64,000 nucleotides of DNA from an uncultured Holophagaceae bacterium (lineage in GTDB: Bacteria; Acidobacteriota; Holophagae; Holophagales; Holophagaceae). The notes beneath the pieces are model-generated. The model was not told the DNA's origin. It saw nothing but the letters and a program-made list of their open reading frames with translations, and searched no databases. The stretch is from the NCBI GenBank assembly GCA_903843705.1, contig CAIMQW010000298.1, forward strand, positions 1-64,000. The letters run 5' to 3'. Of the stretch, positions 1 through 64,000 are shown one piece after another. The position numbers and the translations under genes are program-made. The stretch's first letter is position 1; each line of letters begins with the position of its first letter.

Positions 1-7
1 GCAGTAC

Positions 8-53
8 CTCCTTGGTCATCTGGCGGTGCGCATACACCGCGATGACCAAGGAG
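8..53 (+). terminator. Strong hairpin, probable terminator of the upstream gene
   Basis: CTCCTTGGTCATC (8-20) pairs perfectly with GATGACCAAGGAG (41-53). A second stem sits inside it, GCGGTG (23-28) with CACCGC (35-40). The sequence CCTGCTTTTA follows. This looks like an intrinsic terminator for a gene ending left of the window. It is nearly symmetrical, so it could also work for the opposite strand. Confidence 0.6.
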
Positions 54-136
54 CCTGCTTTTACCCTTCCGCGCTAGCTGTCTTTATCGACCGGGCTGCC
101 TGGATGACCGTCCCCCGCCGCGCAGCGGCTTCGTTC

Positions 137-246
137 AACAACTCTCGCAGAGAACTGACGGGAAGGGCGGAGGTGCGCGGAGAAGAGCGGAGTTGTTCTT
201 CCTCGGCGAACCTCCGTTCGCTCCTCCTTTCTCCGCGAGAGTTGTT
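137..246. repeat. Inverted repeat pair upstream of recG
   Basis: AACAACTCTCGCAGAGAA (137-154) is the near-perfect inverse of TTCTCCGCGAGAGTTGTT (229-246), with one mismatch, separated by about 75 bases. The rest of bases 54-296 holds no convincing gene. The arms resemble dispersed intergenic repeats seen in many bacterial genomes. A role in recG transcription cannot be judged from sequence alone. Confidence 0.55.
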
Positions 247-296
247 ATCAGGAAGGCAGGTATTCCGGTACGAGCCCGGGGGCTTTAGGCTGAGGC

Positions 297-2381
297 ATGT
301 CTCTGGCTCCGCTCCCGCTGTCGTCGAAGGTCACGGTCCTCCAGGGCCTGGGCCAGGCGCGGGCTACGGCACTGCAGGACGCAGGCATCGACACCCTGCG
401 GGACCTGCTGTGGGAGCTGCCCTTCCGCTACGTGGACCGGGGCAGCCTGAAGTCCCTGGGCAGCCTGGAGCTGCGGGGCTTCGAGCCCCAGGAACCGGGC
501 ATTGTGACGGTGCTGGGGACCATCCAGGACCTGCGCCAGAGCACCACGCGGGTGCAGCACATGACCCTCACGGAGGTGCTGCTGGGCGATGGCACCGGCA
601 CCCTGCGCCTCATCTGGTTCAACCAGCCCTACCTGGGCCGGAGCCTGAAGGTGGGCGACCGGCTGCTGGTCTTCGGGTCCCTGGCCGCGGGTCGGCATGG
701 GCTGGAGATGCGGGGGCCGCAGTTCGAGCTGATGGAGCGCACGGGCGACATCGGCTGGGTGCGGCGCTACCTGCCCCTCTACCGGCGCCTGGGCGCGCTA
801 CCCGGCCGGGCCCGGCAGAAGCTGGTGGCGGAGGCGCTGCCCCGGGTCCATGTCGCGGAGGAGTGGCTGCCCCTGGAACTCTCCCGGGACCTGCCGGACA
901 CCCTGACGGCCCTGCGCCTGCTCCACGAGCCGCCTGACGAGAGCGACCCCCGGGCCCTGGAGGAGGGCAGCACGCCGGCCCACAGCCGCCTGGCCTCGGA
1001 GGAGCTCTTCGCCTTTTGCCTGGGCGTGGCCCTGCGCCGGGCTGGGCGCCTGAAGCGGCCGGGCCTGGTGGTGCCCACCTCGCCGGAGCTGCGGGAGCGG
1101 CTGCGGGGCTTCTTGCCCTTCCACCTCACCGCCGCCCAGCGCCGGGCCTTCCGGGAGCTGGTGGCGGACCTCACCTCGGGCCGGGTCATGAACCGCCTGC
1201 TCCAGGGAGATGTGGGCAGCGGCAAGACGCTGGTGGCCCTGCTCGCCATGGCCATGGTGGCCGAGACGGGCGGGCAGGGGGCACTGCTGGTGCCGACGGA
1301 GGTCCTGGCTCGCCAGCACGCGGACAGCTTCCGCCGCTACCTGGGCCCCCAGGCCGATGCCCTGCAGCTGCTGCTGGGGGGTATGAAGGTGGCCGAGAAG
1401 CGGGCGGCCCTGGCCCGCATCGCCAGCGGCGAGGCCCGCTACGTGCTGGGTACCCACGCCCTCTTCCAGGAGGCCGTGGCTTTCCACCGCCTGCAGCTGG
1501 TGGTGGTGGACGAGCAGCACCGCTTTGGGGTGAAGCAGCGCGAAGCCCTCAAGGAGAAGGGTGGTGATCCTCACTGGCTGGTCATGAGCGCCACGCCCAT
1601 CCCCCGCTCCTTGGCCCTGGCAGTCTTCGGGGACCTGGACCAGAGCGTGCTGGACGAGCTGCCCCCAGGCCGCCAGCCCATCACGACGAAGCTTCACAAG
1701 CCGGAGTTCGCGGAGCGGGCCTGGGAGCGGGTGCGCAAAGAGCTGGCCCAGGGCCGGCAGGCCTTCGTGGTGAGCCCGAGCATCGATCCCTCCGACGAGG
1801 CCAAGGTGCCCCTGCGCGACATCCAGGCCATGGAGGGGCTGCTGCGCAGCATCTTCCCGGACGAGGTCATCGAGGTGGTCCATGGCCGCCTCAAGGCCGA
1901 CGAAATGGCGGCCCGTATGGGGCGCTTCGTGCGGGGCGAGGCGGGCATTCTCCTGGCCACCACGGTGATTGAGGTGGGCGTGGACGTGCCCAACGCCACG
2001 GTGATGGTAGTGGACCACGCCGAGCGCTTCGGCCTGAGCCAGCTGCATCAGCTGCGGGGCCGGGTGGGCCGCGGGGCGCACCCCAGCCACTTCCTCATGC
2101 TCAGCGGCTCGGAGACGGAGCGGCTCCAGACCCTGGTGGAGACCCAGGACGGCTTCCGCATCGCCCAGCGGGACCTGGAGCTACGCGGTCCTGGCGAGTT
2201 CTTCGGCGTGAAGCAGGCAGGGCTGCCCCGCTTCCAGGTGGCGGACATCGTGCGCGACCGGGCCCTGCTCCTGCGCTGCCGCGACGCCGCGGACCGGGCC
2301 CTGGCCCTGGGCCTCAGCGAGGCTCAAACCGAGTGGTTGCGGCGGGAGCAGGCGCGGCTGAAGCTGGCGGAGATCAGCTGA
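297..2381 (+). CDS. recG: ATP-dependent DNA helicase RecG
   Basis: RecG remodels stalled replication forks and branch-migrates Holliday junctions in the cytoplasm. The 694-residue product has the family's usual length and layout. An N-terminal OB-fold wedge domain covers roughly residues 20-200. Two helicase lobes follow, with Walker A GDVGSGKT, the DEQH-type motif II (VVDEQHRFG), motif III MSATPIPR, ATTVIEVGVDVPNA, and the arginine-finger segment QLRGRVGRG. The C-terminal RecG-specific segment is present. The ATG follows a GAGG-like ribosome site. The gene stands alone, convergent with coaD. Family assignment is certain; larger antisense frames here are shadows. Confidence 0.97.
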   Translation: MSLAPLPLSSKVTVLQGLGQARATALQDAGIDTLRDLLWELPFRYVDRGSLKSLGSLELRGFEPQEPGIVTVLGTIQDLRQSTTRVQHMTLTEVLLGDGTGTLRLIWFNQPYLGRSLKVGDRLLVFGSLAAGRHGLEMRGPQFELMERTGDIGWVRRYLPLYRRLGALPGRARQKLVAEALPRVHVAEEWLPLELSRDLPDTLTALRLLHEPPDESDPRALEEGSTPAHSRLASEELFAFCLGVALRRAGRLKRPGLVVPTSPELRERLRGFLPFHLTAAQRRAFRELVADLTSGRVMNRLLQGDVGSGKTLVALLAMAMVAETGGQGALLVPTEVLARQHADSFRRYLGPQADALQLLLGGMKVAEKRAALARIASGEARYVLGTHALFQEAVAFHRLQLVVVDEQHRFGVKQREALKEKGGDPHWLVMSATPIPRSLALAVFGDLDQSVLDELPPGRQPITTKLHKPEFAERAWERVRKELAQGRQAFVVSPSIDPSDEAKVPLRDIQAMEGLLRSIFPDEVIEVVHGRLKADEMAARMGRFVRGEAGILLATTVIEVGVDVPNATVMVVDHAERFGLSQLHQLRGRVGRGAHPSHFLMLSGSETERLQTLVETQDGFRIAQRDLELRGPGEFFGVKQAGLPRFQVADIVRDRALLLRCRDAADRALALGLSEAQTEWLRREQARLKLAEIS

Positions 2382-2405
2382 GACCCTGAGCCTGCCTGAT
2401 CTGGG

Positions 2406-2885
2406 CTACTTCCCCAGCCGGTTGGCGATCCGCTCCCGGAGCACCTCGGGGACCAGCTCCGACAGGTTGCCGCCCATGCCGCCGATCTCCCGCACCAGGC
2501 GGCTGCTCACGGCGCTGTATTTCTCTTTGGGCATCAGGAAGACCGTCTCCAGCTCCGGCGCCAGCTTGCGGTTCATGAGGGCCATCTGGAATTCATATTC
2601 GAAGTCGCTGAAGGCCCGCACGCCCCGCACGATCACCTGGGCGTTCTGGGCCTTGGCGAAGTCCACTAGCAGGCCGTGGAAGGAGGTGATCTCCACGTGG
2701 GGCAGGGTGGTGGTCAGTTCCTTGAGCATGGCCACCCGCTCCTCCACCGTGAAGGCCGGGGACTTGGAAGGGTTGTGCAGCACGGCCACCACCAGCCGAT
2801 CCACCAGCTTCGCGGCCCTCTGGACGAGGTCCCAGTGGCCGAGGGTGACGGGATCGAAGGAGCCTGGGTAGATGGCCGTGCGCAC
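2406..2885 (-). CDS. coaD: Phosphopantetheine adenylyltransferase
   Basis: CoaD transfers AMP from ATP to 4'-phosphopantetheine, giving dephospho-CoA, the penultimate step of coenzyme A synthesis. The 159-residue length is typical. The N-terminus carries the nucleotidyltransferase signature YPGSFDPVTLGHWDL with the catalytic T/HxGH region. GVRAFSDFEYEFQMALMN and the C-terminal YSAVSSRLVREI segment match the substrate-binding parts of CoaD. It is divergent from ddl, with about 100 bases between starts that must hold both promoters, and it ends 24 bases from the recG stop. Confidence 0.96.
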   Translation of the reverse strand: MRTAIYPGSFDPVTLGHWDLVQRAAKLVDRLVVAVLHNPSKSPAFTVEERVAMLKELTTTLPHVEITSFHGLLVDFAKAQNAQVIVRGVRAFSDFEYEFQMALMNRKLAPELETVFLMPKEKYSAVSSRLVREIGGMGGNLSELVPEVLRERIANRLGK

Positions 2886-2985
2886 AGATACTCCGGGGTG
2901 GAGTTCCAGCCTAACGCACTGGCCCTGGAACCGGTGGTCCAGTCTCGGCGTGCGCCGCGCTACCGCGTTGGGTTACAGTGGCTGC

Positions 2986-4083
2986 ATGGATCAGAAACGG
3001 GGCGTCGGGCTGCTTTTCGGCGGGGAATCTCCCGAGCACGAAGTCTCCATCGTCACCGCCAGGGCCATCGCGGAGCACCTGGATCCCACCTGCTTCGTGG
3101 TGCGCCCCATGGGCATCGCGCGCAACGGCGTGTGGGTGGTCACCGGGGATCCCTTCGCTCGACTGGCCGCGGGTGAGCTGCCGGCGCGCGGAGTACACCC
3201 CTTCCTGCCCCTGGAGCAGGGCGCCGAAGCCACGCCCCTGCCCGACATCTTTTTCAACGCCCTGCACGGCGCAGGTGGCGAGGACGGCCAGCTCCAGGGC
3301 TACCTGGAGCTCCTGCACCGGCCCTACACCGGGGCGGGCCTGCTGGCCATGGCGGCGGGCATGGACAAGTGGATCACCAAGCGCCTCTGGGAGTCCGAGG
3401 GCCTGCCGGTGGTGCCCTACGTGGGACTCACCGAGGAGCGCTGGAACCGGGAGCGCACCGCCTGCCTGACTGAATGCGCGGGACTGGGCCTGCCGCTCTT
3501 TGTGAAGCCCGCCAACCTGGGCAGCAGCATCGGGGTGGAGAAAGTGAAGGGCGACGGGGACCTGGCCGCGGCCCTGGACCGCGCCTTCACCTATGACCGC
3601 CGGGTGCTGGTGGAGCAGGGGCTGGATGTCCGGGAGATCGAGGTGGCAGTCCTGGGTGGCGACGACCCGTTGATCTCCAAGCCCGGCGAGGTGATCGTCG
3701 CGGATGAGTTCTACACCTTCGAGGACAAGTACATCCATGGCCGCAGCCGGACGGAGATCCCGGCCCAGATCTCCGCCGACCTGACTGACCTGGTGCGGGG
3801 CCTGGCAGCCAAGGCCTTTGCCACCTCTGACGGCTACGGCATGGCCCGGGTGGACCTGTTCCTGGAGCGCCCCACGGGCCGGGTCTTCCTCAACGAGCTG
3901 AACTTCATCCCGGGGTTCACCAGCATCTCCATGTATCCCAAGATGATGGCCGCCAGCGGCGTGCCTTATGCCGAGTTGTTGACCCGGCTCATCGACCTGG
4001 CAGTGGCCCGCCACGCCCAGATGGCGGCGAAACAGAAGGGCTTCCAGTCAGGCAGCGACTGGTTCCGAAATCCTCAAGTCTGA
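2986..4083 (+). CDS. ddl: D-alanine--D-alanine ligase
   Basis: Ddl joins two D-alanines using ATP to make the dipeptide cap of peptidoglycan precursors. I chose the ATG giving MDQKRGVGLLFGGESPEHEV (365 residues). The frame stays open for 38 codons upstream, but those residues do not resemble the family. The N-terminal LLFGGESPEHEVS loop, the LHGAGGEDGQLQG motif, the ATP-grasp segment VKPANLGSSIGVEK, and the metal-binding C-terminus ending FLNELNFIPGFT are all intact. The usual ddl/mur neighbours are absent, so it lies outside a cell-wall cluster. Confidence 0.95.
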   Translation: MDQKRGVGLLFGGESPEHEVSIVTARAIAEHLDPTCFVVRPMGIARNGVWVVTGDPFARLAAGELPARGVHPFLPLEQGAEATPLPDIFFNALHGAGGEDGQLQGYLELLHRPYTGAGLLAMAAGMDKWITKRLWESEGLPVVPYVGLTEERWNRERTACLTECAGLGLPLFVKPANLGSSIGVEKVKGDGDLAAALDRAFTYDRRVLVEQGLDVREIEVAVLGGDDPLISKPGEVIVADEFYTFEDKYIHGRSRTEIPAQISADLTDLVRGLAAKAFATSDGYGMARVDLFLERPTGRVFLNELNFIPGFTSISMYPKMMAASGVPYAELLTRLIDLAVARHAQMAAKQKGFQSGSDWFRNPQV

Positions 4084-4108
4084 CCGCCCGACGGCCGATA
4101 ACATCCCC

Positions 4109-4426
4109 ATGGACGTGGTCGGCATTGCACTCTCGGGTCTCCGCGCTGCAAGCGCAGGACTGACCGTGCAGGCCAGCAACGTGGCCAACCAGCAGTCGGA
4201 CGGTTTTAAGGCCAAGCGAGCCGACCTGGTGGCTGAAGCCTCGGGGGGGGTGCGGGTGTCGGGGGTTAGTGAAGACCCGACATCCGCCGGCCCCGGCACC
4301 TCGAACGTGGACCTGGCTACCGAAGCCGTGCAGGGCATGAGTCTGGAAGTCATGTACAAGGCCAACCTGAAAGTGCTACGGACCCAGAGCGAGCTGGATA
4401 AGGTGACGCTGGATCTGAAGGGGTAG
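4109..4426 (+). CDS. Small flagellar basal-body rod-like protein (FlgC-related)
   Basis: The 105-residue protein starts with the rod-family N-terminal motif (ALSGLRAASAGLTVQASNVAN, close to ALSGLxAxxxxLxVxAxNIAN) and ends with the matching C-terminal segment MSLEVMYKANLKVLRTQSEL. These two segments form the coiled-coil ends shared by FlgB, FlgC, FlgF and FlgG. Only about 45 residues lie between them, so it is shorter than FlgC (about 135). It starts 26 bases after ddl with no strong ribosome site, far from other flagellar genes. It could be a minor rod component or a relic. Family membership is fairly sure; the exact role is not. Confidence 0.75.
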   Translation: MDVVGIALSGLRAASAGLTVQASNVANQQSDGFKAKRADLVAEASGGVRVSGVSEDPTSAGPGTSNVDLATEAVQGMSLEVMYKANLKVLRTQSELDKVTLDLKG

Positions 4427-4431
4427 CTTCC

Positions 4432-4574
4432 GGCTGTCAGCTGTCAGCTATCGGTGAAAGCAGGCGCCGAAGGCCTGATCGTATGGGTCGGATCCTGCCC
4501 TTAGCTGGCAGCTGAGAGCTGATAGCTGACAGCCAACCCAGACAGCTGATAGCCGATAGCTGACAGCCATCAGC
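4432..4574. repeat. Cluster of GCTGTCAGCTATC-type repeats
   Basis: The gap between two genes is almost filled with variants of AGCTGTCAGCTATC in both orientations. GCTGTCAGCTATCGG (4440-4454) pairs perfectly with CCGATAGCTGACAGC (4553-4567), and further partial copies lie at 4503-4533 and 4543-4552. The DNA could fold into a large stem. A short copy, GCCGACAGCTGACAGC, recurs at 34161-34176, so this is a dispersed repeat family. Confidence 0.7.
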
Positions 4575-4598
4575 CCGCTTTCCCACTACACTATCCCC

Positions 4599-5810
4599 AT
4601 GCACGCACGCACCTGGCTCTCGGTTCTGTCGCTTCCCCTGGTGGCGGCCTTCACCCTGCCGGTGGTGCAGCAGGGCACGCCGCCCAAGCCTGCGGCCAAG
4701 GCCGGGGCCAAGTCCGCGCCCCAGGATCCCCTCGCCGGCCTCTCGGACATCCAGGACGTGCTCTCGCTCGTCCAGCAGAACTACGTGGATCCGCCGGACA
4801 TGGAGAAGGTCCTCTCGGGCGGCATTCAGGCCGTGCTCGAGCGCTCGCATCCCCTCAATGCCTACCTCTCGGCGGAGGACCTGCGGCTACCGGATCCGGG
4901 TCCCGCCTCCGTGGGGCTGACGGTCTTGAAGCGCGGCATCTACGCCAGTGTCCTGGCCGTCACGCCGGGGGGACCCGCCGCCAAGGCCGGCATCCAGCCC
5001 GGGGACGTGATCCGCAAGATGGACGGGGACTCCGTGGGTCGGCTCAGCGCCTGGGCCCTGGAACGCAGGCTGTGCGGGCCGGTCGGTTCCTCCCTGGACC
5101 TCTATCGCTACAACGCCACCGGGGACCTGACTAAGACCACGGTGGTGCGCGCTCTGCCCGGCCATGCCGAACTGACGGTGACGCATGGCACCGGTGCTCT
5201 GCTGGTCGCGGTGCCGGATCTGCTCCCGGGCCGGGCCGAAGAGCTGAAGAAGGCCATGGCGACGGCCGACCGCGGCCAGACCCTGGTGCTGGACCTCCGC
5301 CTGTGCGAGCGGGGTGCCATGGACGAGGCGGCCCTCGTGGCGGGTCTGCTCGGTGCCAAGGGTTCCTTCGCCACGGTGCAGGAGGCCGGCAAGCCGGACC
5401 TTGCTATGCCCGTGACTGGCGGTGGCGCTCCCTTCGCCCGCCTTGCCCTCCTGGTCGGCCGCTCCACCCTCGGCGCCCCGGAAGTGTTGGCCGCCTGCCT
5501 CAAGAAGGGGGGTGCCCGCACCTTCGGGGAGCGCACCCCGGGCCTCGGTGTCGAGCGCTCGCGCTTCCTGCTGAAGCAGGGCGGGGCCGTGGAGCTGGTC
5601 TCCCGGCGCTGGCTCGGTGTCGGTGGCGAGAAACTGGACCGTCAGGGGGTGGCCCCTGAGCAGGTGCTCCGCCTCGCCGAGACCGATGACTCCTTGGCCA
5701 AGGTGCTCACGGCCCTGGCCACGCCGCCCAAGGCCGCGGCCGCGGAGAAGACGCCCGAAGGCGCTCCGATGGTGCCCCCTCACGTCGTTCCTAAGAAGCC
5801 GAATCCCTGA
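4599..5810 (+). CDS. S41 (CtpA-like) peptidase homologue lacking the catalytic pair
   Basis: The 403-residue protein has a signal-peptide-like N-terminus, an alanine/proline/lysine-rich linker, a CtpA-type N-terminal helical region (SLVQQNYVDPPDMEKVLSGG), a PDZ domain at roughly residues 105-190 (TPGGPAAKAGIQPGDVI) and a degenerate S41 core. In active enzymes the serine lies in a GSASASE-type motif and the lysine in GERTFGKG. Here the matching segments are GRSTLGAPE (residues 287-295, glycine 292 at the serine position) and GERTPGLG (310-317, leucine 316 at the lysine position). I infer a non-proteolytic periplasmic scaffold. It overlaps the next gene by one base (TGATG), so the two are probably co-translated. 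Confidence 0.8.
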   Translation: MHARTWLSVLSLPLVAAFTLPVVQQGTPPKPAAKAGAKSAPQDPLAGLSDIQDVLSLVQQNYVDPPDMEKVLSGGIQAVLERSHPLNAYLSAEDLRLPDPGPASVGLTVLKRGIYASVLAVTPGGPAAKAGIQPGDVIRKMDGDSVGRLSAWALERRLCGPVGSSLDLYRYNATGDLTKTTVVRALPGHAELTVTHGTGALLVAVPDLLPGRAEELKKAMATADRGQTLVLDLRLCERGAMDEAALVAGLLGAKGSFATVQEAGKPDLAMPVTGGGAPFARLALLVGRSTLGAPEVLAACLKKGGARTFGERTPGLGVERSRFLLKQGGAVELVSRRWLGVGGEKLDRQGVAPEQVLRLAETDDSLAKVLTALATPPKAAAAEKTPEGAPMVPPHVVPKKPNP

Positions 5811-6739
5811 TGGCGAAAGGCCGGGGGAAGCGCACCTCCACCCTCGCGTTGCTGGGCTGGGCGGTGCTAGTGCTGGGCCTGGGGCTGGTCACCGGGCTGG
5901 TGCTGGGGCAGCAGGGCTGCGGCCGGCGCCACACGCCCGCGCCGCGCGAGGAGCCGAAGCCCGAGCCGAAGAAGGGCGAGCGGAAAGCCCCGGAGCCGAA
6001 GGCCAAGCCCACCGAGCCTGCGCGACCTGCCGAAGCCGTGAAGCCCCCCAGTCCGGAACCTGGGCAGGGACTCCCCCGCCTGGCGCTGGTCATCGACGAC
6101 CTGGGCTACATCCAGCCGGAGCTGGTGACCCGGCTCTGTAGCCTGCCGGTGCCCCTGAGCGTGGCGGTGCTGCCCTACCTGGAATACACGCGGGAGAGCG
6201 CCGAGATCGCCCACCGCCTGGGCAAAGAGGTGATGCTGCACCTGCCCATGGAGCCCCTCGGCTACCCCGGCCCCGGCCACGACCCGGGCCCCAACGCGAT
6301 CCTCTTCAACTTGGCCGAGCCTGAAGTCCGTCGGCGCGTGCGTCTGGCCCTGGATGACATCCCGCACCGCAGCGGCGTCAACAACCACATGGGCAGCCGC
6401 ATCACGCCCGACCGCGAGCGCATGAAGTGGGTGCTGCAGGAGCTCAAGGCCCGGAAGCTCTTCTTCGTGGACAGCCGTACCGAGAAGGACAGCGCCGCCT
6501 TCGACGTGGCCCAGGAGCTGGGCATTCCGGCGGTGCAGCGGCGGGTCTTCCTGGATGACGACAAGGCCTTCCCGGAGATGGAGAGGCAGTGGGAGCGGGC
6601 CCTCAAGCTGGCCGAGAAGGACGGCTTCGTGCTGGTCATCGGCCACATCTATCCGGAGACCGTCGCGGCCCTGGAGAAGCTGGTGCCCCGGGCCAAGGGG
6701 CAGGTGCGCTTCGTGACGGCCGGGCAGCTGGTGCGGTGA
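5810..6739 (+). CDS. Divergent polysaccharide deacetylase family protein (YibQ type)
   Basis: The 309-residue product has one N-terminal membrane anchor, a Pro/Glu/Lys-rich linker (about residues 40-85) and a domain of the divergent polysaccharide deacetylase family (YibQ/DUF610). Recognisable segments are [36 protein letters not shown] and GHIYPETV. The paired aspartates and the histidines of the NodB-like metal site are kept. Family members usually sit beside CtpA-type peptidases and envelope proteins, as here. The substrate is unknown; a role in cell-envelope glycan maintenance is inferred. Confidence 0.85.
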
Positions 6740-6773
6740 TAGGCTGGCCAGCGATGATGAGGAGCAGCGAAAC

Positions 6774-7160
6774 ATGGGCTTTCTTCCGGTTCTCGCGGTA
6801 GGTGTCGGGGCGGCCCTGGGCGCCTGGCTGCGCTGGGGTCTGGGCCTGCTACTGAATCCAGTTCTGGCGGAGGTGCCCATGGGCACCCTGGCCGCGAACC
6901 TGCTGGGTGGCTACCTGGTGGGCCTGGCGGTGGCCCTGTTCACCCAGCACCCGGGGCTGGCCCCCGAGGCCCGGCTGTTCATCATCACGGGCTTCCTGGG
7001 CGGGCTGACGACCTTCTCGACATTTTCCGCCGAAGCGGTGCACCTGATCACCCGGGGGGAATACGGCTGGGCGGCGACCCACATGGGATTCCACCTGGCA
7101 GGCTCGCTGGCAATGACCATGCTTGGGTTGTGGACGTTCAAGAGCTTCATCAAGGCCTGA
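6774..7160 (+). CDS. crcB: Fluoride efflux channel CrcB/Fluc
   Basis: This four-helix membrane protein of 128 residues belongs to the Fluc family, which exports fluoride as an antiparallel dimer. Signature segments are [13 protein letters not shown] near the N-terminus, [16 protein letters not shown] with the conserved Asn, and [15 protein letters not shown], the pore Phe-box/Na+ region. A GAGGAGC ribosome site precedes the ATG. A DUF190 gene follows directly, a common pairing. Only 34 bases separate it from the upstream gene, too few for a fluoride riboswitch of its own. Confidence 0.95.
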
Positions 7161-7179
7161 GCGTCCGGGGGGTGGCGTC

Positions 7180-7506
7180 ATGAAGGGCACCTACCTGATC
7201 TTCTTCATGCAAGAGGACCGCACGAACCACGGGATCCTGGCCTACGAGTGGCTCCTCAAGGAGGCACGCCACCTGGGCCTGCGGGGCGGTTCGGCCTTCA
7301 AGGCCATCGCGGGGTTCGGCCGTCATGGCCTCATCCACGCGGATCACTTCATCGAACTGGCGGGGGACCTGCCAATCGAGGTGGCCTTCATGGTCACCGA
7401 GGAAGAGGCCGACCGCCTCATGGCCGCCGTGGCCGCGGAGGGTCTGGAGATGGTCTACGTGCGGCTGCCCGGGGAGTGCGGCATCATCAGCGCAAACAAG
7501 GCCTAG
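7180..7506 (+). CDS. DUF190 family protein
   Basis: The 108-residue protein is a typical DUF190 member, with a PII-like ferredoxin fold. Typical segments are LIFFMQEDRTNHG, LLKEARHLGLRGGSAFKAI and GFGRHG near the N-terminus, and DLPIEVAFMVTEEEAD in the middle. The family often accompanies CrcB and may tune or sense ion export, but no activity is established to my knowledge. I placed the start at the ATG after GGGGGGTGG because the upstream 19 in-frame codons overlap crcB and are not family-like. Its end overlaps the convergent next gene by four bases. Confidence 0.85.
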   Translation: MKGTYLIFFMQEDRTNHGILAYEWLLKEARHLGLRGGSAFKAIAGFGRHGLIHADHFIELAGDLPIEVAFMVTEEEADRLMAAVAAEGLEMVYVRLPGECGIISANKA

Positions 7507-8126
7507 TGCCCACAGCCGCAGCCGCCGGTGAAGGCCGCGCTGCGGGCAGCGCGGACCATGCCCAGGCCATCCCGGCCGATGAGCGTCGCCAGGGCCAGGG
7601 CCGAGACTGCATCCACCCACCAGAGGGCGGGGGAGAGCAGAAACAGCAGGCTGCCTGCCAGCAGGACACCGGAGAGCTGGATGCAGGCTAGGCTGCAGGC
7701 GGCGTCCGCGGCCAGGGTGGCGCTGTCCAGAGCCTGGGCCGCGCGCAGCTTTGCCTGCCAGAGAAAGGCCATGAAGGAGAGCGACAGCAGGGCGATGATC
7801 AGGCCCGGCAGCGTGGTGGGCGGGTGGGTTCGGGCGGTCAGCTGCAGCACGGCGCCGCCGGCGATGCCCATGGCCAGGGCGAGGAAGAGCCAGCCAATGC
7901 GGAGCGTTGCCTGGCGCTCCCGGGCGAGGTTGCCGTGGTCCAAAAGTTTCCAGAGGACCAGCAGCGCCGAGGCCACCTCGATGAAGCTGTCCGCGCCGAA
8001 GCCGAAGAGGGCCACAGAGTCGTCGGCCCAGCCGAAGGCCATCGAGACCACGCCCTCCACCAGGTTGTAGGCGATGGTCAGGCCGGCCAGCCAGAGGGCG
8101 CGACGGCGCCAGTCCACGGCCTTCAT
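7503..8126 (-). CDS. Cation-efflux (CDF-like) membrane protein without the usual histidines
   Basis: The 207-residue protein shows about six hydrophobic helices in the order expected of the cation diffusion facilitator transmembrane domain, but has no cytoplasmic C-terminal domain. The helix-2 metal motif, usually HxxxD, reads ADSFIE here, and helix 5 reads ADAACSLAC. The two-fold Asp positions are partly kept and the histidines are missing. It ends with the Cys/His-rich tail GGCGCGH, a possible metal site. It overlaps the downstream ATPase-coding frame by four bases on the same strand, which suggests an operon. Transport of a divalent metal is inferred. Confidence 0.7.
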   Translation of the reverse strand: MKAVDWRRRALWLAGLTIAYNLVEGVVSMAFGWADDSVALFGFGADSFIEVASALLVLWKLLDHGNLARERQATLRIGWLFLALAMGIAGGAVLQLTARTHPPTTLPGLIIALLSLSFMAFLWQAKLRAAQALDSATLAADAACSLACIQLSGVLLAGSLLFLLSPALWWVDAVSALALATLIGRDGLGMVRAARSAAFTGGCGCGH

Positions 8127-8563
8127 GCCTGGGCTTCGCGGACCTTCCGGGCCTTCACCAGCACCAGGGTGGAGCCCGCAGGCGTGGGCTCCATGAAGAC
8201 CTCGTCCATGACCTGGCGCATGAAGAAAACACCCCGGCCGCCGGGCTTGAGGAGGTTCTCGGGGAGGTTGGGATTGGGCAGGGCATCCAGGTCCACGCCG
8301 GGACCCTTGTCCTCGATGCGGATCTCAAAGCGGTCCGCCCGGGGCGTAAAGGTCACCTTCAGGGGCTTGTCCTTGTCCAGCTTGTTGCCATGGCGCATGG
8401 CGTTGGCGATGCCTTCCTGGATCGCCAGCCAGAGGCGCTCACCATCCTCCTGGGTGAAGCTCAGGTGCTTGAGGAACTCCGCGCCCACCACCTGGATCAG
8501 GTCGATGAACCGCAGATCCGTATTGCAGGTGAGAACGACGGGCAGCAGCGCGGGGTGGGCCAT
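8123..8563 (-). CDS. Anti-sigma-factor-type serine kinase / HATPase (RsbW-like)
   Basis: The 146-residue protein is a stand-alone GHKL ATPase domain of the RsbW/SpoIIAB kind, which bind sigma factors or phosphorylate anti-anti-sigma partners. Visible ATP-site boxes are the N box EGIANAMRHGN, the G1 box IEDKGPGVD and the G2-like GGRGVFFMRQ. I took the ATG giving MAHPALLPVV, preceded by AAAGGGA; an upstream extension of 41 codons is not family-like. No sigma factor or anti-anti-sigma gene is adjacent. The next gene on the other side is norB, transcribed divergently. Confidence 0.75.
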   Translation of the reverse strand: MAHPALLPVVLTCNTDLRFIDLIQVVGAEFLKHLSFTQEDGERLWLAIQEGIANAMRHGNKLDKDKPLKVTFTPRADRFEIRIEDKGPGVDLDALPNPNLPENLLKPGGRGVFFMRQVMDEVFMEPTPAGSTLVLVKARKVREAQA

Positions 8564-8684
8564 GGACGACAATTCCCTTTCACAGACCAGAAGAACCAAG
8601 CCCAAGGTACTTGGAATCCATCCACGGGAGCCAGTGGTTTTGCCGGAGAGGCCCCTGGGGAGGGTCGGGCGGGTGTCCTGGATC

Positions 8685-8732
8685 ACAATTAAGAATTGTT
8701 GGTCCTAAATATGGAGAATTAGGAGATACTCC
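8685..8732. promoter_or_regulatory. Cluster of palindromes upstream of norB, probable operator region
   Basis: Three inverted repeats lie within 48 bases of the norB/anti-sigma intergenic gap. They are ACAATT-AAG-AATTGT (8685-8699), TCCTAA-N10-TTAGGA (8703-8724) and GGAG-ATA-CTCC (8722-8732). NO reductase genes are usually controlled by NO-responsive regulators such as NsrR, NorR or DNR. None of the three repeats clearly fits a consensus I can recall, so the regulator is unassigned. Confidence 0.5.
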
Positions 8733-8767
8733 TCCCTGGCGTCGGTTGCGCCGGTTCGGAGGAAGTC

Positions 8768-10999
8768 ATGAAAGCAAGGTGGTGGCTGGTTCTGCTGGTG
8801 CTGCTGGCAGGTTTTGGTGTGCTGGGACTGGGAGGGCGGCAGATCGCCCAGAATGCCCCGCCGATTCCGCAGCGGGTGGTGGCCGAGGACGGCACCCTCC
8901 TGGTGGGACCCGGTCAGATCCTCGCGGGGCAGGTCAGCTACCTGGGCCATGGTGGGCAGCACATCGGTTCCATCCTGGGGCACGGCTCCTACCTGGCGCC
9001 GGACTGGACCGCCAAGGCCCTGCACCAGTGGGCGGCGGGCACCCTGGCCAGAGTGACCGCCCGGGGCGTTTCCCCAGCGGAAGCCAGGGCCCAGACCGTG
9101 GCTTTATTTCAGGGTAACAAGTATGAAATAGCCACCGACACCCTGAAGCTGGATGCGGCCCAGGCCCAGGCCTACCTCAAGACCCGTGCCGAGCTAGCCC
9201 GCATCGCCGTGGAGGGTGACAAGGAAGCCGCCATCCCCGCCCGCTGGATTCCCACCCAGGCCGAGGGCGAGCGGGTGGCCGACTTCTGGCTGTGGACCGC
9301 CTGGACCGCCGCCGCGCGCCGACCCGGCTCCGAGGCCAGCTACACCCAGAACTGGCCCCATGAGCCCCTGGTGGGCAACACCATCACGCCCATCAGCCAC
9401 CTCTGGAGCATCCTGTCCATCATCCTGCTGATCCTGGGCGTGGGCCTCATGGTCTGGCACCACGCCAGCCAGCCCGCCGAGGAGTTCCCGGCCCCCCAGG
9501 CCATCCCCGCGGCGCCCGCCACCTCCAGCCAGCGCTGGTCGGCCCTCTACTTCGCCGTGGCCATGGCCCTCTTCCTGGTGCAGATCGGCATGGGCGTCCT
9601 GACGGCCCATGACGCTGTCGAAGGCAACGCCCTCTACGGCGTGGACCTCTCCCGCATCCTGCCCTACGCCGCATCCCGCACCTGGCACCTGCAGCTGGCC
9701 GTCTTCTGGATCGCCACCTGCTGGCTGGCCACGGGCCTCTACCTCGGCCCCAAGCTCAGCGCCAAGGAGCCCAAGGGCCAGTGGATCGGCGTGGCCGGCC
9801 TGCTGGTGGCCCTGGTGGTGGTCGTCGTCGGGGCCCTCACGGGCGCCCACCAGGCCATCCTGGGCAAGCTGTCCGGTTCCTTCATGCTGGGCCATCAGGG
9901 CTATGAATACGTGGAGCTGGGCCGCCTATGGCAGATCCTGCTCACCGTGGGCATGATCGGCTGGCTGGTGATGGTGGTGCGGGCCCTGCTGCCCGCCCTG
10001 CGCGGCGAGAAGGGCCGCGTGGGTCTGCTCAAGCTCTTCGTGCTCTCCGCCGTCGCAATCCCGCTCTTCTACTCCGCGGGCTTCATGTACACCCGTGAAA
10101 CCCACATTGCCATGGCCGAATACTGGCGCTGGTGGGTGGTCCATCTCTGGGTGGAGGGCTTCTTCGAGGTCTTCGCCACCGTGGCCATCGCGCTGCTCAC
10201 CACCCGAATGGGCCTGCTCCGCGAGAGCACCGCCCTGCGTGCCGTGAGCCTCTCCGTGGGCCTCTTCCTCGGCAGCGGCATCATCGGCACATTCCACCAC
10301 CTCTACTACACGGGCTCCCCGGCCTCCATCGCAGCCCTGGGCTCCGTGTTCAGCGCCCTGGAGATCGTGCCCCTCACCATCGTGGGTTTCGAGATCGCGC
10401 AGAGCCTCAAGGCCGGCCGGGCCCTGGGCAGCGGCTACGAGTGGCCCTTCAAGTTTTTCGCCGCCGTCTGCTTCTGGAACCTGCTGGGCGCCGGCGTCTT
10501 CGGCATGCTCATCAACCCGCCTTCGATCCTCTACTTCAGCCAGGGCCTCAACACCACGCCCATCCACAGCCACGCCGCGCTCTTCGGGGTCTACGGCTTC
10601 CTGGCCATATCCCTCATGCTGTTTGCCCTCCGCGGCATGACCCCGGACAAGGCCTGGGACGAGAAGTGGCTGCGCTACGGCTTCTGGGGCCTGAACCTGG
10701 GCCTGGTCTTCATGCTGGTCTTCTCGCTGATTCCCAGCGGCCTCTACCAGTTCGTGCAGAGCCTCGAGCACGGCACCTGGTATGCCCGCAGCGCGGCCGT
10801 GGTGCAGAGCCCGCTTATGCGCACCTTCACCTGGCTGCGCATGCCCGGCGACGTGCTCTTCGGCCTCGGCGCCCTCTCGGTGATCACCTTCACCTTCAAG
10901 GCCGTCATCGGCGCCTGGGGCTGGAAGACCGCCGAAGCGACCGCACCTGCAGTCCCTGAAGCCGAGGCTGCACCCGCCCTCGCTACTGGTCAGGACTGA
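8768..10999 (+). CDS. norB: Quinol-dependent nitric oxide reductase (qNOR), single subunit
   Basis: The enzyme reduces two NO to N2O at a heme b3/FeB centre in the cytoplasmic membrane, taking electrons from quinol. The 743-residue product has the N-terminal extension typical of qNOR, with a first helix, a periplasmic globular region at about residues 40-215 (GHGGQHIGSILGHGSYLAPDWT) and a second anchor. About 12 oxidase-like helices follow. Heme and FeB histidines appear in TWHLQLAVF, GTFHHLYYTG and IHSHAALFGVYG. A clear GGAGGAAG ribosome site precedes the ATG. No norC or nosZ is in the window, so it may serve NO detoxification as much as respiration. Confidence 0.93.
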   Translation: MKARWWLVLLVLLAGFGVLGLGGRQIAQNAPPIPQRVVAEDGTLLVGPGQILAGQVSYLGHGGQHIGSILGHGSYLAPDWTAKALHQWAAGTLARVTARGVSPAEARAQTVALFQGNKYEIATDTLKLDAAQAQAYLKTRAELARIAVEGDKEAAIPARWIPTQAEGERVADFWLWTAWTAAARRPGSEASYTQNWPHEPLVGNTITPISHLWSILSIILLILGVGLMVWHHASQPAEEFPAPQAIPAAPATSSQRWSALYFAVAMALFLVQIGMGVLTAHDAVEGNALYGVDLSRILPYAASRTWHLQLAVFWIATCWLATGLYLGPKLSAKEPKGQWIGVAGLLVALVVVVVGALTGAHQAILGKLSGSFMLGHQGYEYVELGRLWQILLTVGMIGWLVMVVRALLPALRGEKGRVGLLKLFVLSAVAIPLFYSAGFMYTRETHIAMAEYWRWWVVHLWVEGFFEVFATVAIALLTTRMGLLRESTALRAVSLSVGLFLGSGIIGTFHHLYYTGSPASIAALGSVFSALEIVPLTIVGFEIAQSLKAGRALGSGYEWPFKFFAAVCFWNLLGAGVFGMLINPPSILYFSQGLNTTPIHSHAALFGVYGFLAISLMLFALRGMTPDKAWDEKWLRYGFWGLNLGLVFMLVFSLIPSGLYQFVQSLEHGTWYARSAAVVQSPLMRTFTWLRMPGDVLFGLGALSVITFTFKAVIGAWGWKTAEATAPAVPEAEAAPALATGQD

Positions 11000-11011
11000 T
11001 CAACAACGCAC

Positions 11012-11067
11012 CACCAAGGCACCAAGAACAGCAAGAGCTCCTGCTCTGCTTTCTTGGTGCCTTGGTG
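11012..11067. terminator. Long hairpin of CACCAAGG type between norB and ppc
   Basis: CACCAAGGCACCAAGAA (11012-11028) pairs perfectly with TTCTTGGTGCCTTGGTG (11051-11067). The intervening bases form a second stem, AGCAAGAGC with GCTCTGCT (one bulge). It lies between the convergent norB and ppc stops and probably terminates both. The sequence resembles dispersed repeats common in several bacterial phyla. Confidence 0.65.
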
Positions 11068-11071
11068 TCTT

Positions 11072-11099
11072 CTCGGTATCGGCTGTGCCAATACGCGAG
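11072..11099. repeat. Imperfect copy of the CTCGGTATCGGC palindrome
   Basis: CTCGGTATCGGCTG (11072-11085) followed by GCCAATACGCGAG is a decayed copy of the perfect palindrome at 33131-33157. The shared tail AAACAGATA follows both. It adjoins the CACCAAGG hairpin. Confidence 0.6.
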
Positions 11100-11137
11100 A
11101 CAAACAGATACCTGGTAGTGAAGATTTCCTTTCTGTT

Positions 11138-13888
11138 TCACCCGCTGTTGCGCAGGCCAGCGGCGAGGCCATTAATGGAGAGCAGGATGCCACGCTCGGT
11201 GCGGCCGTCGAGGTCGCCGGCGCGGTAGCGGCTCAGCAGCTCCACCTGGAGGTGGTTCAGCGGGTCCAGGTAGGGGAAGCGGTGCTGGATGGAGCGCCGC
11301 AGGGTGGGGTTGTCCTCCAGCAGCTCTGCCTGGCCGGTGATGGTGCGCAGGGCCTCGAGGGTGGCCTCGCACTCCAGCTCGATGCGCCCGAAGATGCGGG
11401 TCCGCAGGGCCGCGTCGCCCACGAGGTCCGCATAGCGGCTGGCGATGGCCAGGTCCACCTTGGCCAGCACCATGTCCAGGTTGGAGAGGAGGCTGCGGAA
11501 GGGGGGCCAGTGGGCGTACATCTCCCGCAGCAGCGCCAGCCCCGCCTCGCCCCGCGCTGCGCGGAAGGTCCGCACCGCCGAGCCGAAGCCGTACCAGCCC
11601 GGCAGCATCAGGCGGCACTGGCCCCAGCTGAAGACCCAGGGGATGGCCCGCAGGTCCGTGATGGCCCGGCCGCCCTTGCGGCTAGCGGGCCGCGAGCCGA
11701 TGTTCAGGCGGGCGATCTCGGAGATGGGCGTGGACTCCCAGAAGTAGCGCTCGAAGCCTTCGGTCTCATAGACCAGGTTGCGGTAGGCTGCGCAGGCTTC
11801 CGCGGACAGGAGGTCCATGGCTGCGGAGAAGCGTGGGTCCTCACCATCTCCGGGGCCCTTGGGTAGGCTGGCCTCCAGGGTGGCGGCCACCAGCACCTCC
11901 AGGTTGCGGCGGCCCACGGCGGGGTGTCCGTATTTGGCGGCGATGACCTCGCCCTGCTCCGTGAGGCGGATCTGGCCGTTCACCGCACCCGCGGGCTGGG
12001 CCAGGATGGCCTCGTAGGCAGGGCCGCCGCCGCGGCCTACGGAACCGCCGCGGCCGTGGAAGAGGCGCAGCCGAACGCCGTGGCGTCGGGCCACGGCCAC
12101 CAGGTCCTGCTCGGCCTTATAGAGCTCCCAGCGGGAGGTGACGAAGCCGCCGTCCTTGTTGCTGTCCGAGTAGCCCAGCATCACCTCCTGCTCGCCACCC
12201 CGGCTGTCCAGCAGGCGCCGGTAGAGGGGCAGGGACAGCAGGCGGTCCATGATGGCGCCGCAGCTGCGCAGGTCCTCGATGGTCTCGAAGAGCGGGATTA
12301 GGTTGAGGTCTAGGTGCCCTTCCGCCGGTCGGAGCAGGCCAGTCTCCCGCAGCAGCAATGCGGCCTCCAGCAGGTCTGAGACGCCTTCGGTGTGGCTGAT
12401 GATGCAGTTGGGCACAGCCGCCATACCCAGGCGCTGCTGGGCCTGGGCCACGGTGCGGAAGAGGCCGAGCTCCGCCTGGGTCTCCTCGCTGTAGGCCAGG
12501 AAGGGCGAGGCCAGGGGGCGCGGACTGGCCAGCTCCGCCGCCAGCAGGGTGATGCGTGCCTCCTCATCCAGGGCTAGGTAGCCGGTGCCCGGCTGGAGGG
12601 TCTCCAGCAGCTCAGCCACCACCCGGCCATGGACCTCGGAGGTCTGGCGCAGGTCCAGGGGCACCAGGTGGAAGCCGAAGACGGCCACGGCGCGGCGCAG
12701 GTCCCGCAGGCGGCCCCGGGCCAGGCGGCGGCCGCCGTGGGCCCGCAGGGAGCGATCCATGATGTCCAGGTCCGCCTTCAGCTCGGTCGCCGAGCCGTAG
12801 GGCGCCACGACCTCCGTCGGCTGCGCCGAGCCCGTCGGCAGCAGCTTGCGCCGGGTGGCTTCGAGTCGCGCGGAGATGAGGGACTGGGCCAGCCGGTAGG
12901 CCTCGTCGGCTCGCTGCGGGGAGCTGCTCGGGGACTTCGCCGCCAGGTTCAGCACCTCCTGGGAGGCCTTGGACACCTGGAGGCTGAGGGAGAGCTCGGA
13001 GCCGAGGCTCTCCAGCTCCCGCAGGAGGAAGTCCAGGATGGTCTGGGACTGCATCCGCAGCGCGCGCTCCAGCACCTCGGCGGTGACGAAGGGGTTGCCG
13101 TCTCGGTCCCCGCCGATCCAGCTGCCCAGTTGCAGGAAGGGGGGCAGCTCCGTGTCGCCCCAGGCGGGGTCCAGGGCCAGCCGGTCCTCAAGCTCGGCAT
13201 AGAGGGCCGGGACTTCGCGCAGGAAGGTGCGCTCGAAGTAGGAGAGGGCGCTGGCCACCTCGTCCGCCACCGCGGGCCGGTGGGCGCGCAGCATGCGGGT
13301 CTGCCAGAGCAGCAGCACCTGCCGCTGCAGGTGCTCGTCGCGCAGGGCGGTTTCCCGGGGCGTAGAGGTGGTGCGGTCCCGCTCCTCCAGCAGGTGGGCG
13401 ATCTCCATCTGCGCGTTCAGGATGCTCTTGCGCTGCACCTCGGTAGGGTGGGCCGTGAGCACCGGGCGCACCTGGGCGCCGTCGAAGAAGGCCTTGAGCC
13501 CCGCTGCGTCCAGGCCGGCCCCGGCGCCCTGCGCCAGCGCGTGGTCCAGAGAGCTGGGCCGGGGCGCGCCGTCCTCGGAGCGGTGGGCCCGGGAGCGGCG
13601 GATGTGGTGCTGGTCCTCGGCCAGGTTGGCCAGTTGGGAGAAGTAGCTGAAGGCGCGGATGACCATGATGGCCCGGCCCGGCGTGAGGGCCTGGAGGATG
13701 CCCTTCAGCTCCTTGACGGCCCCGGGGTCGCCGCCCCGGCGAAAGCGCACGGCGCAGCGCCGGATCTGCTCGATGAGCTCGAAGGTCGCCTCGCCCTCCT
13801 GCTCCCGCACCGTATCGCCCAGCAGCCGGCCCAGCAGCCGGATGTCCTCCTTCAGCGGCAGATCCTTGTCGGGCTGTGCGGCGTTCAT
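11138..13888 (-). CDS. ppc: Phosphoenolpyruvate carboxylase
   Basis: Ppc adds bicarbonate to phosphoenolpyruvate, giving oxaloacetate to refill the TCA cycle. At 916 residues it matches the bacterial family. Diagnostic segments are LTAHPTEVQRKS with the catalytic His, GSWIGGDRDGNPFVT, the VMLGYSDSNKDGG active-site loop, LFHGRGGSVGRGGGP, and the C-terminus ending LRNSG. The ATG is preceded by GGAAGGA; the frame extends 20 codons further but has no comparable ribosome site. It is convergent with norB and divergent from ispH-ubiA. Confidence 0.96.
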   Translation of the reverse strand: MNAAQPDKDLPLKEDIRLLGRLLGDTVREQEGEATFELIEQIRRCAVRFRRGGDPGAVKELKGILQALTPGRAIMVIRAFSYFSQLANLAEDQHHIRRSRAHRSEDGAPRPSSLDHALAQGAGAGLDAAGLKAFFDGAQVRPVLTAHPTEVQRKSILNAQMEIAHLLEERDRTTSTPRETALRDEHLQRQVLLLWQTRMLRAHRPAVADEVASALSYFERTFLREVPALYAELEDRLALDPAWGDTELPPFLQLGSWIGGDRDGNPFVTAEVLERALRMQSQTILDFLLRELESLGSELSLSLQVSKASQEVLNLAAKSPSSSPQRADEAYRLAQSLISARLEATRRKLLPTGSAQPTEVVAPYGSATELKADLDIMDRSLRAHGGRRLARGRLRDLRRAVAVFGFHLVPLDLRQTSEVHGRVVAELLETLQPGTGYLALDEEARITLLAAELASPRPLASPFLAYSEETQAELGLFRTVAQAQQRLGMAAVPNCIISHTEGVSDLLEAALLLRETGLLRPAEGHLDLNLIPLFETIEDLRSCGAIMDRLLSLPLYRRLLDSRGGEQEVMLGYSDSNKDGGFVTSRWELYKAEQDLVAVARRHGVRLRLFHGRGGSVGRGGGPAYEAILAQPAGAVNGQIRLTEQGEVIAAKYGHPAVGRRNLEVLVAATLEASLPKGPGDGEDPRFSAAMDLLSAEACAAYRNLVYETEGFERYFWESTPISEIARLNIGSRPASRKGGRAITDLRAIPWVFSWGQCRLMLPGWYGFGSAVRTFRAARGEAGLALLREMYAHWPPFRSLLSNLDMVLAKVDLAIASRYADLVGDAALRTRIFGRIELECEATLEALRTITGQAELLEDNPTLRRSIQHRFPYLDPLNHLQVELLSRYRAGDLDGRTERGILLSINGLAAGLRNSG

Positions 13889-14038
13889 GGGGGTTGATCC
13901 TTCCAGGGAGGGTTCAGCCAGCCTACCGGAAGGCAGGGGGGTTGCCACCCGGTCTCCACGGAGAAGGGAGCGCCGTCCCCGCCCCAGAGCCGCTATGATG
14001 GATTACCTGACCAATCCGGTCGGGATTTCGGGGCACTC

Positions 14039-15763
14039 ATGAAAGTGATCGTCGCCAAGACCGCGGGCTTCTGCTGGGGCGTGAAGCGCGCCATGGACGC
14101 GGTGTTGGAGGCCTCGGTGCGCAACGATGGACGCCCGGTGCAGACGCTGGGGCCCCTCATCCACAACCCCCAAGCCCTCGATCTCATCGGCAAGCGGGGG
14201 GTGGCGGTGGCCGAATCCCCGGCGGCGGTGCGCGACGGCACGGTGGTGATCCGGGCCCACGGCATCCCCATCCAGGATCTGCGCGGCCTCAAGGAGCGCC
14301 AGGCCCGGGGCGAACTCAAGATCGTCAACGCCACCTGCCCGGAGGTGGCCAAGGTCCACCACAAGATCAAGAAGTGGAGTCCCAAGGGCTACTTCACGGT
14401 GATCCTGGGCACCCACGGCCATGCGGAGAGCGTGGCCCACCTCAGCTTCGCCGAGAGGGGCAGCGCCATCGTCGCAAACATGGCCGAAGCCGAAGCGCTT
14501 ACAGACGAGCAGGTGAAGAAGGTGCTGGTGGTGGCCCAGACCACCTTCACGGTGAAGGACTACCACGAGATCACGGACTACCTCAGAACCCGCGCCGGGG
14601 ACGCGGTCTTCGAGAACACCATCTGCGAAGACACCTGGACCCGCCAGGAGGAGGCCGAGCACCTGGCCCGCACCGTGGACGCGGTCATCGTGGTCGGCGG
14701 CAAGGCCTCCAGCAACACCAAGCACCTGGCTGAGCTGGCGGGGAAGCACGGCAAGCCCGTGCAATACCTCGAGACCGCCGCGGAGCTGGACCTGACGGCC
14801 TTCAAGGGCAGTGAGACTGTGGGCGTGCTGGCGGGTGCCTCCACCCCCACCTGGCTGGTGGATGAGGTGGTGGACGTGTTGGAGCAGCTCGGGGATGGCC
14901 CCAGCCGCTGGCGCAACTTCCTTCAGGCGGCCTTCGGCGCATCTTTTCTCATGGCCGTCGGCGCGGGCCTCATGACCCTCGGGGCGCACAAGTGGCTGGG
15001 CCTGCCTATGGGCTGGCGCTACCCGGTGCTGACAGCCACCTACGTGATTGCCATGTACCTGGTCAGTCCCTTCCTGGATCCCCTCGGCCTGGGCGCCAAG
15101 GGCCCCGCCCGGGCCCGGTTCCTGGAGCGCAACCGCCGGATGCTGAAGGCTTCGGCGGCGGCGGCACTGGGCATCACTCTGGTGCTGGCGGCCACCCTCG
15201 GGCTCAAGGTGCTGCTGGTGGTGGTTGGTGCCTCCCTGGTGGGCGCCCTCTACAAGCAGCGGTTCCCGCTGGGCGGCCGGGTCTTCAGCCTGCGGAGCAT
15301 CCCGGGTTCCAAGGACCTGGTGGTCTCCCTAGCCCTAGCCAGCGTGGCAATTCTCCTGCCCGTCTGGCAGGAGGGCCGGGCCTGGGACCTGCGGACCTTC
15401 GCGGCGGCGTTCCTGGTGGGGGTCCTGGCCTTCGTCCGCACGGTGATCTACGAGATCCGCGACATGCAGAACGACCAGATCATCGGCAAGGAGACCCTGC
15501 CGATCTTTCTGGGCAAGGCCGCCACCAAGGTCATCCTAATGGTGCTGCTGGGGGCACTGCTGGCGGGTACCCTCTGGCTCACCTTCCAGAACCGCAACCA
15601 AGGCCACCCCTTGGCCGTGGCGCTGGTGCTGGTGCTGTGCTCGGCCTACCCGGTGCTCTACCTGTGGCTGTTCCACGAGCGCTTCACCACCGGCCGGACC
15701 CGCTTCGAGCTCAGCGTGGACTTCAGCTTCTACCTGGTGGGCCTGCTGGCCATCGTCTGCTGA
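14039..15763 (+). CDS. ispH: Fused IspH (HMBPP reductase) and UbiA-like prenyltransferase
   Basis: Residues 1 to about 285 are a complete IspH, which makes isopentenyl and dimethylallyl diphosphate in the last MEP-pathway step. The three iron-sulfur cysteines are at 12, 100 and 196, and GTHGHAES and NTICEDTWTRQ are intact. Residues from about 290 to 574 are hydrophobic, with some eight helices and the second UbiA Asp motif (EIRDMQNDQIIGKETLP). The first UbiA motif, normally NDxxDxxxD, is not clear; the region reads YLVSPFLDPLGLG. The frame is continuous with no internal start of note. I infer coupling of precursor synthesis to a membrane prenyl transfer, such as quinone or lipid formation. 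The substrate is unknown. Confidence 0.9.
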   Translation: MKVIVAKTAGFCWGVKRAMDAVLEASVRNDGRPVQTLGPLIHNPQALDLIGKRGVAVAESPAAVRDGTVVIRAHGIPIQDLRGLKERQARGELKIVNATCPEVAKVHHKIKKWSPKGYFTVILGTHGHAESVAHLSFAERGSAIVANMAEAEALTDEQVKKVLVVAQTTFTVKDYHEITDYLRTRAGDAVFENTICEDTWTRQEEAEHLARTVDAVIVVGGKASSNTKHLAELAGKHGKPVQYLETAAELDLTAFKGSETVGVLAGASTPTWLVDEVVDVLEQLGDGPSRWRNFLQAAFGASFLMAVGAGLMTLGAHKWLGLPMGWRYPVLTATYVIAMYLVSPFLDPLGLGAKGPARARFLERNRRMLKASAAAALGITLVLAATLGLKVLLVVVGASLVGALYKQRFPLGGRVFSLRSIPGSKDLVVSLALASVAILLPVWQEGRAWDLRTFAAAFLVGVLAFVRTVIYEIRDMQNDQIIGKETLPIFLGKAATKVILMVLLGALLAGTLWLTFQNRNQGHPLAVALVLVLCSAYPVLYLWLFHERFTTGRTRFELSVDFSFYLVGLLAIVC

Positions 15764-15769
15764 CGCTAT

Positions 15770-15802
15770 GAGAATCAGGGCGCCAGCGGCGCCCTGATTC
15801 TC
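15770..15802 (+). terminator. Perfect 15-bp hairpin after ispH-ubiA
   Basis: GAGAATCAGGGCGCC (15770-15784), loop AGC, then GGCGCCCTGATTCTC (15788-15802). The stem is perfect, but no run of T follows, so termination may be weak or assisted. The hairpin also lies just ahead of the SDR gene. Confidence 0.65.
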
Positions 15803-15826
15803 AACCTGTGAAAAGATGGAAGTCCT

Positions 15827-16651
15827 ATGCGCCACTGGGTCTTGATCACGGGTTGTTCTACGGGCATCGGGCGGGCCTTGGTGCCGCTCTGCCGCCTGGC
15901 GGGCTGGGGGGTGGTGGCCACGGCGCGGCGGATGGAGGCCCTCGCGGACCTGCCGCTGGGCGAGGACCTGCGGGTGTTGGCCCTGGATGTGACCGATGCG
16001 GCGAGCATCGCAGCAGCCGTGGAGGCCTGCGCAGAGCTGCGGCTGAAGGCCCTGGTGAACAACGCGGGCTATGGCCAGGTCGGCCCCCTTGAGCTGCTGC
16101 GCACCGACGAGCTGAGGGCCCAGTTCGAGACGAATGTCATCGGTCTGCAAATGGTCACGAACGCCTTCCTGCCCCTGCTGCGGCGGGAGCGTGGCGCCCG
16201 CATCCTGCAGGTGGCGTCGATGCTGGGGCGACTGTCGATCCCCCTGGCGGGCGCTTACAACGCCTCCAAGCACGCGGTGGTGGCCCTGGCCGAGAGCCTG
16301 CGCCTGGAGGTGGGCCGCGAGGTGGCGGTGGTGCTGGTGGAACCCGGCGCCATCCGCACGGCCTTCCGGGATACCCTGGCCCAGAGGTGGGGGGACCTGC
16401 CAGAGCGGGGCCGGGGCACGCGGTGGGAGAAGATCCTCGCCCGCCACATGGCCGTGCGGAAGGAGCAGGCTGACCGCTACGCCATGGACGCAGAGTCTTG
16501 CGCCAGGCGCATCGTCAACGCACTGAATGCCGCGGTGCCGCCCCGGCGCGTGGTCATCGGCCACGACGCGAGGTGGGTCGGGAAGCTAAAGGCCCTGCTG
16601 CCCGCCGTCTGGTGGGAGTGGCTCCTGCGCCGGGCCTACCGGCTGGGTTGA
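15827..16651 (+). CDS. Short-chain dehydrogenase/reductase
   Basis: This 274-residue classical SDR has the dinucleotide motif TGCSTGIGRAL at the N-terminus, an Arg pair after strand 2 (TARRMEAL) suggesting NADP(H), NNAGYG, the catalytic Ser in VASMLGR and the YNASK motif. The C-terminal VEPGAIRTAF is also typical. It belongs to the extended 'retinol dehydrogenase-like' SDR group acting on lipids or hydrophobic alcohols, but the substrate cannot be set from sequence. It is probably monocistronic, convergent with the next gene. Confidence 0.88.
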   Translation: MRHWVLITGCSTGIGRALVPLCRLAGWGVVATARRMEALADLPLGEDLRVLALDVTDAASIAAAVEACAELRLKALVNNAGYGQVGPLELLRTDELRAQFETNVIGLQMVTNAFLPLLRRERGARILQVASMLGRLSIPLAGAYNASKHAVVALAESLRLEVGREVAVVLVEPGAIRTAFRDTLAQRWGDLPERGRGTRWEKILARHMAVRKEQADRYAMDAESCARRIVNALNAAVPPRRVVIGHDARWVGKLKALLPAVWWEWLLRRAYRLG

Positions 16652-16652
16652 G

Positions 16653-17108
16653 CTACTTGTAGATCCCGCAGCCCACCACGAGGCCGCTGTCGGCCAGGCA
16701 GAACGAGGTCTTCTGCTCGATCTTGCGGGTGTCGGGGTTCATGCGCTTGTAGTCGGACCAGCCGCCGCCCTTCTTCTGGCCTGCGGCGAGGTTCTCCTTG
16801 ATGTACTGCTTGCCGTCCGGGTCCTTGACGTTGAGCCGGTTCACGCCCAGCAGGTTGGACTCGGCGCCGTGGGCCACGACCACCCCGTTCAGGTCGTAGA
16901 CGAAGAGGTAGAGCGGGTTGCCGGGCTTGGCGTGGAATCGGCCCGACCCCTTCTGAACCTCGGCGATGAAGGCCTCCTTGCTGTTGGCCTTCATGAAGGC
17001 GATGCCCTCCTTCACCAGGGCCTCGGCCTTGGCCCGCTCGGCGGGTTGGGCCCCCAGGGGCAGCGCCAGGATCAGGGCAAAGGCAGAGATGACAAGGCGG
17101 CTGCGCAC
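16653..17108 (-). CDS. Secreted single-Cache-domain protein
   Basis: The 151-residue protein has an N-terminal signal peptide (ISAFALILALPLGAQPA) and then a single Cache domain. Family features are the long helix with AFMKANSKEAFIAEVQKG, the LYLFVYDLNGVVVAHG strand pair, GVNRLNVKDPDGKQYIKE and GGGWSDYKR. Free-standing Cache proteins are thought to bind small ligands in the periplasm and pass them to sensors or transporters, but no partner is adjacent. It ends one base after the SDR stop on the other strand. Confidence 0.8.
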   Translation of the reverse strand: MRSRLVISAFALILALPLGAQPAERAKAEALVKEGIAFMKANSKEAFIAEVQKGSGRFHAKPGNPLYLFVYDLNGVVVAHGAESNLLGVNRLNVKDPDGKQYIKENLAAGQKKGGGWSDYKRMNPDTRKIEQKTSFCLADSGLVVGCGIYK

Positions 17109-17191
17109 TGGATTCTCCTGGGTCGGAATGCTTCCCTATCGACGGCGGCCCGGGGGGACCTGAATCCCGGCGGCCCTGCCAGACTGGGGGC

Positions 17192-19990
17192 ATGTCTGAA
17201 GACCGCCTCTACCTCATCGACACCTTCGCGTTCATCTTTCGCGCCTACTTTGCCAATCCCCGGCTGAAGAACGGGGCGGCTTACACCTTCACCCGGCTGT
17301 TGCTGCAGCTGCTGGAGAAGCACAAGCCGACCCACATCGCCTGTGTGTTCGACACGCCGGAGCCCACCTTCCGGCACGTGATCTATCCCGAGTACAAGGC
17401 CAACCGTGCCGAGATGCCTGAGGACCTGCGCCCCCAGATCCCCATGATCCGGCAGCTGGTGGAGGCGCTCTCCATTCCCATCGTGGAGCTGCATGGCTAC
17501 GAGGCCGATGACGTGCTGGCCACCCTGGCGAGGGAGTCTGCGGCCCAGGGCCTGCCCTCGGTCATCGTGAGCCCCGACAAGGACCTGCTGCAGCTGGTGG
17601 ACGACGACCTCCACATCCAGGTGCTCAACACCAAGGATGGCGAGATCTGGCATGACCGTGCCGGCGTCAAGGAGCGCATGGGCGTCTGGCCCGAGCAGGT
17701 GGTGGACTTCCTGAGCCTCGTGGGGGACGCCTCGGACAACGTGAAGGGTGTGCCGGGCATCGGCGAGAAGGGCGCTGCCGTGCTGCTGGAGCAGCACGGC
17801 AGCCTGGAAGCGGTCATCGCCGCCAAGGCCGACCTCAAGCCCAAGCAGCGCGAGGGACTCGAGCGGGCCGCCGAGTGGCTCGATCTCACGAAGCGCCTCG
17901 TCACGGTGGTGACGGACCTGCAACTGACCCTACATCCTGCGGACCTGGCCTACCCCGGCGTGGACGAGGCCAAGGCCCGGGAGACCTTCAAGGCCCTGGG
18001 CTTCCAGGGACTGACCAAGGAGTTCACTCAGACGGCCAAGGAATCGGGCAACGCCCGCACCTACCGGGCCGCGGCCAGCCTCGCGGACCTAGAAGCCGCC
18101 GTCGTCGCCTGCCGGGCCGCGGGCCGCTTCGGCCTCGACACCGAGACCACCAGCATCGATCCCACCCGGGGCCACATCGTGGGCCTGAGCCTGGCCTGGG
18201 CGCCCAACGCGGGCCTGTATGTGCCCCTGGCGCACCTGAAGCCTGCCACCGCCGACACCGAGGGTTCGCTGCCGGGGCTGCTGCCCGACAGCGGCCTCCC
18301 GGAGGGCCTGCTGGACCTGCAGGGTGAGGCCGGGGCCTTCTTCACAGAGCTGGCGCCCCACCTGGATCCCCGGAACCTGCCCTTCCAGGACGTGCGGCGC
18401 GTGCTGAGGCCACTGCTGGCGGATCCCTCTCTGGGCAAGTGCGGCCAGAACCTCAAGTACGACCTGCAGGTGCTGGCCCGCCACGGCCTGCCGGTGGCGG
18501 GGCTGGCAGACGACAGCATGGTTCTGAGCTTCCTGCTCGAGAGCGGCGTGCGCCACAACCTGGATGACCTCTCCACACGGCACCTGGACGTGAAGCCCAT
18601 CGCCTTTGAGGAGATCGTCGGCAAGGGGAAGGGCCAGAAGCGCTTCGATGAGGCCGAGTTCGAACCCGCGGTGCAGTACGCCGCCGAGGACGCGGACCTG
18701 GCCCTGCAGCTCTGCGACAAGCTGCGGACGATGCTCACGGATTACCGGCTGCGACGCCTCTACGAGGAGGTGGACCTGCCGCTGGTGGAGGTCCTGGCTG
18801 CCCTGGAGGGCAACGGCATCCGGCTGGACCGGGAGGTGCTGGCGCAGCTGGCGGTGCGGATGCACGAAGCGCGGAAGCGGGCCGAGACCCGGGTGCTGGA
18901 GCTGGCGGGCGAGCCCTTCAACCTCAACAGCCCCACGCAGCTCGGCGGCATCCTGTTCGGCAAGCTGGGCTACAAGCCCGTCAAGTTCACCGGCAAGACC
19001 AAGGCCCCCAGCACCGATGAGGACGTGCTCCAGGAGCTGGCCGAGACCCAGGGCGCAGAGATCGCTCGGGAGCTGCTGCGGCACCGACAGATGGTGAAGC
19101 TGCTGGGCACCTATGTGGAGGCCCTGCCGCAGATGGTGAACCCCGTGACGGGCCGGGTGCACACCCGCCTGCACCAGGCTGCGGTGGCCTCCGGGCGCCT
19201 GGCCTCCAGCGAGCCCAACCTGCAGAACATCCCCATCCGCACCGAGGAGGGCCGGGCCATCCGCGGCGCCTTCGTGCCGGAGCCTGGCTGGGTGCTGCTG
19301 GACGCGGACTACAGCCAGATCGAGCTGCGGGTGGCTGCGGCCCTGGCCCAGGACCCGGTGCTGCTGGCCGCCTTCGAGGCGGGCGAGGACATCCACCGCC
19401 GCACGGCTTCGGAGGTCATGGGTCTACCCATGGACCAGGTCACGGCGGACGACCGCGGCAAGGCCAAGGCCGTGAACTTCGGCCTGCTCTACGGCCAGGG
19501 CGCCTTCGCCCTCGCGGCCAACCTGGGCATCTCCCAGAAGGAAGCGAAGGCCTTCATCGAGCGCTACTTCGAGCGCATGCCCAAGGTGGCCTCCTGGATC
19601 GCCAGCGCCAAGGAAAGGGCCCTCGCCGAGGGGCTGGTGCGCACCCACTGGGGTCGCATCCGCCGCATCCCGGAGCTGGAGAGCCCCAACAAGCAGTTCC
19701 AGGCCCAGGGCCTCCGCGAGGCCGTGAACACCATCGTGCAGGGCACTGCGGCCGACCTCATGCGCCGGGCCATGGTGCGCCTCCACCACAGCCTCCAGGC
19801 TTCGGGCCTGCGGGCACGCCTGCTGTTGCAGGTCCACGACGAGCTGCTCATGGAAGCCCCGCCCGAAGAGGTGGAGGCAGCCTCGGCCCTGCTGAAGGAC
19901 GCCATGGAGGGTGCCGACGACCTGGACCCCCTGGGCGTCAAACTCGCCGCCGAAGTCCGCACCGGCGCCAGCTGGTTAGCCTGCAAATAG
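17192..19990 (+). CDS. polA: DNA polymerase I with 5' and 3' exonuclease domains
   Basis: At 932 residues this is a full-length Pol I, filling gaps and removing primers. The 5' nuclease lies at about residues 1-290 (YEADDVLATLA, SPDKDLLQLV, SDNVKGVPGIGEKGA). The 3'-5' proofreading domain keeps its metal residues (FGLDTETTS, KYDLQVL, YAAEDADLA), unlike many thermophile enzymes that have lost them. The polymerase domain has DADYSQIELRV, RGKAKAVNFGLLYGQGA and QVHDELLMEAP. The start overlaps no neighbour and lies about 80 bases from the divergent Cache gene. Confidence 0.97.
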   Translation: MSEDRLYLIDTFAFIFRAYFANPRLKNGAAYTFTRLLLQLLEKHKPTHIACVFDTPEPTFRHVIYPEYKANRAEMPEDLRPQIPMIRQLVEALSIPIVELHGYEADDVLATLARESAAQGLPSVIVSPDKDLLQLVDDDLHIQVLNTKDGEIWHDRAGVKERMGVWPEQVVDFLSLVGDASDNVKGVPGIGEKGAAVLLEQHGSLEAVIAAKADLKPKQREGLERAAEWLDLTKRLVTVVTDLQLTLHPADLAYPGVDEAKARETFKALGFQGLTKEFTQTAKESGNARTYRAAASLADLEAAVVACRAAGRFGLDTETTSIDPTRGHIVGLSLAWAPNAGLYVPLAHLKPATADTEGSLPGLLPDSGLPEGLLDLQGEAGAFFTELAPHLDPRNLPFQDVRRVLRPLLADPSLGKCGQNLKYDLQVLARHGLPVAGLADDSMVLSFLLESGVRHNLDDLSTRHLDVKPIAFEEIVGKGKGQKRFDEAEFEPAVQYAAEDADLALQLCDKLRTMLTDYRLRRLYEEVDLPLVEVLAALEGNGIRLDREVLAQLAVRMHEARKRAETRVLELAGEPFNLNSPTQLGGILFGKLGYKPVKFTGKTKAPSTDEDVLQELAETQGAEIARELLRHRQMVKLLGTYVEALPQMVNPVTGRVHTRLHQAAVASGRLASSEPNLQNIPIRTEEGRAIRGAFVPEPGWVLLDADYSQIELRVAAALAQDPVLLAAFEAGEDIHRRTASEVMGLPMDQVTADDRGKAKAVNFGLLYGQGAFALAANLGISQKEAKAFIERYFERMPKVASWIASAKERALAEGLVRTHWGRIRRIPELESPNKQFQAQGLREAVNTIVQGTAADLMRRAMVRLHHSLQASGLRARLLLQVHDELLMEAPPEEVEAASALLKDAMEGADDLDPLGVKLAAEVRTGASWLACK

Positions 19991-20041
19991 TCGCCCCGAA
20001 ACTGCTGCCGGTGACTCCGGGTGCCGGGGCAAGCTTTCCAT

Positions 20042-20214
20042 ATCCCCGTCCATCCCCGCTCATCCCCGGCTATTTCCTTTTTTCCCCCGGCGAATGTTCG
20101 GGACCTGAACCAGAGAAAAGGGAAGCCTCTCCAGCGTGGAAGAGCGGTTGCTCTTGTTACATCGGCACTCATCATTTGCTGAAACGCGATTATGCCGGGG
20201 ATGGCCGGGGATGA
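20042..20214. repeat. Inverted-repeat-flanked element of about 165 bp
   Basis: The 469-base gap between polA and the next operon has no gene. Three tandem units of ATCCCCGNNC lie at 20042-20070. An inverted counterpart, GCCGGGGATGGCCGGGGATGA, lies at 20194-20214, so the ends of a roughly 165-bp segment are inverted copies. This resembles a miniature repeated element or dispersed palindromic unit. Bases 20215-20459 hold only the operon leader, with no motif I can name. Confidence 0.5.
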
Positions 20215-20459
20215 AAGTACCGTAACGCGAAGTGCTCTGGGGACGCGGTGCCTGCAGTCGCTTTGCCTTGTGCACCAGCGCATCTCTGGCTAGGTCCTGT
20301 AGCCGCCTGATTTTTACAAAATGTCGAAGGAACCGCTGGCAGGGCAGGTTTTCGGGGGGTTTTGTGATGGCTTCCCGGGCTGAAAGCTGACGATGGGGGC
20401 ATGATTGGCGGGTCTGGCGGCTGCGCCGGGAGACTGTGGACCTGTCCGGAGGAACGATC

Positions 20460-21578
20460 ATGAGCCAGTACAACATCGCGTGGCTGCCCGGTGACGGCGT
20501 CGGCATCGAGGTCATGGAAGCTGCAAAGATCTGCCTCGACGCGCTGAAGTTCGACGCCACCTACACCCACGGCGATATCGGCTGGGAGTTCTGGTGCACG
20601 GAGGGCGAGTCCTTCCCCCAGCGCACCATCGACCTGCTGTACGCCAGCCACGCCGCCATGTTCGGCGCTATCACCTCCAAGCCCGTGAAGGACGCCGAGG
20701 CCGAGCTGGTGCCGGAGCTGAAGGGAAAGGGGCTCATCTACCGCAGCCCCATCGTCCGCATGCGGCAGATGTTCGACCTCTACACCTGCCTGCGGCCCTG
20801 CAAGGGCTATCCGGGCAACCCCCTGAACTACAAGGAAGGTATCGACTTGGTGATCTTCCGCGAGAACACCGAGGACCTCTACTCTGGTGTGGAGTTCAGC
20901 CCCGTGCCCGAGGAATTGAAGGCCTGCCTGAAGAAGCTCAGCAAGCCCTTCGGCCACTTCGCCGACATCCCCGGCGATCAGTTCGCCATCACCTGCAAGA
21001 TCAACACCCAGAAGGGCTGTGATCGCATCATCCGAGCGGCCTTCGAGTACGCCCAGAAGTTCGGCTATCCCAAGGTCACGGTCATCCACAAGGCCAACGT
21101 GGTACGGGCCACCGAGGGCATGTTCCTGGAGACGGGCAAGCGCATCGCCAAGGAGTTTCCGGGCATCGCCATGGACGACGCCAACGTGGATGCCATCACC
21201 ATGTGGATGCTGAAGAACCCCAAGAGCTACGGCGTCATGGTGGCCACCAATCTGTTCGGCGACATCGTCAGTGACCTGGCGGCGCAGATGGTGGGCGGCC
21301 TGGGCTTTGGCTGCTCCGGAAACATCGGCGAGAAGCTGGCCGTGTTCGAACCCAGCCACGGCAGCGCCCCGAAGTACGCGGGCCAGTACAAGGTCAACCC
21401 CATCGCCACCATCCTCGCCGCCAAGATGATGCTGGACTGGCTGGGTGAGACTGAGAAGGGCACCCGCCTCGAGGCCGCCACCGCCGCCGTCATCGCCGAG
21501 GGCCAGGTCCGTACCTACGACATGGGCGGCAACGCCACCACCCTCGACATGGGCGAAGCCATCGCCCGAAAGCTCTGA
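20460..21578 (+). CDS. Isocitrate/isopropylmalate-family decarboxylating dehydrogenase
   Basis: The 372-residue enzyme belongs to the family that oxidises and decarboxylates 2-hydroxyacids with an adjacent carboxyl (isocitrate, 3-isopropylmalate, homoisocitrate, tartrate, malate types). WLPGDGVGIEV is the N-terminal motif. The substrate loop YRSPIVRMRQMFDLYTCLRP has the Ser seen in isocitrate and homoisocitrate enzymes, not the Leu-rich loop of LeuB. The metal site NLFGDIVSDLAAQ and nucleotide loop EPSHGSAPKYAG are intact. GGAGGAACGATC precedes the ATG. It opens a five-gene operon with lyase, CoA-transferase and hydratase genes, so its substrate is probably that of the pathway. See the cluster finding. 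Confidence 0.85.
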   Translation: MSQYNIAWLPGDGVGIEVMEAAKICLDALKFDATYTHGDIGWEFWCTEGESFPQRTIDLLYASHAAMFGAITSKPVKDAEAELVPELKGKGLIYRSPIVRMRQMFDLYTCLRPCKGYPGNPLNYKEGIDLVIFRENTEDLYSGVEFSPVPEELKACLKKLSKPFGHFADIPGDQFAITCKINTQKGCDRIIRAAFEYAQKFGYPKVTVIHKANVVRATEGMFLETGKRIAKEFPGIAMDDANVDAITMWMLKNPKSYGVMVATNLFGDIVSDLAAQMVGGLGFGCSGNIGEKLAVFEPSHGSAPKYAGQYKVNPIATILAAKMMLDWLGETEKGTRLEAATAAVIAEGQVRTYDMGGNATTLDMGEAIARKL

Positions 21579-21585
21579 GGGTTCC

Positions 21586-22482
21586 ATGAGCGCGATCCTC
21601 ATCCATGAAGTCGGCCCCCGAGATGGTCTCCAGGCGGAGGCGGCGGTGGTGCCGACGGCGGTCAAGCTGGACTGGATCCGGCGGGTGGCGGACTGCGGCG
21701 TGGACATCGTGCAGGTGGGGTCCTTCGTGCGGGGGGACAAGGTACCCCAGCTGGCGGACACGGACGACCTGTTCCGCACCCTGGCGGGGGAGTCCCACCG
21801 GGCCCTGCTGTCAGCCCTGGTGCTCAACGACAAAGGCCTGGAACGGGCGCTGGCGGTGGGGGTGCCGCTCATCTGCCTGGGCGTCTCGGCCTCCGAGACC
21901 CACAGCCTCAAGAACACGGGCATGGGCACCGAAGACGCCCAGGGCCGCATCATCGCCCTGGCCCTGGAGGCCAGGCAGGCGGGGCGGCGGGTGCAGGTGA
22001 GCGTGCAGAGCGCCTTCGGCTGCGGCTTCGAGGGGGCCATCTCCGAGGATCGCGTGCGGGCCATGGTCGAGGCCTACCTGGCGGCCGGTCTGACGGCCAT
22101 CAGCCTGGCAGACACCGCCGGCCACGCCCATCCCGCCCAGATGAAGCGCCTGGTGGCGCAGGTGCTGTCCCTGGAACCAACCGCCGAGGTCACTGCGCAC
22201 ATCCACGACACCTACGGCCTGGGCATGGCCAACGTCTATGCGGCCATGGAAGCCGGGGCCACGGCCATCGAGACCAGCTTCGGCGGGCTGGGCGGCTGCC
22301 CCTTCACCAAGCTGGCCGCCGGCAATGTCGCCACCGAGGACCTCGTGCACGGCCTCCAGCGGGCAGGCCAGCGCACGGACATCGACCTCGCCGCCCTCGT
22401 CAGCGTCGCCCGGGACGTGGCCACCCACTTGGGCCGCGAATTGCCGGGGCGAGTCCATCGCGCCGGACCCCTTCATCCATGA
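21586..22482 (+). CDS. HMG-CoA lyase family acyl-CoA lyase
   Basis: This 298-residue TIM-barrel enzyme is of the DRE-metallolyase type. VGPRDGLQAE carries the RDGLQ active-site motif, AHIHDTYGLGMAN the metal HxH region, and GLGGCPFTKLAAGNVATEDL the catalytic-Cys loop of HMG-CoA lyase. Family members cleave 3-hydroxy-3-methylglutaryl-CoA or the related citramalyl-CoA. The loop differs from the usual GCPYAxGASGN, which hints at a different acyl group. A class III CoA-transferase follows, a pairing known for citramalate activation and cleavage in Chloroflexus. I favour an acyl-CoA lyase of that type over leucine breakdown. Confidence 0.83.
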   Translation: MSAILIHEVGPRDGLQAEAAVVPTAVKLDWIRRVADCGVDIVQVGSFVRGDKVPQLADTDDLFRTLAGESHRALLSALVLNDKGLERALAVGVPLICLGVSASETHSLKNTGMGTEDAQGRIIALALEARQAGRRVQVSVQSAFGCGFEGAISEDRVRAMVEAYLAAGLTAISLADTAGHAHPAQMKRLVAQVLSLEPTAEVTAHIHDTYGLGMANVYAAMEAGATAIETSFGGLGGCPFTKLAAGNVATEDLVHGLQRAGQRTDIDLAALVSVARDVATHLGRELPGRVHRAGPLHP

Positions 22483-22510
22483 GGACATCCCAAGTGATCT
22501 ATTTCGCAGA

Positions 22511-22567
22511 ATCAAATTCATCGCAGTGCGAAGCGCCTGAGGCACTTAGCACTGCGATGAATTTGAT
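22511..22567 (+). other. Perfect 19-bp hairpin inside the operon
   Basis: ATCAAATTCATCGCAGTGC (22511-22529) pairs without mismatch with GCACTGCGATGAATTTGAT (22549-22567), loop 19 bases. No T-run follows, and the next ATG is only 17 bases away. It could be an mRNA processing or stability element, or an operator. It splits the five-gene cluster after gene two. Confidence 0.65.
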
Positions 22568-22583
22568 AGGGTGAAAGGACTTT

Positions 22584-23783
22584 ATGTCTAACAAGATCCT
22601 CGATGGCATCAAGGTGCTGGACCTGACGAATGTGCTGTCGGGGCCGTTCACGACGCTGCACCTGGCGCTGCTGGGGGCGGAGGTCCTCAAGGTTGAGAAC
22701 CCCAAGGACGGGGATTTGGCCCGCAAGCTGGGCATCGTGCCGGCGCTGAACAAGCAGCTCATGGGCACCAGCTTCCTGGCCCAGAACTGCAACAAGCAGT
22801 CCATCACCCTGAACACCAAGTCCCCGGAGGGCAAGGAGCTCTTCCGGCGACTGGTGCAGGACGCCGACATCCTGGTGGAGAACTTCCGGCCCGGCGTCAT
22901 GGACCGGCTGGGGCTGGGCTACCCGGCTTTGGCAGAGCTCAACCCGCGCCTGATCTACTGCGCCATCTCGGGTTTTGGCCAGACCGGCCCGGATGCGCTG
23001 AAGCCAGCCTACGACCAGATCATCCAGGGGCTCTCGGGAGAGATGGCCGTGAACGGCGATGAGCGGCTGAGCCCGCTGCGCACTGGCTTCCCCGTGTGCG
23101 ACACCGTGGGCGGCCTCAACGCGGCCTTCGCGGTCATGGCGGCGCTGTTCCATCGGGAGCGCACGGGGCAGGGGCAGTTCATCGACGTGGCCCTGCTGGA
23201 CAGCATCATGCCCCTCATGGGCTGGGTGGCGGCCAACCTGCTCATCGGCGGCGAGCAGCCCACCCTCATGGGCAACGACAACTTCACGGCGGCCCCCAGC
23301 GGGACCTTCCGCACGCAGGACGGCCACATCAACATCGCGGCCAACAAGCAGGAGCAGTGGGAGGCGGTATGCGAGGTGCTGGGCGTACCCGACCTGAAGA
23401 CCGACCCGCGCTTTCAGGAGCGGGATACCCGCAAGCAGAACCGGCTGGCGTTGACGCCTCTCCTGGAGGCTCGGCTTGCCCAGAAACCTACTGGTTTCTG
23501 GGTTCGGGAGCTGAATGCGAAGGATGTTCCAAGCGGGGAAATTCTCGGACTTGAAGCGGCGCTGCGGCAGCCTCAGGCGGCGCACCGGCAGGTGCTCCAG
23601 AAGGTGACCGTGGCGGGCTTCGGGGACATCGAGGTGTTCGGGCTCACGGCCCGCTTCGACAAGACGCCAGGGGCCGTGGAGACGCCGCCGCCCACCCTGG
23701 GCGAGCACAATTCGCAGGTCTACGGGGCCCTCGGGCTCACGGCGGCCGAGCAGTCCGACCTGAAATCCCGAGGCGTCATCTGA
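22584..23783 (+). CDS. Class III CoA-transferase (CaiB/BaiF family)
   Basis: The 399-residue enzyme moves CoA between carboxylic acids through an aspartyl thioester. It starts with ILDGIKVLDLTNVLSGPFTT and carries VENFRPGVMDRLGLGY and the catalytic-Asp segment GQGQFIDVALLDSIM. The central CTGFP-like TGFPVCDTVGG and C-terminal TVAGFGDIEVFG parts are normal. A GAAAGGAC ribosome site lies in the space after the operon hairpin. Together with the lyase upstream it probably activates a hydroxy-dicarboxylate as a CoA ester for cleavage. The CoA donor is unknown; succinyl-CoA or acetyl-CoA are plausible. Confidence 0.87.
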   Translation: MSNKILDGIKVLDLTNVLSGPFTTLHLALLGAEVLKVENPKDGDLARKLGIVPALNKQLMGTSFLAQNCNKQSITLNTKSPEGKELFRRLVQDADILVENFRPGVMDRLGLGYPALAELNPRLIYCAISGFGQTGPDALKPAYDQIIQGLSGEMAVNGDERLSPLRTGFPVCDTVGGLNAAFAVMAALFHRERTGQGQFIDVALLDSIMPLMGWVAANLLIGGEQPTLMGNDNFTAAPSGTFRTQDGHINIAANKQEQWEAVCEVLGVPDLKTDPRFQERDTRKQNRLALTPLLEARLAQKPTGFWVRELNAKDVPSGEILGLEAALRQPQAAHRQVLQKVTVAGFGDIEVFGLTARFDKTPGAVETPPPTLGEHNSQVYGALGLTAAEQSDLKSRGVI

Positions 23784-23793
23784 GGAGGCATCC

Positions 23794-25080
23794 ATGGGCA
23801 TGACCGTTGTTGAGAAGATCCTGGCCCGCGCGGCAGGCCGACCCTCTGTGACCGTGGGCGACGTGGTGGAACCCCGCGTGGACCTGGCCATGTCCCATGA
23901 GAACGCGGCCCTGGTGATCAACCAGTTCCAGGAGGTCTACCAGGGCACCGGGATCGCGCCGAAGGTCTGGGACCCCTCGCGGATCGCCATCATCTTCGAC
24001 CACCGCGTGCCGGCGGAGTCCCCTAAGACCGCCACCAACCACAAGAAGATCCGCGGCTTCGTGGCGGCCAACGGCATCACCAAGTTCCATGATGTGCGCG
24101 GCGACGTGGGGGGCATCTGCCACCAGATCCTGCCGGAGTACGGCTACGTTCGCCCCGGCTTCGTGGTGGTGGGCACCGACTCCCACACCACCAGCCACGG
24201 GGCCCTGGGCGCTTTCAGCTTCGGCGTGGGCGCCACGGAGATGGCCTCGGCCTGGGCGCTGGGCATCGCCGTGAACATCGAGGTGCCCGCCACCATCAAG
24301 GTGGTGGTGCAGGGCACCTTTCCCCCCATGGTCGGCCCCAAGGACCTGATCCTGCACCTCATCGGCCTGCTTACGGCCCAGGGCGCCAACTTCAAGGTGC
24401 TGGAGTTCCACGGCGAGACCATCCGCCAGATGAGCACCAGCGGTCGCATCGCCATCTGCAACATGAGCGTGGAGGCCGGCGCCACCTCGGGCATCGTCCC
24501 CGGGGATGCGGAGACGGTGCGGTACCTGCGCGAAGAAGCGAGTGTCACCGACGCCATCAACTGCGTCACGCCGGATGCCGATGCAAGCTACGTGCGGATC
24601 GTGGAGATCAACGTCTCGGCCCTGGTTCCGCAGATCGCCTGCCCGCACATGGTGGACAACGTGAAGCCCATCGACCAGGTGCTGGGCATCCCGGTCCAGC
24701 AGATCGTCATCGGCAGCTGCACCAACGGCCGCCTGGACGACCTGGCGGACGCCGCCGCCATCCTCCGGGGCAAGAAAGTAGCCGAGGGCACCCGCATGCT
24801 GGTGTTCCCGGCCTCGAGCAAGATCTTCGCCCTGGCTCTGGACAAGGGCTACATCCACGACTTCATGCGGGCCGGGGCCGTGGTCATGAACTCCGGCTGC
24901 GGGCCCTGCCTGGGGGTCCACGAAGGTGCCTTGGGGGATAACGAGGTGGCCCTCAGTACCACCAACCGCAACTTCAAGGGCCGCATGGGGAACCCCACGG
25001 GCGAGGTCTACCTCTGCAGCCCCGTGGTGGCCGCCGCCTCCGCCATCACCGGCGTCATCACCGATCCGAGAAAGGGCTGA
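23794..25080 (+). CDS. Aconitase-family hydratase, large subunit (LeuC-like)
   Basis: The 428-residue subunit belongs to the two-subunit 3-isopropylmalate/homoaconitate/dimethylmaleate dehydratase group. The three [4Fe-4S] cysteine ligands appear in IGSCTNGRLDD and NSGCGPCLGVH. DSHTTSHGALGAFSFGVGATEM is the substrate and catalytic region, and FDHRVPAESPKT is also typical. It is coupled to the small subunit gene, which starts three bases after its stop. Length and style match the archaeal-type LeuC rather than the longer proteobacterial one. The reaction moves or adds water on a dicarboxylate; the exact acid depends on the pathway. It follows the CoA-transferase by ten bases. Confidence 0.87.
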   Translation: MGMTVVEKILARAAGRPSVTVGDVVEPRVDLAMSHENAALVINQFQEVYQGTGIAPKVWDPSRIAIIFDHRVPAESPKTATNHKKIRGFVAANGITKFHDVRGDVGGICHQILPEYGYVRPGFVVVGTDSHTTSHGALGAFSFGVGATEMASAWALGIAVNIEVPATIKVVVQGTFPPMVGPKDLILHLIGLLTAQGANFKVLEFHGETIRQMSTSGRIAICNMSVEAGATSGIVPGDAETVRYLREEASVTDAINCVTPDADASYVRIVEINVSALVPQIACPHMVDNVKPIDQVLGIPVQQIVIGSCTNGRLDDLADAAAILRGKKVAEGTRMLVFPASSKIFALALDKGYIHDFMRAGAVVMNSGCGPCLGVHEGALGDNEVALSTTNRNFKGRMGNPTGEVYLCSPVVAAASAITGVITDPRKG

Positions 25081-25083
25081 ACC

Positions 25084-25575
25084 ATGCCGAAAGTGATCAT
25101 CGCCCTCGAGAACGACATCAGCACTGACGACATCTACCCGGGCCGCTTCATGGCCACGGTACTCCCCACGGAGACGCCCCAGTTCGCGTTCTTCGACCGC
25201 ACGGACTTCAACGCCGCGCTGAAAGCCAAGGCTTTCCCGCCGGGCTCGGTCATCGTCGGCGGCGAAAACTTCGGCTGCGGCTCCAGTCGCGAGCAGGCCT
25301 GCTCGACCTTGAAGGGCTACGACCTGGCCGTGGTGGCCCGGAGCATCTCGCGCATCTTCCTGCAGAACAGCATCAACCTGGGCCTGCAGGTGGTCATCTG
25401 CCCCGGCATCGAGGCGAGCGTTGGCGACGACCTGGAGATCACAGCAGACCAGGTGCTGAACCGCAGCACCGGGAAGGGCTATGACCAGGTTAAGCTGCCC
25501 GCTGCCCGCAAGGGGATCATGGATGCAGGGGGACTCATCGCCTACACCCGGGCCCGGCTCATGGCGCGGGGCTAA
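25084..25575 (+). CDS. Aconitase-family hydratase, small subunit (LeuD-like)
   Basis: The 163-residue swivel subunit shows the core motif NFGCGSSREQA and the terminal GKGYDQVKLP region. As I recall, isopropylmalate and homoaconitate enzymes differ in a short loop after the DTDxIxP segment (YLV- versus YLRT-type). Here the segment reads STDDIYPGRFMAT and fits neither, so the substrate is left open. It closes the five-gene operon. The next gene is convergent after 18 bases, and no hairpin terminator stands out in that gap. Confidence 0.86.
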   Translation: MPKVIIALENDISTDDIYPGRFMATVLPTETPQFAFFDRTDFNAALKAKAFPPGSVIVGGENFGCGSSREQACSTLKGYDLAVVARSISRIFLQNSINLGLQVVICPGIEASVGDDLEITADQVLNRSTGKGYDQVKLPAARKGIMDAGGLIAYTRARLMARG

Positions 25576-25593
25576 GAACAGGCGACCTCGGGT

Positions 25594-25968
25594 TCAGCAG
25601 TCTCGGGAGAAGGGCGTCGGCCATAAGTGCGCCATGGAAAATGCCTCGGCGTTTCGGGCCAGGTCGCTCCCTGCGGCCCAGGACAGGGTTTGCGCCTGCT
25701 CCTGCTCCGTGGCATCGACCCAGGCGTTCATGAAGGCGACCACGTCAGTCGGGCTGAAGAACAGCCCCGGAACCCCTAGGACCCGGACCACCGGCAGACC
25801 GCTCTGGCGGGGCCAGCTCCTCGCGTCCAGCAGCTCGGTTTCCTGGATGTAGAAGCCGGCCCCATCCAGGAGCTGGGCCATCTCCCGGGCCACCACCAGC
25901 CCGCCGAGGGTGAAGAGCTGCAGGCCAACCTCGGGTTCCAGTTCCTTCAGCGGTTTGACTGGATCCAT
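25594..25968 (-). CDS. Hypothetical protein
   Basis: I do not recognise this 124-residue protein. It is acidic and soluble, with no signal peptide or membrane segment. Visible segments are GLQLFTLGGLVVAREMAQLL, VVRVLGVPGLFFSPTDVVAF and a helical C-terminus. The ATG giving MDPVKPLKEL was chosen because GGGAGG lies seven bases upstream; the frame extends 11 codons further without support. GC-rich coding character and the ribosome site make it likely to be real. It is convergent with the hydratase operon. Confidence 0.6.
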   Translation of the reverse strand: MDPVKPLKELEPEVGLQLFTLGGLVVAREMAQLLDGAGFYIQETELLDARSWPRQSGLPVVRVLGVPGLFFSPTDVVAFMNAWVDATEQEQAQTLSWAAGSDLARNAEAFSMAHLWPTPFSRDC

Positions 25969-26132
25969 GGTTCGCCTCCCGGAATGCTCAAGCGGGTCCA
26001 AATCCGCGAGGATTCTGCCCGTCTCATCGACGGCATGGGAGGAAACCTTAGCATTGACAAATTGTGTTAAAAATATCTAGACAAATCGTTCAATGTCACA
26101 AGAGATCTAACCAGTGCGCCCAGAGCCATTGG

Positions 26133-26678
26133 CTACTCCGTGGACTCCTGGGCATCCTCGGGGCAGGGATGGTGGTGGTTCCGGATGGCATGGAGGGCCA
26201 GGTCGTAGTCTGGCTCCCGGGTGAGCTCGGTCACCAGCTCGGTGTGCAGGACCGTACCGTTCTCGTCCAGGGCCACCACAGCCCGGGCCAGGAGGCCGCG
26301 CAGGGGGCCGTCCGTGAGGGTGACGCCAAAGGTCTGGCCGAACTCCGGGTGACGGAAGGCCGAGGCCGTCACGACCCGGTTCAGCCCTTCGGCGCCGCAG
26401 AACTTAGACTGCGCGAAGGGCAGGTCCATGGAGATGCAGAGCAGCACCGTGTCAGGCAGGTCGGCAGCGGAGTGGTTGAACCTGCGGACGCTCTCGGCGC
26501 AGGTGGCCGTGTCCAGGCTGGGGAAGATGCTCAGCAGAACTCGCTGGCCCTCCAGGTCCACGCTGGTGAATTCGGTCAGGTCCTTGCGGGTGAGTGTGAA
26601 GGGCGGCGTCGCGATCCCCGGCAGGGGTAGCTCGCCGCAGGTGTGGGTGGGAGCGCCATTCAGCATGAGGGTGGCCAT
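26133..26678 (-). CDS. tpx: Thiol peroxidase (Tpx, atypical 2-Cys peroxiredoxin)
   Basis: Tpx reduces hydrogen and alkyl peroxides using thioredoxin. The 181-residue product carries the peroxidatic Cys in IFPSLDTATCAESVRRF and the resolving Cys in PFAQSKFCGAEG. These match the TPSLDTPVC and QxRFC motifs of the family. The C-terminal VVALDENGTVLHTELV is also typical. GGAGG precedes the ATG at good spacing. It is monocistronic, with about 160 bases of AT-richer DNA downstream (25969-26132) holding no gene. Confidence 0.95.
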   Translation of the reverse strand: MATLMLNGAPTHTCGELPLPGIATPPFTLTRKDLTEFTSVDLEGQRVLLSIFPSLDTATCAESVRRFNHSAADLPDTVLLCISMDLPFAQSKFCGAEGLNRVVTASAFRHPEFGQTFGVTLTDGPLRGLLARAVVALDENGTVLHTELVTELTREPDYDLALHAIRNHHHPCPEDAQESTE

Positions 26679-27053
26679 GGAAAACCTCCGAGCGGGGTCA
26701 TGCTAACCCGATTCCCCGGTGTAGGGGGGCATTCTTGACCTGGGGGTTGGCACGCCTGGCGGGGCCAACAGGGATGGCCCCTGGACTGGAAACGGGATTC
26801 GCCCAGTAACTGCAGATCCCCTTCACATCCCCTTCGTAACTGTTCTCCAAAAGCATTTCTTTGACGGGGAAGGGGATGGAGGCGATAAAATTTTGTCCCA
26901 TCCTGAACGACGAGATTGCGCAAAAGCACCCTTATATCCCCGCCCTAAAGAACGGGGGTTTACGGGCTTGCTGCTAAAGAAGGCCTCTGTCGCCCCACAC
27001 CTTCGGCAGGGCGCTGTCCCCGGCCCTGGGCGATACTGAAACCGGAGGTCCCT
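26679..27053. other. Gene-free region with a possible IS-end-like hairpin
   Basis: No convincing gene is seen; open frames here overlap purD or lack ribosome sites. A short stem, CCCCG...CGGGG, around 26938-26957 with the loop CCCTAAAGAA resembles the subterminal hairpins of IS200/IS605-type elements. No transposase or second end is present. The last 30 bases hold the purD leader with GGAGGT before the ATG. Confidence 0.35.
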
Positions 27054-28352
27054 ATGAAGATCCTGCTCCTCGGCTCCGGCGGCCGGGAACATGCCTTGGC
27101 CCTGAAGCTCAAGGCCGGGGGGGCGGACCTGACTTCGGCCCCGGGCAGCGATGCCCTGGCGACCCTGGGCGTCCGGGTGGACTTGGACTTGGAGAACCCT
27201 GCCGCCGTGGCCGCCTGGTGCACCGCGAACCGCCCGGACCTGGTGGTGCCCGGGCCGGAGGTACCTCTGGTGGCCGGTGTGGCGGATGCCGTGCGGGCCC
27301 TGGGCATCCCGGTCTTCGGCCACGGCGCCGCCACGGCGCAGCTGGAGGGCAGCAAGGCTTTCGCCAAGGAGTTCATGCAGCGCCACCAGCTTCCCTGCGC
27401 CGCCAGCCACACCGTGACGGACCTGGCTGCGGGCGAGGCCCTGATCCGGTCCTGGCCCCACGGCTACCCAATTGTGCTCAAGGCGGACGGCCTGGCGGCG
27501 GGAAAGGGCGTGGTGCTCGCCGCCACCGAGGCCGAGGCCCTGGCGACCTACCGGGCCTTCCTGGCGGGGCAGTTCGGCGAAGCCAGCAAGACCGTGGTCC
27601 TCGAGGCACCCCTGGCGGGCATGGAGCTGTCCCTGCACGTGCTGGCGGATGTGGACACGGACCACGCAGCCTACGCCCTGCTGCCCGCCTGCCAGGACCA
27701 CAAGCGCATCTTCGATGGCGACCAGGGCCCCAACACCGGCGGCATGGGCGCCTTCGGCCCGCTACCCTTCCTGCGGCCCGAGGACATCGAGCTCATGCGC
27801 ACCCGGCTGGTGGAGCCCACCCTGCGGGGCCTCCAGGCCGATGGGCTGGTGGCCCGGGGCGTGCTGTTCCTGGGCGTCATGTGGACGACCCGGGGCCCGG
27901 AGCTGCTGGAGTACAACGTGCGCTTCGGCGACCCCGAGACCCAGGTGATGATGCAGCTCCTGGATGAGGACCTGGCTGCCCTGCTGCTGGAGGTGGCCGA
28001 GGGCCGCCTGGTGACCCGGGACCTGAAGCTCAAGCCCCACACCGCCATTGCCGTGGTGCTGGCCGCCGAGGACTACCCGGCCGGCGCCAAGAAGGGCGTG
28101 CCCATCCAGATCGGTCCCACCGAGGTCACGGTCATCCACGCGGGTACCCGCCTTCAGGGCGGCCAGTGGCTCACTAACGGGGGCCGTGTGCTGAACCTGG
28201 CCACCTCCGCCCCGGACCTCGCCGCCGCCCGCGCCGCCATCGAGGCCGCCCTCCCCGCTGTCACTTGGCCCGGCCGCCAGGTCCGCCACGACATCGGCCT
28301 TAAGGCCCTGAAGCACGCCGAGGCAGGGAAGACCGTTCAGGATCCCTGGTAG
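27054..28352 (+). CDS. purD: Phosphoribosylamine--glycine ligase
   Basis: PurD joins phosphoribosylamine and glycine with ATP in the second step of purine synthesis. The 432-residue protein begins MKILLLGSGGREHALALKL and has the ATP-grasp segments LEGSKAFAKEFMQRH, VLKADGLAAGKGVV and GPNTGGMGAFGP, plus YNVRFGDPETQV at the metal site. No fusion to PurM or PurN is present. The other purine genes are not in the window. GGAGGT lies five bases ahead of the ATG. Confidence 0.97.
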   Translation: MKILLLGSGGREHALALKLKAGGADLTSAPGSDALATLGVRVDLDLENPAAVAAWCTANRPDLVVPGPEVPLVAGVADAVRALGIPVFGHGAATAQLEGSKAFAKEFMQRHQLPCAASHTVTDLAAGEALIRSWPHGYPIVLKADGLAAGKGVVLAATEAEALATYRAFLAGQFGEASKTVVLEAPLAGMELSLHVLADVDTDHAAYALLPACQDHKRIFDGDQGPNTGGMGAFGPLPFLRPEDIELMRTRLVEPTLRGLQADGLVARGVLFLGVMWTTRGPELLEYNVRFGDPETQVMMQLLDEDLAALLLEVAEGRLVTRDLKLKPHTAIAVVLAAEDYPAGAKKGVPIQIGPTEVTVIHAGTRLQGGQWLTNGGRVLNLATSAPDLAAARAAIEAALPAVTWPGRQVRHDIGLKALKHAEAGKTVQDPW

Positions 28353-28353
28353 C

Positions 28354-28704
28354 TCAGGCCCGGTCGCGCAGAAGCCAGAAGACTAGGGCCAGGGCGAAGC
28401 TCACGAGGGTGAGGGTGCCCAGGGCGCGGTGGAAGCGGGGGACCTGGGGGTTGCGGTTGCGGCCCTCCCGCCAGGCCAGGGCGCCTCGGCCCAGGATCAT
28501 GGCGCCGCCCGCGAGGCCCAGCACCGCCAGACCGGTCTCCAGGTGGCCCGGGGGGAAGGCCCGGGGCCGCAGCACCATCCGCAGGGCCACCACCGTGAAG
28601 GCCGCGGTCATGAGGTAGCTGTGGAGCCGGTGGGCGCCGCGCCGCGCCGCCTGCAGCGCGAAGGCCACCAGCAGCACCGCAGGGATCAGCAGGACATCCA
28701 GCAT
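28354..28704 (-). CDS. Small four-helix membrane protein
   Basis: The 116-residue protein has four predicted membrane helices separated by short basic loops (AARRGAHRLHSYLMTAAFTV, REGRNRNPQVPRFHRALG). The spaced histidines (HRLHSYL and FHRALG) recall small heme- or quinone-linked membrane proteins such as the DUF420 group, but I am not sure of the family. It is convergent with purD, ending two bases from its stop. Function unknown. Confidence 0.6.
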   Translation of the reverse strand: MLDVLLIPAVLLVAFALQAARRGAHRLHSYLMTAAFTVVALRMVLRPRAFPPGHLETGLAVLGLAGGAMILGRGALAWREGRNRNPQVPRFHRALGTLTLVSFALALVFWLLRDRA

Positions 28705-28732
28705 CCGGACAGCCTACAACACCCGCGCCGGT

Positions 28733-30364
28733 TCACGGCCGGTGGATGCCCTCTTTCCGCATGCGGCCCCGGAGGGTGCTGGGGTTCATGCCGAGCAAGT
28801 TGGCCGCGCCATTGAGGCCTTCGATCCTCCAGTTGGTCTTTTTGAGCACCTGGCCGATGTAGTCGCGCTCGAGATCCACCAGCAGCTTCCCCTCCTCCTG
28901 CGGGCCCACGGGAGTGGGGGGGGCGCTGAAGTGATCCAGCATCTGCAGGGTCGTGCCCTGGGAGATGATCACGGCTCGCTCGATGACGCTTTCCAGCTCC
29001 CGCACATTGCCGGGCCAGACATGGGCCATGAGGTCGCTCATGGTCTCGTTGGAGATGCTCCGGACGCTCTTGCCGAGCTTGCGGTTGAGCTTGGCCAGGA
29101 AATACTCCACGAGCAGGGGGATGTCTTCCTTGCGGTCCCGCAGGGGCGGCACGGTGATGGGGAAGATGTTGAGCCGGTAGAACAGGTCCTCCCGGAACCG
29201 GCCCAGCCGGATCTCTTCGTAGAGGTCCCTGTTGGTGGCCGCGATGATCCGGACATCGACCTTGATCGTTCGGGCGCTGCCCAGGCGGCTGAACTCGCCT
29301 TCCTGGATGACGTGCAGCAGCTTCGCCTGCAGCTCGAAGGGCAGGTCCCCGATCTCGTCCAACAGGATGGTGGCCTTGTCGGCCAGCTCAAAGCGGCCCA
29401 GCTGCTGGGAGCTGGCTCCCGTGAAGGCGCCCTTCTCGCGTCCGAAGAGCTCGCTCTCGATCAGGTTGCCGGGCAGGGCCGTGCAGTTGACGATGACGAG
29501 CGGGCGGTGGCTGCGCAGGCTTCGGCTGTGGATGGCACGGGCCACCAGCCCCTTGCCGGTGCCCGTCTCTCCCAGCAGGAGCACCGTCGAATCCAGTGGG
29601 GCCACGGCTTCGACCCGAGAGAACACGCCCTCCAGGCAGCGGCTCTGGCCGATCACCTCCCCAAAGTTGTAGGTATGGTTGATCTCCTGGAACAGGTGTT
29701 CGTTTTCGAGATGGAGGTGCTTCTTCAGGTCCTGGATCTCGGCGTGGGCGCTCTGGAGGTCCTTTTCCGCCTGTTCCCGCAGGTGTGTCTCTCGGGCGAG
29801 CAAATCCTTGGACCGGCCTGCTTGCGCCAGTTCCTCCAGAGTATGAGGGTCGAAACGGGAAGGGCCCGCTATGGAGATGTCGGAGTGGATGGCCACAGCG
29901 CCGATGATGCGGCCTCGGCTCCGAATGGGGGCGGCGGTGACGCGGATGGTGATCTCTTCTCCGGTTCCGCCGTGGGTTGCCAGGAGCACCTCGGTCACCT
30001 TCTCGCCCAGGAGGGCCCGCGTGAGGGGTCGCTCCTCTTCGCGCAGCGAGAGCTGACTACCTGGCCAGCGCAGGCCGAACGCTTCACCTCTCCGGCCGAA
30101 GCACTTCTTCAGTTCTTCGAGAGTATTGACACCGAACATCCGGAAGGCGGCGGGATTGCAGCGGGTGACCCCGTCACAGGAGACGATGCAGACCCCGTTG
30201 GGGGTGGTATCGAGGATCGCATTCATCTCCAGACGCTTCAGGAGGACTTCGAAAACGTGCGCGGTGATCGCCCGTTTTCGTTTCCCATGGATCGCATCGA
30301 ATTTCAATCGCGTGCCGGAAGCCTTGGTGAAGCGCAATGTGTAAGATTCAGAAAATATTGACAA
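28733..30364 (-). CDS. Sigma-54-dependent activator with PAS domain
   Basis: The 543-residue regulator has a PAS sensor domain at about residues 47-170, a coiled coil at about 180-235, an AAA+ domain at about 240-470 and a Fis-type helix-turn-helix at the C-terminus (NGAANLLGMNPSTLRGRM). Walker A GETGTGKG, the sigma-54 contact loop GAFTGA and Walker B ILLDEIGDLP are intact, so it can drive RNA polymerase with sigma-54. There is no receiver domain, so the signal is probably read by the PAS domain. The start is TTG with GTGGAG upstream. It is divergent from an Fe-S/NrfD operon preceded by a sigma-54-like promoter, its likely target. Confidence 0.9.
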   Translation of the reverse strand: MSIFSESYTLRFTKASGTRLKFDAIHGKRKRAITAHVFEVLLKRLEMNAILDTTPNGVCIVSCDGVTRCNPAAFRMFGVNTLEELKKCFGRRGEAFGLRWPGSQLSLREEERPLTRALLGEKVTEVLLATHGGTGEEITIRVTAAPIRSRGRIIGAVAIHSDISIAGPSRFDPHTLEELAQAGRSKDLLARETHLREQAEKDLQSAHAEIQDLKKHLHLENEHLFQEINHTYNFGEVIGQSRCLEGVFSRVEAVAPLDSTVLLLGETGTGKGLVARAIHSRSLRSHRPLVIVNCTALPGNLIESELFGREKGAFTGASSQQLGRFELADKATILLDEIGDLPFELQAKLLHVIQEGEFSRLGSARTIKVDVRIIAATNRDLYEEIRLGRFREDLFYRLNIFPITVPPLRDRKEDIPLLVEYFLAKLNRKLGKSVRSISNETMSDLMAHVWPGNVRELESVIERAVIISQGTTLQMLDHFSAPPTPVGPQEEGKLLVDLERDYIGQVLKKTNWRIEGLNGAANLLGMNPSTLRGRMRKEGIHRP

Positions 30365-30628
30365 TGGAACTCCACGTCAACCGATGAATACACCGTGGTC
30401 ATCTATTAGTGTAGGTCGTTCTGCGTGAATAACCAGCGAACGGAAAAAAAATATTGAAGAGTCTTTACAAAGTGTCTTGGCTTCGCCCCGTGCCGCCCAC
30501 CGTCGCATTTGACGGATCTGTTGCGGGGGGTGGCGGGTGGGGTTGGTGCCTTGGTTGTTTGGTTGGATAGGTATTATATAAGATTAATAATAATAGCGTT
30601 TAAAATTATCATAGCTCATCGCATGCCG
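30365..30628. promoter_or_regulatory. Regulatory gap between the activator and its likely target operon
   Basis: This gap holds no gene. A short inverted repeat, CCGTC-N6-GACGG (30500-30515), lies in a GC-rich patch and could be part of an activator site. An AT-rich stretch (about 30565-30620) follows. Upstream activator sites plus a bendable AT-rich linker before the promoter is the usual sigma-54 layout, but the exact sites are inferred. Confidence 0.4.
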
Positions 30629-30644
30629 TGGCACGGGAATTGAT
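30629..30644 (+). promoter_or_regulatory. Sigma-54-type promoter for the Fe-S/NrfD operon
   Basis: TGGCACGGGAATTGAT (30629-30644) matches the consensus TGGCAC-N5-TTGCW in 10 of 11 key positions, with GA instead of GC at -12. The GG-to-GA spacing is right. It lies about 85 bases upstream of the first gene and faces it, and a sigma-54 activator gene is divergent next to it. Confidence 0.7.
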
Positions 30645-30728
30645 AATTAACTTGGTGGTCGGTTATCGCCAGACCTTGCAAGAAACCAAACGATTCCAAG
30701 GAATTCCACAAAAAAGTGGGGTGGGAAT

Positions 30729-31502
30729 TTGAACGCAAAAAAAGCCATGCTGATCGACCTGACGCTCTGTGTTGGCTGCAACGTCTGTCAGGGCGCCTGC
30801 AAGGAAGAGAACCAGCTGCCTCCGAGGGAAGAAAAATACCTCTCGCTCACCGCCTTTACCGCCCTGAGCAAGTACAACGACCTCTACATCCGCCGTATGT
30901 GTCAGCACTGCGATGTCCCCACCTGCGTGTCGGTCTGCCCGGTCGCTGCGCTCAGCAAGGCGGAAGCGGGTCCGGTGGCCTACGATGGGGAAAAGTGCAT
31001 CGGGTGCCGCTACTGCCTGCAGGCCTGCCCCTACCACGTGCCGAAATACGAGTGGAGCAGCACCAAGCCTCGCATCCAGAAGTGCAAGTTCTGTGCGCCC
31101 AGGTTGGCCAAGGGACTCCCGCCGGCCTGCGCGGAGGCCTGCCCGACCGGGGCGACCATCTTCGGCGGTCGCGAGGAGCTGCTGCTCGAGGCAGCCCACC
31201 GGGTCAGCGCCGAGCCGACCAAGTATGTGCCCCGAATCTATGGCAAGGACGATGTGGGCGGCACCTCGATGCTGTATCTGAGCCCGGTTCCCTTCGAACA
31301 GCTGGGTTTCGACTCCAGGCTGGGGAAGATCCCCATGCCCATGCTGACCATGAGCGCCCTCTCCAAGGTTCCCAATGTGCTGTCCGTGGGTGGCGTGATG
31401 CTCGGCGGCATCTGGTGGATCACCAACCGGCGCAGCGAAGTCGCGGCCTTTGAAGCTTCCGAGAAAAAGGGCGAGACGCCCCGGCACGAGGACAAACCGT
31501 GA
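30729..31502 (+). CDS. Four-cluster ferredoxin-type electron-transfer subunit (HybA/NrfC/DmsB-like) with C-terminal anchor
   Basis: The 257-residue protein carries four Cys motifs for [4Fe-4S] clusters: CVGCNVCQGACK, CQHCDVPTCVSVCP, CIGCRYCLQACP, and CKFC with CAEACP further on. After about residue 205 a hydrophobic stretch (VPNVLSVGGVMLGGIWWI) suggests a membrane anchor, as in HybA and FdnH. No Tat signal is present; reading upstream in frame gives no twin-arginine motif, so the clusters may face the cytoplasm. The start is TTG after GGGGTGGG. Its stop overlaps the NrfD gene start by four bases (GTGA). It should pass electrons between a partner enzyme and the quinone-linked NrfD subunit. Confidence 0.85.
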   Translation: MNAKKAMLIDLTLCVGCNVCQGACKEENQLPPREEKYLSLTAFTALSKYNDLYIRRMCQHCDVPTCVSVCPVAALSKAEAGPVAYDGEKCIGCRYCLQACPYHVPKYEWSSTKPRIQKCKFCAPRLAKGLPPACAEACPTGATIFGGREELLLEAAHRVSAEPTKYVPRIYGKDDVGGTSMLYLSPVPFEQLGFDSRLGKIPMPMLTMSALSKVPNVLSVGGVMLGGIWWITNRRSEVAAFEASEKKGETPRHEDKP

Positions 31503-32701
31503 AAATTCGACTTCTCCCCCGCATCTCAAGATGGCACCCGATCGCCACCACCTTGATCCTGGCTGGCACCCTCGCCGCCATTGCCAGGTTTACCTATGGG
31601 CTCGGCGCCACCACGAACCTCAGTGACGAATTTCCCTGGGGACTCTGGATCGGCTTCGACTTCCTGGGGATTGGGCTCGCCGCCTCCGGCTTCACCATCG
31701 TCGCCGCCGTCCATTTGTTCCACGCCAAGGAGTACGAACCGATCGTGCGTCCCGCGATCCTGACGGCCTTCATCGGCTACATGCTGGTGGTGCTCGTGCT
31801 CATCCTCGACCTGGGCCGCCCCGACCACTTCTGGCATCCGCTGGTCATGTGGAACCCACACTCGGTCATGTGCGAGATCAGCTGGTGTCTCATGCTTTAC
31901 ACCTCCGTGCTCTCCCTGGAGTTCGCCCCGATTGTGCTCGAACGGTTCAACATTCTTTGGCCCATCAAGTGGATTCATACCATCTCGTTGCCGCTCATGA
32001 TCTTCGGCGTGCTGCTGTCCACACTGCACCAGTCCTCGTTCGGTTCGCTCTACCTCATCGTTCCGAACCGGTTGCATGCCCTCTGGTACACCCCGCTGCT
32101 GCCGGTCCTCTTCTTCATCTCCTGCCTCGCCTCCGGGATCTCGATGATCCTCCTCGAGTCCCTCATCTTCTCGCGGGGCGGACGCGATCTGCTGCCGACC
32201 CGGCTCCGGGCTAACCTGGCCAAGGTCATCGCCGTCATCCTGGCCCTCTACTTCGTCGTGCGGGTCGAGAACCTGCTGGCGCGGGGGGCCCTGGCCGAGA
32301 TGACGACCCTGACCTACTTCAGCCTCGCCTTCTATGCCGAGATGCTGATCGGCTTCGTCATTCCCTTCGGCTTGCTGGTCGTGGAACGGGTCCGGAACTC
32401 ACGCCGTGGGCTGTATGCCGCCACCCTCCTGGTGGTGGTGGGTTTCGCCCTCAACCGCATGAACACCGCGATCACCGGCCTGGAGACCTACCCGGCGCAG
32501 ACCTACTTCCCGTCCCTGATTGAGATCTTCATCATGCTCGGGATCACTGCGCTCGGTTTCAGCGCCTTCTCCTTCATCGTCAAACACCTTCCGATCTTCG
32601 AGCCTGTGGCCGTCACGCCACGCGTTCGACAAGAGGCCGTGACCGCGCGGCCTGAACCCGTATTCCTCACCCGTCACGGTGGAGACCTGGAGTCTTCGTG
32701 A
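31499..32701 (+). CDS. NrfD/HybB-family integral membrane quinone-linked subunit
   Basis: The 400-residue protein has about ten membrane helices of the NrfD/PsrC family, which exchange electrons with quinones while the Fe-S subunit connects to a catalytic partner. Segments such as DEFPWGLWIGFDFLGIGLAA, LDLGRPDHFWHPL and LHQSSFGSLYLI are family-like and closest in style to HybB. It starts with GTG overlapping the upstream stop. No molybdopterin, hydrogenase or cytochrome catalytic subunit is adjacent, so its redox partner must be encoded elsewhere or is unusual. Confidence 0.88.
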   Translation: MKIRLLPRISRWHPIATTLILAGTLAAIARFTYGLGATTNLSDEFPWGLWIGFDFLGIGLAASGFTIVAAVHLFHAKEYEPIVRPAILTAFIGYMLVVLVLILDLGRPDHFWHPLVMWNPHSVMCEISWCLMLYTSVLSLEFAPIVLERFNILWPIKWIHTISLPLMIFGVLLSTLHQSSFGSLYLIVPNRLHALWYTPLLPVLFFISCLASGISMILLESLIFSRGGRDLLPTRLRANLAKVIAVILALYFVVRVENLLARGALAEMTTLTYFSLAFYAEMLIGFVIPFGLLVVERVRNSRRGLYAATLLVVVGFALNRMNTAITGLETYPAQTYFPSLIEIFIMLGITALGFSAFSFIVKHLPIFEPVAVTPRVRQEAVTARPEPVFLTRHGGDLESS

Positions 32702-32741
32702 GTGGCAGTTTCCCGCACCAACAGCACCACAGGAGGTTTAT

Positions 32742-32900
32742 ATGTTCGATCTGGCCAACTGGAAGAACTCGGAAACGCTCTGGCTGAACATCACGAATGG
32801 CTCACTGGGCCTGCTCACCATCGGACTGCTCGGCTGGATCATCGGCGGATCGATCCGGGAGTTCGTCCACCACTACCGTGATGCCCACATCAAGCACTAG
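32742..32900 (+). CDS. Small single-helix membrane protein in the NrfD operon
   Basis: This 52-residue protein has one membrane helix (LGLLTIGLLGWIIGGSI) with a charged tail ending RDAHIKH. A perfect AGGAGG lies before the ATG; the frame extends 21 codons upstream but lacks such a site. It sits 40 bases after NrfD and 16 bases before another small membrane protein, so it is probably an accessory subunit of the complex. No known family recognised. Confidence 0.7.
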   Translation: MFDLANWKNSETLWLNITNGSLGLLTIGLLGWIIGGSIREFVHHYRDAHIKH

Positions 32901-32915
32901 CCAGGGAGAGTCACC

Positions 32916-33101
32916 ATGACCGTTCTGCTCGTCCTGTTCCTGATCTTCGTCTTTGTCGCCACGGACCAGCTTGTTCAAGCCGCGTCCCGGCGGGCCGCAG
33001 CCCGGCGGAAGGAACTTCTGAAAGGGCCTGCGCCTCTGACCCTGCCTAGGGTTCCAGTTACGCTCCGCAACATTGAGCCCCAGGGGCTGCTCCACCACTG
33101 A
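32916..33101 (+). CDS. Small single-helix membrane protein in the NrfD operon
   Basis: The 61-residue protein is an N-terminal membrane helix (VLLVLFLIFVFVATDQLV) followed by a basic cytoplasmic-type tail with SRRAAARRKELLK. AGGGAGAG lies upstream of the ATG. It is last in the sigma-54 operon, and a perfect hairpin follows 30 bases later. Function unknown; probably a partner of the membrane module. Confidence 0.65.
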   Translation: MTVLLVLFLIFVFVATDQLVQAASRRAAARRKELLKGPAPLTLPRVPVTLRNIEPQGLLHH

Positions 33102-33130
33102 ACTGCCAGGCCTGCGGGTCCCTGCGTCTA

Positions 33131-33157
33131 CTCGGTATCGGCTGCGCCGATACCGAG
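33131..33157. terminator. Perfect CTCGGTATCGGC palindrome, probable terminator
   Basis: CTCGGTATCGGC (33131-33142), loop TGC, GCCGATACCGAG (33146-33157), then ATAAACAGATAAAAA. It lies between two convergent genes and has a mutated copy at 11072-11099 with the same tail, so it is both a terminator candidate and a dispersed repeat. Confidence 0.7.
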
Positions 33158-33188
33158 ATAAACAGATAAAAAGATGTAAAAGCTTGAC

Positions 33189-34076
33189 TTATAGCGACAA
33201 GGCCTCCAGGCGCTTCTCGCCTTCCCAGCGGTAGAAGCCGCTGCCGGTCTTGCGGCCGAGGCGGCCGGAGGCGACGAGCTGGCGCAGGAGGGACGGGGCC
33301 TTGAAGCGGGGCTCGCCAAAGGCGTCGAAAAGGACTTCCGCCACGCTCTGCATGGTGTCCAGGCCGATGAAGTCGCTGAGGTGCAGCGGCCCCATGGGAT
33401 GGCCGCAGCCCAGCTTCATTGCGGCATCGATGTCCTCGGGAGTGGCGAGCCGCTGCTCGGCGCAGCGGATGGCGTCCAGCAGGTAGGGCACCAGGAGCCG
33501 GTTCACCACAAAGCCCGGGGCGTCCGGGGCCATGACGGCGGTCTTGCCGAGGCCCTGGACGAAGCCCCGCAGGGCGGCCAGGGTTTCCTCGGTGGTGGCC
33601 AGGGTGCGAATGATCTCAACCAGGGGCATGACCGGGACGGGATTGAAGAAGTGCAGGCCAGCGAAGCGGCCTAGGCGCGTGGGTTCGAGCACCGGGCCGA
33701 TCTGGGCCACGGACAGGCTGGAGGTGTTGGTGCACAGGATGGCCGCGGGTCCCAGGATGCGGTCGAGCTCGGCGAAGGTCTGCAGCTTGAGGTCCAGGCG
33801 CTCGGGAATGGCCTCCACCACCAGGTCGCAGTCGGCCAGGGTGGCAAAGGACAGAGTGCCCTGCAGGTTCTTCTGCCAGGCACTGCGCTGCCCCTCGGTG
33901 ACCTTGCCCTTGGCCACGGCCCGGTCCCAGGCTCCGTGGATGCGGGCCAGCCCCTTGGCGAGGAAGCTCTCCTCCGCTTCTTTCACCCAGACCTGGCAGC
34001 CGGCTTCTGCCGCGCACTGCGCAATGCCCGAGCCCATGAGCCCACAACCGACGATGCCGACGCGCTGGATGTCCAC
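33189..34076 (-). CDS. 3-hydroxyacyl-CoA (3-hydroxybutyryl-CoA) dehydrogenase
   Basis: The 295-residue NAD(H)-dependent enzyme oxidises 3-hydroxyacyl-CoA to 3-oxoacyl-CoA. It has GIVGCGLMGSGIAQ for the dinucleotide, VVEAIPERLDLK, NTSSLSVAQI and the catalytic-His segment LHFFNPVPVMPLVEI. The C-terminal helical domain is complete (CGHPMGPLHLSDFIGLDT). I chose GTG as start because AAAGGGAGA lies seven bases upstream; an ATG ten codons earlier lacks such a site. Length matches the short HBD type rather than multi-domain FadB. No thiolase or crotonase is adjacent. Confidence 0.92.
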   Translation of the reverse strand: MDIQRVGIVGCGLMGSGIAQCAAEAGCQVWVKEAEESFLAKGLARIHGAWDRAVAKGKVTEGQRSAWQKNLQGTLSFATLADCDLVVEAIPERLDLKLQTFAELDRILGPAAILCTNTSSLSVAQIGPVLEPTRLGRFAGLHFFNPVPVMPLVEIIRTLATTEETLAALRGFVQGLGKTAVMAPDAPGFVVNRLLVPYLLDAIRCAEQRLATPEDIDAAMKLGCGHPMGPLHLSDFIGLDTMQSVAEVLFDAFGEPRFKAPSLLRQLVASGRLGRKTGSGFYRWEGEKRLEALSL

Positions 34077-34211
34077 GGGTGTCTCCCTTTGATGATCTTC
34101 GCCCATTGTGGGAGCTTTCGGCGGGGCAGGGGAGGCTGACCTTGGGTAGGGGGGCTGTGAGCCGACAGCTGACAGCACTGGCATAAACTGTTCCCCATCC
34201 CCGGAGTCCCC

Positions 34212-34697
34212 ATGACCATCTCAGTACAGGACCTGCTTCGCCACCAGGCTTGGGCGGACGCTCACTTCTTCGGGGCCTGGGAGGCCTCCGGGTCCCAGGA
34301 GGACGAAGACCTCCGGCAGCGCGCGGACCACATCCTCTCGGTGCAGGAGATCTTCCGGAAGCTGATCCAGGGCGAAAGGCCCGAGTTGAACCAGGGGCCG
34401 CCCCCGATCTTTGCGGATCTGAAGGCCCGCTGTGTGGCCAGCCACGAGGCTCTGGAGGCCCTGGCCGCAGGCCTCGGTGAGGCGGAACTGGCCCGAACAC
34501 TGCGGGTGCCCTTCTTCCCGGAGCCTCCCTGTGTCATCCCTGTCCAGGACGCTCTGCTGCAGGCCTGCATGCACTCCCAGCACCACCGGGGTCAGTGCAT
34601 GACTAGGCTCGTGGCACTGGGCGCCTCCGCCCGGAACGTGGACTACCTCATCTGGCTCTGGAAGGGCCGGCCCGAGCCGCGCTGGATGGCTTCCTAA
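34212..34697 (+). CDS. DinB-family four-helix metal-binding protein
   Basis: The 161-residue protein fits the DinB/YfiT-like superfamily: LLRHQAWADAHFFGAW at the N-terminus, ADHILSVQEIFRKLIQGE in helix 2, and the metal-site HSQHHRGQ in the C-terminal half. Members bind zinc or nickel through three histidines and include thiol transferases. The substrate is unknown here. It is monocistronic, with a copy of the GACAGCTGACAGC repeat (34161-34176) just upstream. Confidence 0.82.
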   Translation: MTISVQDLLRHQAWADAHFFGAWEASGSQEDEDLRQRADHILSVQEIFRKLIQGERPELNQGPPPIFADLKARCVASHEALEALAAGLGEAELARTLRVPFFPEPPCVIPVQDALLQACMHSQHHRGQCMTRLVALGASARNVDYLIWLWKGRPEPRWMAS

Positions 34698-34816
34698 GTG
34701 TTCCAGGGCATTTTGTTGGCTTCACTCTGCAGGAATCCCCCTCCTGTTGGTATCCTTGGTGACAACTCCACCAGACCCTGGCGATTTCAACCCATCACCG
34801 AATTTCGGAGGCTGTC

Positions 34817-35971
34817 GTGAACCGAGCAACCAAGCATCTCCTCTTTGCCGCGGCTGGCCTGCTGGCCATCAGCGCCGTGGCGGGCGACCTCAAGATCGGT
34901 GTGGCGGAGGCCCTGACCGGCGGCGCGGCCCAGTACGGCGTGCCCATCCGCAACGGCTTCCAACTGGCCGCCGATGAGATCAATGCCAAGGGCGGCATCA
35001 ACGGCAATAAGCTCGTGCTCGTCATCGAGGACGAGCAGGGCAAGAAGGAAGAGGCCATCAACGTCTTCAAGAAGCTCATCTTCCAGGACAAGGTCCTGAT
35101 GATCTTTGGGCCCACTCTGTCCAACTCGATGTTCGCCGCAGGCCCCGTGGCCAACGCCGCAAAGGTGGTGGCCTTCGGCACCTCCAACACCGCCAACGGC
35201 ATCAGCGAGATGGGGCCCTACATCTTCCGCAACTCGGTGATGGAGAGCGACGTGCTGCCGGTGACCGTCAGCACCGCCGTGAAACACTACAAGATCAAGA
35301 AGGTCGCGGTGATCTACGGCAACGATGACGCCTTCACCAAGAGCGGCTACGACGTCTTCAAGAAGGTGCTGGAGGACCAGAAGATCCCCGTGACCACCAC
35401 CGAGACCTATGTGAAAGGCGACGTGGACTTCAAGGCCCAACTCACCAAGATCAAGGCCACGAACCCCGATGCCGTCATCTGCTCTGGCCTTGCGGAGGAG
35501 GCGGCCACCCTCATGGTCCAGGCCCGCGGCCTCGGCCTGAAGGTACCCTTCATCGGCGGCAACGGCTTCAACTCACCCAAGCTGTTCGAGGTCTCCAAGA
35601 CCGCGGGCGAGGGCACCTTCGTGGGCAGCCCCTGGGCCAACACCAATCCCACCCCGGCAAACCAGCACTTCGTGGAGGCCTACCGGGCGAAATACGGCTC
35701 TGAGCCCAACCAGTTCGCGGCCCAGGCCTTCGACGCCATGACCATCGCAGCTGCGGCCCTGAAGACCGTCAAGGTCACCGGCAACCTGGCCAACGACCGG
35801 GAGGCCCTGCACGCCGCGCTGCCCAAGGTGGCCATCAGCGGCGCCACTGGCCCGTTCAAGTTCCGGCAGTCGGTCGGCAAGGACGGCAAGCTCGCGGGCT
35901 ATGACGCCGATCAGAAGCCGTTCATCTACGTGATCCGGGAAGGCAAGTTCGTCCTATTCACCGGCAAGTAG
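34817..35971 (+). CDS. livK: Branched-chain amino acid ABC transporter, periplasmic binding protein
   Basis: The 384-residue protein has an N-terminal signal peptide (LLFAAAGLLAISAVAGD) and then a type I periplasmic-binding fold. GVAEALTGGAAQYGVPIRNG, VIEDEQGKKEEA and AFGTSNTAN match the LivK/LivJ ligand region. Start is GTG with CGGAGG upstream. It heads the livKHMGF set in the usual order. Whether the ligand is leucine/isoleucine/valine or another acid cannot be told from sequence alone. Confidence 0.92.
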   Translation: MNRATKHLLFAAAGLLAISAVAGDLKIGVAEALTGGAAQYGVPIRNGFQLAADEINAKGGINGNKLVLVIEDEQGKKEEAINVFKKLIFQDKVLMIFGPTLSNSMFAAGPVANAAKVVAFGTSNTANGISEMGPYIFRNSVMESDVLPVTVSTAVKHYKIKKVAVIYGNDDAFTKSGYDVFKKVLEDQKIPVTTTETYVKGDVDFKAQLTKIKATNPDAVICSGLAEEAATLMVQARGLGLKVPFIGGNGFNSPKLFEVSKTAGEGTFVGSPWANTNPTPANQHFVEAYRAKYGSEPNQFAAQAFDAMTIAAAALKTVKVTGNLANDREALHAALPKVAISGATGPFKFRQSVGKDGKLAGYDADQKPFIYVIREGKFVLFTGK

Positions 35972-35989
35972 GCGACTTCCCCAGGTCCC

Positions 35990-36871
35990 ATGCTCGAACA
36001 GCAACTCGTCAACGCCCTCACCCTGGGCAGCGTCTACGCCCTCTTCTCCCTGGGCTTCACGCTGGTTTTCGGTGTGCTGGAGGTCATCAACCTCTCCCAC
36101 GGCGCCATGTTCATGGCCGGCAGCTTCGCGGCCATGACCGTGGTGACGCGCTTCAAGGCGCCCCTGGCCGTGGGCATCCTGGCCGCCATGCTGGTCTCGG
36201 GTCTCCTGGGCCTGGCCATCGACGCGCTGATCCTGAAGCGCCTGCGGGCCCGCCACGCGCCGCACCTGATCCCGATGATTGCCACGATCGGAGCCACCAC
36301 GGTCCTCACCAGCGCCGCCCAGGGGCTCTTCGGGGTGGAGGTCCAGCGCTTCCCTGACGAGCTGCTCTCCACCCGGGAGTTCATCTTCGGCAGCGTGCAC
36401 GTGCGGGCTCTGGAATTGGCCATCGTGGGCATCTCCTTCCTGCTCATGACGACCCTGTTCCTGGTGCTGCGGCACACCCGCCAGGGGCGCGCCCTGCGGG
36501 CCATCGCCGAGTCCCCGAAGGCCGCTGCCCTGCTGGGTGTCAACGTCGAGGGCCTGTTCATGGCCACCTCCTTCACCGCCGCGGCCTTGGGCGGCGTGGC
36601 TGGTCTGCTCATCGGCCTGAACTTCAACTCGGTCACCCCTCTCATGGGTCAGCCCATCCTCCACAAGGGGATCGCGGTGGTCATCCTGGGCGGCATGGGC
36701 GACATCCGCGGCGCCCTTTTCGGAGGGCTGTTCCTGGGCTTCGCCGAGGTGCTGAGCAAGGCCTACCTCTCGTCCCAGATGGGCGACGCCGTGGCCTTCG
36801 GCCTGCTGTTCCTGATCCTCCTGGTGCGGCCCGCGGGGCTGTTCGGCCGGGTGCTGGAGCGCAAGGCCTGA
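35990..36871 (+). CDS. livH: Branched-chain amino acid ABC transporter permease LivH
   Basis: This 293-residue permease has about eight helices and is typical of LivH. LTLGSVYALFSLGFTLVFGV and INLSHGAMFMAGSF open the protein, and GIAVVILGGMGDIRGALFGG marks the coupling region. It follows livK by 18 bases and stops one base before livM. It would pair with LivM to form the membrane channel driven by LivG and LivF. Confidence 0.94.
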   Translation: MLEQQLVNALTLGSVYALFSLGFTLVFGVLEVINLSHGAMFMAGSFAAMTVVTRFKAPLAVGILAAMLVSGLLGLAIDALILKRLRARHAPHLIPMIATIGATTVLTSAAQGLFGVEVQRFPDELLSTREFIFGSVHVRALELAIVGISFLLMTTLFLVLRHTRQGRALRAIAESPKAAALLGVNVEGLFMATSFTAAALGGVAGLLIGLNFNSVTPLMGQPILHKGIAVVILGGMGDIRGALFGGLFLGFAEVLSKAYLSSQMGDAVAFGLLFLILLVRPAGLFGRVLERKA

Positions 36872-36872
36872 C

Positions 36873-37745
36873 ATGGAAGCCTTTGCCGACTTCTGGGCCA
36901 CCTACAGCACGCTCATCTTCACGGTGGGCATCCACGCGCTGCTCGCCCTCTCCCTCTGGTTGACCCTCTCCTGCGGCCTGCTCTCCCTGGCCAACGCGGC
37001 CTTCATGGGCATCGGCGCCTACACGGCGGCGCTGTTGACCCTGCATCTGCACTGGCCCTTCCCCATGGTCCTGGCGGCCGGCGGACTGGCTCCGGCGGTT
37101 GTGGCCCTGGTCATCGGGGCCCCGACGCTCCGCCTATCGGGGGTCTACCTGGCCATGGCGACGCTGGCCTTCGGCGAGGTGACCCGCATCCTGGTCCTCA
37201 ACCTGGAGATCACCGGCGGCCCCGAGGGACTGAACGGGATCCCGCTGCTCACCACCTGGTGGCACATCGTCCTGATCCTCGCGGCGGCTGGCTACGCCCT
37301 GGCCCGTCTGCGGCGCTCCCGCATGGGGCGGGCCTTCGAGGCCATCCGGGAGGACGAGGTGGCGGCGCGGATGATGGGCATCGACGTGGAAGGGCACAAG
37401 CTCGCAGCCTTCACGCTTGGGGCCGTACTGGCGGGGCTCGCGGGGGCCCTGAACGCCCACTCCACCTTCTTCATCAGTCCCCGGGAGTACGGCTTCGAGA
37501 ACGCCGTGGACATCCTGACCATGACCATCCTGGGCGGCATCTCCAGCCTCATCGGCCCCGTGCTGGGGGCCACCATCCTCACCCTGCTGCCAGAGCTCCT
37601 GCGCTTTCTCCATGCCTACCGGCTGGCGGTGAACGGCCTGATCCTCATCGGCGTGGTGCTGTTCCTCCCCACAGGGCTGTGGGACTCCCGCCGCCTCGGT
37701 CAGATGCTCCGCGCCTGGCGCACCCGCTGGGAGGGAAAGCCATGA
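36873..37745 (+). CDS. livM: Branched-chain amino acid ABC transporter permease LivM
   Basis: The 290-residue second permease has the LivM signatures LSLWLTLSCGLLSLANAAFM, IRLSGVYLAMATLAFGEVTR-like text (LRLSGVYLAMATLAFGEVT) and the coupling EDEVAARMMGIDVEGHK. It forms the transporter channel with LivH. Its stop overlaps the livG start as ATGA, so translation is coupled. Length is shorter than E. coli LivM but normal for many phyla. Confidence 0.93.
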   Translation: MEAFADFWATYSTLIFTVGIHALLALSLWLTLSCGLLSLANAAFMGIGAYTAALLTLHLHWPFPMVLAAGGLAPAVVALVIGAPTLRLSGVYLAMATLAFGEVTRILVLNLEITGGPEGLNGIPLLTTWWHIVLILAAAGYALARLRRSRMGRAFEAIREDEVAARMMGIDVEGHKLAAFTLGAVLAGLAGALNAHSTFFISPREYGFENAVDILTMTILGGISSLIGPVLGATILTLLPELLRFLHAYRLAVNGLILIGVVLFLPTGLWDSRRLGQMLRAWRTRWEGKP

Positions 37746-38521
37746 GCATGCTGTCCAGCCGTGGCCTCGGGAAGCACTTCGGCGGGCTCCAGGTCCTGCA
37801 CGACGTGAACCTCGAGGTGCCAGGCGGCGCCATCTTCGCGCTCATCGGTCCCAACGGCGCGGGCAAGACCACGGTCTTCAACCTGGTGACGGGACTCCTG
37901 CGGCCCTCGGCCGGCGCCATCAGCTTCGAGGGCCAGGACCTCGCTGGCATCGCGCCCCACCGGATCACCCGGCTGGGCATCGCCCGCACCTTCCAGAACA
38001 TCCGCCTCTTTCCCGACATGACCCTGCTGCAGAACGTCATGGTGGGCCGGCACCACCTGACGAACTACAGCGGCATCGCGGCCCTCTTCGCGCTGCCGTC
38101 CTTCCGGGAGGCCGAGCGGCGCTCCCGCGAGCGGGCCCTGGAGCTGCTCTCCTGGGTTAAGCTGGACCACAAGGCCGAGTCCACCGCCGACAACCTCTCC
38201 TATGGCGAACAGCGGAAGCTGGAGTTCGCCCGGGCCCTGGCCACCGAGCCCAAGCTGCTGCTGCTCGACGAGCCCGTGGCGGGCATGAACTCGACTGAGA
38301 AGGCCGTGCTGATGGAGGAGATCCGGAACATCCGCGACCGCGGCTATGGTGTCTTCCTCATCGAGCACGACATGCGCTTCGTCATGAACCTCTGCGACCG
38401 GGTCGCCGTGCTCAACTTCGGTCGGATCATCGCCGAGGGCGCCCCGGAGGAGATCCGCAACAACCCCGAGGTCATCGAGGCCTACCTGGGCCGCGGCGAC
38501 GAGGCGGAGGTGCTGCCATGA
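37742..38521 (+). CDS. livG: Branched-chain amino acid ABC transporter ATPase LivG
   Basis: This 259-residue ATPase has Walker A GPNGAGKT, the signature LSYGEQRKLE and Walker B LLLLDEPVAGMN, plus the LivG-specific GIARTFQNIRLFPDMT region. It starts with ATG overlapping the livM stop and ends overlapping livF (ATGA). It hydrolyses ATP to power transport with LivF. Confidence 0.95.
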   Translation: MSMLSSRGLGKHFGGLQVLHDVNLEVPGGAIFALIGPNGAGKTTVFNLVTGLLRPSAGAISFEGQDLAGIAPHRITRLGIARTFQNIRLFPDMTLLQNVMVGRHHLTNYSGIAALFALPSFREAERRSRERALELLSWVKLDHKAESTADNLSYGEQRKLEFARALATEPKLLLLDEPVAGMNSTEKAVLMEEIRNIRDRGYGVFLIEHDMRFVMNLCDRVAVLNFGRIIAEGAPEEIRNNPEVIEAYLGRGDEAEVLP

Positions 38522-39231
38522 GCGTCCTGCTGGAGGTCCAGGACCTTGCGGTGGCCTACGGGCACATCGACGCCGTCAAAGGCGTCTCCTTCCAGCTCGA
38601 GGAGGGCAAGATCACCGCTCTGGTGGGAGCCAACGGCGCCGGTAAGAGCACCACCCTGCTGGCACTCTCCGGCCTGTTGCATCCCAAGGCTGGCTCCGTG
38701 CGCTTCGCGGGCGAGGACATCACGGGCCTTGCCCCGCACCAGATCGTGAGGCGGGGTATCGTCCAGGTGGCCGAGGGGCGGGCCATCCTCACCACGCTCA
38801 CGGTGCGGGAGAACCTGGACCTGGGGGCCTACACCCGCCGGGACCGGGCTGGGGTGGCCGACAGCCTGGCGCGGGTGTTCCACCTCTTCCCGCTGCTGGA
38901 GGAGCGCACCCGGCAATACGCGGGCAACCTCTCCGGGGGCGAGCAGCAGATGCTGGCCATCGGGCGGGGCCTGATGGCGAAACCCCGACTGCTGCTGCTG
39001 GACGAGCCCTCCATGGGACTGGCCCCCCTCATGGTCCAGGAGATCTTCCGCACCCTCGTCGAGATCAACCGCGACGGTCTGACGGTCCTGCTGGTGGAGC
39101 AGAACGTCCGCCAGGCGCTGAAGATCTCCGCGCAGGGCTACGTCCTGGAGACTGGCCTGGTCGTGCTGGCAGATACCGGGGCCAGCCTGCTGGTGAACCC
39201 CAAGGTCGCCGAACACTACCTAGGCGGCTGA
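38518..39231 (+). CDS. livF: Branched-chain amino acid ABC transporter ATPase LivF
   Basis: The 237-residue ATPase shows VGANGAGKST, NLSGGEQQMLAIGR and LLLLDEPSMGLAP with LivF-type VAEGRAILTTLTVREN in between. It is the last gene of livKHMGF and is translationally coupled to livG. Its stop is immediately followed by the convergent stop of a histidine kinase. Confidence 0.95.
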   Translation: MSVLLEVQDLAVAYGHIDAVKGVSFQLEEGKITALVGANGAGKSTTLLALSGLLHPKAGSVRFAGEDITGLAPHQIVRRGIVQVAEGRAILTTLTVRENLDLGAYTRRDRAGVADSLARVFHLFPLLEERTRQYAGNLSGGEQQMLAIGRGLMAKPRLLLLDEPSMGLAPLMVQEIFRTLVEINRDGLTVLLVEQNVRQALKISAQGYVLETGLVVLADTGASLLVNPKVAEHYLGG

Positions 39232-41757
39232 TCAGACTCTCCCCGGCGGCCCTGCCAGGATGCCCCGCAGGCGGTGGGTGAGCTGGGCCACGGTGAAGGG
39301 CTTGCGGAGCAGGGGCGCATCCAGCCGGGCCAAGCCGTGGGGGCCCAGCTCGTTGGCGGTGTAGCCGGACATGTACAGCACCCGGAGGGAGGGATGCGAG
39401 GCCACCAGATCCGTCGCCAGGACGGGGCCGCTGTCCCCGGGCATGATCACGTCCGTGAGCAGGAGGTCGATGCCGGCGGGGTTGCTCCGGAAGATCCAGC
39501 GGGCCTCCTCGGCGTCCCGGGCCGCCAGCACCTTGTAGCCATGCGCCATGAGGCACCCCTGGGTGGACTCCCGCACGGCGGGTTCGTCCTCCACCAGCAG
39601 GATGGTCTCGCTGCCCCGCAGGGCCTCGGACCCGCTGGGCGCATCCGGTGCCGCCACCGGGGCCGTGGAGCGTGGAAAGGCCAGACGGATGGTGGTGCCG
39701 TCGCCGGGCTTTGACCAGACATCGATGCCGCCCTGGGCGGACTTCAGCAGGCCGTAGACCGAGGCCAAACCCAGCCCGGTGCCCTTGCCGCGGCTCTTGG
39801 TGGTGAAGAAGGGCTCGAAGAGGTGCTGCAGGGTGGCCTCATCCATGCCGGTGCCGGAATCCGTGACATCCAGGACCACGTTCTCTCCGGAGTCGATGGG
39901 CAGATAGGGCGTGATGACGGTCTCCTGGACCCGCTGGTTGCGGAGCCGGAGGGTGAGCTTGCCGCCGTCGGGCATGGCGTCCCGGGCGTTGGCGGCCAGG
40001 TTCAGGAGGGCCTGCTCCAGCTCGTTGGGGTCCATGGTGATAGACCAGGCCTGGGGATCCAGATCCAGGACCAGGCGGACCTGCTCGCCCAAGAGGCCCT
40101 CCAGGAGCGGCGCCACGCCCTGGATCAGATCCCCCGGATCGATGGTCTTGGACTGGGGCGAGTCCTTGCGGCAGAAGGAGAGCAGGCGGCCGGTCAGCAC
40201 GGCGCCGCGGGTGGCGGCCCCGTAGATCCGCCGCAGGTCCTGCGCTGCTGGGTGGCCCTCTGGAAGGTGGGTCTCCGCCAGCTCTGCGTTGCCGAGAATG
40301 GCGCTCAGCAGGTTGTTGAAGTCATGGGCGATGCCGCCGGCTAGGCGGCCCACGGCCTCCATCTTCTGCGACTCCCGCAGCTGGTCCTCCAGCCGGTGGC
40401 GCTCGGTGATGTCCCGGGCATTCAGCACCAGACCGTGGACGGTGGGGTCGGCCAGGTGATCGCTGCCCGAGATCTCGAGGATCCGCCAGCTGCCGTCCGT
40501 GTGCCGCATCCGGCACTGGTGGATGAGGGGCTGGGACTGCCGGAGCAGTGCCTTCAGGAAGATCGTGGTCGCCGCCGCGTCGTCGGCATGGATGAGATCC
40601 CTGAGACCCTGGCCGGTTAGGTCCTCGGGAGCGAGGCCCAGCACCTTGGTCGCTGCCGGGCTCGCGAAGCTCACCTCGCCCTGTGGATCCAAGACCAGGA
40701 CCAGATCCGAGGAATGCCGGACCAGGGCCACGAAGCGGGACTGGACCTGGGCGGTGGCAGCCTCGGCGGCGAGCCGGGCGGTCTCCCGCAGGGCCAGGGA
40801 TTCCCGGAGGAGCAGGACGACGATGAGCAGCAGAATCCCCACCAGCATCTTCTGGGCCGTGGCGGCATCCACCGAGCCATGGAGGAGCAGGTAGGCCAGG
40901 CCGATGGAGACGAAGAGGATGGTGAGCATGGGCACAGGGCTCACCGTGGCGGGCCGGAGGGGCTGCGCAGGCGCAGGGTCGGTCCGGATCCGCCAGCTCC
41001 CCAGGAGGGTCAGCACCAGGGCGAGGGCGTTGCCGATGTTCACCCAGTAGCGGATGCCCGCCTGCATGGCCTGGGCGATCTCCATGGCGAAGACCAGGTC
41101 CGCCAGCCAGGAGATGCCCAGGCCCGCCAGAAGGAGGTTCATCCCTAGCCGCGAGGGGAAGGGCACGGACTGGAGCAGGACCTTGTTCAGGACCATCACC
41201 CCCACGAAGGCCATGAGCGGGTAGGCGGCACTGAGGACGGCAGCGAGATTCAGGGAGCGTTGCAGGGTCGGTTGCACCACGAAGACCCAGACCGGGGCCC
41301 CGACGCCGACGATGAACGCCGCGCTGTCCAGGAGCACCCGCCAGAAGCCGGGAAGGGGCGGGCTGGCCTTGGGTAGGCGGTAGAGGCCCATGAAGGTGAG
41401 GGGGTAGGCGGACAGGTAGAAGATGTCCACTAGGCCGAGGTTGGCGAGCTGACCCTGGAGGTTGGAGGTGAAGGGAAAGAGCAGCCCAGCCACCACGGAC
41501 GAGAGCCAGGCCCCCGCCAGCCAGCGGGTGGCCGAACGGTAGCCTTCTGGCAGGTCCGGTCGGGCCGAGGCCTTCCAGAGTGTCCAGGCCGTTGCCCCCT
41601 GCAGCAGCATCAGGTAGCCGATCTCCAGGATGCGGTGTCCGGTCGTGGGCTCCGGATAGGTGGTGAGCCAGGCCACATAGACCGGGGCACAGCCAAGCAG
41701 GCCCAGGAGCCAGAGTGGGCCCCGGGGGAGCGGAGCAGAGGTGGTTCCAGAAGGCAT
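39232..41757 (-). CDS. Hybrid histidine kinase with multi-helix sensor, PAS and receiver domains
   Basis: The 841-residue protein has about eight to ten N-terminal membrane helices to residue 320, a PAS domain at about 345-465 ([20 protein letters not shown]), a HisKA dimerisation domain with the phospho-accepting His in [15 protein letters not shown], an ATPase domain ([14 protein letters not shown]) and a C-terminal receiver (LLVEDEPAV, phospho-Asp in [10 protein letters not shown]). There is no DNA-binding output here, so a separate regulator must act downstream. The signal is unknown. It is convergent with livF and lies far from any response-regulator gene. Confidence 0.9.
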
Positions 41758-41876
41758 GCGGTCCCGGTCAATGGGAGAGGAAGGGCGCGTGGGCGCTCAC
41801 TCCTCCTTCGGCAGCTAAGCCCAAGGCATGAATCGGAGCCAGTATTTTTTTCCCGACCTTGGGGGTGGGCGTCCGC

Positions 41877-43772
41877 TCAGATCTCCAGGTAGGTGTGCAG
41901 CTTCCGCTCTTCGGTGAGAAGGACCCGCAGGGCCTCGGCGGCATCGTTCTTGGCGCTGGCCTTACGCTTGGTCTGGGGCCCCTGGATCAGCACGTCGGGA
42001 TCGTAGTGGACACTGCGCAGCACGTGATCCACGGTGTCGCCCTTGACGATGTGCTGGATCTTGAAGGTGTCGTCCTCGTGGACCATGATGTGCGCCTCGT
42101 TGGGGGCGCCGAAGAGGTTGTGCCGCATGCCCAGGATGTCCTGGTATGCACCGGTCAGGAAGAAGGCCACGTAGTAGGCCTCGCCGCCCCGGGGCTCGTG
42201 GAGCGGGATCTCGTCGCGGACGTCCTTCAGATCGATGAACTTCTCCATCTTCCCGTCGCTGTCGCAGGTGATGTCGCAGAGCGTCGCGGACAGGCCCGGC
42301 TTCTCCTTCAGGCGGTGGATGGGCATGACCGGGAAGAGCTGCTCGATGGCCCAGTGGTCGGGCATGGACTGGAAGATGCTGAAGTTGGCGATGAGCTTGT
42401 CGGCCAAGCTCTTGTTGAGGTCCTGGAACTCCTCGGGCACGTACTTGAGGCTCTTGCTGCTGAGGATGCGCGACAGCTTCCGGCAGACCTCCCAGAACAG
42501 TGTCTCGCCCTTGCTGCGATCCTCCAGACCCAGGTAGCCCAGGTTGAAGAGCGTGAGCATCTCGTCCTTCTGGGTGATGGCGTCGTGGTACATCTCGGCG
42601 AAGTTCTTGATGGAGATGTTGTCCCGGGTGTAGGCCAGCTCCTTGAGGATCTGCGGCTCGTTGCCCGTGAGGGTCACGGTGTATTTAGTGTGCGTGGTGT
42701 CGATGAGGCCGATGATGTCCACCACCACCACCTCGTGGTAGGCCACGATGGCGCGGCCCGACTCGCTGAGCAGGTCCGGCATGGGCACCTGTTCCTGGGT
42801 GCAGATGTCCTTGGTGGTGTAGACCACGTCTGCGGCGTACTCGGAGATGGTGTAGTTCATGGAGCTACTGAAGGTGGTCTTGCTGCCGTCGTAGTCCACG
42901 CCGAGGCCGCCGCCCACGTTCAGGTAGCGGATGGGCACGCCCATCTTGCGGAGCTTGGCGTAGATGCGGGTGGCTTCCTTCATGGCCGACTTGATCTTGC
43001 GGATGTCCGTGATCTGGCTGCCGATGTGGAAGTGCAGCTCGATGATCGAGTCCAGGAGGTCGCGCTTCTCTAGCACTTCGACGGCGTCCAGGATCTCCCG
43101 GGTGGTGAGGCCGAATTTGGCGTGGTCGCCGGCGCTGGTCTCCCACTTGCCGGAGCCCTGGGCGTTGAGCTTGGCCCGCAGGCCGATGAGGGGCTCGACC
43201 TTGAGCTCCTTGGCCACCTTGAGGATCAGGGGCAGCTCGGTCATCTTCTCGACGGTGATGACCACCTTGCGCCCGGCCTTGCGGGCCAGCAGGGCCATGC
43301 GGATGAAGGACTCGTCCTTGTAGCCGTTGCAGAGCACCAAGGCTTCGGGGTGCAGGTCTAGGCTGAGGGCGATGATCAATTCGGGCTTGGAGCCCGCCTC
43401 GAGGCCGTAGTGGTACTTGTTGCCGGCGCGGACGATCTCTTCGACCACTTCCTTGGTCTGGTTGGTCTTCACCGGGTAGACGCCCTGGTAGCCGCCTTCG
43501 TAGCCGAACTCGTTGATGGCGTGCCTGAAGGCCTCGTTGACCTCGACTACACGGTGGGCCAGGACCTGAGGGAAGCGCAGGTTCAGGGGTGTCCGGAGGC
43601 CCTTCTTCTTGAGCTGCTGGATGATCTCGTAGACATCGCAGCTGAGGGCATCGTCCTGGGTGGGGGTGATCTCGAGGTGCCCCTTGGCGTTGATGCCGAA
43701 GTAGCCATTTCCCCATTCTTTTACGCCATACAGCGCCGTTGCGTCCTGGACAGTCCAGTGCTTCATGGGCAT
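41877..43772 (-). CDS. speA: Biosynthetic arginine decarboxylase
   Basis: SpeA turns arginine into agmatine for polyamine synthesis, using PLP. The 631-residue protein matches the biosynthetic family: PVKTNQTKEVVEEIVRAG with the PLP lysine, GLEAGSKPELI, FHIGSQITDIRK, YLNVGGGLGVDYDGSKTTF and the C-terminal GAYQDILGMRHNLFGAPNEA with the active-site region. I chose the ATG giving MPMKHW, preceded by AAGGAGG at eight bases; the frame extends 26 codons upstream. speB or agmatine deiminase is not adjacent. Confidence 0.95.
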   Translation of the reverse strand: MPMKHWTVQDATALYGVKEWGNGYFGINAKGHLEITPTQDDALSCDVYEIIQQLKKKGLRTPLNLRFPQVLAHRVVEVNEAFRHAINEFGYEGGYQGVYPVKTNQTKEVVEEIVRAGNKYHYGLEAGSKPELIIALSLDLHPEALVLCNGYKDESFIRMALLARKAGRKVVITVEKMTELPLILKVAKELKVEPLIGLRAKLNAQGSGKWETSAGDHAKFGLTTREILDAVEVLEKRDLLDSIIELHFHIGSQITDIRKIKSAMKEATRIYAKLRKMGVPIRYLNVGGGLGVDYDGSKTTFSSSMNYTISEYAADVVYTTKDICTQEQVPMPDLLSESGRAIVAYHEVVVVDIIGLIDTTHTKYTVTLTGNEPQILKELAYTRDNISIKNFAEMYHDAITQKDEMLTLFNLGYLGLEDRSKGETLFWEVCRKLSRILSSKSLKYVPEEFQDLNKSLADKLIANFSIFQSMPDHWAIEQLFPVMPIHRLKEKPGLSATLCDITCDSDGKMEKFIDLKDVRDEIPLHEPRGGEAYYVAFFLTGAYQDILGMRHNLFGAPNEAHIMVHEDDTFKIQHIVKGDTVDHVLRSVHYDPDVLIQGPQTKRKASAKNDAAEALRVLLTEERKLHTYLEI

Positions 43773-43857
43773 TCCAGGGGCCTCCTTGAATCGGGGCGGC
43801 CACCTTCGGCCGGAAGCTTGTTTATAGAAAAAAAAGCCGAATAACTCCAATGAAAAT

Positions 43858-44802
43858 TTAGGATTTCTCGATTCGGGCCAGGGTTGCCCGCCAGTGGCGG
43901 TCCCGGACGCGCCTCAGGGCGGTCCTCCGGGTGAGCTTCCGCCACTGGGCGGCACCGCGCGGCAACTCGCTGGCTGGGCGGGTATGCAGCGGGCTGAGGC
44001 CGCCCCAGAGGGTCGAATCGCCCCAGACCGGGGCCCGGTTCCAGGGGCAGGCCTCCTGGCAGGCATCGCAGCCCGCAGCCCACTGGCTGGTGGCCATGGC
44101 CGCCGCCACCTCGGCGGGGGGTTCGGCCTCGGTCTCGATGGTGTAGGTGGTCAGGCAGCTGGCCGGATCCAGGAGGAAGGGGGTCAGCGCCCCGGAGGGA
44201 CAGGCCTCCAGGCAGGCGGTGCAGGTGCCGCAGTGCTCTGCCGTGAACGGCTCGTCCGGTGGCAGCTCCACGGACAGCAGCAGGACCCCCAGAAAGCCCC
44301 AGGACCCCTCCTTGCCGGCGATGAGCAGGGTGTGCTTGCCCTGCCAGCCCAGCCCGGCCCGGGCGGCCAGCTGGCGCTCCAGCAGGGGGGCCGTGTCCAC
44401 GCAGACCCGCCCCTCCAGTCCCGGCCAGCGGGCCTGGGCGGCCTCCAGCAGGCGGGTCAGGCGGGGCTTCAGGAGCATGTGGTAGTCCGGCCCCCACAGG
44501 TAGCGGCTCAGCTTCAGGCTGCCCGGGGCGGCCCCGGGCAGGGCCTCGGGGCGGGCGGAGGGAAAGAAGGCCACCAGGGCGGTGCGGGCCAGGGGGAAGA
44601 CGGCCCGGGGATCCGCCAGGATCGCGGGATCCAGGTAGGACAGGAGGGCGCCTCGGCCCTCCTGGAACCAGGTTTCGAGGCGTGCTGCCTCGGCTGCGAA
44701 GGGGTCGCAGGGGGCGAAACCCGCCAGGGCAAAGCCCGCCGAAAGCGCTTCGGCATGAAGCCAGCCCTTGAAAGCCAAGGGATCCAGGTGTTCAACTGGC
44801 AC
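43858..44802 (-). CDS. queG: Epoxyqueuosine reductase QueG
   Basis: QueG reduces epoxyqueuosine to queuosine in tRNA using cobalamin and two [4Fe-4S] clusters. The 314-residue protein has VCVDTAPLLERQLAARAGLG, GKHTLLI and the cluster motifs CGTCTACLEACPSGAL and CDACQEACPWN. The GTG start is chosen because GGAGGT lies eight bases upstream; an ATG six codons earlier overlaps the divergent gene. It is divergent from the YedF-like gene with the start regions touching. Confidence 0.92.
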   Translation of the reverse strand: MPVEHLDPLAFKGWLHAEALSAGFALAGFAPCDPFAAEAARLETWFQEGRGALLSYLDPAILADPRAVFPLARTALVAFFPSARPEALPGAAPGSLKLSRYLWGPDYHMLLKPRLTRLLEAAQARWPGLEGRVCVDTAPLLERQLAARAGLGWQGKHTLLIAGKEGSWGFLGVLLLSVELPPDEPFTAEHCGTCTACLEACPSGALTPFLLDPASCLTTYTIETEAEPPAEVAAAMATSQWAAGCDACQEACPWNRAPVWGDSTLWGGLSPLHTRPASELPRGAAQWRKLTRRTALRRVRDRHWRATLARIEKS

Positions 44803-44818
44803 GCGAAGGCCACCTCCC

Positions 44819-45385
44819 ATGGACATTCTTACCCTCGAACTCCTCGACGTCACGGTCTTCCAGGCTCTGCTGGAGCTGCGGGCCCTCTTGGCGGAGCATC
44901 CGGGCGAGCCCATGCGCATCCTGGGCGAGGAGGACCTGCTCCGCCTCAACGTGGTGGGCTTCCTGGAGAAGCAGGGTCGCATCGTCCGGACGACCCAGCC
45001 CGGCAACCCCTGGGAGGTGCAGGTGGCAGCCGCCTCCCGCCCCCTGGCTCCGATCGTGCCCGCGGCCCCGCTGCGGCTGCCGGTGCTGCTGCTGCGGAGC
45101 GCCTTTGCCCCCGGCGACCGGGCCCTGGGCCGGCGCCTGCTGCTGGAGACCCTGGCCCTGCTGGAGGCGGGCACCCCCTGGCTCTGCCTCGCCCACCAGG
45201 CCGTGGAGCTGCTGGAGGACCCCGGGGCCCTGGTCATCCTGGAAGGCCTGCGGGGTCGGGGCATCCCGGTCCACGTCTCGGCGGCAAGCCTGGCCCATAG
45301 CGGCCTGGGTCCCACCACCTTCGACCAGGTCTCCGATGAAGGCTGGCAGAAGCTCCTTTCGCGCGGCGGCTTGACCGTGCTGTAG
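44819..45385 (+). CDS. YedF/TusA-DsrE-like protein lacking the sulfur-relay cysteines
   Basis: The 188-residue protein appears to have two halves. Residues 1 to about 70 follow the TusA pattern (strand, helix, strand: LELLDVTVFQALLELRALL, PMRILGEEDLLRLNVVGFLE) but have no CPxP cysteine. The second half follows the DsrE-like part of YedF (APGDRALGRRLLLETLALLE, LVILEGLRGRGIPVHVSAAS) but has no CGTC-type cysteine. Only one cysteine is left (PWLCLAHQ). I infer a regulatory or scaffold role rather than sulfur or selenium transfer. The assignment is from pattern, not from a search. Confidence 0.6.
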   Translation: MDILTLELLDVTVFQALLELRALLAEHPGEPMRILGEEDLLRLNVVGFLEKQGRIVRTTQPGNPWEVQVAAASRPLAPIVPAAPLRLPVLLLRSAFAPGDRALGRRLLLETLALLEAGTPWLCLAHQAVELLEDPGALVILEGLRGRGIPVHVSAASLAHSGLGPTTFDQVSDEGWQKLLSRGGLTVL

Positions 45386-45412
45386 GCTGGTGGAGGAGCC
45401 CATGCCCTCCCG

Positions 45413-46060
45413 ATGAACCTGCCCAACATTCTCTCCGTTGCCCGCATCCTTATGGTGCCGGTGCTGGTTGTCGTCCTGATGACGAAGGTGACGAATCATG
45501 AGGTCATCGGGGTGGTCGTCTTTTGGATCGCCTCCATCACGGACTGGCTGGACGGCTACCTGGCCCGCCGCTGGAAGCAGGTGACGACCCTGGGCAAGCT
45601 CCTGGATCCCCTGGCGGACAAGCTGCTGGTCTCTGGAGCGCTGATCTCGCTGGTAGAGCTCAACCTGGCCCCGGCGTGGATGACCTTCATCATCCTGGCG
45701 CGGGAGTTCGCCATCACAGGGCTGCGGGGCATCGCCAGCGAGGAAGGCCTCACCATCCCTGCCGGTACCGTGGGCAAATGGAAGATGGGCTTCCAGGTGG
45801 CGGCCATCTCCTGTCTCCTGCTCGGGCCCCGCCTGGACTACTGGCTCTACCTCTGGACCCGCTACGAGATCTTCTCCTTCTTCATCCAGCTCAACCGGCC
45901 CTACACCTTCTTCTGGGGCATGGGCGTCCTGCTGCTCTGGGGCGCCGTGATCCTGGCGATCTGGAGCGCGGTCTCCTACTTCCACGGCTTCTGGAAGGTG
46001 GTGGGACCCCGCATCATGGCCGAAAACAGCCACCTGACTGGCCCCGAGGACACCGAATGA
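45413..46060 (+). CDS. pgsA: CDP-diacylglycerol--glycerol-3-phosphate 3-phosphatidyltransferase
   Basis: PgsA makes phosphatidylglycerol phosphate, the first committed step of phosphatidylglycerol and cardiolipin. The 215-residue membrane protein starts MNLPNILSVARILMVPVLV and has the CDP-alcohol phosphotransferase motif DGYLARRWKQVTTLGKLLDP. The last conserved Asp is in the adjoining LADK. It is slightly longer than usual at the C-terminus. Its stop overlaps the next start (ATGA), coupling it to a DUF502 protein. Confidence 0.93.
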   Translation: MNLPNILSVARILMVPVLVVVLMTKVTNHEVIGVVVFWIASITDWLDGYLARRWKQVTTLGKLLDPLADKLLVSGALISLVELNLAPAWMTFIILAREFAITGLRGIASEEGLTIPAGTVGKWKMGFQVAAISCLLLGPRLDYWLYLWTRYEIFSFFIQLNRPYTFFWGMGVLLLWGAVILAIWSAVSYFHGFWKVVGPRIMAENSHLTGPEDTE

Positions 46061-46674
46061 TCCGCAAGTACCTCCTCGCAGGCCTTTTTACTCTGCTGCC
46101 GCTGGTGGTGACCCTCTGGATCCTCAAGGGCATCTTCAACTCCCTGCTGGACATCTTCCGGGTTCCGCTGACCTGGCTGGCCCACCTGATGCGGATGCCG
46201 GACCCACCGACCTGGGGGCTGGCCCTCGTTTCGGCGGTGGGCACGCTGCTGCTGCTGGTCCTCGTCGGCGCCCTGGTGGGCAACTACGTCGGCCGCCAGC
46301 TCCTGACCTGGCTTGATGACGTGATGATGCATGTCCCCCTGGTCAAGTCCATCTATGGCGCCACGCGCCAGCTCATGGGCGCCATCCAATCGGGGCAGGG
46401 CGGCAGCTTCAAGGACGTGGTGATGGTGGAATGGCCCCACGCAGGGTCCTACACCCTGGGCTTCGTGGCCAGCCGGGACTGCTCCTGGGCCATGGACGGG
46501 GGGCCGGAGATGGTCGCGGTCTATGTGCCCACCGCCCCGAATCCCACCTCCGGCTACGTCGTCATGATCGAGGCCACCCGGGTGCGGCCCCTGCCGATCA
46601 ACGCCGATCAGGCCCTCACCTGGGCCGTCAGCGGCGGGGTCGTAGTGCCCGTCCCCTCCAGCCACCCCAAGTAA
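46057..46674 (+). CDS. DUF502 family membrane protein
   Basis: The 205-residue protein has two N-terminal membrane helices (YLLAGLFTLLPLVVTLWILK and the segment near VGTLLLLVLVGALVGNYVG) and then the conserved soluble part PLVKSIYGATRQLM, FKDVVMVEWPHAGSYTLGFV and VYVPTAPNPTSGYVVM. These match DUF502. The function is unknown. Co-translation with pgsA points to a membrane or lipid-related role. Confidence 0.88.
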   Translation: MIRKYLLAGLFTLLPLVVTLWILKGIFNSLLDIFRVPLTWLAHLMRMPDPPTWGLALVSAVGTLLLLVLVGALVGNYVGRQLLTWLDDVMMHVPLVKSIYGATRQLMGAIQSGQGGSFKDVVMVEWPHAGSYTLGFVASRDCSWAMDGGPEMVAVYVPTAPNPTSGYVVMIEATRVRPLPINADQALTWAVSGGVVVPVPSSHPK

Positions 46675-46735
46675 GGACGGCCCCGGCAAGAGCCGGCTCC
46701 TGCCAACCAAGGAAGTTCCCCATGACGGTGCCCGA

Positions 46736-47161
46736 GTGAGTCTGCTGGTCTGGAACCCCGAGTGGGACACGGGCATTGCCCTGATCGACGCGCAGCACCG
46801 GATCCTGCTTGGGCAGGTAGACGTCCTCATGACCGCCATTCACGAAAATGATGTGGATCGCCACATGCCCAGCCTGCTGGCCTTCCTCGCCGACTATGTG
46901 GACGAGCACTTCCAGATGGAAGAGGAGAGGATGGCGGCCACGGGCTATCCCGGCATCGAGGGACACCGCGCCATTCACGACGGCATGCGCCGGGACGTGG
47001 CCAGCCTGGTCGAGCGCTTCGAGGTGAACTCGCAGACCCTCAACGAGGAGGTGCTCGACTTCCTCATGGACTGGCTCGTCAAGCACATCAACGGCGAAGA
47101 CCGCCGCCTGGCCCGGCACCTCCACCAGTGGGCCGATGCGAACCCGAGGACCCAGCCATGA
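46736..47161 (+). CDS. Bacteriohemerythrin
   Basis: The 141-residue four-helix protein has the diiron ligands of hemerythrin: LIDAQHRILL, DEHFQMEEERM, GHRAIHDGM and LVKHINGEDR. These bind O2 or NO and are common in microaerophiles. Start is GTG, the best in-frame choice. It is coupled to the next gene (ATGA overlap). Its role may be O2 delivery, sensing or detoxification. Confidence 0.9.
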   Translation: MSLLVWNPEWDTGIALIDAQHRILLGQVDVLMTAIHENDVDRHMPSLLAFLADYVDEHFQMEEERMAATGYPGIEGHRAIHDGMRRDVASLVERFEVNSQTLNEEVLDFLMDWLVKHINGEDRRLARHLHQWADANPRTQP

Positions 47162-47892
47162 CTGGCGCTGGGCTGTCCGGGAAGCGCCTCCTCGTGACCG
47201 GGGCAGGCAGCGGCCTGGGCAGGGCCGCTGCGCGGCTGTTCCAGGCCCGCGGGGCAGAGGTGTTGCTGGTCGGCCGGCGTCTGGAGGCCCTGCAGGAGAC
47301 CTTGCCGGGTGCGGTGTGCATCGCCCTGGATCACGCCGACGAGGCCGCCGTCCGCGCCTTCGCCCAGAGCTGCCCCCCCCTGGATGGGCTGTTCCTGGCG
47401 GCGGGCGCTCTCCGCACTGGCGCAGTGGAGGCTTCCCCGGGAGCGGTCTTCGACGCAATGATCGCCGCCAACCTGCGTGGACCCTGGCTGCTGGCGCACC
47501 ACCTGGGCCCGCTCCTGAAGCCGGGCGCAAGCGTCGTGCTGGTAGGCTCCAACATCGCTCTGCGGGCCATCCCGGACAGCGCCGCCTACACCGTCGCCAA
47601 GGCCGGTGTGCACATGCTGGCCAAGGTCCTGGCCCTGGAGTGGGCGCCCCGGCAGATCCGCTGCAATGCCATCGCGCCTGGTCCTGTGCACACGCCCATG
47701 GTGGACAAGCGCCTAGCCGGCAGCGCCGATCCCGCCGGAGATCTGGCGCGGCTGGCCGGGGTGAATCCCCTGGGGCGCTTGGGCACCGCAACCGAGGTTG
47801 CGGCCCTTGCGGCCCACCTCCTGAGCGACGAGAGCGCCTGGACCACGGGGACCGTGATCCCCATCGATGGCGGTGCCGACGCGGTGTACTGA
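47158..47892 (+). CDS. Short-chain dehydrogenase/reductase (FabG-like)
   Basis: The 244-residue enzyme has the TGAGSGLGRAA dinucleotide motif, the catalytic Ser in LVGSNIALRAI, the YTVAK motif, and the C-terminal IPIDGGADAVY close to FabG-type ends. The AAGALR segment replaces the usual NNAG. It is coupled to the hemerythrin gene and followed by a GlpD-like gene. The substrate is unknown. Confidence 0.85.
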   Translation: MTGAGLSGKRLLVTGAGSGLGRAAARLFQARGAEVLLVGRRLEALQETLPGAVCIALDHADEAAVRAFAQSCPPLDGLFLAAGALRTGAVEASPGAVFDAMIAANLRGPWLLAHHLGPLLKPGASVVLVGSNIALRAIPDSAAYTVAKAGVHMLAKVLALEWAPRQIRCNAIAPGPVHTPMVDKRLAGSADPAGDLARLAGVNPLGRLGTATEVAALAAHLLSDESAWTTGTVIPIDGGADAVY

Positions 47893-47928
47893 CCCCGCCA
47901 CTCAGGCACACTGGTGCAAGGAGGCCCC

Positions 47929-49161
47929 GTGCCTGAAGCTGCCTGGCCTGTACCGCCTCAAGGCACCTGCCCGCTGCCTTCGGCGCTGGACGTGGACGTG
48001 GCCATCCTCGGCGCGGGCATCCACGGCGCGGCGCTGGCGCGGGAGCTGGGCCTGCGCGGCGTCTCCTGTGCCCTCGTGGACAAGGGCGAGGTGGGCGGCG
48101 GCACCAGCCAGTGGTCCAGCCAGCTGCTGCATGGCGGCATCCGCTACCTGCTCACGGGGGACATCCGCCAGATGCGCGAGGGGCTAGCCGAGCGGGCCGC
48201 CTGGGCGCGCATCGCGCCCCGCCGATGCCGCTGGGAGGCCTTCTGGATGCCCCACCGCTCCTGGCCCGAGGGCCTGGCCCACCGGATCGGTATCGGCCTC
48301 TATGACCACTGGGGCTCGGACCGCCCGGACTGGCCACCCGAACTGCGCCTGGGGCCAGTGCCGCAGGATGTCTTCCAGGCAGACCCGCGCAGCGTCCAGG
48401 CCCCTTTCCGGGGCGCCACGGCCTATGCGGACCTGATGACCTGGGACCGCGAGCTGACCAAGGACCTGGCGGCCTCCAGTGACGCGCTGGTCCTGGACTT
48501 CCACGACCCGGAGGCCTTCGAGGACGCGGGCGGCGAGCTGCGGACCCTGCGCCTGCGGGATCGCCGTGACGGCACCTGTCGGCAGCTCCGGGCCCGCCGG
48601 TGGGTGGGCGCGCTGGGCCCCTGGACCGACGGCGCCCTCGCGGCCTGGTTCGGCGAGACCCGCCCGCGCCTGCGCCTATCCGCGGGCATCCACCTTTGGT
48701 TCGACGCCCTGCCGGGCTGCGAGCGCCCCTGGGCCATCCGCCGACCCAAGGGCCGCATCCTCTTCGTGATCCCCCGGGACGGCCAGCTGCAGGTGGGCAC
48801 CACCGAGCGGGAGGTGACCGACGGCTGGGTGCCCATCGTCGTGGAGGAGCGCGAGGAGCTGTTCCAGGCCCTGGAGGAGAACCTCCCCGCCGTGCCCTGG
48901 CGCAGCCTGCCGGTGCGGGCCGAGGAGCTGGGTGTGCGGCCCCTCGTCGTCGCCGCCGGCCTCACCACCCACCTGAGCCGCGAGGCCATCCTGGAGCGGC
49001 ACCCCCGCTTCAGCAACCTCCACCTGGTGCTGGGCGGCAAGCTCACCACCGCCCGCGCCCTCATGGACCGCCTCGCCACAGACCTCACGGGTCAGCCCTG
49101 CAGTGCGTCTACCACCGAGCCCCTGCGCCTTTGGGATGGACACTCCCCAGCGTTCCGGTAG
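47929..49161 (+). CDS. GlpD-like FAD-dependent oxidoreductase, short form
   Basis: The 410-residue protein resembles glycerol-3-phosphate dehydrogenase: VDVAILGAGIHGAALARELG binds FAD, and TSQWSSQLLHGGIRYLLTGD, RPKGRILFVIPRDGQLQVGT and LGGKLTTARALMDRLA are family segments. GlpD and GlpA are usually over 500 residues; the C-terminal helical domain is missing. A GTG at 47929 after AAGGAGG is the better start than one five codons earlier. It may oxidise glycerol 3-phosphate to dihydroxyacetone phosphate, or act on a related substrate. It ends 18 bases before tRNA-Arg. Confidence 0.78.
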   Translation: MPEAAWPVPPQGTCPLPSALDVDVAILGAGIHGAALARELGLRGVSCALVDKGEVGGGTSQWSSQLLHGGIRYLLTGDIRQMREGLAERAAWARIAPRRCRWEAFWMPHRSWPEGLAHRIGIGLYDHWGSDRPDWPPELRLGPVPQDVFQADPRSVQAPFRGATAYADLMTWDRELTKDLAASSDALVLDFHDPEAFEDAGGELRTLRLRDRRDGTCRQLRARRWVGALGPWTDGALAAWFGETRPRLRLSAGIHLWFDALPGCERPWAIRRPKGRILFVIPRDGQLQVGTTEREVTDGWVPIVVEEREELFQALEENLPAVPWRSLPVRAEELGVRPLVVAAGLTTHLSREAILERHPRFSNLHLVLGGKLTTARALMDRLATDLTGQPCSASTTEPLRLWDGHSPAFR

Positions 49162-49178
49162 AATCATTCTTTCAGTAC

Positions 49179-49255
49179 GGTCCCGTAGCTCAGCTGGATA
49201 GAGCATCAGACTACGAATCTGAGGGTCGGACGTTCGAGTCGTCTCGGGACCACCA
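49179..49255 (+). tRNA. tRNA-Arg (anticodon ACG)
   Basis: The cloverleaf is complete. The acceptor GGTCCCG pairs with CGGGACC, the anticodon stem TCAGA/TCTGA holds loop CTACGAA (anticodon ACG, codons CGN), and the T arm has GTTCGAGTC. The discriminator A and CCA are encoded. The gene marks the left edge of an accessory island, which suggests its 3' end is an integration site. Confidence 0.97.
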
Positions 49256-49262
49256 AGAAAAC

Positions 49263-49285
49263 AGAGGCACTATATAGGTGCCTCT
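49263..49285 (+). terminator. tRNA-Arg terminator hairpin
   Basis: AGAGGCAC (49263-49270), loop of seven, GTGCCTCT (49278-49285), then TGTTAATTTT. This is a typical intrinsic terminator just downstream of the tRNA. Confidence 0.8.
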
Positions 49286-49322
49286 TGTTAATTTTAGACA
49301 TGCGGGTTTGCCCAAAAATGGC

Positions 49323-49342
49323 TGGGTGGCAAATGGGTGGCA
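49323..49342. repeat. Two direct TGGGTGGCA repeats, possible integrase arm sites
   Basis: TGGGTGGCA occurs at 49323-49331 and 49334-49342, eleven bases apart in phase, 70 bases from the tRNA 3' end. Short direct repeats of this kind near a tRNA-linked junction are typical of integrase arm sites. No tyrosine integrase gene is in the window, so this is only suggestive. Apart from this, the terminator and the palindrome at 49523-49586, the gap 49256-49627 holds no supported gene. Confidence 0.4.
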
Positions 49343-49522
49343 GATCGGGGAAGAATTGCCACAACTCGCCTCGCTTGGGTGCCGGAAGAGAGCTTCGTAC
49401 GGTTCCACGGAATGTGACTTACAAATCCTGGGCTCTGAAAAAATTACGATGCTCCGGTGGGAAGCCAGATCCCCCAGGTTTGTCCCGAGAAGTCTGAGCT
49501 TGGCCACCTATGCGCACCTATA

Positions 49523-49586
49523 GCTCCGTTTGGGTCCCACCGTCACCCCCGCGAGGACACGGGTGACGGTGGGACCCTTACGGAGC
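49523..49586. other. Large palindrome with 24 paired bases per arm
   Basis: GGGTCCCACCGTCACCC (49532-49548) pairs perfectly with GGGTGACGGTGGGACCC (49561-49577). After a TT/TT internal loop, GCTCCGT (49523-49529) pairs with ACGGAGC (49580-49586). It lies just left of the convergent unknown gene's stop. It could be a bidirectional terminator or a mobile-element structure. Confidence 0.7.
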
Positions 49587-49627
49587 GTGCCAAAGCAGGA
49601 GTGCCGGAGAAGGTACAGTGGTTTGCC

Positions 49628-50353
49628 TCAGTACTCTGTTCGCTCCACGACCGTGGCCACCAGATGGCACACCATGGACACCCGCTCCGGTGTATCGGCG
49701 TCAAGGTAGTAGTCCGAAGCGATAAGCGCTCCCAAAATGTTCTCGCTGTGGGTCAACCACTGGAGAGTTCGAGCGACAGGCGGTACCGCCCAAAAGGTTT
49801 GAAGTTGTGTGATGCACCAACTCAAAGCAAGGGCGCTCTCAGACTCGACAGAGACGTCCTGGAGCCTGTAGGTGAGGTCCAGGAAATCGCTAACGGCCTC
49901 GTCTGACTTCAGGTACCGGGTGAGAGCACGGAAATCGAGGTGAATCCTAGGACTACTGATCGCCAGCCCTTCTATTGTCAGATGCTGGGTCAACGCCGAG
50001 CCCACCTGCCTCTGGGCCAAGCGAACCCTATCAGCAAGCTGGTAGTAGGTAGCTTCGTCCACGGCTTCGAACAGCGTTTCCAGAGCCTCAGGTTGAGTGA
50101 GCCACCTCGTTGCACGTGCAACGGTTCTCGAAGACCAATACTGCCCAAGGTGTTCGACAATCCGGGCCAAAGACCACATCGCTTCTTCTCTTGGTGTCAG
50201 ACATCCAAGTCGGCGGTAGCCGCCTCTGGCGCTGTCATACGGTCCGAGTTCGATGCTGCCCGCGACTTCGAAGAACATGTCTTCCCCAAGCACCATTTCG
50301 ACCAGGGTCGGAATGAAGGCTGCATCGTCTGGGATTGCCGGTTCAGGCTGCAT
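49628..50353 (-). CDS. Unknown island protein
   Basis: I do not recognise this 241-residue protein. It is soluble and mostly helical. Segments include FIPTLVEMVLGEDMFFEVAG, REEAMWSLARIVEHLGQYW and two related WLT helices (RATRWLTQPEALETLFEAV and ARTLQWLTHSENILGALI). These suggest an internal duplication of about 130 residues. The ATG giving MQPEPAIPDD has GGAG seven bases upstream. The frame runs on through a tandem DNA repeat (giving FPLTS repeats), which I take as untranslated. It is the first gene of the island and is divergent from hsdM. Confidence 0.6.
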   Translation of the reverse strand: MQPEPAIPDDAAFIPTLVEMVLGEDMFFEVAGSIELGPYDSARGGYRRLGCLTPREEAMWSLARIVEHLGQYWSSRTVARATRWLTQPEALETLFEAVDEATYYQLADRVRLAQRQVGSALTQHLTIEGLAISSPRIHLDFRALTRYLKSDEAVSDFLDLTYRLQDVSVESESALALSWCITQLQTFWAVPPVARTLQWLTHSENILGALIASDYYLDADTPERVSMVCHLVATVVERTEY

Positions 50354-50416
50354 CGTCGCTCCAGGGGCCAACGGTCGGCCCATAACCTTCGGGTCCCCGC
50401 CTCCCATGGGTCGGAC

Positions 50417-50467
50417 CGGGAACGACGTGAGCGGGAACGACGTGAGCGGGAACGACGTGAGCGGGAA
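50417..50467. repeat. 15-bp tandem repeat, 3.4 copies
   Basis: CGGGAACGACGTGAG repeats at 50417-50431, 50432-50446 and 50447-50461, with a partial fourth copy. There are no spacers, so it is not a CRISPR. A copy with one change lies at 57563-57577, on the other side of the restriction genes. The rest of 50354-50742 has no supported gene and must hold the divergent promoters. Confidence 0.85.
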
Positions 50468-50742
50468 GCGAAGCGGGTAGAGCCAGGGGCGGCGGAAGAG
50501 GACCCGAAGTGGCCCGACCGGATGGACCCTGGGGCAGGGATGAAGGCGGGCCAACTCGAAGTGGTCAGGAATTAATGGACACCAAATGGCAAATAGGTTG
50601 GTGTATCCGTCTGTCATGCCTGTACAGACTGAGGTTTCGGGCGACATTTCAAATCGGACCCTGCTAGGTTCTATGCATACCTGACAGAGCGTTTGTGACC
50701 CGTCCTGCCGCATTTCCACCCACCACGGAGTCCGTGATCCCC

Positions 50743-52197
50743 ATGTTCGAGCAGACCTTCAAGAACATCGACGACATCCTGCACAAGGATGCCGGGTGCA
50801 CCAGTGAACTGGACTACACGGAGCAGTCCTCCTGGCTGCTGTTCCTGAAGTACCTGGATGCCCTGGAGGAGGACAAGGCCACCGAGGCTGCCCTGGACAG
50901 CAAGACCTTCAGCTTCATCCTGGACAAGCCGTTCCGGTGGGGGACCTGGGCGGCGCCGAAGGGCAGGGATGGGAAACTAGACCACAACAAGGCCCTGACG
51001 GGGGATGACCTCCGGGACTTCGTGAACCAGAAGCTTTTCCCCTACCTGCACGGCTTCAAGCAGAAGGCCAGCGGACCGGACACCATCGAATACAAGGTCG
51101 GGGAGATCTTCGGGGAGATCAAGAACCGCATCCAGAGTGGCTACAACCTCCGGGAGGTCATCGACCTGGTGGACGAACTCCGATTCAAGTCCCAGGACGA
51201 GAAGCATGAACTCTCCCACCTATATGAAGCCAAGATCAAGAACATGGGCAACGCCGGGCGTAACGGCGGCGAGTATTACACGCCCCGGCCCCTTATCCGG
51301 GCCATCGTCCAGGTGGTTCAGCCCAAGATCGGTCAACGCATCTATGACCCGGCAGTGGGGTCGGCAGGATTTTTGTGCGAGTCCTTCGAGTTCCTGAAGC
51401 AGAAGAAGGGGCTCACCGTCACGGAGTCCCAGACCCTCCAGAAGAAGACCTTCTACGGCAAGGAGAAAAAGAGCCTGGCCTATGTCATCGGGATCATGAA
51501 CATGATCCTCCACGGCATCGACGCCCCGAACATCATCCACACGAACACCCTGGCCGAGAACCTATCGGACATCCAGGAGAAGGACCGCTACGACATCGTG
51601 CTGGCCAATCCGCCCTTCGGCGGTAAGGAGCGGGCTGAGGTCCAGCAGAACTTCCCGATTCGGACGGGCGAGACCGCCTACCTGTTCCTCCAGCACTTCA
51701 TCAAGAGTTTGAAGGCCGGGGGCAGGGCAGGCATCGTCATCAAGAACACCTTCCTCAGCAACAACGACAACGCCTCCATGTCCCTACGGAAGAAGCTGCT
51801 GGAGGAGTGCAACCTACATACGGTCTTGGACTGCCCCGGTGGCACCTTCCAGGGTGCGGGCGTTAAGACCGTGGTGCTGTTCTTCGAGAAGGGTGCACCC
51901 ACCCAGAAGGTTTGGTATTACCAACTCCAGCCAGGCCGGAACATGGGGAAGACCAACCCGTTGAACGATGAGGACCTGTCCGAGTTCATGGCCTTGCAGA
52001 AGACCCTGGCAAACTCGCCCAAGTCCTGGTCCGTGGATATAAAGGCCATTGATATGGCCAGCTTTGACCTGTCGGTGAAGAACCCCAGCGGAGGCGAGGA
52101 AGTTGTCCTTCGGACCCCGGAAGACATCCTGGATGAGATCGCGGCCCTGGATGCCGAGAGTGCCGAGGCGTTGGCAACCATCCGGGGGCTGTTGTGA
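50743..52197 (+). CDS. hsdM: Type I restriction-modification system, methyltransferase subunit HsdM
   Basis: The 484-residue subunit methylates adenine at the N6 position to protect the host sites chosen by HsdS. It has the N-terminal HsdM helical domain (FEQTFKNIDDIL), the SAM motif DPAVGSAGFLCESFEF and the catalytic DIVLANPPFGGKE. The start is the ATG giving MFEQTF; the frame extends 16 codons upstream without family similarity. Its stop overlaps the hsdS start (GTGA). Confidence 0.95.
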   Translation: MFEQTFKNIDDILHKDAGCTSELDYTEQSSWLLFLKYLDALEEDKATEAALDSKTFSFILDKPFRWGTWAAPKGRDGKLDHNKALTGDDLRDFVNQKLFPYLHGFKQKASGPDTIEYKVGEIFGEIKNRIQSGYNLREVIDLVDELRFKSQDEKHELSHLYEAKIKNMGNAGRNGGEYYTPRPLIRAIVQVVQPKIGQRIYDPAVGSAGFLCESFEFLKQKKGLTVTESQTLQKKTFYGKEKKSLAYVIGIMNMILHGIDAPNIIHTNTLAENLSDIQEKDRYDIVLANPPFGGKERAEVQQNFPIRTGETAYLFLQHFIKSLKAGGRAGIVIKNTFLSNNDNASMSLRKKLLEECNLHTVLDCPGGTFQGAGVKTVVLFFEKGAPTQKVWYYQLQPGRNMGKTNPLNDEDLSEFMALQKTLANSPKSWSVDIKAIDMASFDLSVKNPSGGEEVVLRTPEDILDEIAALDAESAEALATIRGLL

Positions 52198-53360
52198 AGG
52201 CTGGGTGGGAAAGGAAAAAACTTCGAGATGTCTGCAGGCTCATTAATGGACGAGCGTACAGCAAACCAGAATTGTTGAATTCAGGGAAATACCCAGTGCT
52301 CCGCGTAGGTAATTTTTTTACTAACAACAGTTGGTACTACTCTGACCTTGAGCTTGATTCAGATAAGTATTGCGAAGACGGTGATCTGCTATATGCCTGG
52401 TCCGCTTCGTTTGGTCCGCGAATTTGGAACGGGCCGAAGGTCATATTCCATTACCACATCTGGAAGGTAGATCCTGATCAGTCCCTAATTGACAAGGGCT
52501 TCCTATTCAATTGGTTTCTATGGGATATGGAGCAGATAAAACTTGATCAAGGAACTGGAACAACAATGATGCATGTTGGGAAAGGTTCCATGGATGACCG
52601 GGATATTTGGATTCCCCCACTTCCCGAGCAAAAGCGCATTGTTGCCATCCTCGACGAAGCCTTCAACAGCATCGCCATTGCGAAGGCTAACGCCGAACAG
52701 AACCTTCAGAATGCTCAAGATGTGTTTGAGAGTTTCCTTCAATCCACCTTCAGCCAGTCCGGCAAAGGTTGGGTTGCCAAGAGGCTGTCAGATGTATGCA
52801 GAGAAATTACTGTTGGTCATGTCGGATCAATGGCCAAGCGCTACCAAGAGAGTGGTATCCCTTTTCTTCGTTCCCAAAACATCCGCCCGTTTGAAGTGTC
52901 GCTAGACAATGTCGTATTCATTGATTATGCGTTCCATTCTGAACTGAAAAAGTCACGACTACGCCCCGGTGACCTCGCCATTGTCAGAACTGGGTATCCC
53001 GGTACGGCGGCGGTCATCCCATCAGACCTCGTTGATGCAAATTGTAGTGATCTCGTCATTGTTAGACCTGGCAAAGAAATCAATCCGCACTACCTCGCCG
53101 CATTTTTCAACTCCACCTACGGCAAGAGTCTTGTGCTTGGGAAAATAGTTGGCGCGGCCCAGAAACACTTCAATGTCACATCGGCGAAGGAAGTCGCGTT
53201 GCACATCCCACCAATGCCCTACCAGCAAGCCTGTGTTGATAAGGTGGATACAATCCGATCCGAAACCCAACAATTAGAATGCATCTATCAACAGAAGACC
53301 GCTGCCCTTGATGAACTGAAGCAGTCCCTCCTTCACCGTGCCTTCAACGGCGACCTTTGA
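52194..53360 (+). CDS. hsdS: Type I restriction-modification system, specificity subunit HsdS
   Basis: The 388-residue subunit has two target-recognition domains, each followed by a long helix: WIPPLPEQKRIVAILDEAFN in the middle and IPPMPYQQACVDKVDTIRSE at the C-terminus. The DNA turns visibly AT-richer here than hsdM and hsdR. This is typical of HsdS genes that swap recognition domains. Start is GTG overlapping hsdM. The target sequence cannot be read from the protein. Confidence 0.92.
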   Translation: MKAGWERKKLRDVCRLINGRAYSKPELLNSGKYPVLRVGNFFTNNSWYYSDLELDSDKYCEDGDLLYAWSASFGPRIWNGPKVIFHYHIWKVDPDQSLIDKGFLFNWFLWDMEQIKLDQGTGTTMMHVGKGSMDDRDIWIPPLPEQKRIVAILDEAFNSIAIAKANAEQNLQNAQDVFESFLQSTFSQSGKGWVAKRLSDVCREITVGHVGSMAKRYQESGIPFLRSQNIRPFEVSLDNVVFIDYAFHSELKKSRLRPGDLAIVRTGYPGTAAVIPSDLVDANCSDLVIVRPGKEINPHYLAAFFNSTYGKSLVLGKIVGAAQKHFNVTSAKEVALHIPPMPYQQACVDKVDTIRSETQQLECIYQQKTAALDELKQSLLHRAFNGDL

Positions 53361-53382
53361 ACCGAATAACAAAAGGACAGAC

Positions 53383-54303
53383 ATGACCAGCGACGGAAAG
53401 AGTTTGGAAGCGCTGGTTGCCTTCGTCGAGAAGACACTTCTTCCTGGAGGGTTTCATGTCGTATCAAATCAGAAAATTTTCAATGACGACGGGATTCAAA
53501 TAGCCGAATTCGACATCGAGATCAGAGGTAAAGTTGGAACCACTGAATTTATTTGGCTAATTGAATGTCGAGACCGTCCAAGCGAGGGCCCTGCGCCTGG
53601 ATCATGGATTGAACAACTTGTTGGGCGTCGAACTCGTTTCGGTTTCAACAAGGTGACTGCTGTCTCCACGACCGGGTTTACAGCCGGTGCCATCGAATTC
53701 GCCTCTCAACAAGGGATAGAACTTCGAGAAGTGGCATCAGTCTCGCCCGAATCGTTTGGATCCTGGTTGGTACTTCGCCACATAAGCCAGGTGGAGCAGC
53801 TTGTGAACCTGGAGGCCATGCAATTGAATATTGCCCCTTCCGAAGATGGCGAGCGAATGGTGGCACTTGCAGAAATCCTTAATTGCACTCTGATCTCTGA
53901 AAAGCTGCTCAAGGCGGTCAAGACTGGAGAAATCGTACGAGGGTGTGATGCATTCTGTGCTGCGGTAATGCAAACAGAATTACCCTTTGATGGTCTATTA
54001 ATGAATGGTCCGGGGAAGGAAGTTCGGCTTCAAGTCGAATATCCGAGCGATGATCATTTCGTCGTCGAAACTCCTGCTGGTCCAATCCGCATTTTGTCCA
54101 TCAATTTTATTGGGACATTGTCCATAAAGGAGACCCTCCTTCCGCTTGTCGATACGCATGAATATCGGCATATCGAGACGGGTTCCCCTATCTCTCAACA
54201 TGCGGTATTCGCAACTACTGAGGTTCATGGAACGAAGGTGAACTTTGAATTTCATAAACTTCCTGAATCTGGCCAAGGCTACCTGGTGATTAGAAGAGCC
54301 TAA
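53383..54303 (+). CDS. Mrr-like nuclease-fold protein inside the type I operon
   Basis: The 306-residue protein starts with a domain like the Mrr/PD-(D/E)XK restriction fold. AEFDIEIRGKVG supplies the Asp, WLIECRDRPSEG occupies the ExK position but reads ECR, and QLVGRRTRFGFNKVTAVSTTGFTAGAI is the following helix and strand. The normal lysine is thus arginine, so cleavage is uncertain. The C-terminal half is not recognised. AAAAGGACAG precedes the ATG. It lies between hsdS and hsdR, with 22 and 33 base gaps. Its base composition is AT-rich like hsdS. Confidence 0.65.
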   Translation: MTSDGKSLEALVAFVEKTLLPGGFHVVSNQKIFNDDGIQIAEFDIEIRGKVGTTEFIWLIECRDRPSEGPAPGSWIEQLVGRRTRFGFNKVTAVSTTGFTAGAIEFASQQGIELREVASVSPESFGSWLVLRHISQVEQLVNLEAMQLNIAPSEDGERMVALAEILNCTLISEKLLKAVKTGEIVRGCDAFCAAVMQTELPFDGLLMNGPGKEVRLQVEYPSDDHFVVETPAGPIRILSINFIGTLSIKETLLPLVDTHEYRHIETGSPISQHAVFATTEVHGTKVNFEFHKLPESGQGYLVIRRA

Positions 54304-54336
54304 GATTTCTGAGTAACAGTTTGTGAATGGGTACAA

Positions 54337-56646
54337 ATGAACGAGGCCGAAACCCGAGCAGAGCACATTGACCCCGCCCTGAAGGCGGCGGGGTGGGGCG
54401 TGGTCGAGGGTAGCCGTGTCCTGCGAGAATATGGCATCACGCAAGGGCGGCTCCAAGGTGGCGGCAAACGGGCCAAGGCTGAGGTCGCGGACTATGTGCT
54501 GGTATACCGAAACACCAAGCTGGCTGTGGTGGAGGCCAAAGCCTGGGATAAGCCCTATACGGAGGGCGTGGGCCAGGCCAAGAGCTACGCCGCCAAACTG
54601 GCCGTCCGGTTCACATACGCCACCAACGGGCAGGCCATCTACGGCATGGACATGGAGATGGGGCAGGAGGGGGATGTACCGGTCTTCCCCAGCCCGGATG
54701 AACTCTGGAACCGGGTCTACGCCAAGGAGAACGCCTGGCGGGATCGGTTCTCTGCCGTCCCCTTCGAGGACAAGGGCGGCTCCCATCCTGGCCGCTACTA
54801 CCAGGACATCGCTGTCCTGAGGGTCCTGGAGGCCATCACAGCCGGGAAGGATCGCATTTTGCTCACCCTGGCCACGGGCACGGGCAAGACCTTCATCGCC
54901 TTCCAGATCGCCTGGAAGCTGTTCCACAGCCGCTGGAACCTGACCGGTGAACCCACCCGCAGGCCCAGGATTCTCTTCCTGGCTGATCGGAACATTCTGG
55001 CTAACCAAGCCTACAACGCCTTCTCGGCCTTTCCGGATGACGCATTGGTTCGAATCGCGCCGGACGAGATCCGCAAGAAGGGCAAGGTCCCAAAGAACGG
55101 GAGCATCTTCTTCACCATTTTCCAGACCTTCATGTGCGGCCCGAACGATTCGGAATATTTCGGGGAATACCCACCGGACTTCTTCGACTTCATCGTGATC
55201 GATGAGTGCCACCGGGGCGGGGCCAAGGACGAAAGCTCTTGGCGGGGCATCCTGGACTACTTCGCCCCAGCGGTGAAGCTTGGCCTCACGGCCACACCCA
55301 AGCGCACGGACAATGTGGACACCTACGCCTACTTCGGGGAGCCGGTGTTCGTCTATTCCCTGAAGGAAGGCATCAACGATGGCTTCCTGACGCCCTTCAA
55401 GGTCAAGCAGATCGCCACGACCCTGGATGAGTATGTCTACACCCCGGATGACATCCTGATTGAAGGGGAGGTCGAGGAAGGGAAGCGGTACACCGAGCCG
55501 GACTTCAACAGGATCATCGAGATTAAGGAGCGAGAAGCCTACCGGGTGAAGGTCTTCATGGAGCAGATGACCCAGGATGAAAAGTCCCTGGTGTTCTGTG
55601 CCACCCAGGCTCACGCCCTGGCGGTGCGTGACCTCATCAACCAGATGAGCACCAGTACCAACCCGCTCTACTGTGTCCGGGTCACGGCCAATGACGGGGC
55701 CTTGGGTGACCAGCACCTGCGGGACTTCCAGGACAATGAGAAGACCATCCCCACTATCCTGACCACCTCCCAGAAGCTATCCACCGGCGTGGATGCCCGG
55801 AATATCCGAAACATCGTCCTCATGCGACCGGTGAACTCCATGATCGAGTTCAAGCAGATCATCGGACGGGGTACCCGGCTCTTCGAGGGCAAGGACTACT
55901 TCACCATCTACGACTTTGTGCAGGCCCACCACCACTTCAACGACCCGGAGTGGGATGGGGAACCTGAGGAACTGGAGCAGGCCGGTGATGGACCCAAGCG
56001 GATCGTCGAACAAGCCGCCCCCGATCCGAAGGAGAAGGATCCAGACCTTGAAAGGACGCAGAAGACCAAGATCAAGTTGGCCGATGGGAAGGAACGGACC
56101 ATCCAACACATGATGTCCACCACCTTCTGGAGCGCCGATGGCAGGCCCATGTCGGCGGCCCAGTTCCTGGAGAACATGTTTGGGGCCCTGCCGGAGTTCT
56201 TCAAGAATGAGACCGAGCTAAGGCTCATCTGGAGCAAGCCAGATACCCGGAAGGCCCTGCTGGCGGGCCTATCGGACAAGGGGTTTGGCCGGGACACCAT
56301 GACGGAGATGCAGCGGATCATCGAGGCCGAGAACAGTGACCTGTTCGATGTGCTGGCCTATGTCGCCTTCGCCCTGCACCCCGAAACCCGCGAGGCCCGT
56401 GCCGACCAGGCCAAGGTCCTCATCCACAGCAACTACTCTGACAAGCAGCGAGGTTTCCTGGAGTTTGTCCTGGCCCAGTACGTGGAGCAGGGCGTGGACG
56501 AACTAGACCAGGAGCGTTTGTCACCCCTGCTCAGGCTGAAGTACCACAACGCCATTCAGGATGCCGTTGCCGACCTGGGAAGCGTGGAGGAGATCAGGGA
56601 TGCCTTCACCGGCTTCCAGCGGTTCCTGTATGAATCTGTTGGATAG
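54337..56646 (+). CDS. hsdR: Type I restriction-modification system, endonuclease/translocase subunit HsdR
   Basis: The 769-residue subunit has the N-terminal PD-(D/E)XK nuclease (VADYVLVYRNTKLAVVEAKAW), the SF2 helicase motifs LATGTGKTFIAFQ, VIDECHRGG and LTATPKRTDNVD, and the C-terminal motif QIIGRGTRLFEG. It translocates DNA and cuts unmethylated targets with HsdM and HsdS. Its length matches the EcoEI/type IB-like form. It may end with an overlapping mini-ORF. Confidence 0.94.
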   Translation: MNEAETRAEHIDPALKAAGWGVVEGSRVLREYGITQGRLQGGGKRAKAEVADYVLVYRNTKLAVVEAKAWDKPYTEGVGQAKSYAAKLAVRFTYATNGQAIYGMDMEMGQEGDVPVFPSPDELWNRVYAKENAWRDRFSAVPFEDKGGSHPGRYYQDIAVLRVLEAITAGKDRILLTLATGTGKTFIAFQIAWKLFHSRWNLTGEPTRRPRILFLADRNILANQAYNAFSAFPDDALVRIAPDEIRKKGKVPKNGSIFFTIFQTFMCGPNDSEYFGEYPPDFFDFIVIDECHRGGAKDESSWRGILDYFAPAVKLGLTATPKRTDNVDTYAYFGEPVFVYSLKEGINDGFLTPFKVKQIATTLDEYVYTPDDILIEGEVEEGKRYTEPDFNRIIEIKEREAYRVKVFMEQMTQDEKSLVFCATQAHALAVRDLINQMSTSTNPLYCVRVTANDGALGDQHLRDFQDNEKTIPTILTTSQKLSTGVDARNIRNIVLMRPVNSMIEFKQIIGRGTRLFEGKDYFTIYDFVQAHHHFNDPEWDGEPEELEQAGDGPKRIVEQAAPDPKEKDPDLERTQKTKIKLADGKERTIQHMMSTTFWSADGRPMSAAQFLENMFGALPEFFKNETELRLIWSKPDTRKALLAGLSDKGFGRDTMTEMQRIIEAENSDLFDVLAYVAFALHPETREARADQAKVLIHSNYSDKQRGFLEFVLAQYVEQGVDELDQERLSPLLRLKYHNAIQDAVADLGSVEEIRDAFTGFQRFLYESVG

Positions 56647-56803
56647 GATCCCGGTCCAATTTTGGCTTTGTCGAAATCGCGTTGCACATGGCCTACTTGT
56701 GCCCCAGGAGTTCAATAGGGGCATTTCGGAGGTAGCCCTGGAGTGCCTGCTGATCCTTGGGCTACTTCGAGCGACCAATGGAGCTTCGGAACCTGAAGGT
56801 TGA
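56630..56803 (+). CDS. Possible mini-gene with a HEPN-like RNxxxH motif
   Basis: The ATG at 56630 lies inside the end of hsdR and gives 57 residues, with RNRVAH matching the Rx4H motif of HEPN ribonucleases. The rest (VALECLLILGLLRATNG) is a hydrophobic helix. It could be a remnant of a HEPN gene, or a chance frame. No good ribosome site apart from coupling to hsdR. Low confidence. Confidence 0.3.
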   Translation: MNLLDRIPVQFWLCRNRVAHGLLVPQEFNRGISEVALECLLILGLLRATNGASEPEG

Positions 56804-56810
56804 GGAGAAC

Positions 56811-57392
56811 CTAGGATTCCTTCACAGTGGTGGCGGCAGCAAGGCTGGCTGCGAGTAATTCGATTCGAGCATCCTTTTCGGCGAGGCGTTCCCCCATCAT
56901 TGCTTCCGAGGCTTCGAGTTTCGCCCGCAGGTAGCCGACCTCTTCCGAGAGTTTGACCAACTGTGTTTGGGTTACCTTATCCTTGTCGTTCGCTTCGGAT
57001 AGCTGCGTCTTTAGAGAATCCATTTGGATCTCCAACTCGCGCATATCTTCCTCATTCTTATCCTCGGCTTGTTCGATTACGGTCTTCAGCCCAGCGGCCT
57101 GTATGGCAAGTGCCTCTCTCTGGGGAGCAAGTTCGGCAAGGGCGAGGATCTGGGCGATGGACCAAACCTTCGCGAACTCGGTTTGGATTTCCTCTGGGAT
57201 TGGCACAGGCGCTGCCAACAACTCCTGGGACGATGACTGTTTAATCTTCCAAGCCCTGATATGGGGCAAGAGCGTACCAAAACTACCTGTGCCAAGTTCA
57301 TCCCGCACAGAATTTCTCGTCACCTTCACACCCCGGGCGTGGACAGCTTCAATGGCTGCGAGGATCTGTTGTTCTGTCACTCCAACTCGTGG
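56811..57392 (-). CDS. KfrA-like coiled-coil DNA-binding protein
   Basis: The 193-residue protein has the KfrA N-terminal DNA-binding domain (VTEQQILAAIEAVHARGVKV and TRNSVRDELGTGSFGTLLPH) and a long coiled coil from about residue 90 to 180. KfrA proteins bind their own promoters on plasmids and may help in segregation or phage-related functions. The ATG giving MPRVGVTEQQ has GGAGG six bases upstream. It is convergent with hsdR, and repeated DNA lies ahead of it. Confidence 0.8.
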   Translation of the reverse strand, partial: PRVGVTEQQILAAIEAVHARGVKVTRNSVRDELGTGSFGTLLPHIRAWKIKQSSSQELLAAPVPIPEEIQTEFAKVWSIAQILALAELAPQREALAIQAAGLKTVIEQAEDKNEEDMRELEIQMDSLKTQLSEANDKDKVTQTQLVKLSEEVGYLRAKLEASEAMMGERLAEKDARIELLAASLAAATTVKES

Positions 57393-57412
57393 CATTGAGA
57401 ACCTCCAGGATT

Positions 57413-57470
57413 TCATATCATATCATATCGTTTCGTTTCGTTCGTTCTAATAAAAGTATGAAACGAATAA
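57413..57470. promoter_or_regulatory. Repeated leader of the KfrA-like gene, likely operator
   Basis: The leader holds runs of a short unit: TCATA repeated three times and TTTCG repeated twice, then TTCG and GAAACGAAT. KfrA-type proteins bind repeats next to their own genes, so autoregulation is a reasonable inference. Confidence 0.5.
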
Positions 57471-57512
57471 TTGGAAGGCCTCTTGGAATTGGCTTCCTAT
57501 GGCGGCAGTTAT

Positions 57513-57577
57513 CCTGCTGAGGCAGGAACATCCAGCAGGATCCAGGGTCCCGTGGGTTGAACCGGGAGCGACGTGAG
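57513..57577. repeat. Hairpin and single copy of the 15-bp motif
   Basis: TCCTGCTG near 57513 pairs with CAGCAGGA ending at 57541. CGGGAGCGACGTGAG (57563-57577) matches the left tandem repeat unit in 14 of 15 bases. The rest of 57393-57687 has no gene I can support. Confidence 0.6.
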
Positions 57578-57687
57578 TGGGAAGGGGGGTTACCCAGGAG
57601 TGTCCGAGGCGCTACGAATCCAGGTTTAACCTCATTCCTGTTGGAAGCCTCACGCTTGCCCTGGCCACAAGGGGTGGGAATTTATTT

Positions 57688-58254
57688 TCAACCGGCGTCC
57701 CTGAGGTACGAATACAGGGTCTCTCGGGAGATTTTGAACTCTCTAGCCAGGGCTGATTTTTTCTCTCCGGCCAGGGCCCGAGAACGCAATTCCTCGGCCT
57801 TGGCTGGGTTCAGGGATGGCTTGCGGCCCTTGTAGACATTGCCTTTGGCCTTTGCGAGGGCGATGCCTTCCGCTTGGCGGGAGCGGATTATTGATCGTTC
57901 AAATTCGGCCACCCCGCCCATGATCGACAGCATCAGTCTGGCCATCGGGTCATCATCACCTGTGAAAGTGAGGGATTCCTTCACGAAGGTCACCCTCACT
58001 CCTTTGGAAGTTAGATCGGTCACGATCTTGAGAAGATCTGATAGGTTTCGAGCCAGCCGGTCCATGGAATGGACGAAGAGTTGGTCACCCTCACGGAGAA
58101 ACCGGAGCATTTCCTGTAGGACAGGCCGAAGCTGGTCTTTCCCTGAGGCCTTCTCTTCAAATACGCGATCCAGGGGCAACGAGTCCAGTTGGCGTTCTGT
58201 GGATTGGGTGATTGAACTGACCCTGAGATACCCGACCTTCTGACCGGCTGACAT
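57688..58254 (-). CDS. Serine recombinase (resolvase/invertase family)
   Basis: The 188-residue enzyme has the catalytic Ser in VGYLRVSSITQSTERQL, the central VHSMDRLARNLSDLL and AEFERSIIRSRQAEGI, and a C-terminal helix-turn-helix (SALAREFKISRETLYSYL). Length is that of Tn3 resolvases and DNA invertases. The intact motifs suggest activity. The upstream DNA (58255-58442) is AT-rich with CTGTC...GACAG near 58297-58336, a possible crossover site. It may mobilise, resolve or invert part of the island. Confidence 0.92.
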   Translation of the reverse strand: MSAGQKVGYLRVSSITQSTERQLDSLPLDRVFEEKASGKDQLRPVLQEMLRFLREGDQLFVHSMDRLARNLSDLLKIVTDLTSKGVRVTFVKESLTFTGDDDPMARLMLSIMGGVAEFERSIIRSRQAEGIALAKAKGNVYKGRKPSLNPAKAEELRSRALAGEKKSALAREFKISRETLYSYLRDAG

Positions 58255-58442
58255 TTTGCACTCCTGTAAAGTTGGGTTCTAGACCACATTAAGAAACTGT
58301 CAAAAATTGGAAATTGAGACCCTTGTTCGACAGTAATTGAGGAATTCCTTAGCCCTGGTTGAGGTATACCCAAACCTGACGGATACGAGTTGACCCCCTA
58401 GGGATAGGCGGGGTGGTATTGGTTGTCCATTCGAGCGTTCAG

Positions 58443-59054
58443 CTAGGCCCTCATTGCGACAACTGTCATGTCGTCTGCTCTGCCAGATCTTCCAGCTTCA
58501 TCCAGGATCAGGGCTGGGAATTCTGAAAAGTGCAGAGATAAGGATCTACCCCAGAGCCTTTGCAGTTTGGAGAGATTCAACGGAGTCCAGGCTCCATCAG
58601 ACATCAAGAGAAGGATGTCTCCATGGCTGATCTGCCTATGAATCGGGAAGGGGGTGGCCTCCCCACTCCCCAGGCGATGCTTGGAGGCATCCTCACTCAA
58701 GATTTGGATCTCGCCCCCGAAGGGAAGGTAGTAGAGGCGCGAGTCACCTGCGCAGACCCCCACAACCCGATCCTTGATTGCTGCCACGGCCACGAAGGTA
58801 CTCTGTGGGCCACCAAGCAGGGCGGAGTCCAACAGGCGAGTCCAGTTCACCCAATTTGGGAAAAGCTCGAAATCCTCAACAGAAGCCTGTGCCGCCAGGC
58901 CTTCTAGGATTTTGAGGGCCCTCTTGGCTACCTGCCCAGCATTACCCGAACCATCACAGAGGGCGGCATAGGGCACCGAGCCTCTCCCTATCAGATAGGC
59001 GTCCTCGTTGGAGGTTCGCCCATCTTGAAGTCGGGAACTCGCAAAAATCTCCAT
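58443..59054 (-). CDS. PP2C-family protein phosphatase
   Basis: The 203-residue protein is a compact PPM/PP2C serine/threonine phosphatase. TSNEDAYLIG, AALCDGSGNAG, GVCAGDSRLYYL, LLLMSDGAW and the C-terminal ADDMTVVAM carry the metal-binding aspartates. The usual DGxGG reads DGSGN. No kinase, FHA or von Willebrand A gene is adjacent in the window, although such partners are common. The next gene upstream encodes a lipoprotein. Confidence 0.85.
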   Translation of the reverse strand: MEIFASSRLQDGRTSNEDAYLIGRGSVPYAALCDGSGNAGQVAKRALKILEGLAAQASVEDFELFPNWVNWTRLLDSALLGGPQSTFVAVAAIKDRVVGVCAGDSRLYYLPFGGEIQILSEDASKHRLGSGEATPFPIHRQISHGDILLLMSDGAWTPLNLSKLQRLWGRSLSLHFSEFPALILDEAGRSGRADDMTVVAMRA

Positions 59055-59096
59055 GGGTCCTTCAATTACAAAAACTGGCTGAGCGTAGTGAATGTT

Positions 59097-59588
59097 CTAT
59101 TTCGAGGTAAGGAAGGCCACCTCCACATGGCTAGCTATTCCTACTTCTTCCTCCGACACACCGGAAAGGCGACAGGGGACTCTATCTATTGAATTACTGG
59201 AGACAAGGTTGATCGTTTCAGTTCCAGTCGCCAAAATAAGGCCATAGGTAGAAATTAGTTCGAATTTTACGGTTGCACTGGGTGCGGAAAACGAGAATGT
59301 GCTTTTGTATCTTCCATAATCTTGATAACTTCTATTAACATTAGCTAGGCAAACAACATCAAAGTTGGTGATATTCTCACCATTCTGCCCCTTGGTCCTT
59401 CTTGGAATTATCGCTGCTTTGATTTCACCAAGTTTTGCAGTCATAAATACCGAATCACCACCCCAATATAGTGTATTACCAATGCCCGTATCGGCTGCAC
59501 GGATCACTTTGGGCTTTGGCCGCCAGGGAGCATCGGATCCACATGCTGCCGTAAGCATCAGAATGGACATAGTGAGTACCCACTTCAT
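59097..59588 (-). CDS. Small lipoprotein of unknown function
   Basis: The 163-residue protein begins with a lipoprotein signal (MSILMLTAACGSD, lipobox LTAAC). The rest is a beta-rich soluble domain with two cysteines (VVCLANVN and VPCRLSGV). I do not recognise the family. The DNA is AT-richer than the chromosome. It lies 42 bases upstream of the PP2C gene on the same strand and may be co-transcribed with it. Bases 59589-59742 show no gene. Confidence 0.65.
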   Translation of the reverse strand: MKWVLTMSILMLTAACGSDAPWRPKPKVIRAADTGIGNTLYWGGDSVFMTAKLGEIKAAIIPRRTKGQNGENITNFDVVCLANVNRSYQDYGRYKSTFSFSAPSATVKFELISTYGLILATGTETINLVSSNSIDRVPCRLSGVSEEEVGIASHVEVAFLTSK

Positions 59589-59858
59589 GCCACGCCCCCA
59601 TCGGCACTAGGCCGAAATCGGTATTTCTCTGCTGCCAGTCTACGCTAGGGCGGTCTCGGTGGGGTCCTTCATCATTAGCGCTCATGGATACCCAGCCACA
59701 CCCAGTCCTGACGGTGGGAAATTGCCAGGATCGTGACAGCTGCTCAACGACAATTACTCGTCCCCACTGGCGACAATGACAACTCCCCATAAGGGGTAGC
59801 GCTTAGGTGGCAAAGGGGTCACGGTCAGCCTGCGTCTGCACGCAGGGTGGGCGGTGCC

Positions 59859-61352
59859 ATGGGCCGGATAACTGATCAGCAGGTGCGGAAGTTGATGGAG
59901 GAGATGGCCAAGCACGGGGAGTTGGGGCTTGCAGCAATGCGAGCCGGCATGAACCGAACCACGGCCCGGAAGTATCTGCGGGCGGGGAAGCCACCTTCCG
60001 AGTTGCAGTGCCCCAGAACATGGCGAACCCGGCCAGACCCCTTTGCGGAGGACTGGTTGGACATCGAACTTCGCCTGGCTCAGGCCCCTGAACTGGAGGG
60101 GCTGGCCCTGTTCGAGGACCTGATGCGGCGCTGCCCGGGACGTTACCAGGAGGGCCAAGTTCGGACCTTTCAGCGGCGGGTGAAGGAGTGGCGTGCGAGG
60201 CACGGCCCAGAGAAGGAAGTGTTCTTTCCGCAGAACCATCGACCCGGGGAAGCACTTCAGACCGACTTCACCCATGCCACAGAGTTGCGAATCACCATCC
60301 AGGGTCAAGGCTTTGCCCACCTGCTATGCCACGTGGTTGCGCCCTATTCCAACTGGCAGTGGGCAACAGCCTGCCATTCGGAATCAATGCTGGCCCTACG
60401 CCGGGGGATTCAATCGGCTTTGATTCAACTCGGCCGGGTCCCAGAGTTCCACCAGACGGACAACTCCACGGCGGCAACTCACGATCTCGCCACCGGGAAG
60501 CGGGGCTTCAACGAGGCGTATCTGGCGCTGATGCGCTACTTCGGGATGACACCGCGGACAACGGCCGTTGGCGCTAAGGAGCAGAACGGTGACGTGGAAT
60601 CGGCCAACGGTGCCTTGAAACGGCGCCTACGACAGCACCTGCTTCTGCGTGGATCCAGTGACTTCGAGTGTGTCGAAGCCTATGAACGCTGGGTCCAGGA
60701 AGTGTGTACCCGGGCCAACGAGCGCCGCCGCGTGAAGGTCGCCGCTGAATTGGCGGTGATGCGCCACCTATCGGCGCGGGCCTTCCCGGACTACGACGAG
60801 GTGATGGTCAGGGTGAGCCAGGAGAGCACCATCCGTATCAAACGGAACAGCTACTCAGTGCCCACACGCCTGATCGGAGAGCAGGTCCGGGTGCGGATAT
60901 TCGAGCTACGCCTGGAGGTCTGGTACGGCCAGCAGCAGGTACTGAGCCGGGACCGCCTTCTGGGCGTGAACCAGCACCACATCGACTACCGGCATGTGAT
61001 TCATTCCCTGCTACGCAAGCCAGGGGCCTTTGCCCGTTACCGCCACCGGGATGACCTGTTCCTGAGCCTCACCTGGCGGAAGGCCCACGAGGCCCTGGTC
61101 CAGAAGGAGGGGAACCGACGGGGTGAGGTGTCCTACCTCCGACTTCTCTACCGGGCAGCCATGGGAATGGAGTCCGAGGTGGAGGCGTCACTCGCACAGC
61201 TCCTGGAACAGGGTGAGGTCCCGACGCCGGACAAGGTGAAGGCACTGCTGGGGGGTACGGCGCCCGTGGAAGCGCCCGACATGGAAGCCCCGGAAGTGGA
61301 CCTGCGCGCTTACGACGCATTGATGCGGGATGGGTGGAGGGAGGCCATATGA
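59859..61352 (+). CDS. istA: IS21 transposase IstA
   Basis: The 497-residue transposase has an N-terminal helix-turn-helix, then a DDE catalytic core: the first Asp in GEALQTDFTHATELRI, the second in FHQTDNSTAATH and the Glu in QNGDVESANGALKRRL. All three residues are present, so it may be active. Start is ATG at 59859; a GTG four codons earlier is also possible. It overlaps istB by four bases (ATGA). Confidence 0.93.
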   Translation: MGRITDQQVRKLMEEMAKHGELGLAAMRAGMNRTTARKYLRAGKPPSELQCPRTWRTRPDPFAEDWLDIELRLAQAPELEGLALFEDLMRRCPGRYQEGQVRTFQRRVKEWRARHGPEKEVFFPQNHRPGEALQTDFTHATELRITIQGQGFAHLLCHVVAPYSNWQWATACHSESMLALRRGIQSALIQLGRVPEFHQTDNSTAATHDLATGKRGFNEAYLALMRYFGMTPRTTAVGAKEQNGDVESANGALKRRLRQHLLLRGSSDFECVEAYERWVQEVCTRANERRRVKVAAELAVMRHLSARAFPDYDEVMVRVSQESTIRIKRNSYSVPTRLIGEQVRVRIFELRLEVWYGQQQVLSRDRLLGVNQHHIDYRHVIHSLLRKPGAFARYRHRDDLFLSLTWRKAHEALVQKEGNRRGEVSYLRLLYRAAMGMESEVEASLAQLLEQGEVPTPDKVKALLGGTAPVEAPDMEAPEVDLRAYDALMRDGWREAI

Positions 61353-62110
61353 GCCGAGAACTGTTTGAACTTCTGCGGGAATTAAAACTTCCTAGCTTTG
61401 TGGCCAGGCATGGGGAGTTAGCTGCCGAAGCCGAGCGGGCCGGCTGGGGATTTGAGCGTTTCCTGCGGGCATTGGCCGAGGCCGAGATCGATCAGCGCCA
61501 CCAGAAACGCCTGGAACGGTTACTGAAAGCCTCCAAACTGCCGCTGGAAAAGAGCCTAGCCACACTCGACACGGCCCGGTTACCGGTGCCGGTGCGGCGG
61601 ATGCTACCGACCCTCTGCGACGGGGGGTTCGTTGAACGGGCCGAGAACCTGCTGGCTTTCGGCCTCCCTGGCCGAGGCAAAACTCACTTGGTCTGTGCCA
61701 TCGGCTTAGAGCTGATCCAGCGGGGGCACACAGTCCACTTCACTCCCACCTACGCACTGGTGCAGCGGTTGCTGGCCGCGAGGAGGGACCTCGCCCTGGA
61801 GAAGGAGTTACACCGACTGGACGCCTTCGACGTCCTGATCCTCGACGATATCGGCTATATCCAACAGGACCGTGACGAGATGGAAGTCCTGTTTACCCTA
61901 TTGGCCGAGCGCTATGAGCGCCGCAGCGTTGTCATCACCTCCAACCTCGTGTTCTCCCAGTGGGACCGCATATTCAAGGACCCGATGACGACAGCAGCGG
62001 CCATTGACCGCATCGTCCACCATGCGGTGATCCTCGAGCTGACAGGTCCCAGCTACCGAGCGGAGGCTGCGAAAGCCCGAATGCCGGAGGACCCTAACGC
62101 CAACCACTAA
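61349..62110 (+). CDS. istB: IS21 helper ATPase IstB
   Basis: The 253-residue AAA+ protein assembles on DNA and stimulates IstA. It shows the family's N-terminal helical part (LFELLRELKLPSFVARHG), Walker A FGLPGRGKTH, Walker B VLILDDIGYIQ and the sensor segment VVITSNLVFSQWDRIF. GGAGGGAGG precedes the ATG. Confidence 0.94.
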   Translation: MSRELFELLRELKLPSFVARHGELAAEAERAGWGFERFLRALAEAEIDQRHQKRLERLLKASKLPLEKSLATLDTARLPVPVRRMLPTLCDGGFVERAENLLAFGLPGRGKTHLVCAIGLELIQRGHTVHFTPTYALVQRLLAARRDLALEKELHRLDAFDVLILDDIGYIQQDRDEMEVLFTLLAERYERRSVVITSNLVFSQWDRIFKDPMTTAAAIDRIVHHAVILELTGPSYRAEAAKARMPEDPNANH

Positions 62111-62171
62111 TAGCCCCCACTGGGACCATGAACCCTCTCCGGCCGTGGGGAGGTGTAATTGTCGTTGGCTA

Positions 62172-62695
62172 TTTTATGTAGTTGACTGACTGAGGGTTGA
62201 CCAAATCTCTGGCCACCAAAACTGACCCCCTGCGTCAAAACTACTGACCCCCTAGAGGCGAGGCGGGCGACCGACCGATGGGGTGCCCTCCGCTTCGGCC
62301 TACGGCCTCCGCTCCAGGCACCCCATCGGTGTTACCCCACTCATGGGGAATCCTAATTGTCGTTGAGGGGGAAATCTAGTTGACGCCAAGGAGACAGCCC
62401 ACGGGAACAGGCGGGGTCAACCTGTATCGGCCCAAGTTCCAATCAGCACTCTGCAGTTCCGATCAGTACTGCAGCAGCACTGATCGGCAATGCTGATCAG
62501 AACACGCCTCCTGCCTTTGATGGGTCAACCTGATTTGGTCCCACCATGTTTCATGACAGGCGGGGTCTGCGTTAGCGAGGCTTCTACGTGGAAGTAGAAC
62601 CGCCCCTGTGGCGGAGTTATCGGTCTGGTCCGAGTTGCACTAGAAGTGGGTTCCCATTTTGGACAGGAAACCTCTTTTGTTGAGGAGGGCCCACC
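62172..62695. repeat. Gene-free stretch of nested IS-end repeats and a hairpin
   Basis: No gene is seen. A 13-bp stem, CCGATGGGGTGCC (62275-62287) with GGCACCCCATCGG (62317-62329), forms a hairpin. ACTGACCCCCT occurs twice (62220-62253). GGTCAACCTG occurs at 62415-62424 and 62523-62532. Direct and inverted copies of a GTTCCGATCAGTACT-type unit lie at 62436-62503. GACCCCCTAG followed by AGGCGGG also recurs near 58392. These look like ends of related insertion sequences stacked beside each other. Confidence 0.6.
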
Positions 62696-63091
62696 ATGGA
62701 AAGTCTAGGCCCAAAACCCCCGAAAGCCCCCGAACCCCCAAAGCCGCCGAAGTTCAAAGGGCCGGAGGGCCCCGTCAAGCCAGAGAGGCCGTCCTCACCC
62801 TCTGGGCAGGGGGGTAGCGGGGCCCAGGCCCCTCCAAAGCCGAACTTGCACCCTCCCAAGGCCCCGCCATCGCCTGCCAAGCCAGCAGCCCCGCCAGCGC
62901 CTCCGAAACCTCCAGCCCCGCCGAAACCTCCGGTTCCAGGAGGGCACTCATCGGCCACTGCCCTGTCTCAGGTGATGACGCTGCCCGAATACCTCAAGAG
63001 CATCGGGCTACAAGACCCTGGTAGTGGTGGGAATCCGGACACACCGAAGGGTGTATTCAACCCCAACCGCATCCCTCCCAAGGAGTGGTGA
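62696..63091 (+). CDS. Proline-rich small protein
   Basis: The 131-residue protein is very rich in Pro, Lys, Ala and Gly up to about residue 80, with many PPKP and PKPP units, then a non-repetitive tail (ATALSQVMTLPEYLKSIGLQ and NPNRIPPKEW). A clear AGGAGG lies seven bases before the ATG, so it is likely to be expressed. No signal peptide. It could be a linker-like or surface-binding protein; no family is recognised. Confidence 0.6.
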   Translation: MESLGPKPPKAPEPPKPPKFKGPEGPVKPERPSSPSGQGGSGAQAPPKPNLHPPKAPPSPAKPAAPPAPPKPPAPPKPPVPGGHSSATALSQVMTLPEYLKSIGLQDPGSGGNPDTPKGVFNPNRIPPKEW

Positions 63092-63107
63092 AGGGGTGGA
63101 ACAAATG

Positions 63108-64000
63108 TCAGGCCTTTGGGTTCTTCCATGTCCATCCTTCCAGGAGTACGTTTAGCTCCTCCTCATCCGAACTAAACAATTTGGGAACCTTATTGTCTTG
63201 ATCCCAAGACAGTCCATGGACCCCGATGACCTGGGATCTATCAGAGTCCGCCCACCGCAGAGCCACACGGCCATAGCCATCCCGCTCAGTCCAGATCTTG
63301 TCACCGCTACAGTAGAGGTTGTCAGCCCATTCGTAAGCGAGGTTGAGTCCCTTGGTCGTCATCAAGCCATAGAACGAAGCCAAGCTTTTCGGATTCTTGG
63401 CGAACTTAAGGGAGTGGAGCTTCTTGGTGTGCCACACCCAAAGCATAGCCATTTGGAATCGGATGTACCAACGGTCGTGGGAATCCACCATGTTGGCCCA
63501 TTGACGCCTCGTCTTGGGGTCAGTGGGATTCACGGGCAACAGGTCAGTGTGATATCCACACAGGACATTCCAATGCCTCAGCGGAGCAGTATTGAAGTTC
63601 TCTGCATACCAAGACGTAATGACTCGCATGTCTGTGAATAAGGTATAAGCCTCATTCTCACGCCAGATCCTGTATTCCTTTGAACCAAGATCCTCATCAG
63701 ACTTTTCGTCTTGATAGAAGCCACCCTTACCATTGCCCGTAGGTTCCCAGCCCACTGTGGTGGGCTGTTCCTCTTGGACGCCCGTAGGGCTGCTTGGAGG
63801 ACAAGAGGATGAAGATGGGCCAATAGAAGGCCCAACGCCCGAAGGGCTTACCTCCGCAGGAGCATCGTTAGACGCCGCCGCCCGATCGGGCGGCAAGACA
63901 TCCGAAGGATCCGTCTTGGGACTCTCATTCTGAGTCCCGTCTAAATCCTGTCCTAGTCTAGGATCTTCATCCGATCCTGTCTTAAATCCAGTATTAGTCC
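63108..64000 (-). CDS. Partial unknown protein, cut by the right edge of the window
   Basis: The frame is open from its stop at 63108 to the right edge, so the true start lies outside the window; 296 codons are visible. The visible N-terminal 110 or so residues are disordered (Ser/Pro/Asp-rich). The rest is an aromatic-rich globular domain with segments YRIWRENEAYTLFTDMRVI, SHDRWYIRFQMAMLWVWHTK and GLNLAYEWADNLYCSGDKIW. I do not recognise the fold. It is convergent with the proline-rich gene. Confidence 0.65.
   Translation of the reverse strand, partial: TNTGFKTGSDEDPRLGQDLDGTQNESPKTDPSDVLPPDRAAASNDAPAEVSPSGVGPSIGPSSSSCPPSSPTGVQEEQPTTVGWEPTGNGKGGFYQDEKSDEDLGSKEYRIWRENEAYTLFTDMRVITSWYAENFNTAPLRHWNVLCGYHTDLLPVNPTDPKTRRQWANMVDSHDRWYIRFQMAMLWVWHTKKLHSLKFAKNPKSLASFYGLMTTKGLNLAYEWADNLYCSGDKIWTERDGYGRVALRWADSDRSQVIGVHGLSWDQDNKVPKLFSSDEEELNVLLEGWTWKNPKA

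Follow-up and report, generated by a model that had tools for sequence, protein, structure and literature searches.

A predicted PD-(D/E)XK protein in the exchangeable hsdS–hsdR gap of a type I restriction–modification operon

What is a nuclease-like protein doing between hsdS and hsdR of a type I restriction–modification operon, and does it belong there? The question arises from a stretch of 64,000 nucleotides (the window) from an uncultured Holophagaceae bacterium, in which a reading of the letters had singled out an additional gene with a PD-(D/E)XK-like domain, a replaced catalytic lysine and an unrecognised C-terminal half (the original prediction). We examined the gene, its operon, its relatives and the corresponding gap in related operons.

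The operon and its probable island

Four genes follow one another on the plus strand: hsdM (50740–52197; 485 amino acids; PF02384, 5.9e-64, and PADLOC MTase_I), hsdS (52194–53360; 388 amino acids; PF01420, 1e-33), the gene under study, here called the cargo gene (53383–54303; 306 amino acids), and hsdR (54337–56646; 769 amino acids; NF046051, PF04851 and PF08463). The HsdR protein scores 829 bits against the NCBIfam profile of the EcoAI/FtnUII family (cut-off of 550), and the host operon is an EcoAI-type type I restriction–modification system. The cargo reading frame is open from its ATG start, is preceded directly by a stretch that resembles a ribosome-binding site (AAAAGGA) and lies 22 bp from the hsdS stop codon and 33 bp from the hsdR ATG. 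Its placement between hsdS and hsdR, as originally described, is therefore upheld by an intact frame and by profile matches of its neighbours. The GC content of the cargo gene is that of hsdS (0.48), and hsdM and hsdR have values of 0.59–0.60. Among operons of the same genus, HsdM is 89–91% identical and HsdS 27–35% identical overall; the 3′ end of hsdS (57–82 bp) is conserved in DNA.

A tRNA-Arg(acg) gene (49179–49255, plus strand) is probably the left edge of a genomic island that carries the operon. The GC content is about 0.70 before this gene, 0.58 just after it and 0.50–0.60 on to the end of the window (49179–64000). Directly 3′ of hsdR lie genes for a KfrA_N-type plasmid protein and a serine resolvase (56811–58254, minus strand), and recombinase genes also occur near related hsd operons on plasmids of Methylomagnum, Vibrio campbellii and Shewanella. 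The island further contains an IstA/IstB-like pair of an IS21-type insertion sequence (59847–62110, plus strand; read by eye from translations) and a PP2C/SpoIIE-like phosphatase gene (58443–59054, minus strand; profile score below the cut-off). In Vibrio, the cargo gene has a relative (L003) that adjoins genes for a kinase and a PP2C phosphatase, a parallel that is possibly a coincidence.

Two domains and an arginine in the active site

The cargo protein matches the Pfam family Mrr_cat (PF04471) over residues 12–114 with 22.3 bits, barely above the cut-off of 21, and 28 of 29 homologues match the same family (E values up to 0.1). An AlphaFold2 model built with 29 aligned homologues has a mean pLDDT of 92.2 and a pTM of 0.78. 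Compared with the PDB using Foldseek, this model finds AF1548 (1y88, E = 7e-5), AspBHI, EcoT38I, MspJI and Can2, with a probability of 1.00 for AF1548, AspBHI, MspJI and Can2; each alignment spans only about 110–120 residues. Viral ‘restriction endonucleases’ rank among the top structure matches in a viral library. Residues 1–118 (53383–53736, plus strand) are accordingly assigned to the Mrr_cat family as a predicted PD-(D/E)XK domain, on a sequence match that is weak and a modelled structure that is clear, and the possibility that the gene is unrelated to such folds, which would have overturned the original prediction, falls away.

The predicted active site comprises E9 (codon at 53407), D44 (53512), E61 (53563) and R63 (53569). 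As had been noticed from the letters, the lysine of the ExK motif is replaced: the codon at 53569–53571 is CGA, within E61-C62-R63, and the cargo protein thus lacks the canonical (D/E)xK lysine of the superfamily. E9, D44, E61, C62 and R63 are identical in all 29 homologues, which come from about ten phyla. Most homologues were found in a genome scan with the pattern WL[IL]ECRDR or [SA]WIEQL[VI]G, so that the invariance of E61, C62 and R63 is inflated by the ECRDR in the pattern; E9 and D44 lie outside both patterns. The ECR motif is also present in relatives found independently of the patterns, namely a Cupriavidus plasmid copy, the relatives from Vibrio and Rhizobium (L003 and L004), and L043, L044 and L046, these three coming from a scan that was free of the bias and covered 396 genomes of the phylum of the window. 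A single relative found without the ECR pattern has ECK instead (L045). Because ExR recurs in relatives found without that pattern, the arginine is an old and fixed trait of this branch rather than a sign of decay.

The substitution may slow or abolish hydrolysis, and a literature search for PD-(D/E)XK nucleases with such a change turned up nothing useful. Given that E9, D44 and E61-x-R63 are invariant and that the relatives found without the pattern bias nearly all have ExR, a working variant nuclease seems likelier than a dead regulator.

The remainder of the protein (residues 126–306; 53758–54300, plus strand) has no match in Pfam, NCBIfam, PADLOC or PHROGs. Modelled separately it reaches a pLDDT of 92.9, and this model matches no fold in the PDB (best E = 0.26). 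Structure prediction of both halves, which the original prediction had proposed, thus gives a PD-(D/E)XK fold for the first and, for the second, a confident model that leaves it as unrecognised as it had seemed. Mean column identity is 0.59 across residues 1–118 and 0.24 across residues 126–306, a contrast that would be expected of a fixed catalytic part joined to a variable part for recognition or sensing. No fusion of the C-terminal domain to other domains was found in the 396 genomes of the phylum. One homologue (L028) was considered as a fusion protein and rejected: read by eye, the extra part runs on across other sequence and enters an aminotransferase-like gene, probably because of a frame shift.

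The N-terminal domain shares both profile and fold with the Mrr_cat family, which includes E. coli Mrr and the MspJI/AspBHI group, and AspBHI and MspJI, both among its structure matches, are modification-dependent enzymes. Unlike members of that family, however, the cargo protein has its catalytic domain at the N terminus rather than the C terminus, has no Mrr_N or SRA-like domain, carries ExR rather than ExK and ends in an unrecognised domain. EcoKMrr, a type IV enzyme, consists of an N-terminal winged-helix Mrr_N domain followed by a C-terminal Mrr_cat domain (PMC3874153), whereas the cargo protein has no Mrr_N match and so differs in architecture from Mrr proper. Relative to the MspJI family, in which an SRA-like N-terminal domain precedes a C-terminal Mrr_cat domain, the order is reversed.

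Occupants of the hsdS–hsdR gap

An HsdR search of the 396 genomes recovered 16 operons at 63–100% identity, that of the window included, and the hsdS–hsdR gap could be read in 15 of them (again with that of the window, HsdR identity of at least 63%). Four of the 15 gaps are empty (9–16 bp), six hold protein-coding cargo of five kinds, two have about 300–350 bp without a gene, and three contain degenerate or repeat-like sequence, one of these with an IS200-like transposase. An operon of the same genus, whose HsdR is 92% identical, carries the defence reverse transcriptase Drt4 in this position (L077, 4859–6601, minus strand; PADLOC, 1.8e-157), and two others of the genus have an empty gap (L078 and L079). 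A Bro-N protein of the candidate family PDC-S13 (5.6e-118) occupies the gap in L080, also of this genus, and in L089; L083 has a Fic protein (SoFic, 3.1e-56); and L085 has a PDC-S02 nuclease candidate (4.4e-147) together with a DUF6946 protein. This second cargo gene of L085 (6936–7718, plus strand) has no PADLOC model and is possibly another uncatalogued defence gene.

Plasmid operons with the same HsdR family show a comparable variety: Phd/PIN toxin–antitoxin pairs in Methylomagnum and Aquincola, PDC-S02 nucleases in Nostoc and Calothrix, a VapC toxin–antitoxin pair in Geminocystis, a protein with ATP-binding character and only a weak match to Argonaute-associated PADLOC models in Picosynechococcus (L102, 3806–5221, plus strand), and an empty gap in Crinalium and Vibrio gigantis. 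Because related and plasmid operons are either empty or differently occupied, the hsdS–hsdR gap is a recurrent site of exchangeable cargo, of which the gene in the window is one occupant. The cargo of sister operons is unrelated to it and mostly belongs to known or candidate defence families, which supports and extends the original idea of an accessory gene. Another type I operon with this gene in the same position, which that idea had called for, was found neither among the related operons nor in the neighbourhoods of homologues; the family occurs in the gap once only among the sampled operons.

Traces of past exchange were sought as copies of the hsdS end or the hsdR start within gaps, relative to 200 shuffles, all of which were exceeded in four gaps. 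In L085, 51 bp of the hsdR start are fused to 57 bp of the hsdS end between the two cargo genes (slot 929–1025 after hsdS); L089 has 35 bp of the hsdR start to the left of its cargo; and L086 and L087 have 90–93-bp copies of the hsdS end. No such scar was found in the slot of the window itself. The copies look like scars of cargo accretion; recombination of one hsd operon with another at two conserved stretches, the end of hsdS and the start of hsdR, could explain them.

That type I operons can harbour defence genes, including between hsdS and hsdR, has already been published. The cargo gene resembles PrrC, the rlo genes of C. jejuni, DarTG2 in EPEC and TgvAB in VPI-2 in lying within a variable slot of an hsd operon, but it belongs to another family, has no match in PADLOC-DB 2.0.0 and is usually found alone elsewhere. 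DarTG2 occupies the same gap, and its site between hsdS and hsdR has been called a potential recombination hotspot (PMC12255303). TgvAB, a modification-dependent, GmrSD-like type IV system, lies within a type I operon (PMC11411939) and likewise places one restriction-type system inside another; it consists, however, of two proteins of another family and its activity was shown experimentally, whereas the cargo gene is known from sequence and models. The PDC-S02 cargo of L085, Nostoc and Calothrix (YhcG-type PDDEXK, about 300–345 amino acids) is also of the PD-(D/E)XK type and lies in the same gap, but it is a separate family, for which the protein of the window gives no match. Embedded defence candidates in type I operons are also the subject of Payne et al. 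2024, as cited in PMC11411939. The family is absent from PADLOC-DB 2.0.0, and no paper on it was found in a search that did not extend to that preprint.

Solitary relatives and the likely role of the protein

Relatives of the cargo protein were found at 34 genome loci, on three viral contigs and on one Cupriavidus plasmid. Most of the 34 match across nearly the full length, indicating conservation far beyond chance. The protein has no match in PADLOC, NCBIfam or PHROGs, nor in E. coli genomes and phage records, and a single-sequence search of viral contigs returned no relatives. PDB sequences searched by phmmer and by profile gave no real match, the profile search returning only a designed Rossmann protein. 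The spread over phyla is patchy, and the protein of the window has no supported sister in the tree.

Matches to HsdM, HsdS or HsdR were found near none of about 37 other homologues in the available flanking DNA, which covers several kilobases on both sides for about half of the loci and is cut by contig ends for the rest. The homologues share no conserved neighbour beyond identical copies of the Cupriavidus plasmid and common gene families. Two (L007 and L035) are separated by about 4.4 kb from a phage portal gene (one PHROG) and adjoin phage DNA methyltransferases, and one on a viral contig (L109) comes after a long protein of repetitive sequence and a KilA-N-like reading frame, as read by eye. 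With no hsd genes nearby, no shared neighbour and phage-linked copies, the family typically consists of solitary, mobile genes: it is independent of type I systems and some of its members reside in prophages. Solitary homologues lie mostly outside obvious defence islands. PADLOC PDC models do not match the protein of the window and give only scattered weak matches to homologues (best, 0.0011). As the family is also absent from the defence libraries searched, the case for a defence role rests on its embedding and on its carriage by prophages.

We consider it probable that the gene encodes a solitary nuclease directed against phages and occupies the hsdS–hsdR gap as exchangeable cargo, in the manner of DarTG2 and TgvAB. 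The N-terminal domain, with its fixed E-D-E-x-R site, would cut nucleic acid, most likely DNA, and the fast-diverging C-terminal domain would recognise the target or sense infection. The protein probably acts alone and is presumably expressed together with the type I enzyme from one transcript; it might cover phages that escape this enzyme, for example those with modified DNA. From known type I chemistry, the HsdM of the operon should methylate adenine; a general cutter of m6A-containing DNA would therefore be harmful here, and a modification-dependent version should seek something else. More tentatively, and as a distinctly less probable proposal, the family may be a new single-protein defence system in which a PD-(D/E)XK nuclease with arginine as a standing catalytic residue is coupled to a domain for sensing or specificity whose fold is absent from solved structures. 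Such a protein would serve on its own, also in prophages, and as an add-on to type I operons.

Could the protein instead be catalytically dead and regulate restriction, an alternative raised in the original prediction, or bind DNA? Arginine does stand in place of the catalytic lysine throughout the family, yet all acidic residues of the active site (E9, D44 and E61) are kept and invariant, R63 is fixed rather than drifting, and most homologues have no adjoining hsd system to regulate, all of which makes this role improbable. About equally improbable is a chance insertion, which the original prediction had named as a ground for refutation: a solitary gene on the move would have ended up in the hsdS–hsdR gap without any tie to defence, functional or selective. 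The turnover of the slot does leave scars and non-defence debris in some operons, including the IS200-like transposase and gene fragments. Half of the concern stands, in that the family was found in the slot at this locus only. The slot itself, however, is a recurrent cargo site, the sister operons fill it richly with known or candidate defence families, and the frame is intact and fits the spacing of the operon.

Slightly less probable still are two readings in which the protein is held in check until infection. One is a guard like PrrC, a latent toxin that HsdMRS silences and that is freed when a phage anti-restriction protein disables the complex. The location invites this reading, since prrC lies in the EcoprrI type IC operon and T4 Stp triggers the release of its product (PMC3874165). 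PrrC is, however, invariably linked to type Ic systems, with rlo genes also embedded in type I operons (PMC2610378), whereas the cargo family shows no constant type I linkage, which counts against a guard; Pfam, moreover, gave only Mrr_cat, with no ABC-type ATPase domain or other PrrC-like feature. The other is a ligand- or damage-activated nuclease resembling Can2/Card1, which would cut RNA or nick DNA once an infection signal is bound by the C-terminal domain, and would bring about dormancy rather than restriction. Can2 has one of the solved folds nearest to that of the N-terminal domain, and the C-terminal half forms a divergent domain of its own; yet no CARF or other known ligand-binding domain was found, and the model of this half has no PDB match.

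A solitary nuclease carried as exchangeable cargo thus remains the reading that we favour. It would extend the set of genes that travel inside type I operons by a nuclease-like family that is uncatalogued, and its ExR site poses a testable question about PD-(D/E)XK chemistry. Within one genus, the same operon has a slot that is empty or that holds Drt4, a Bro-N candidate or the protein described here, and this varied occupancy means that the hsdS–hsdR gap can be used to find more defence genes.
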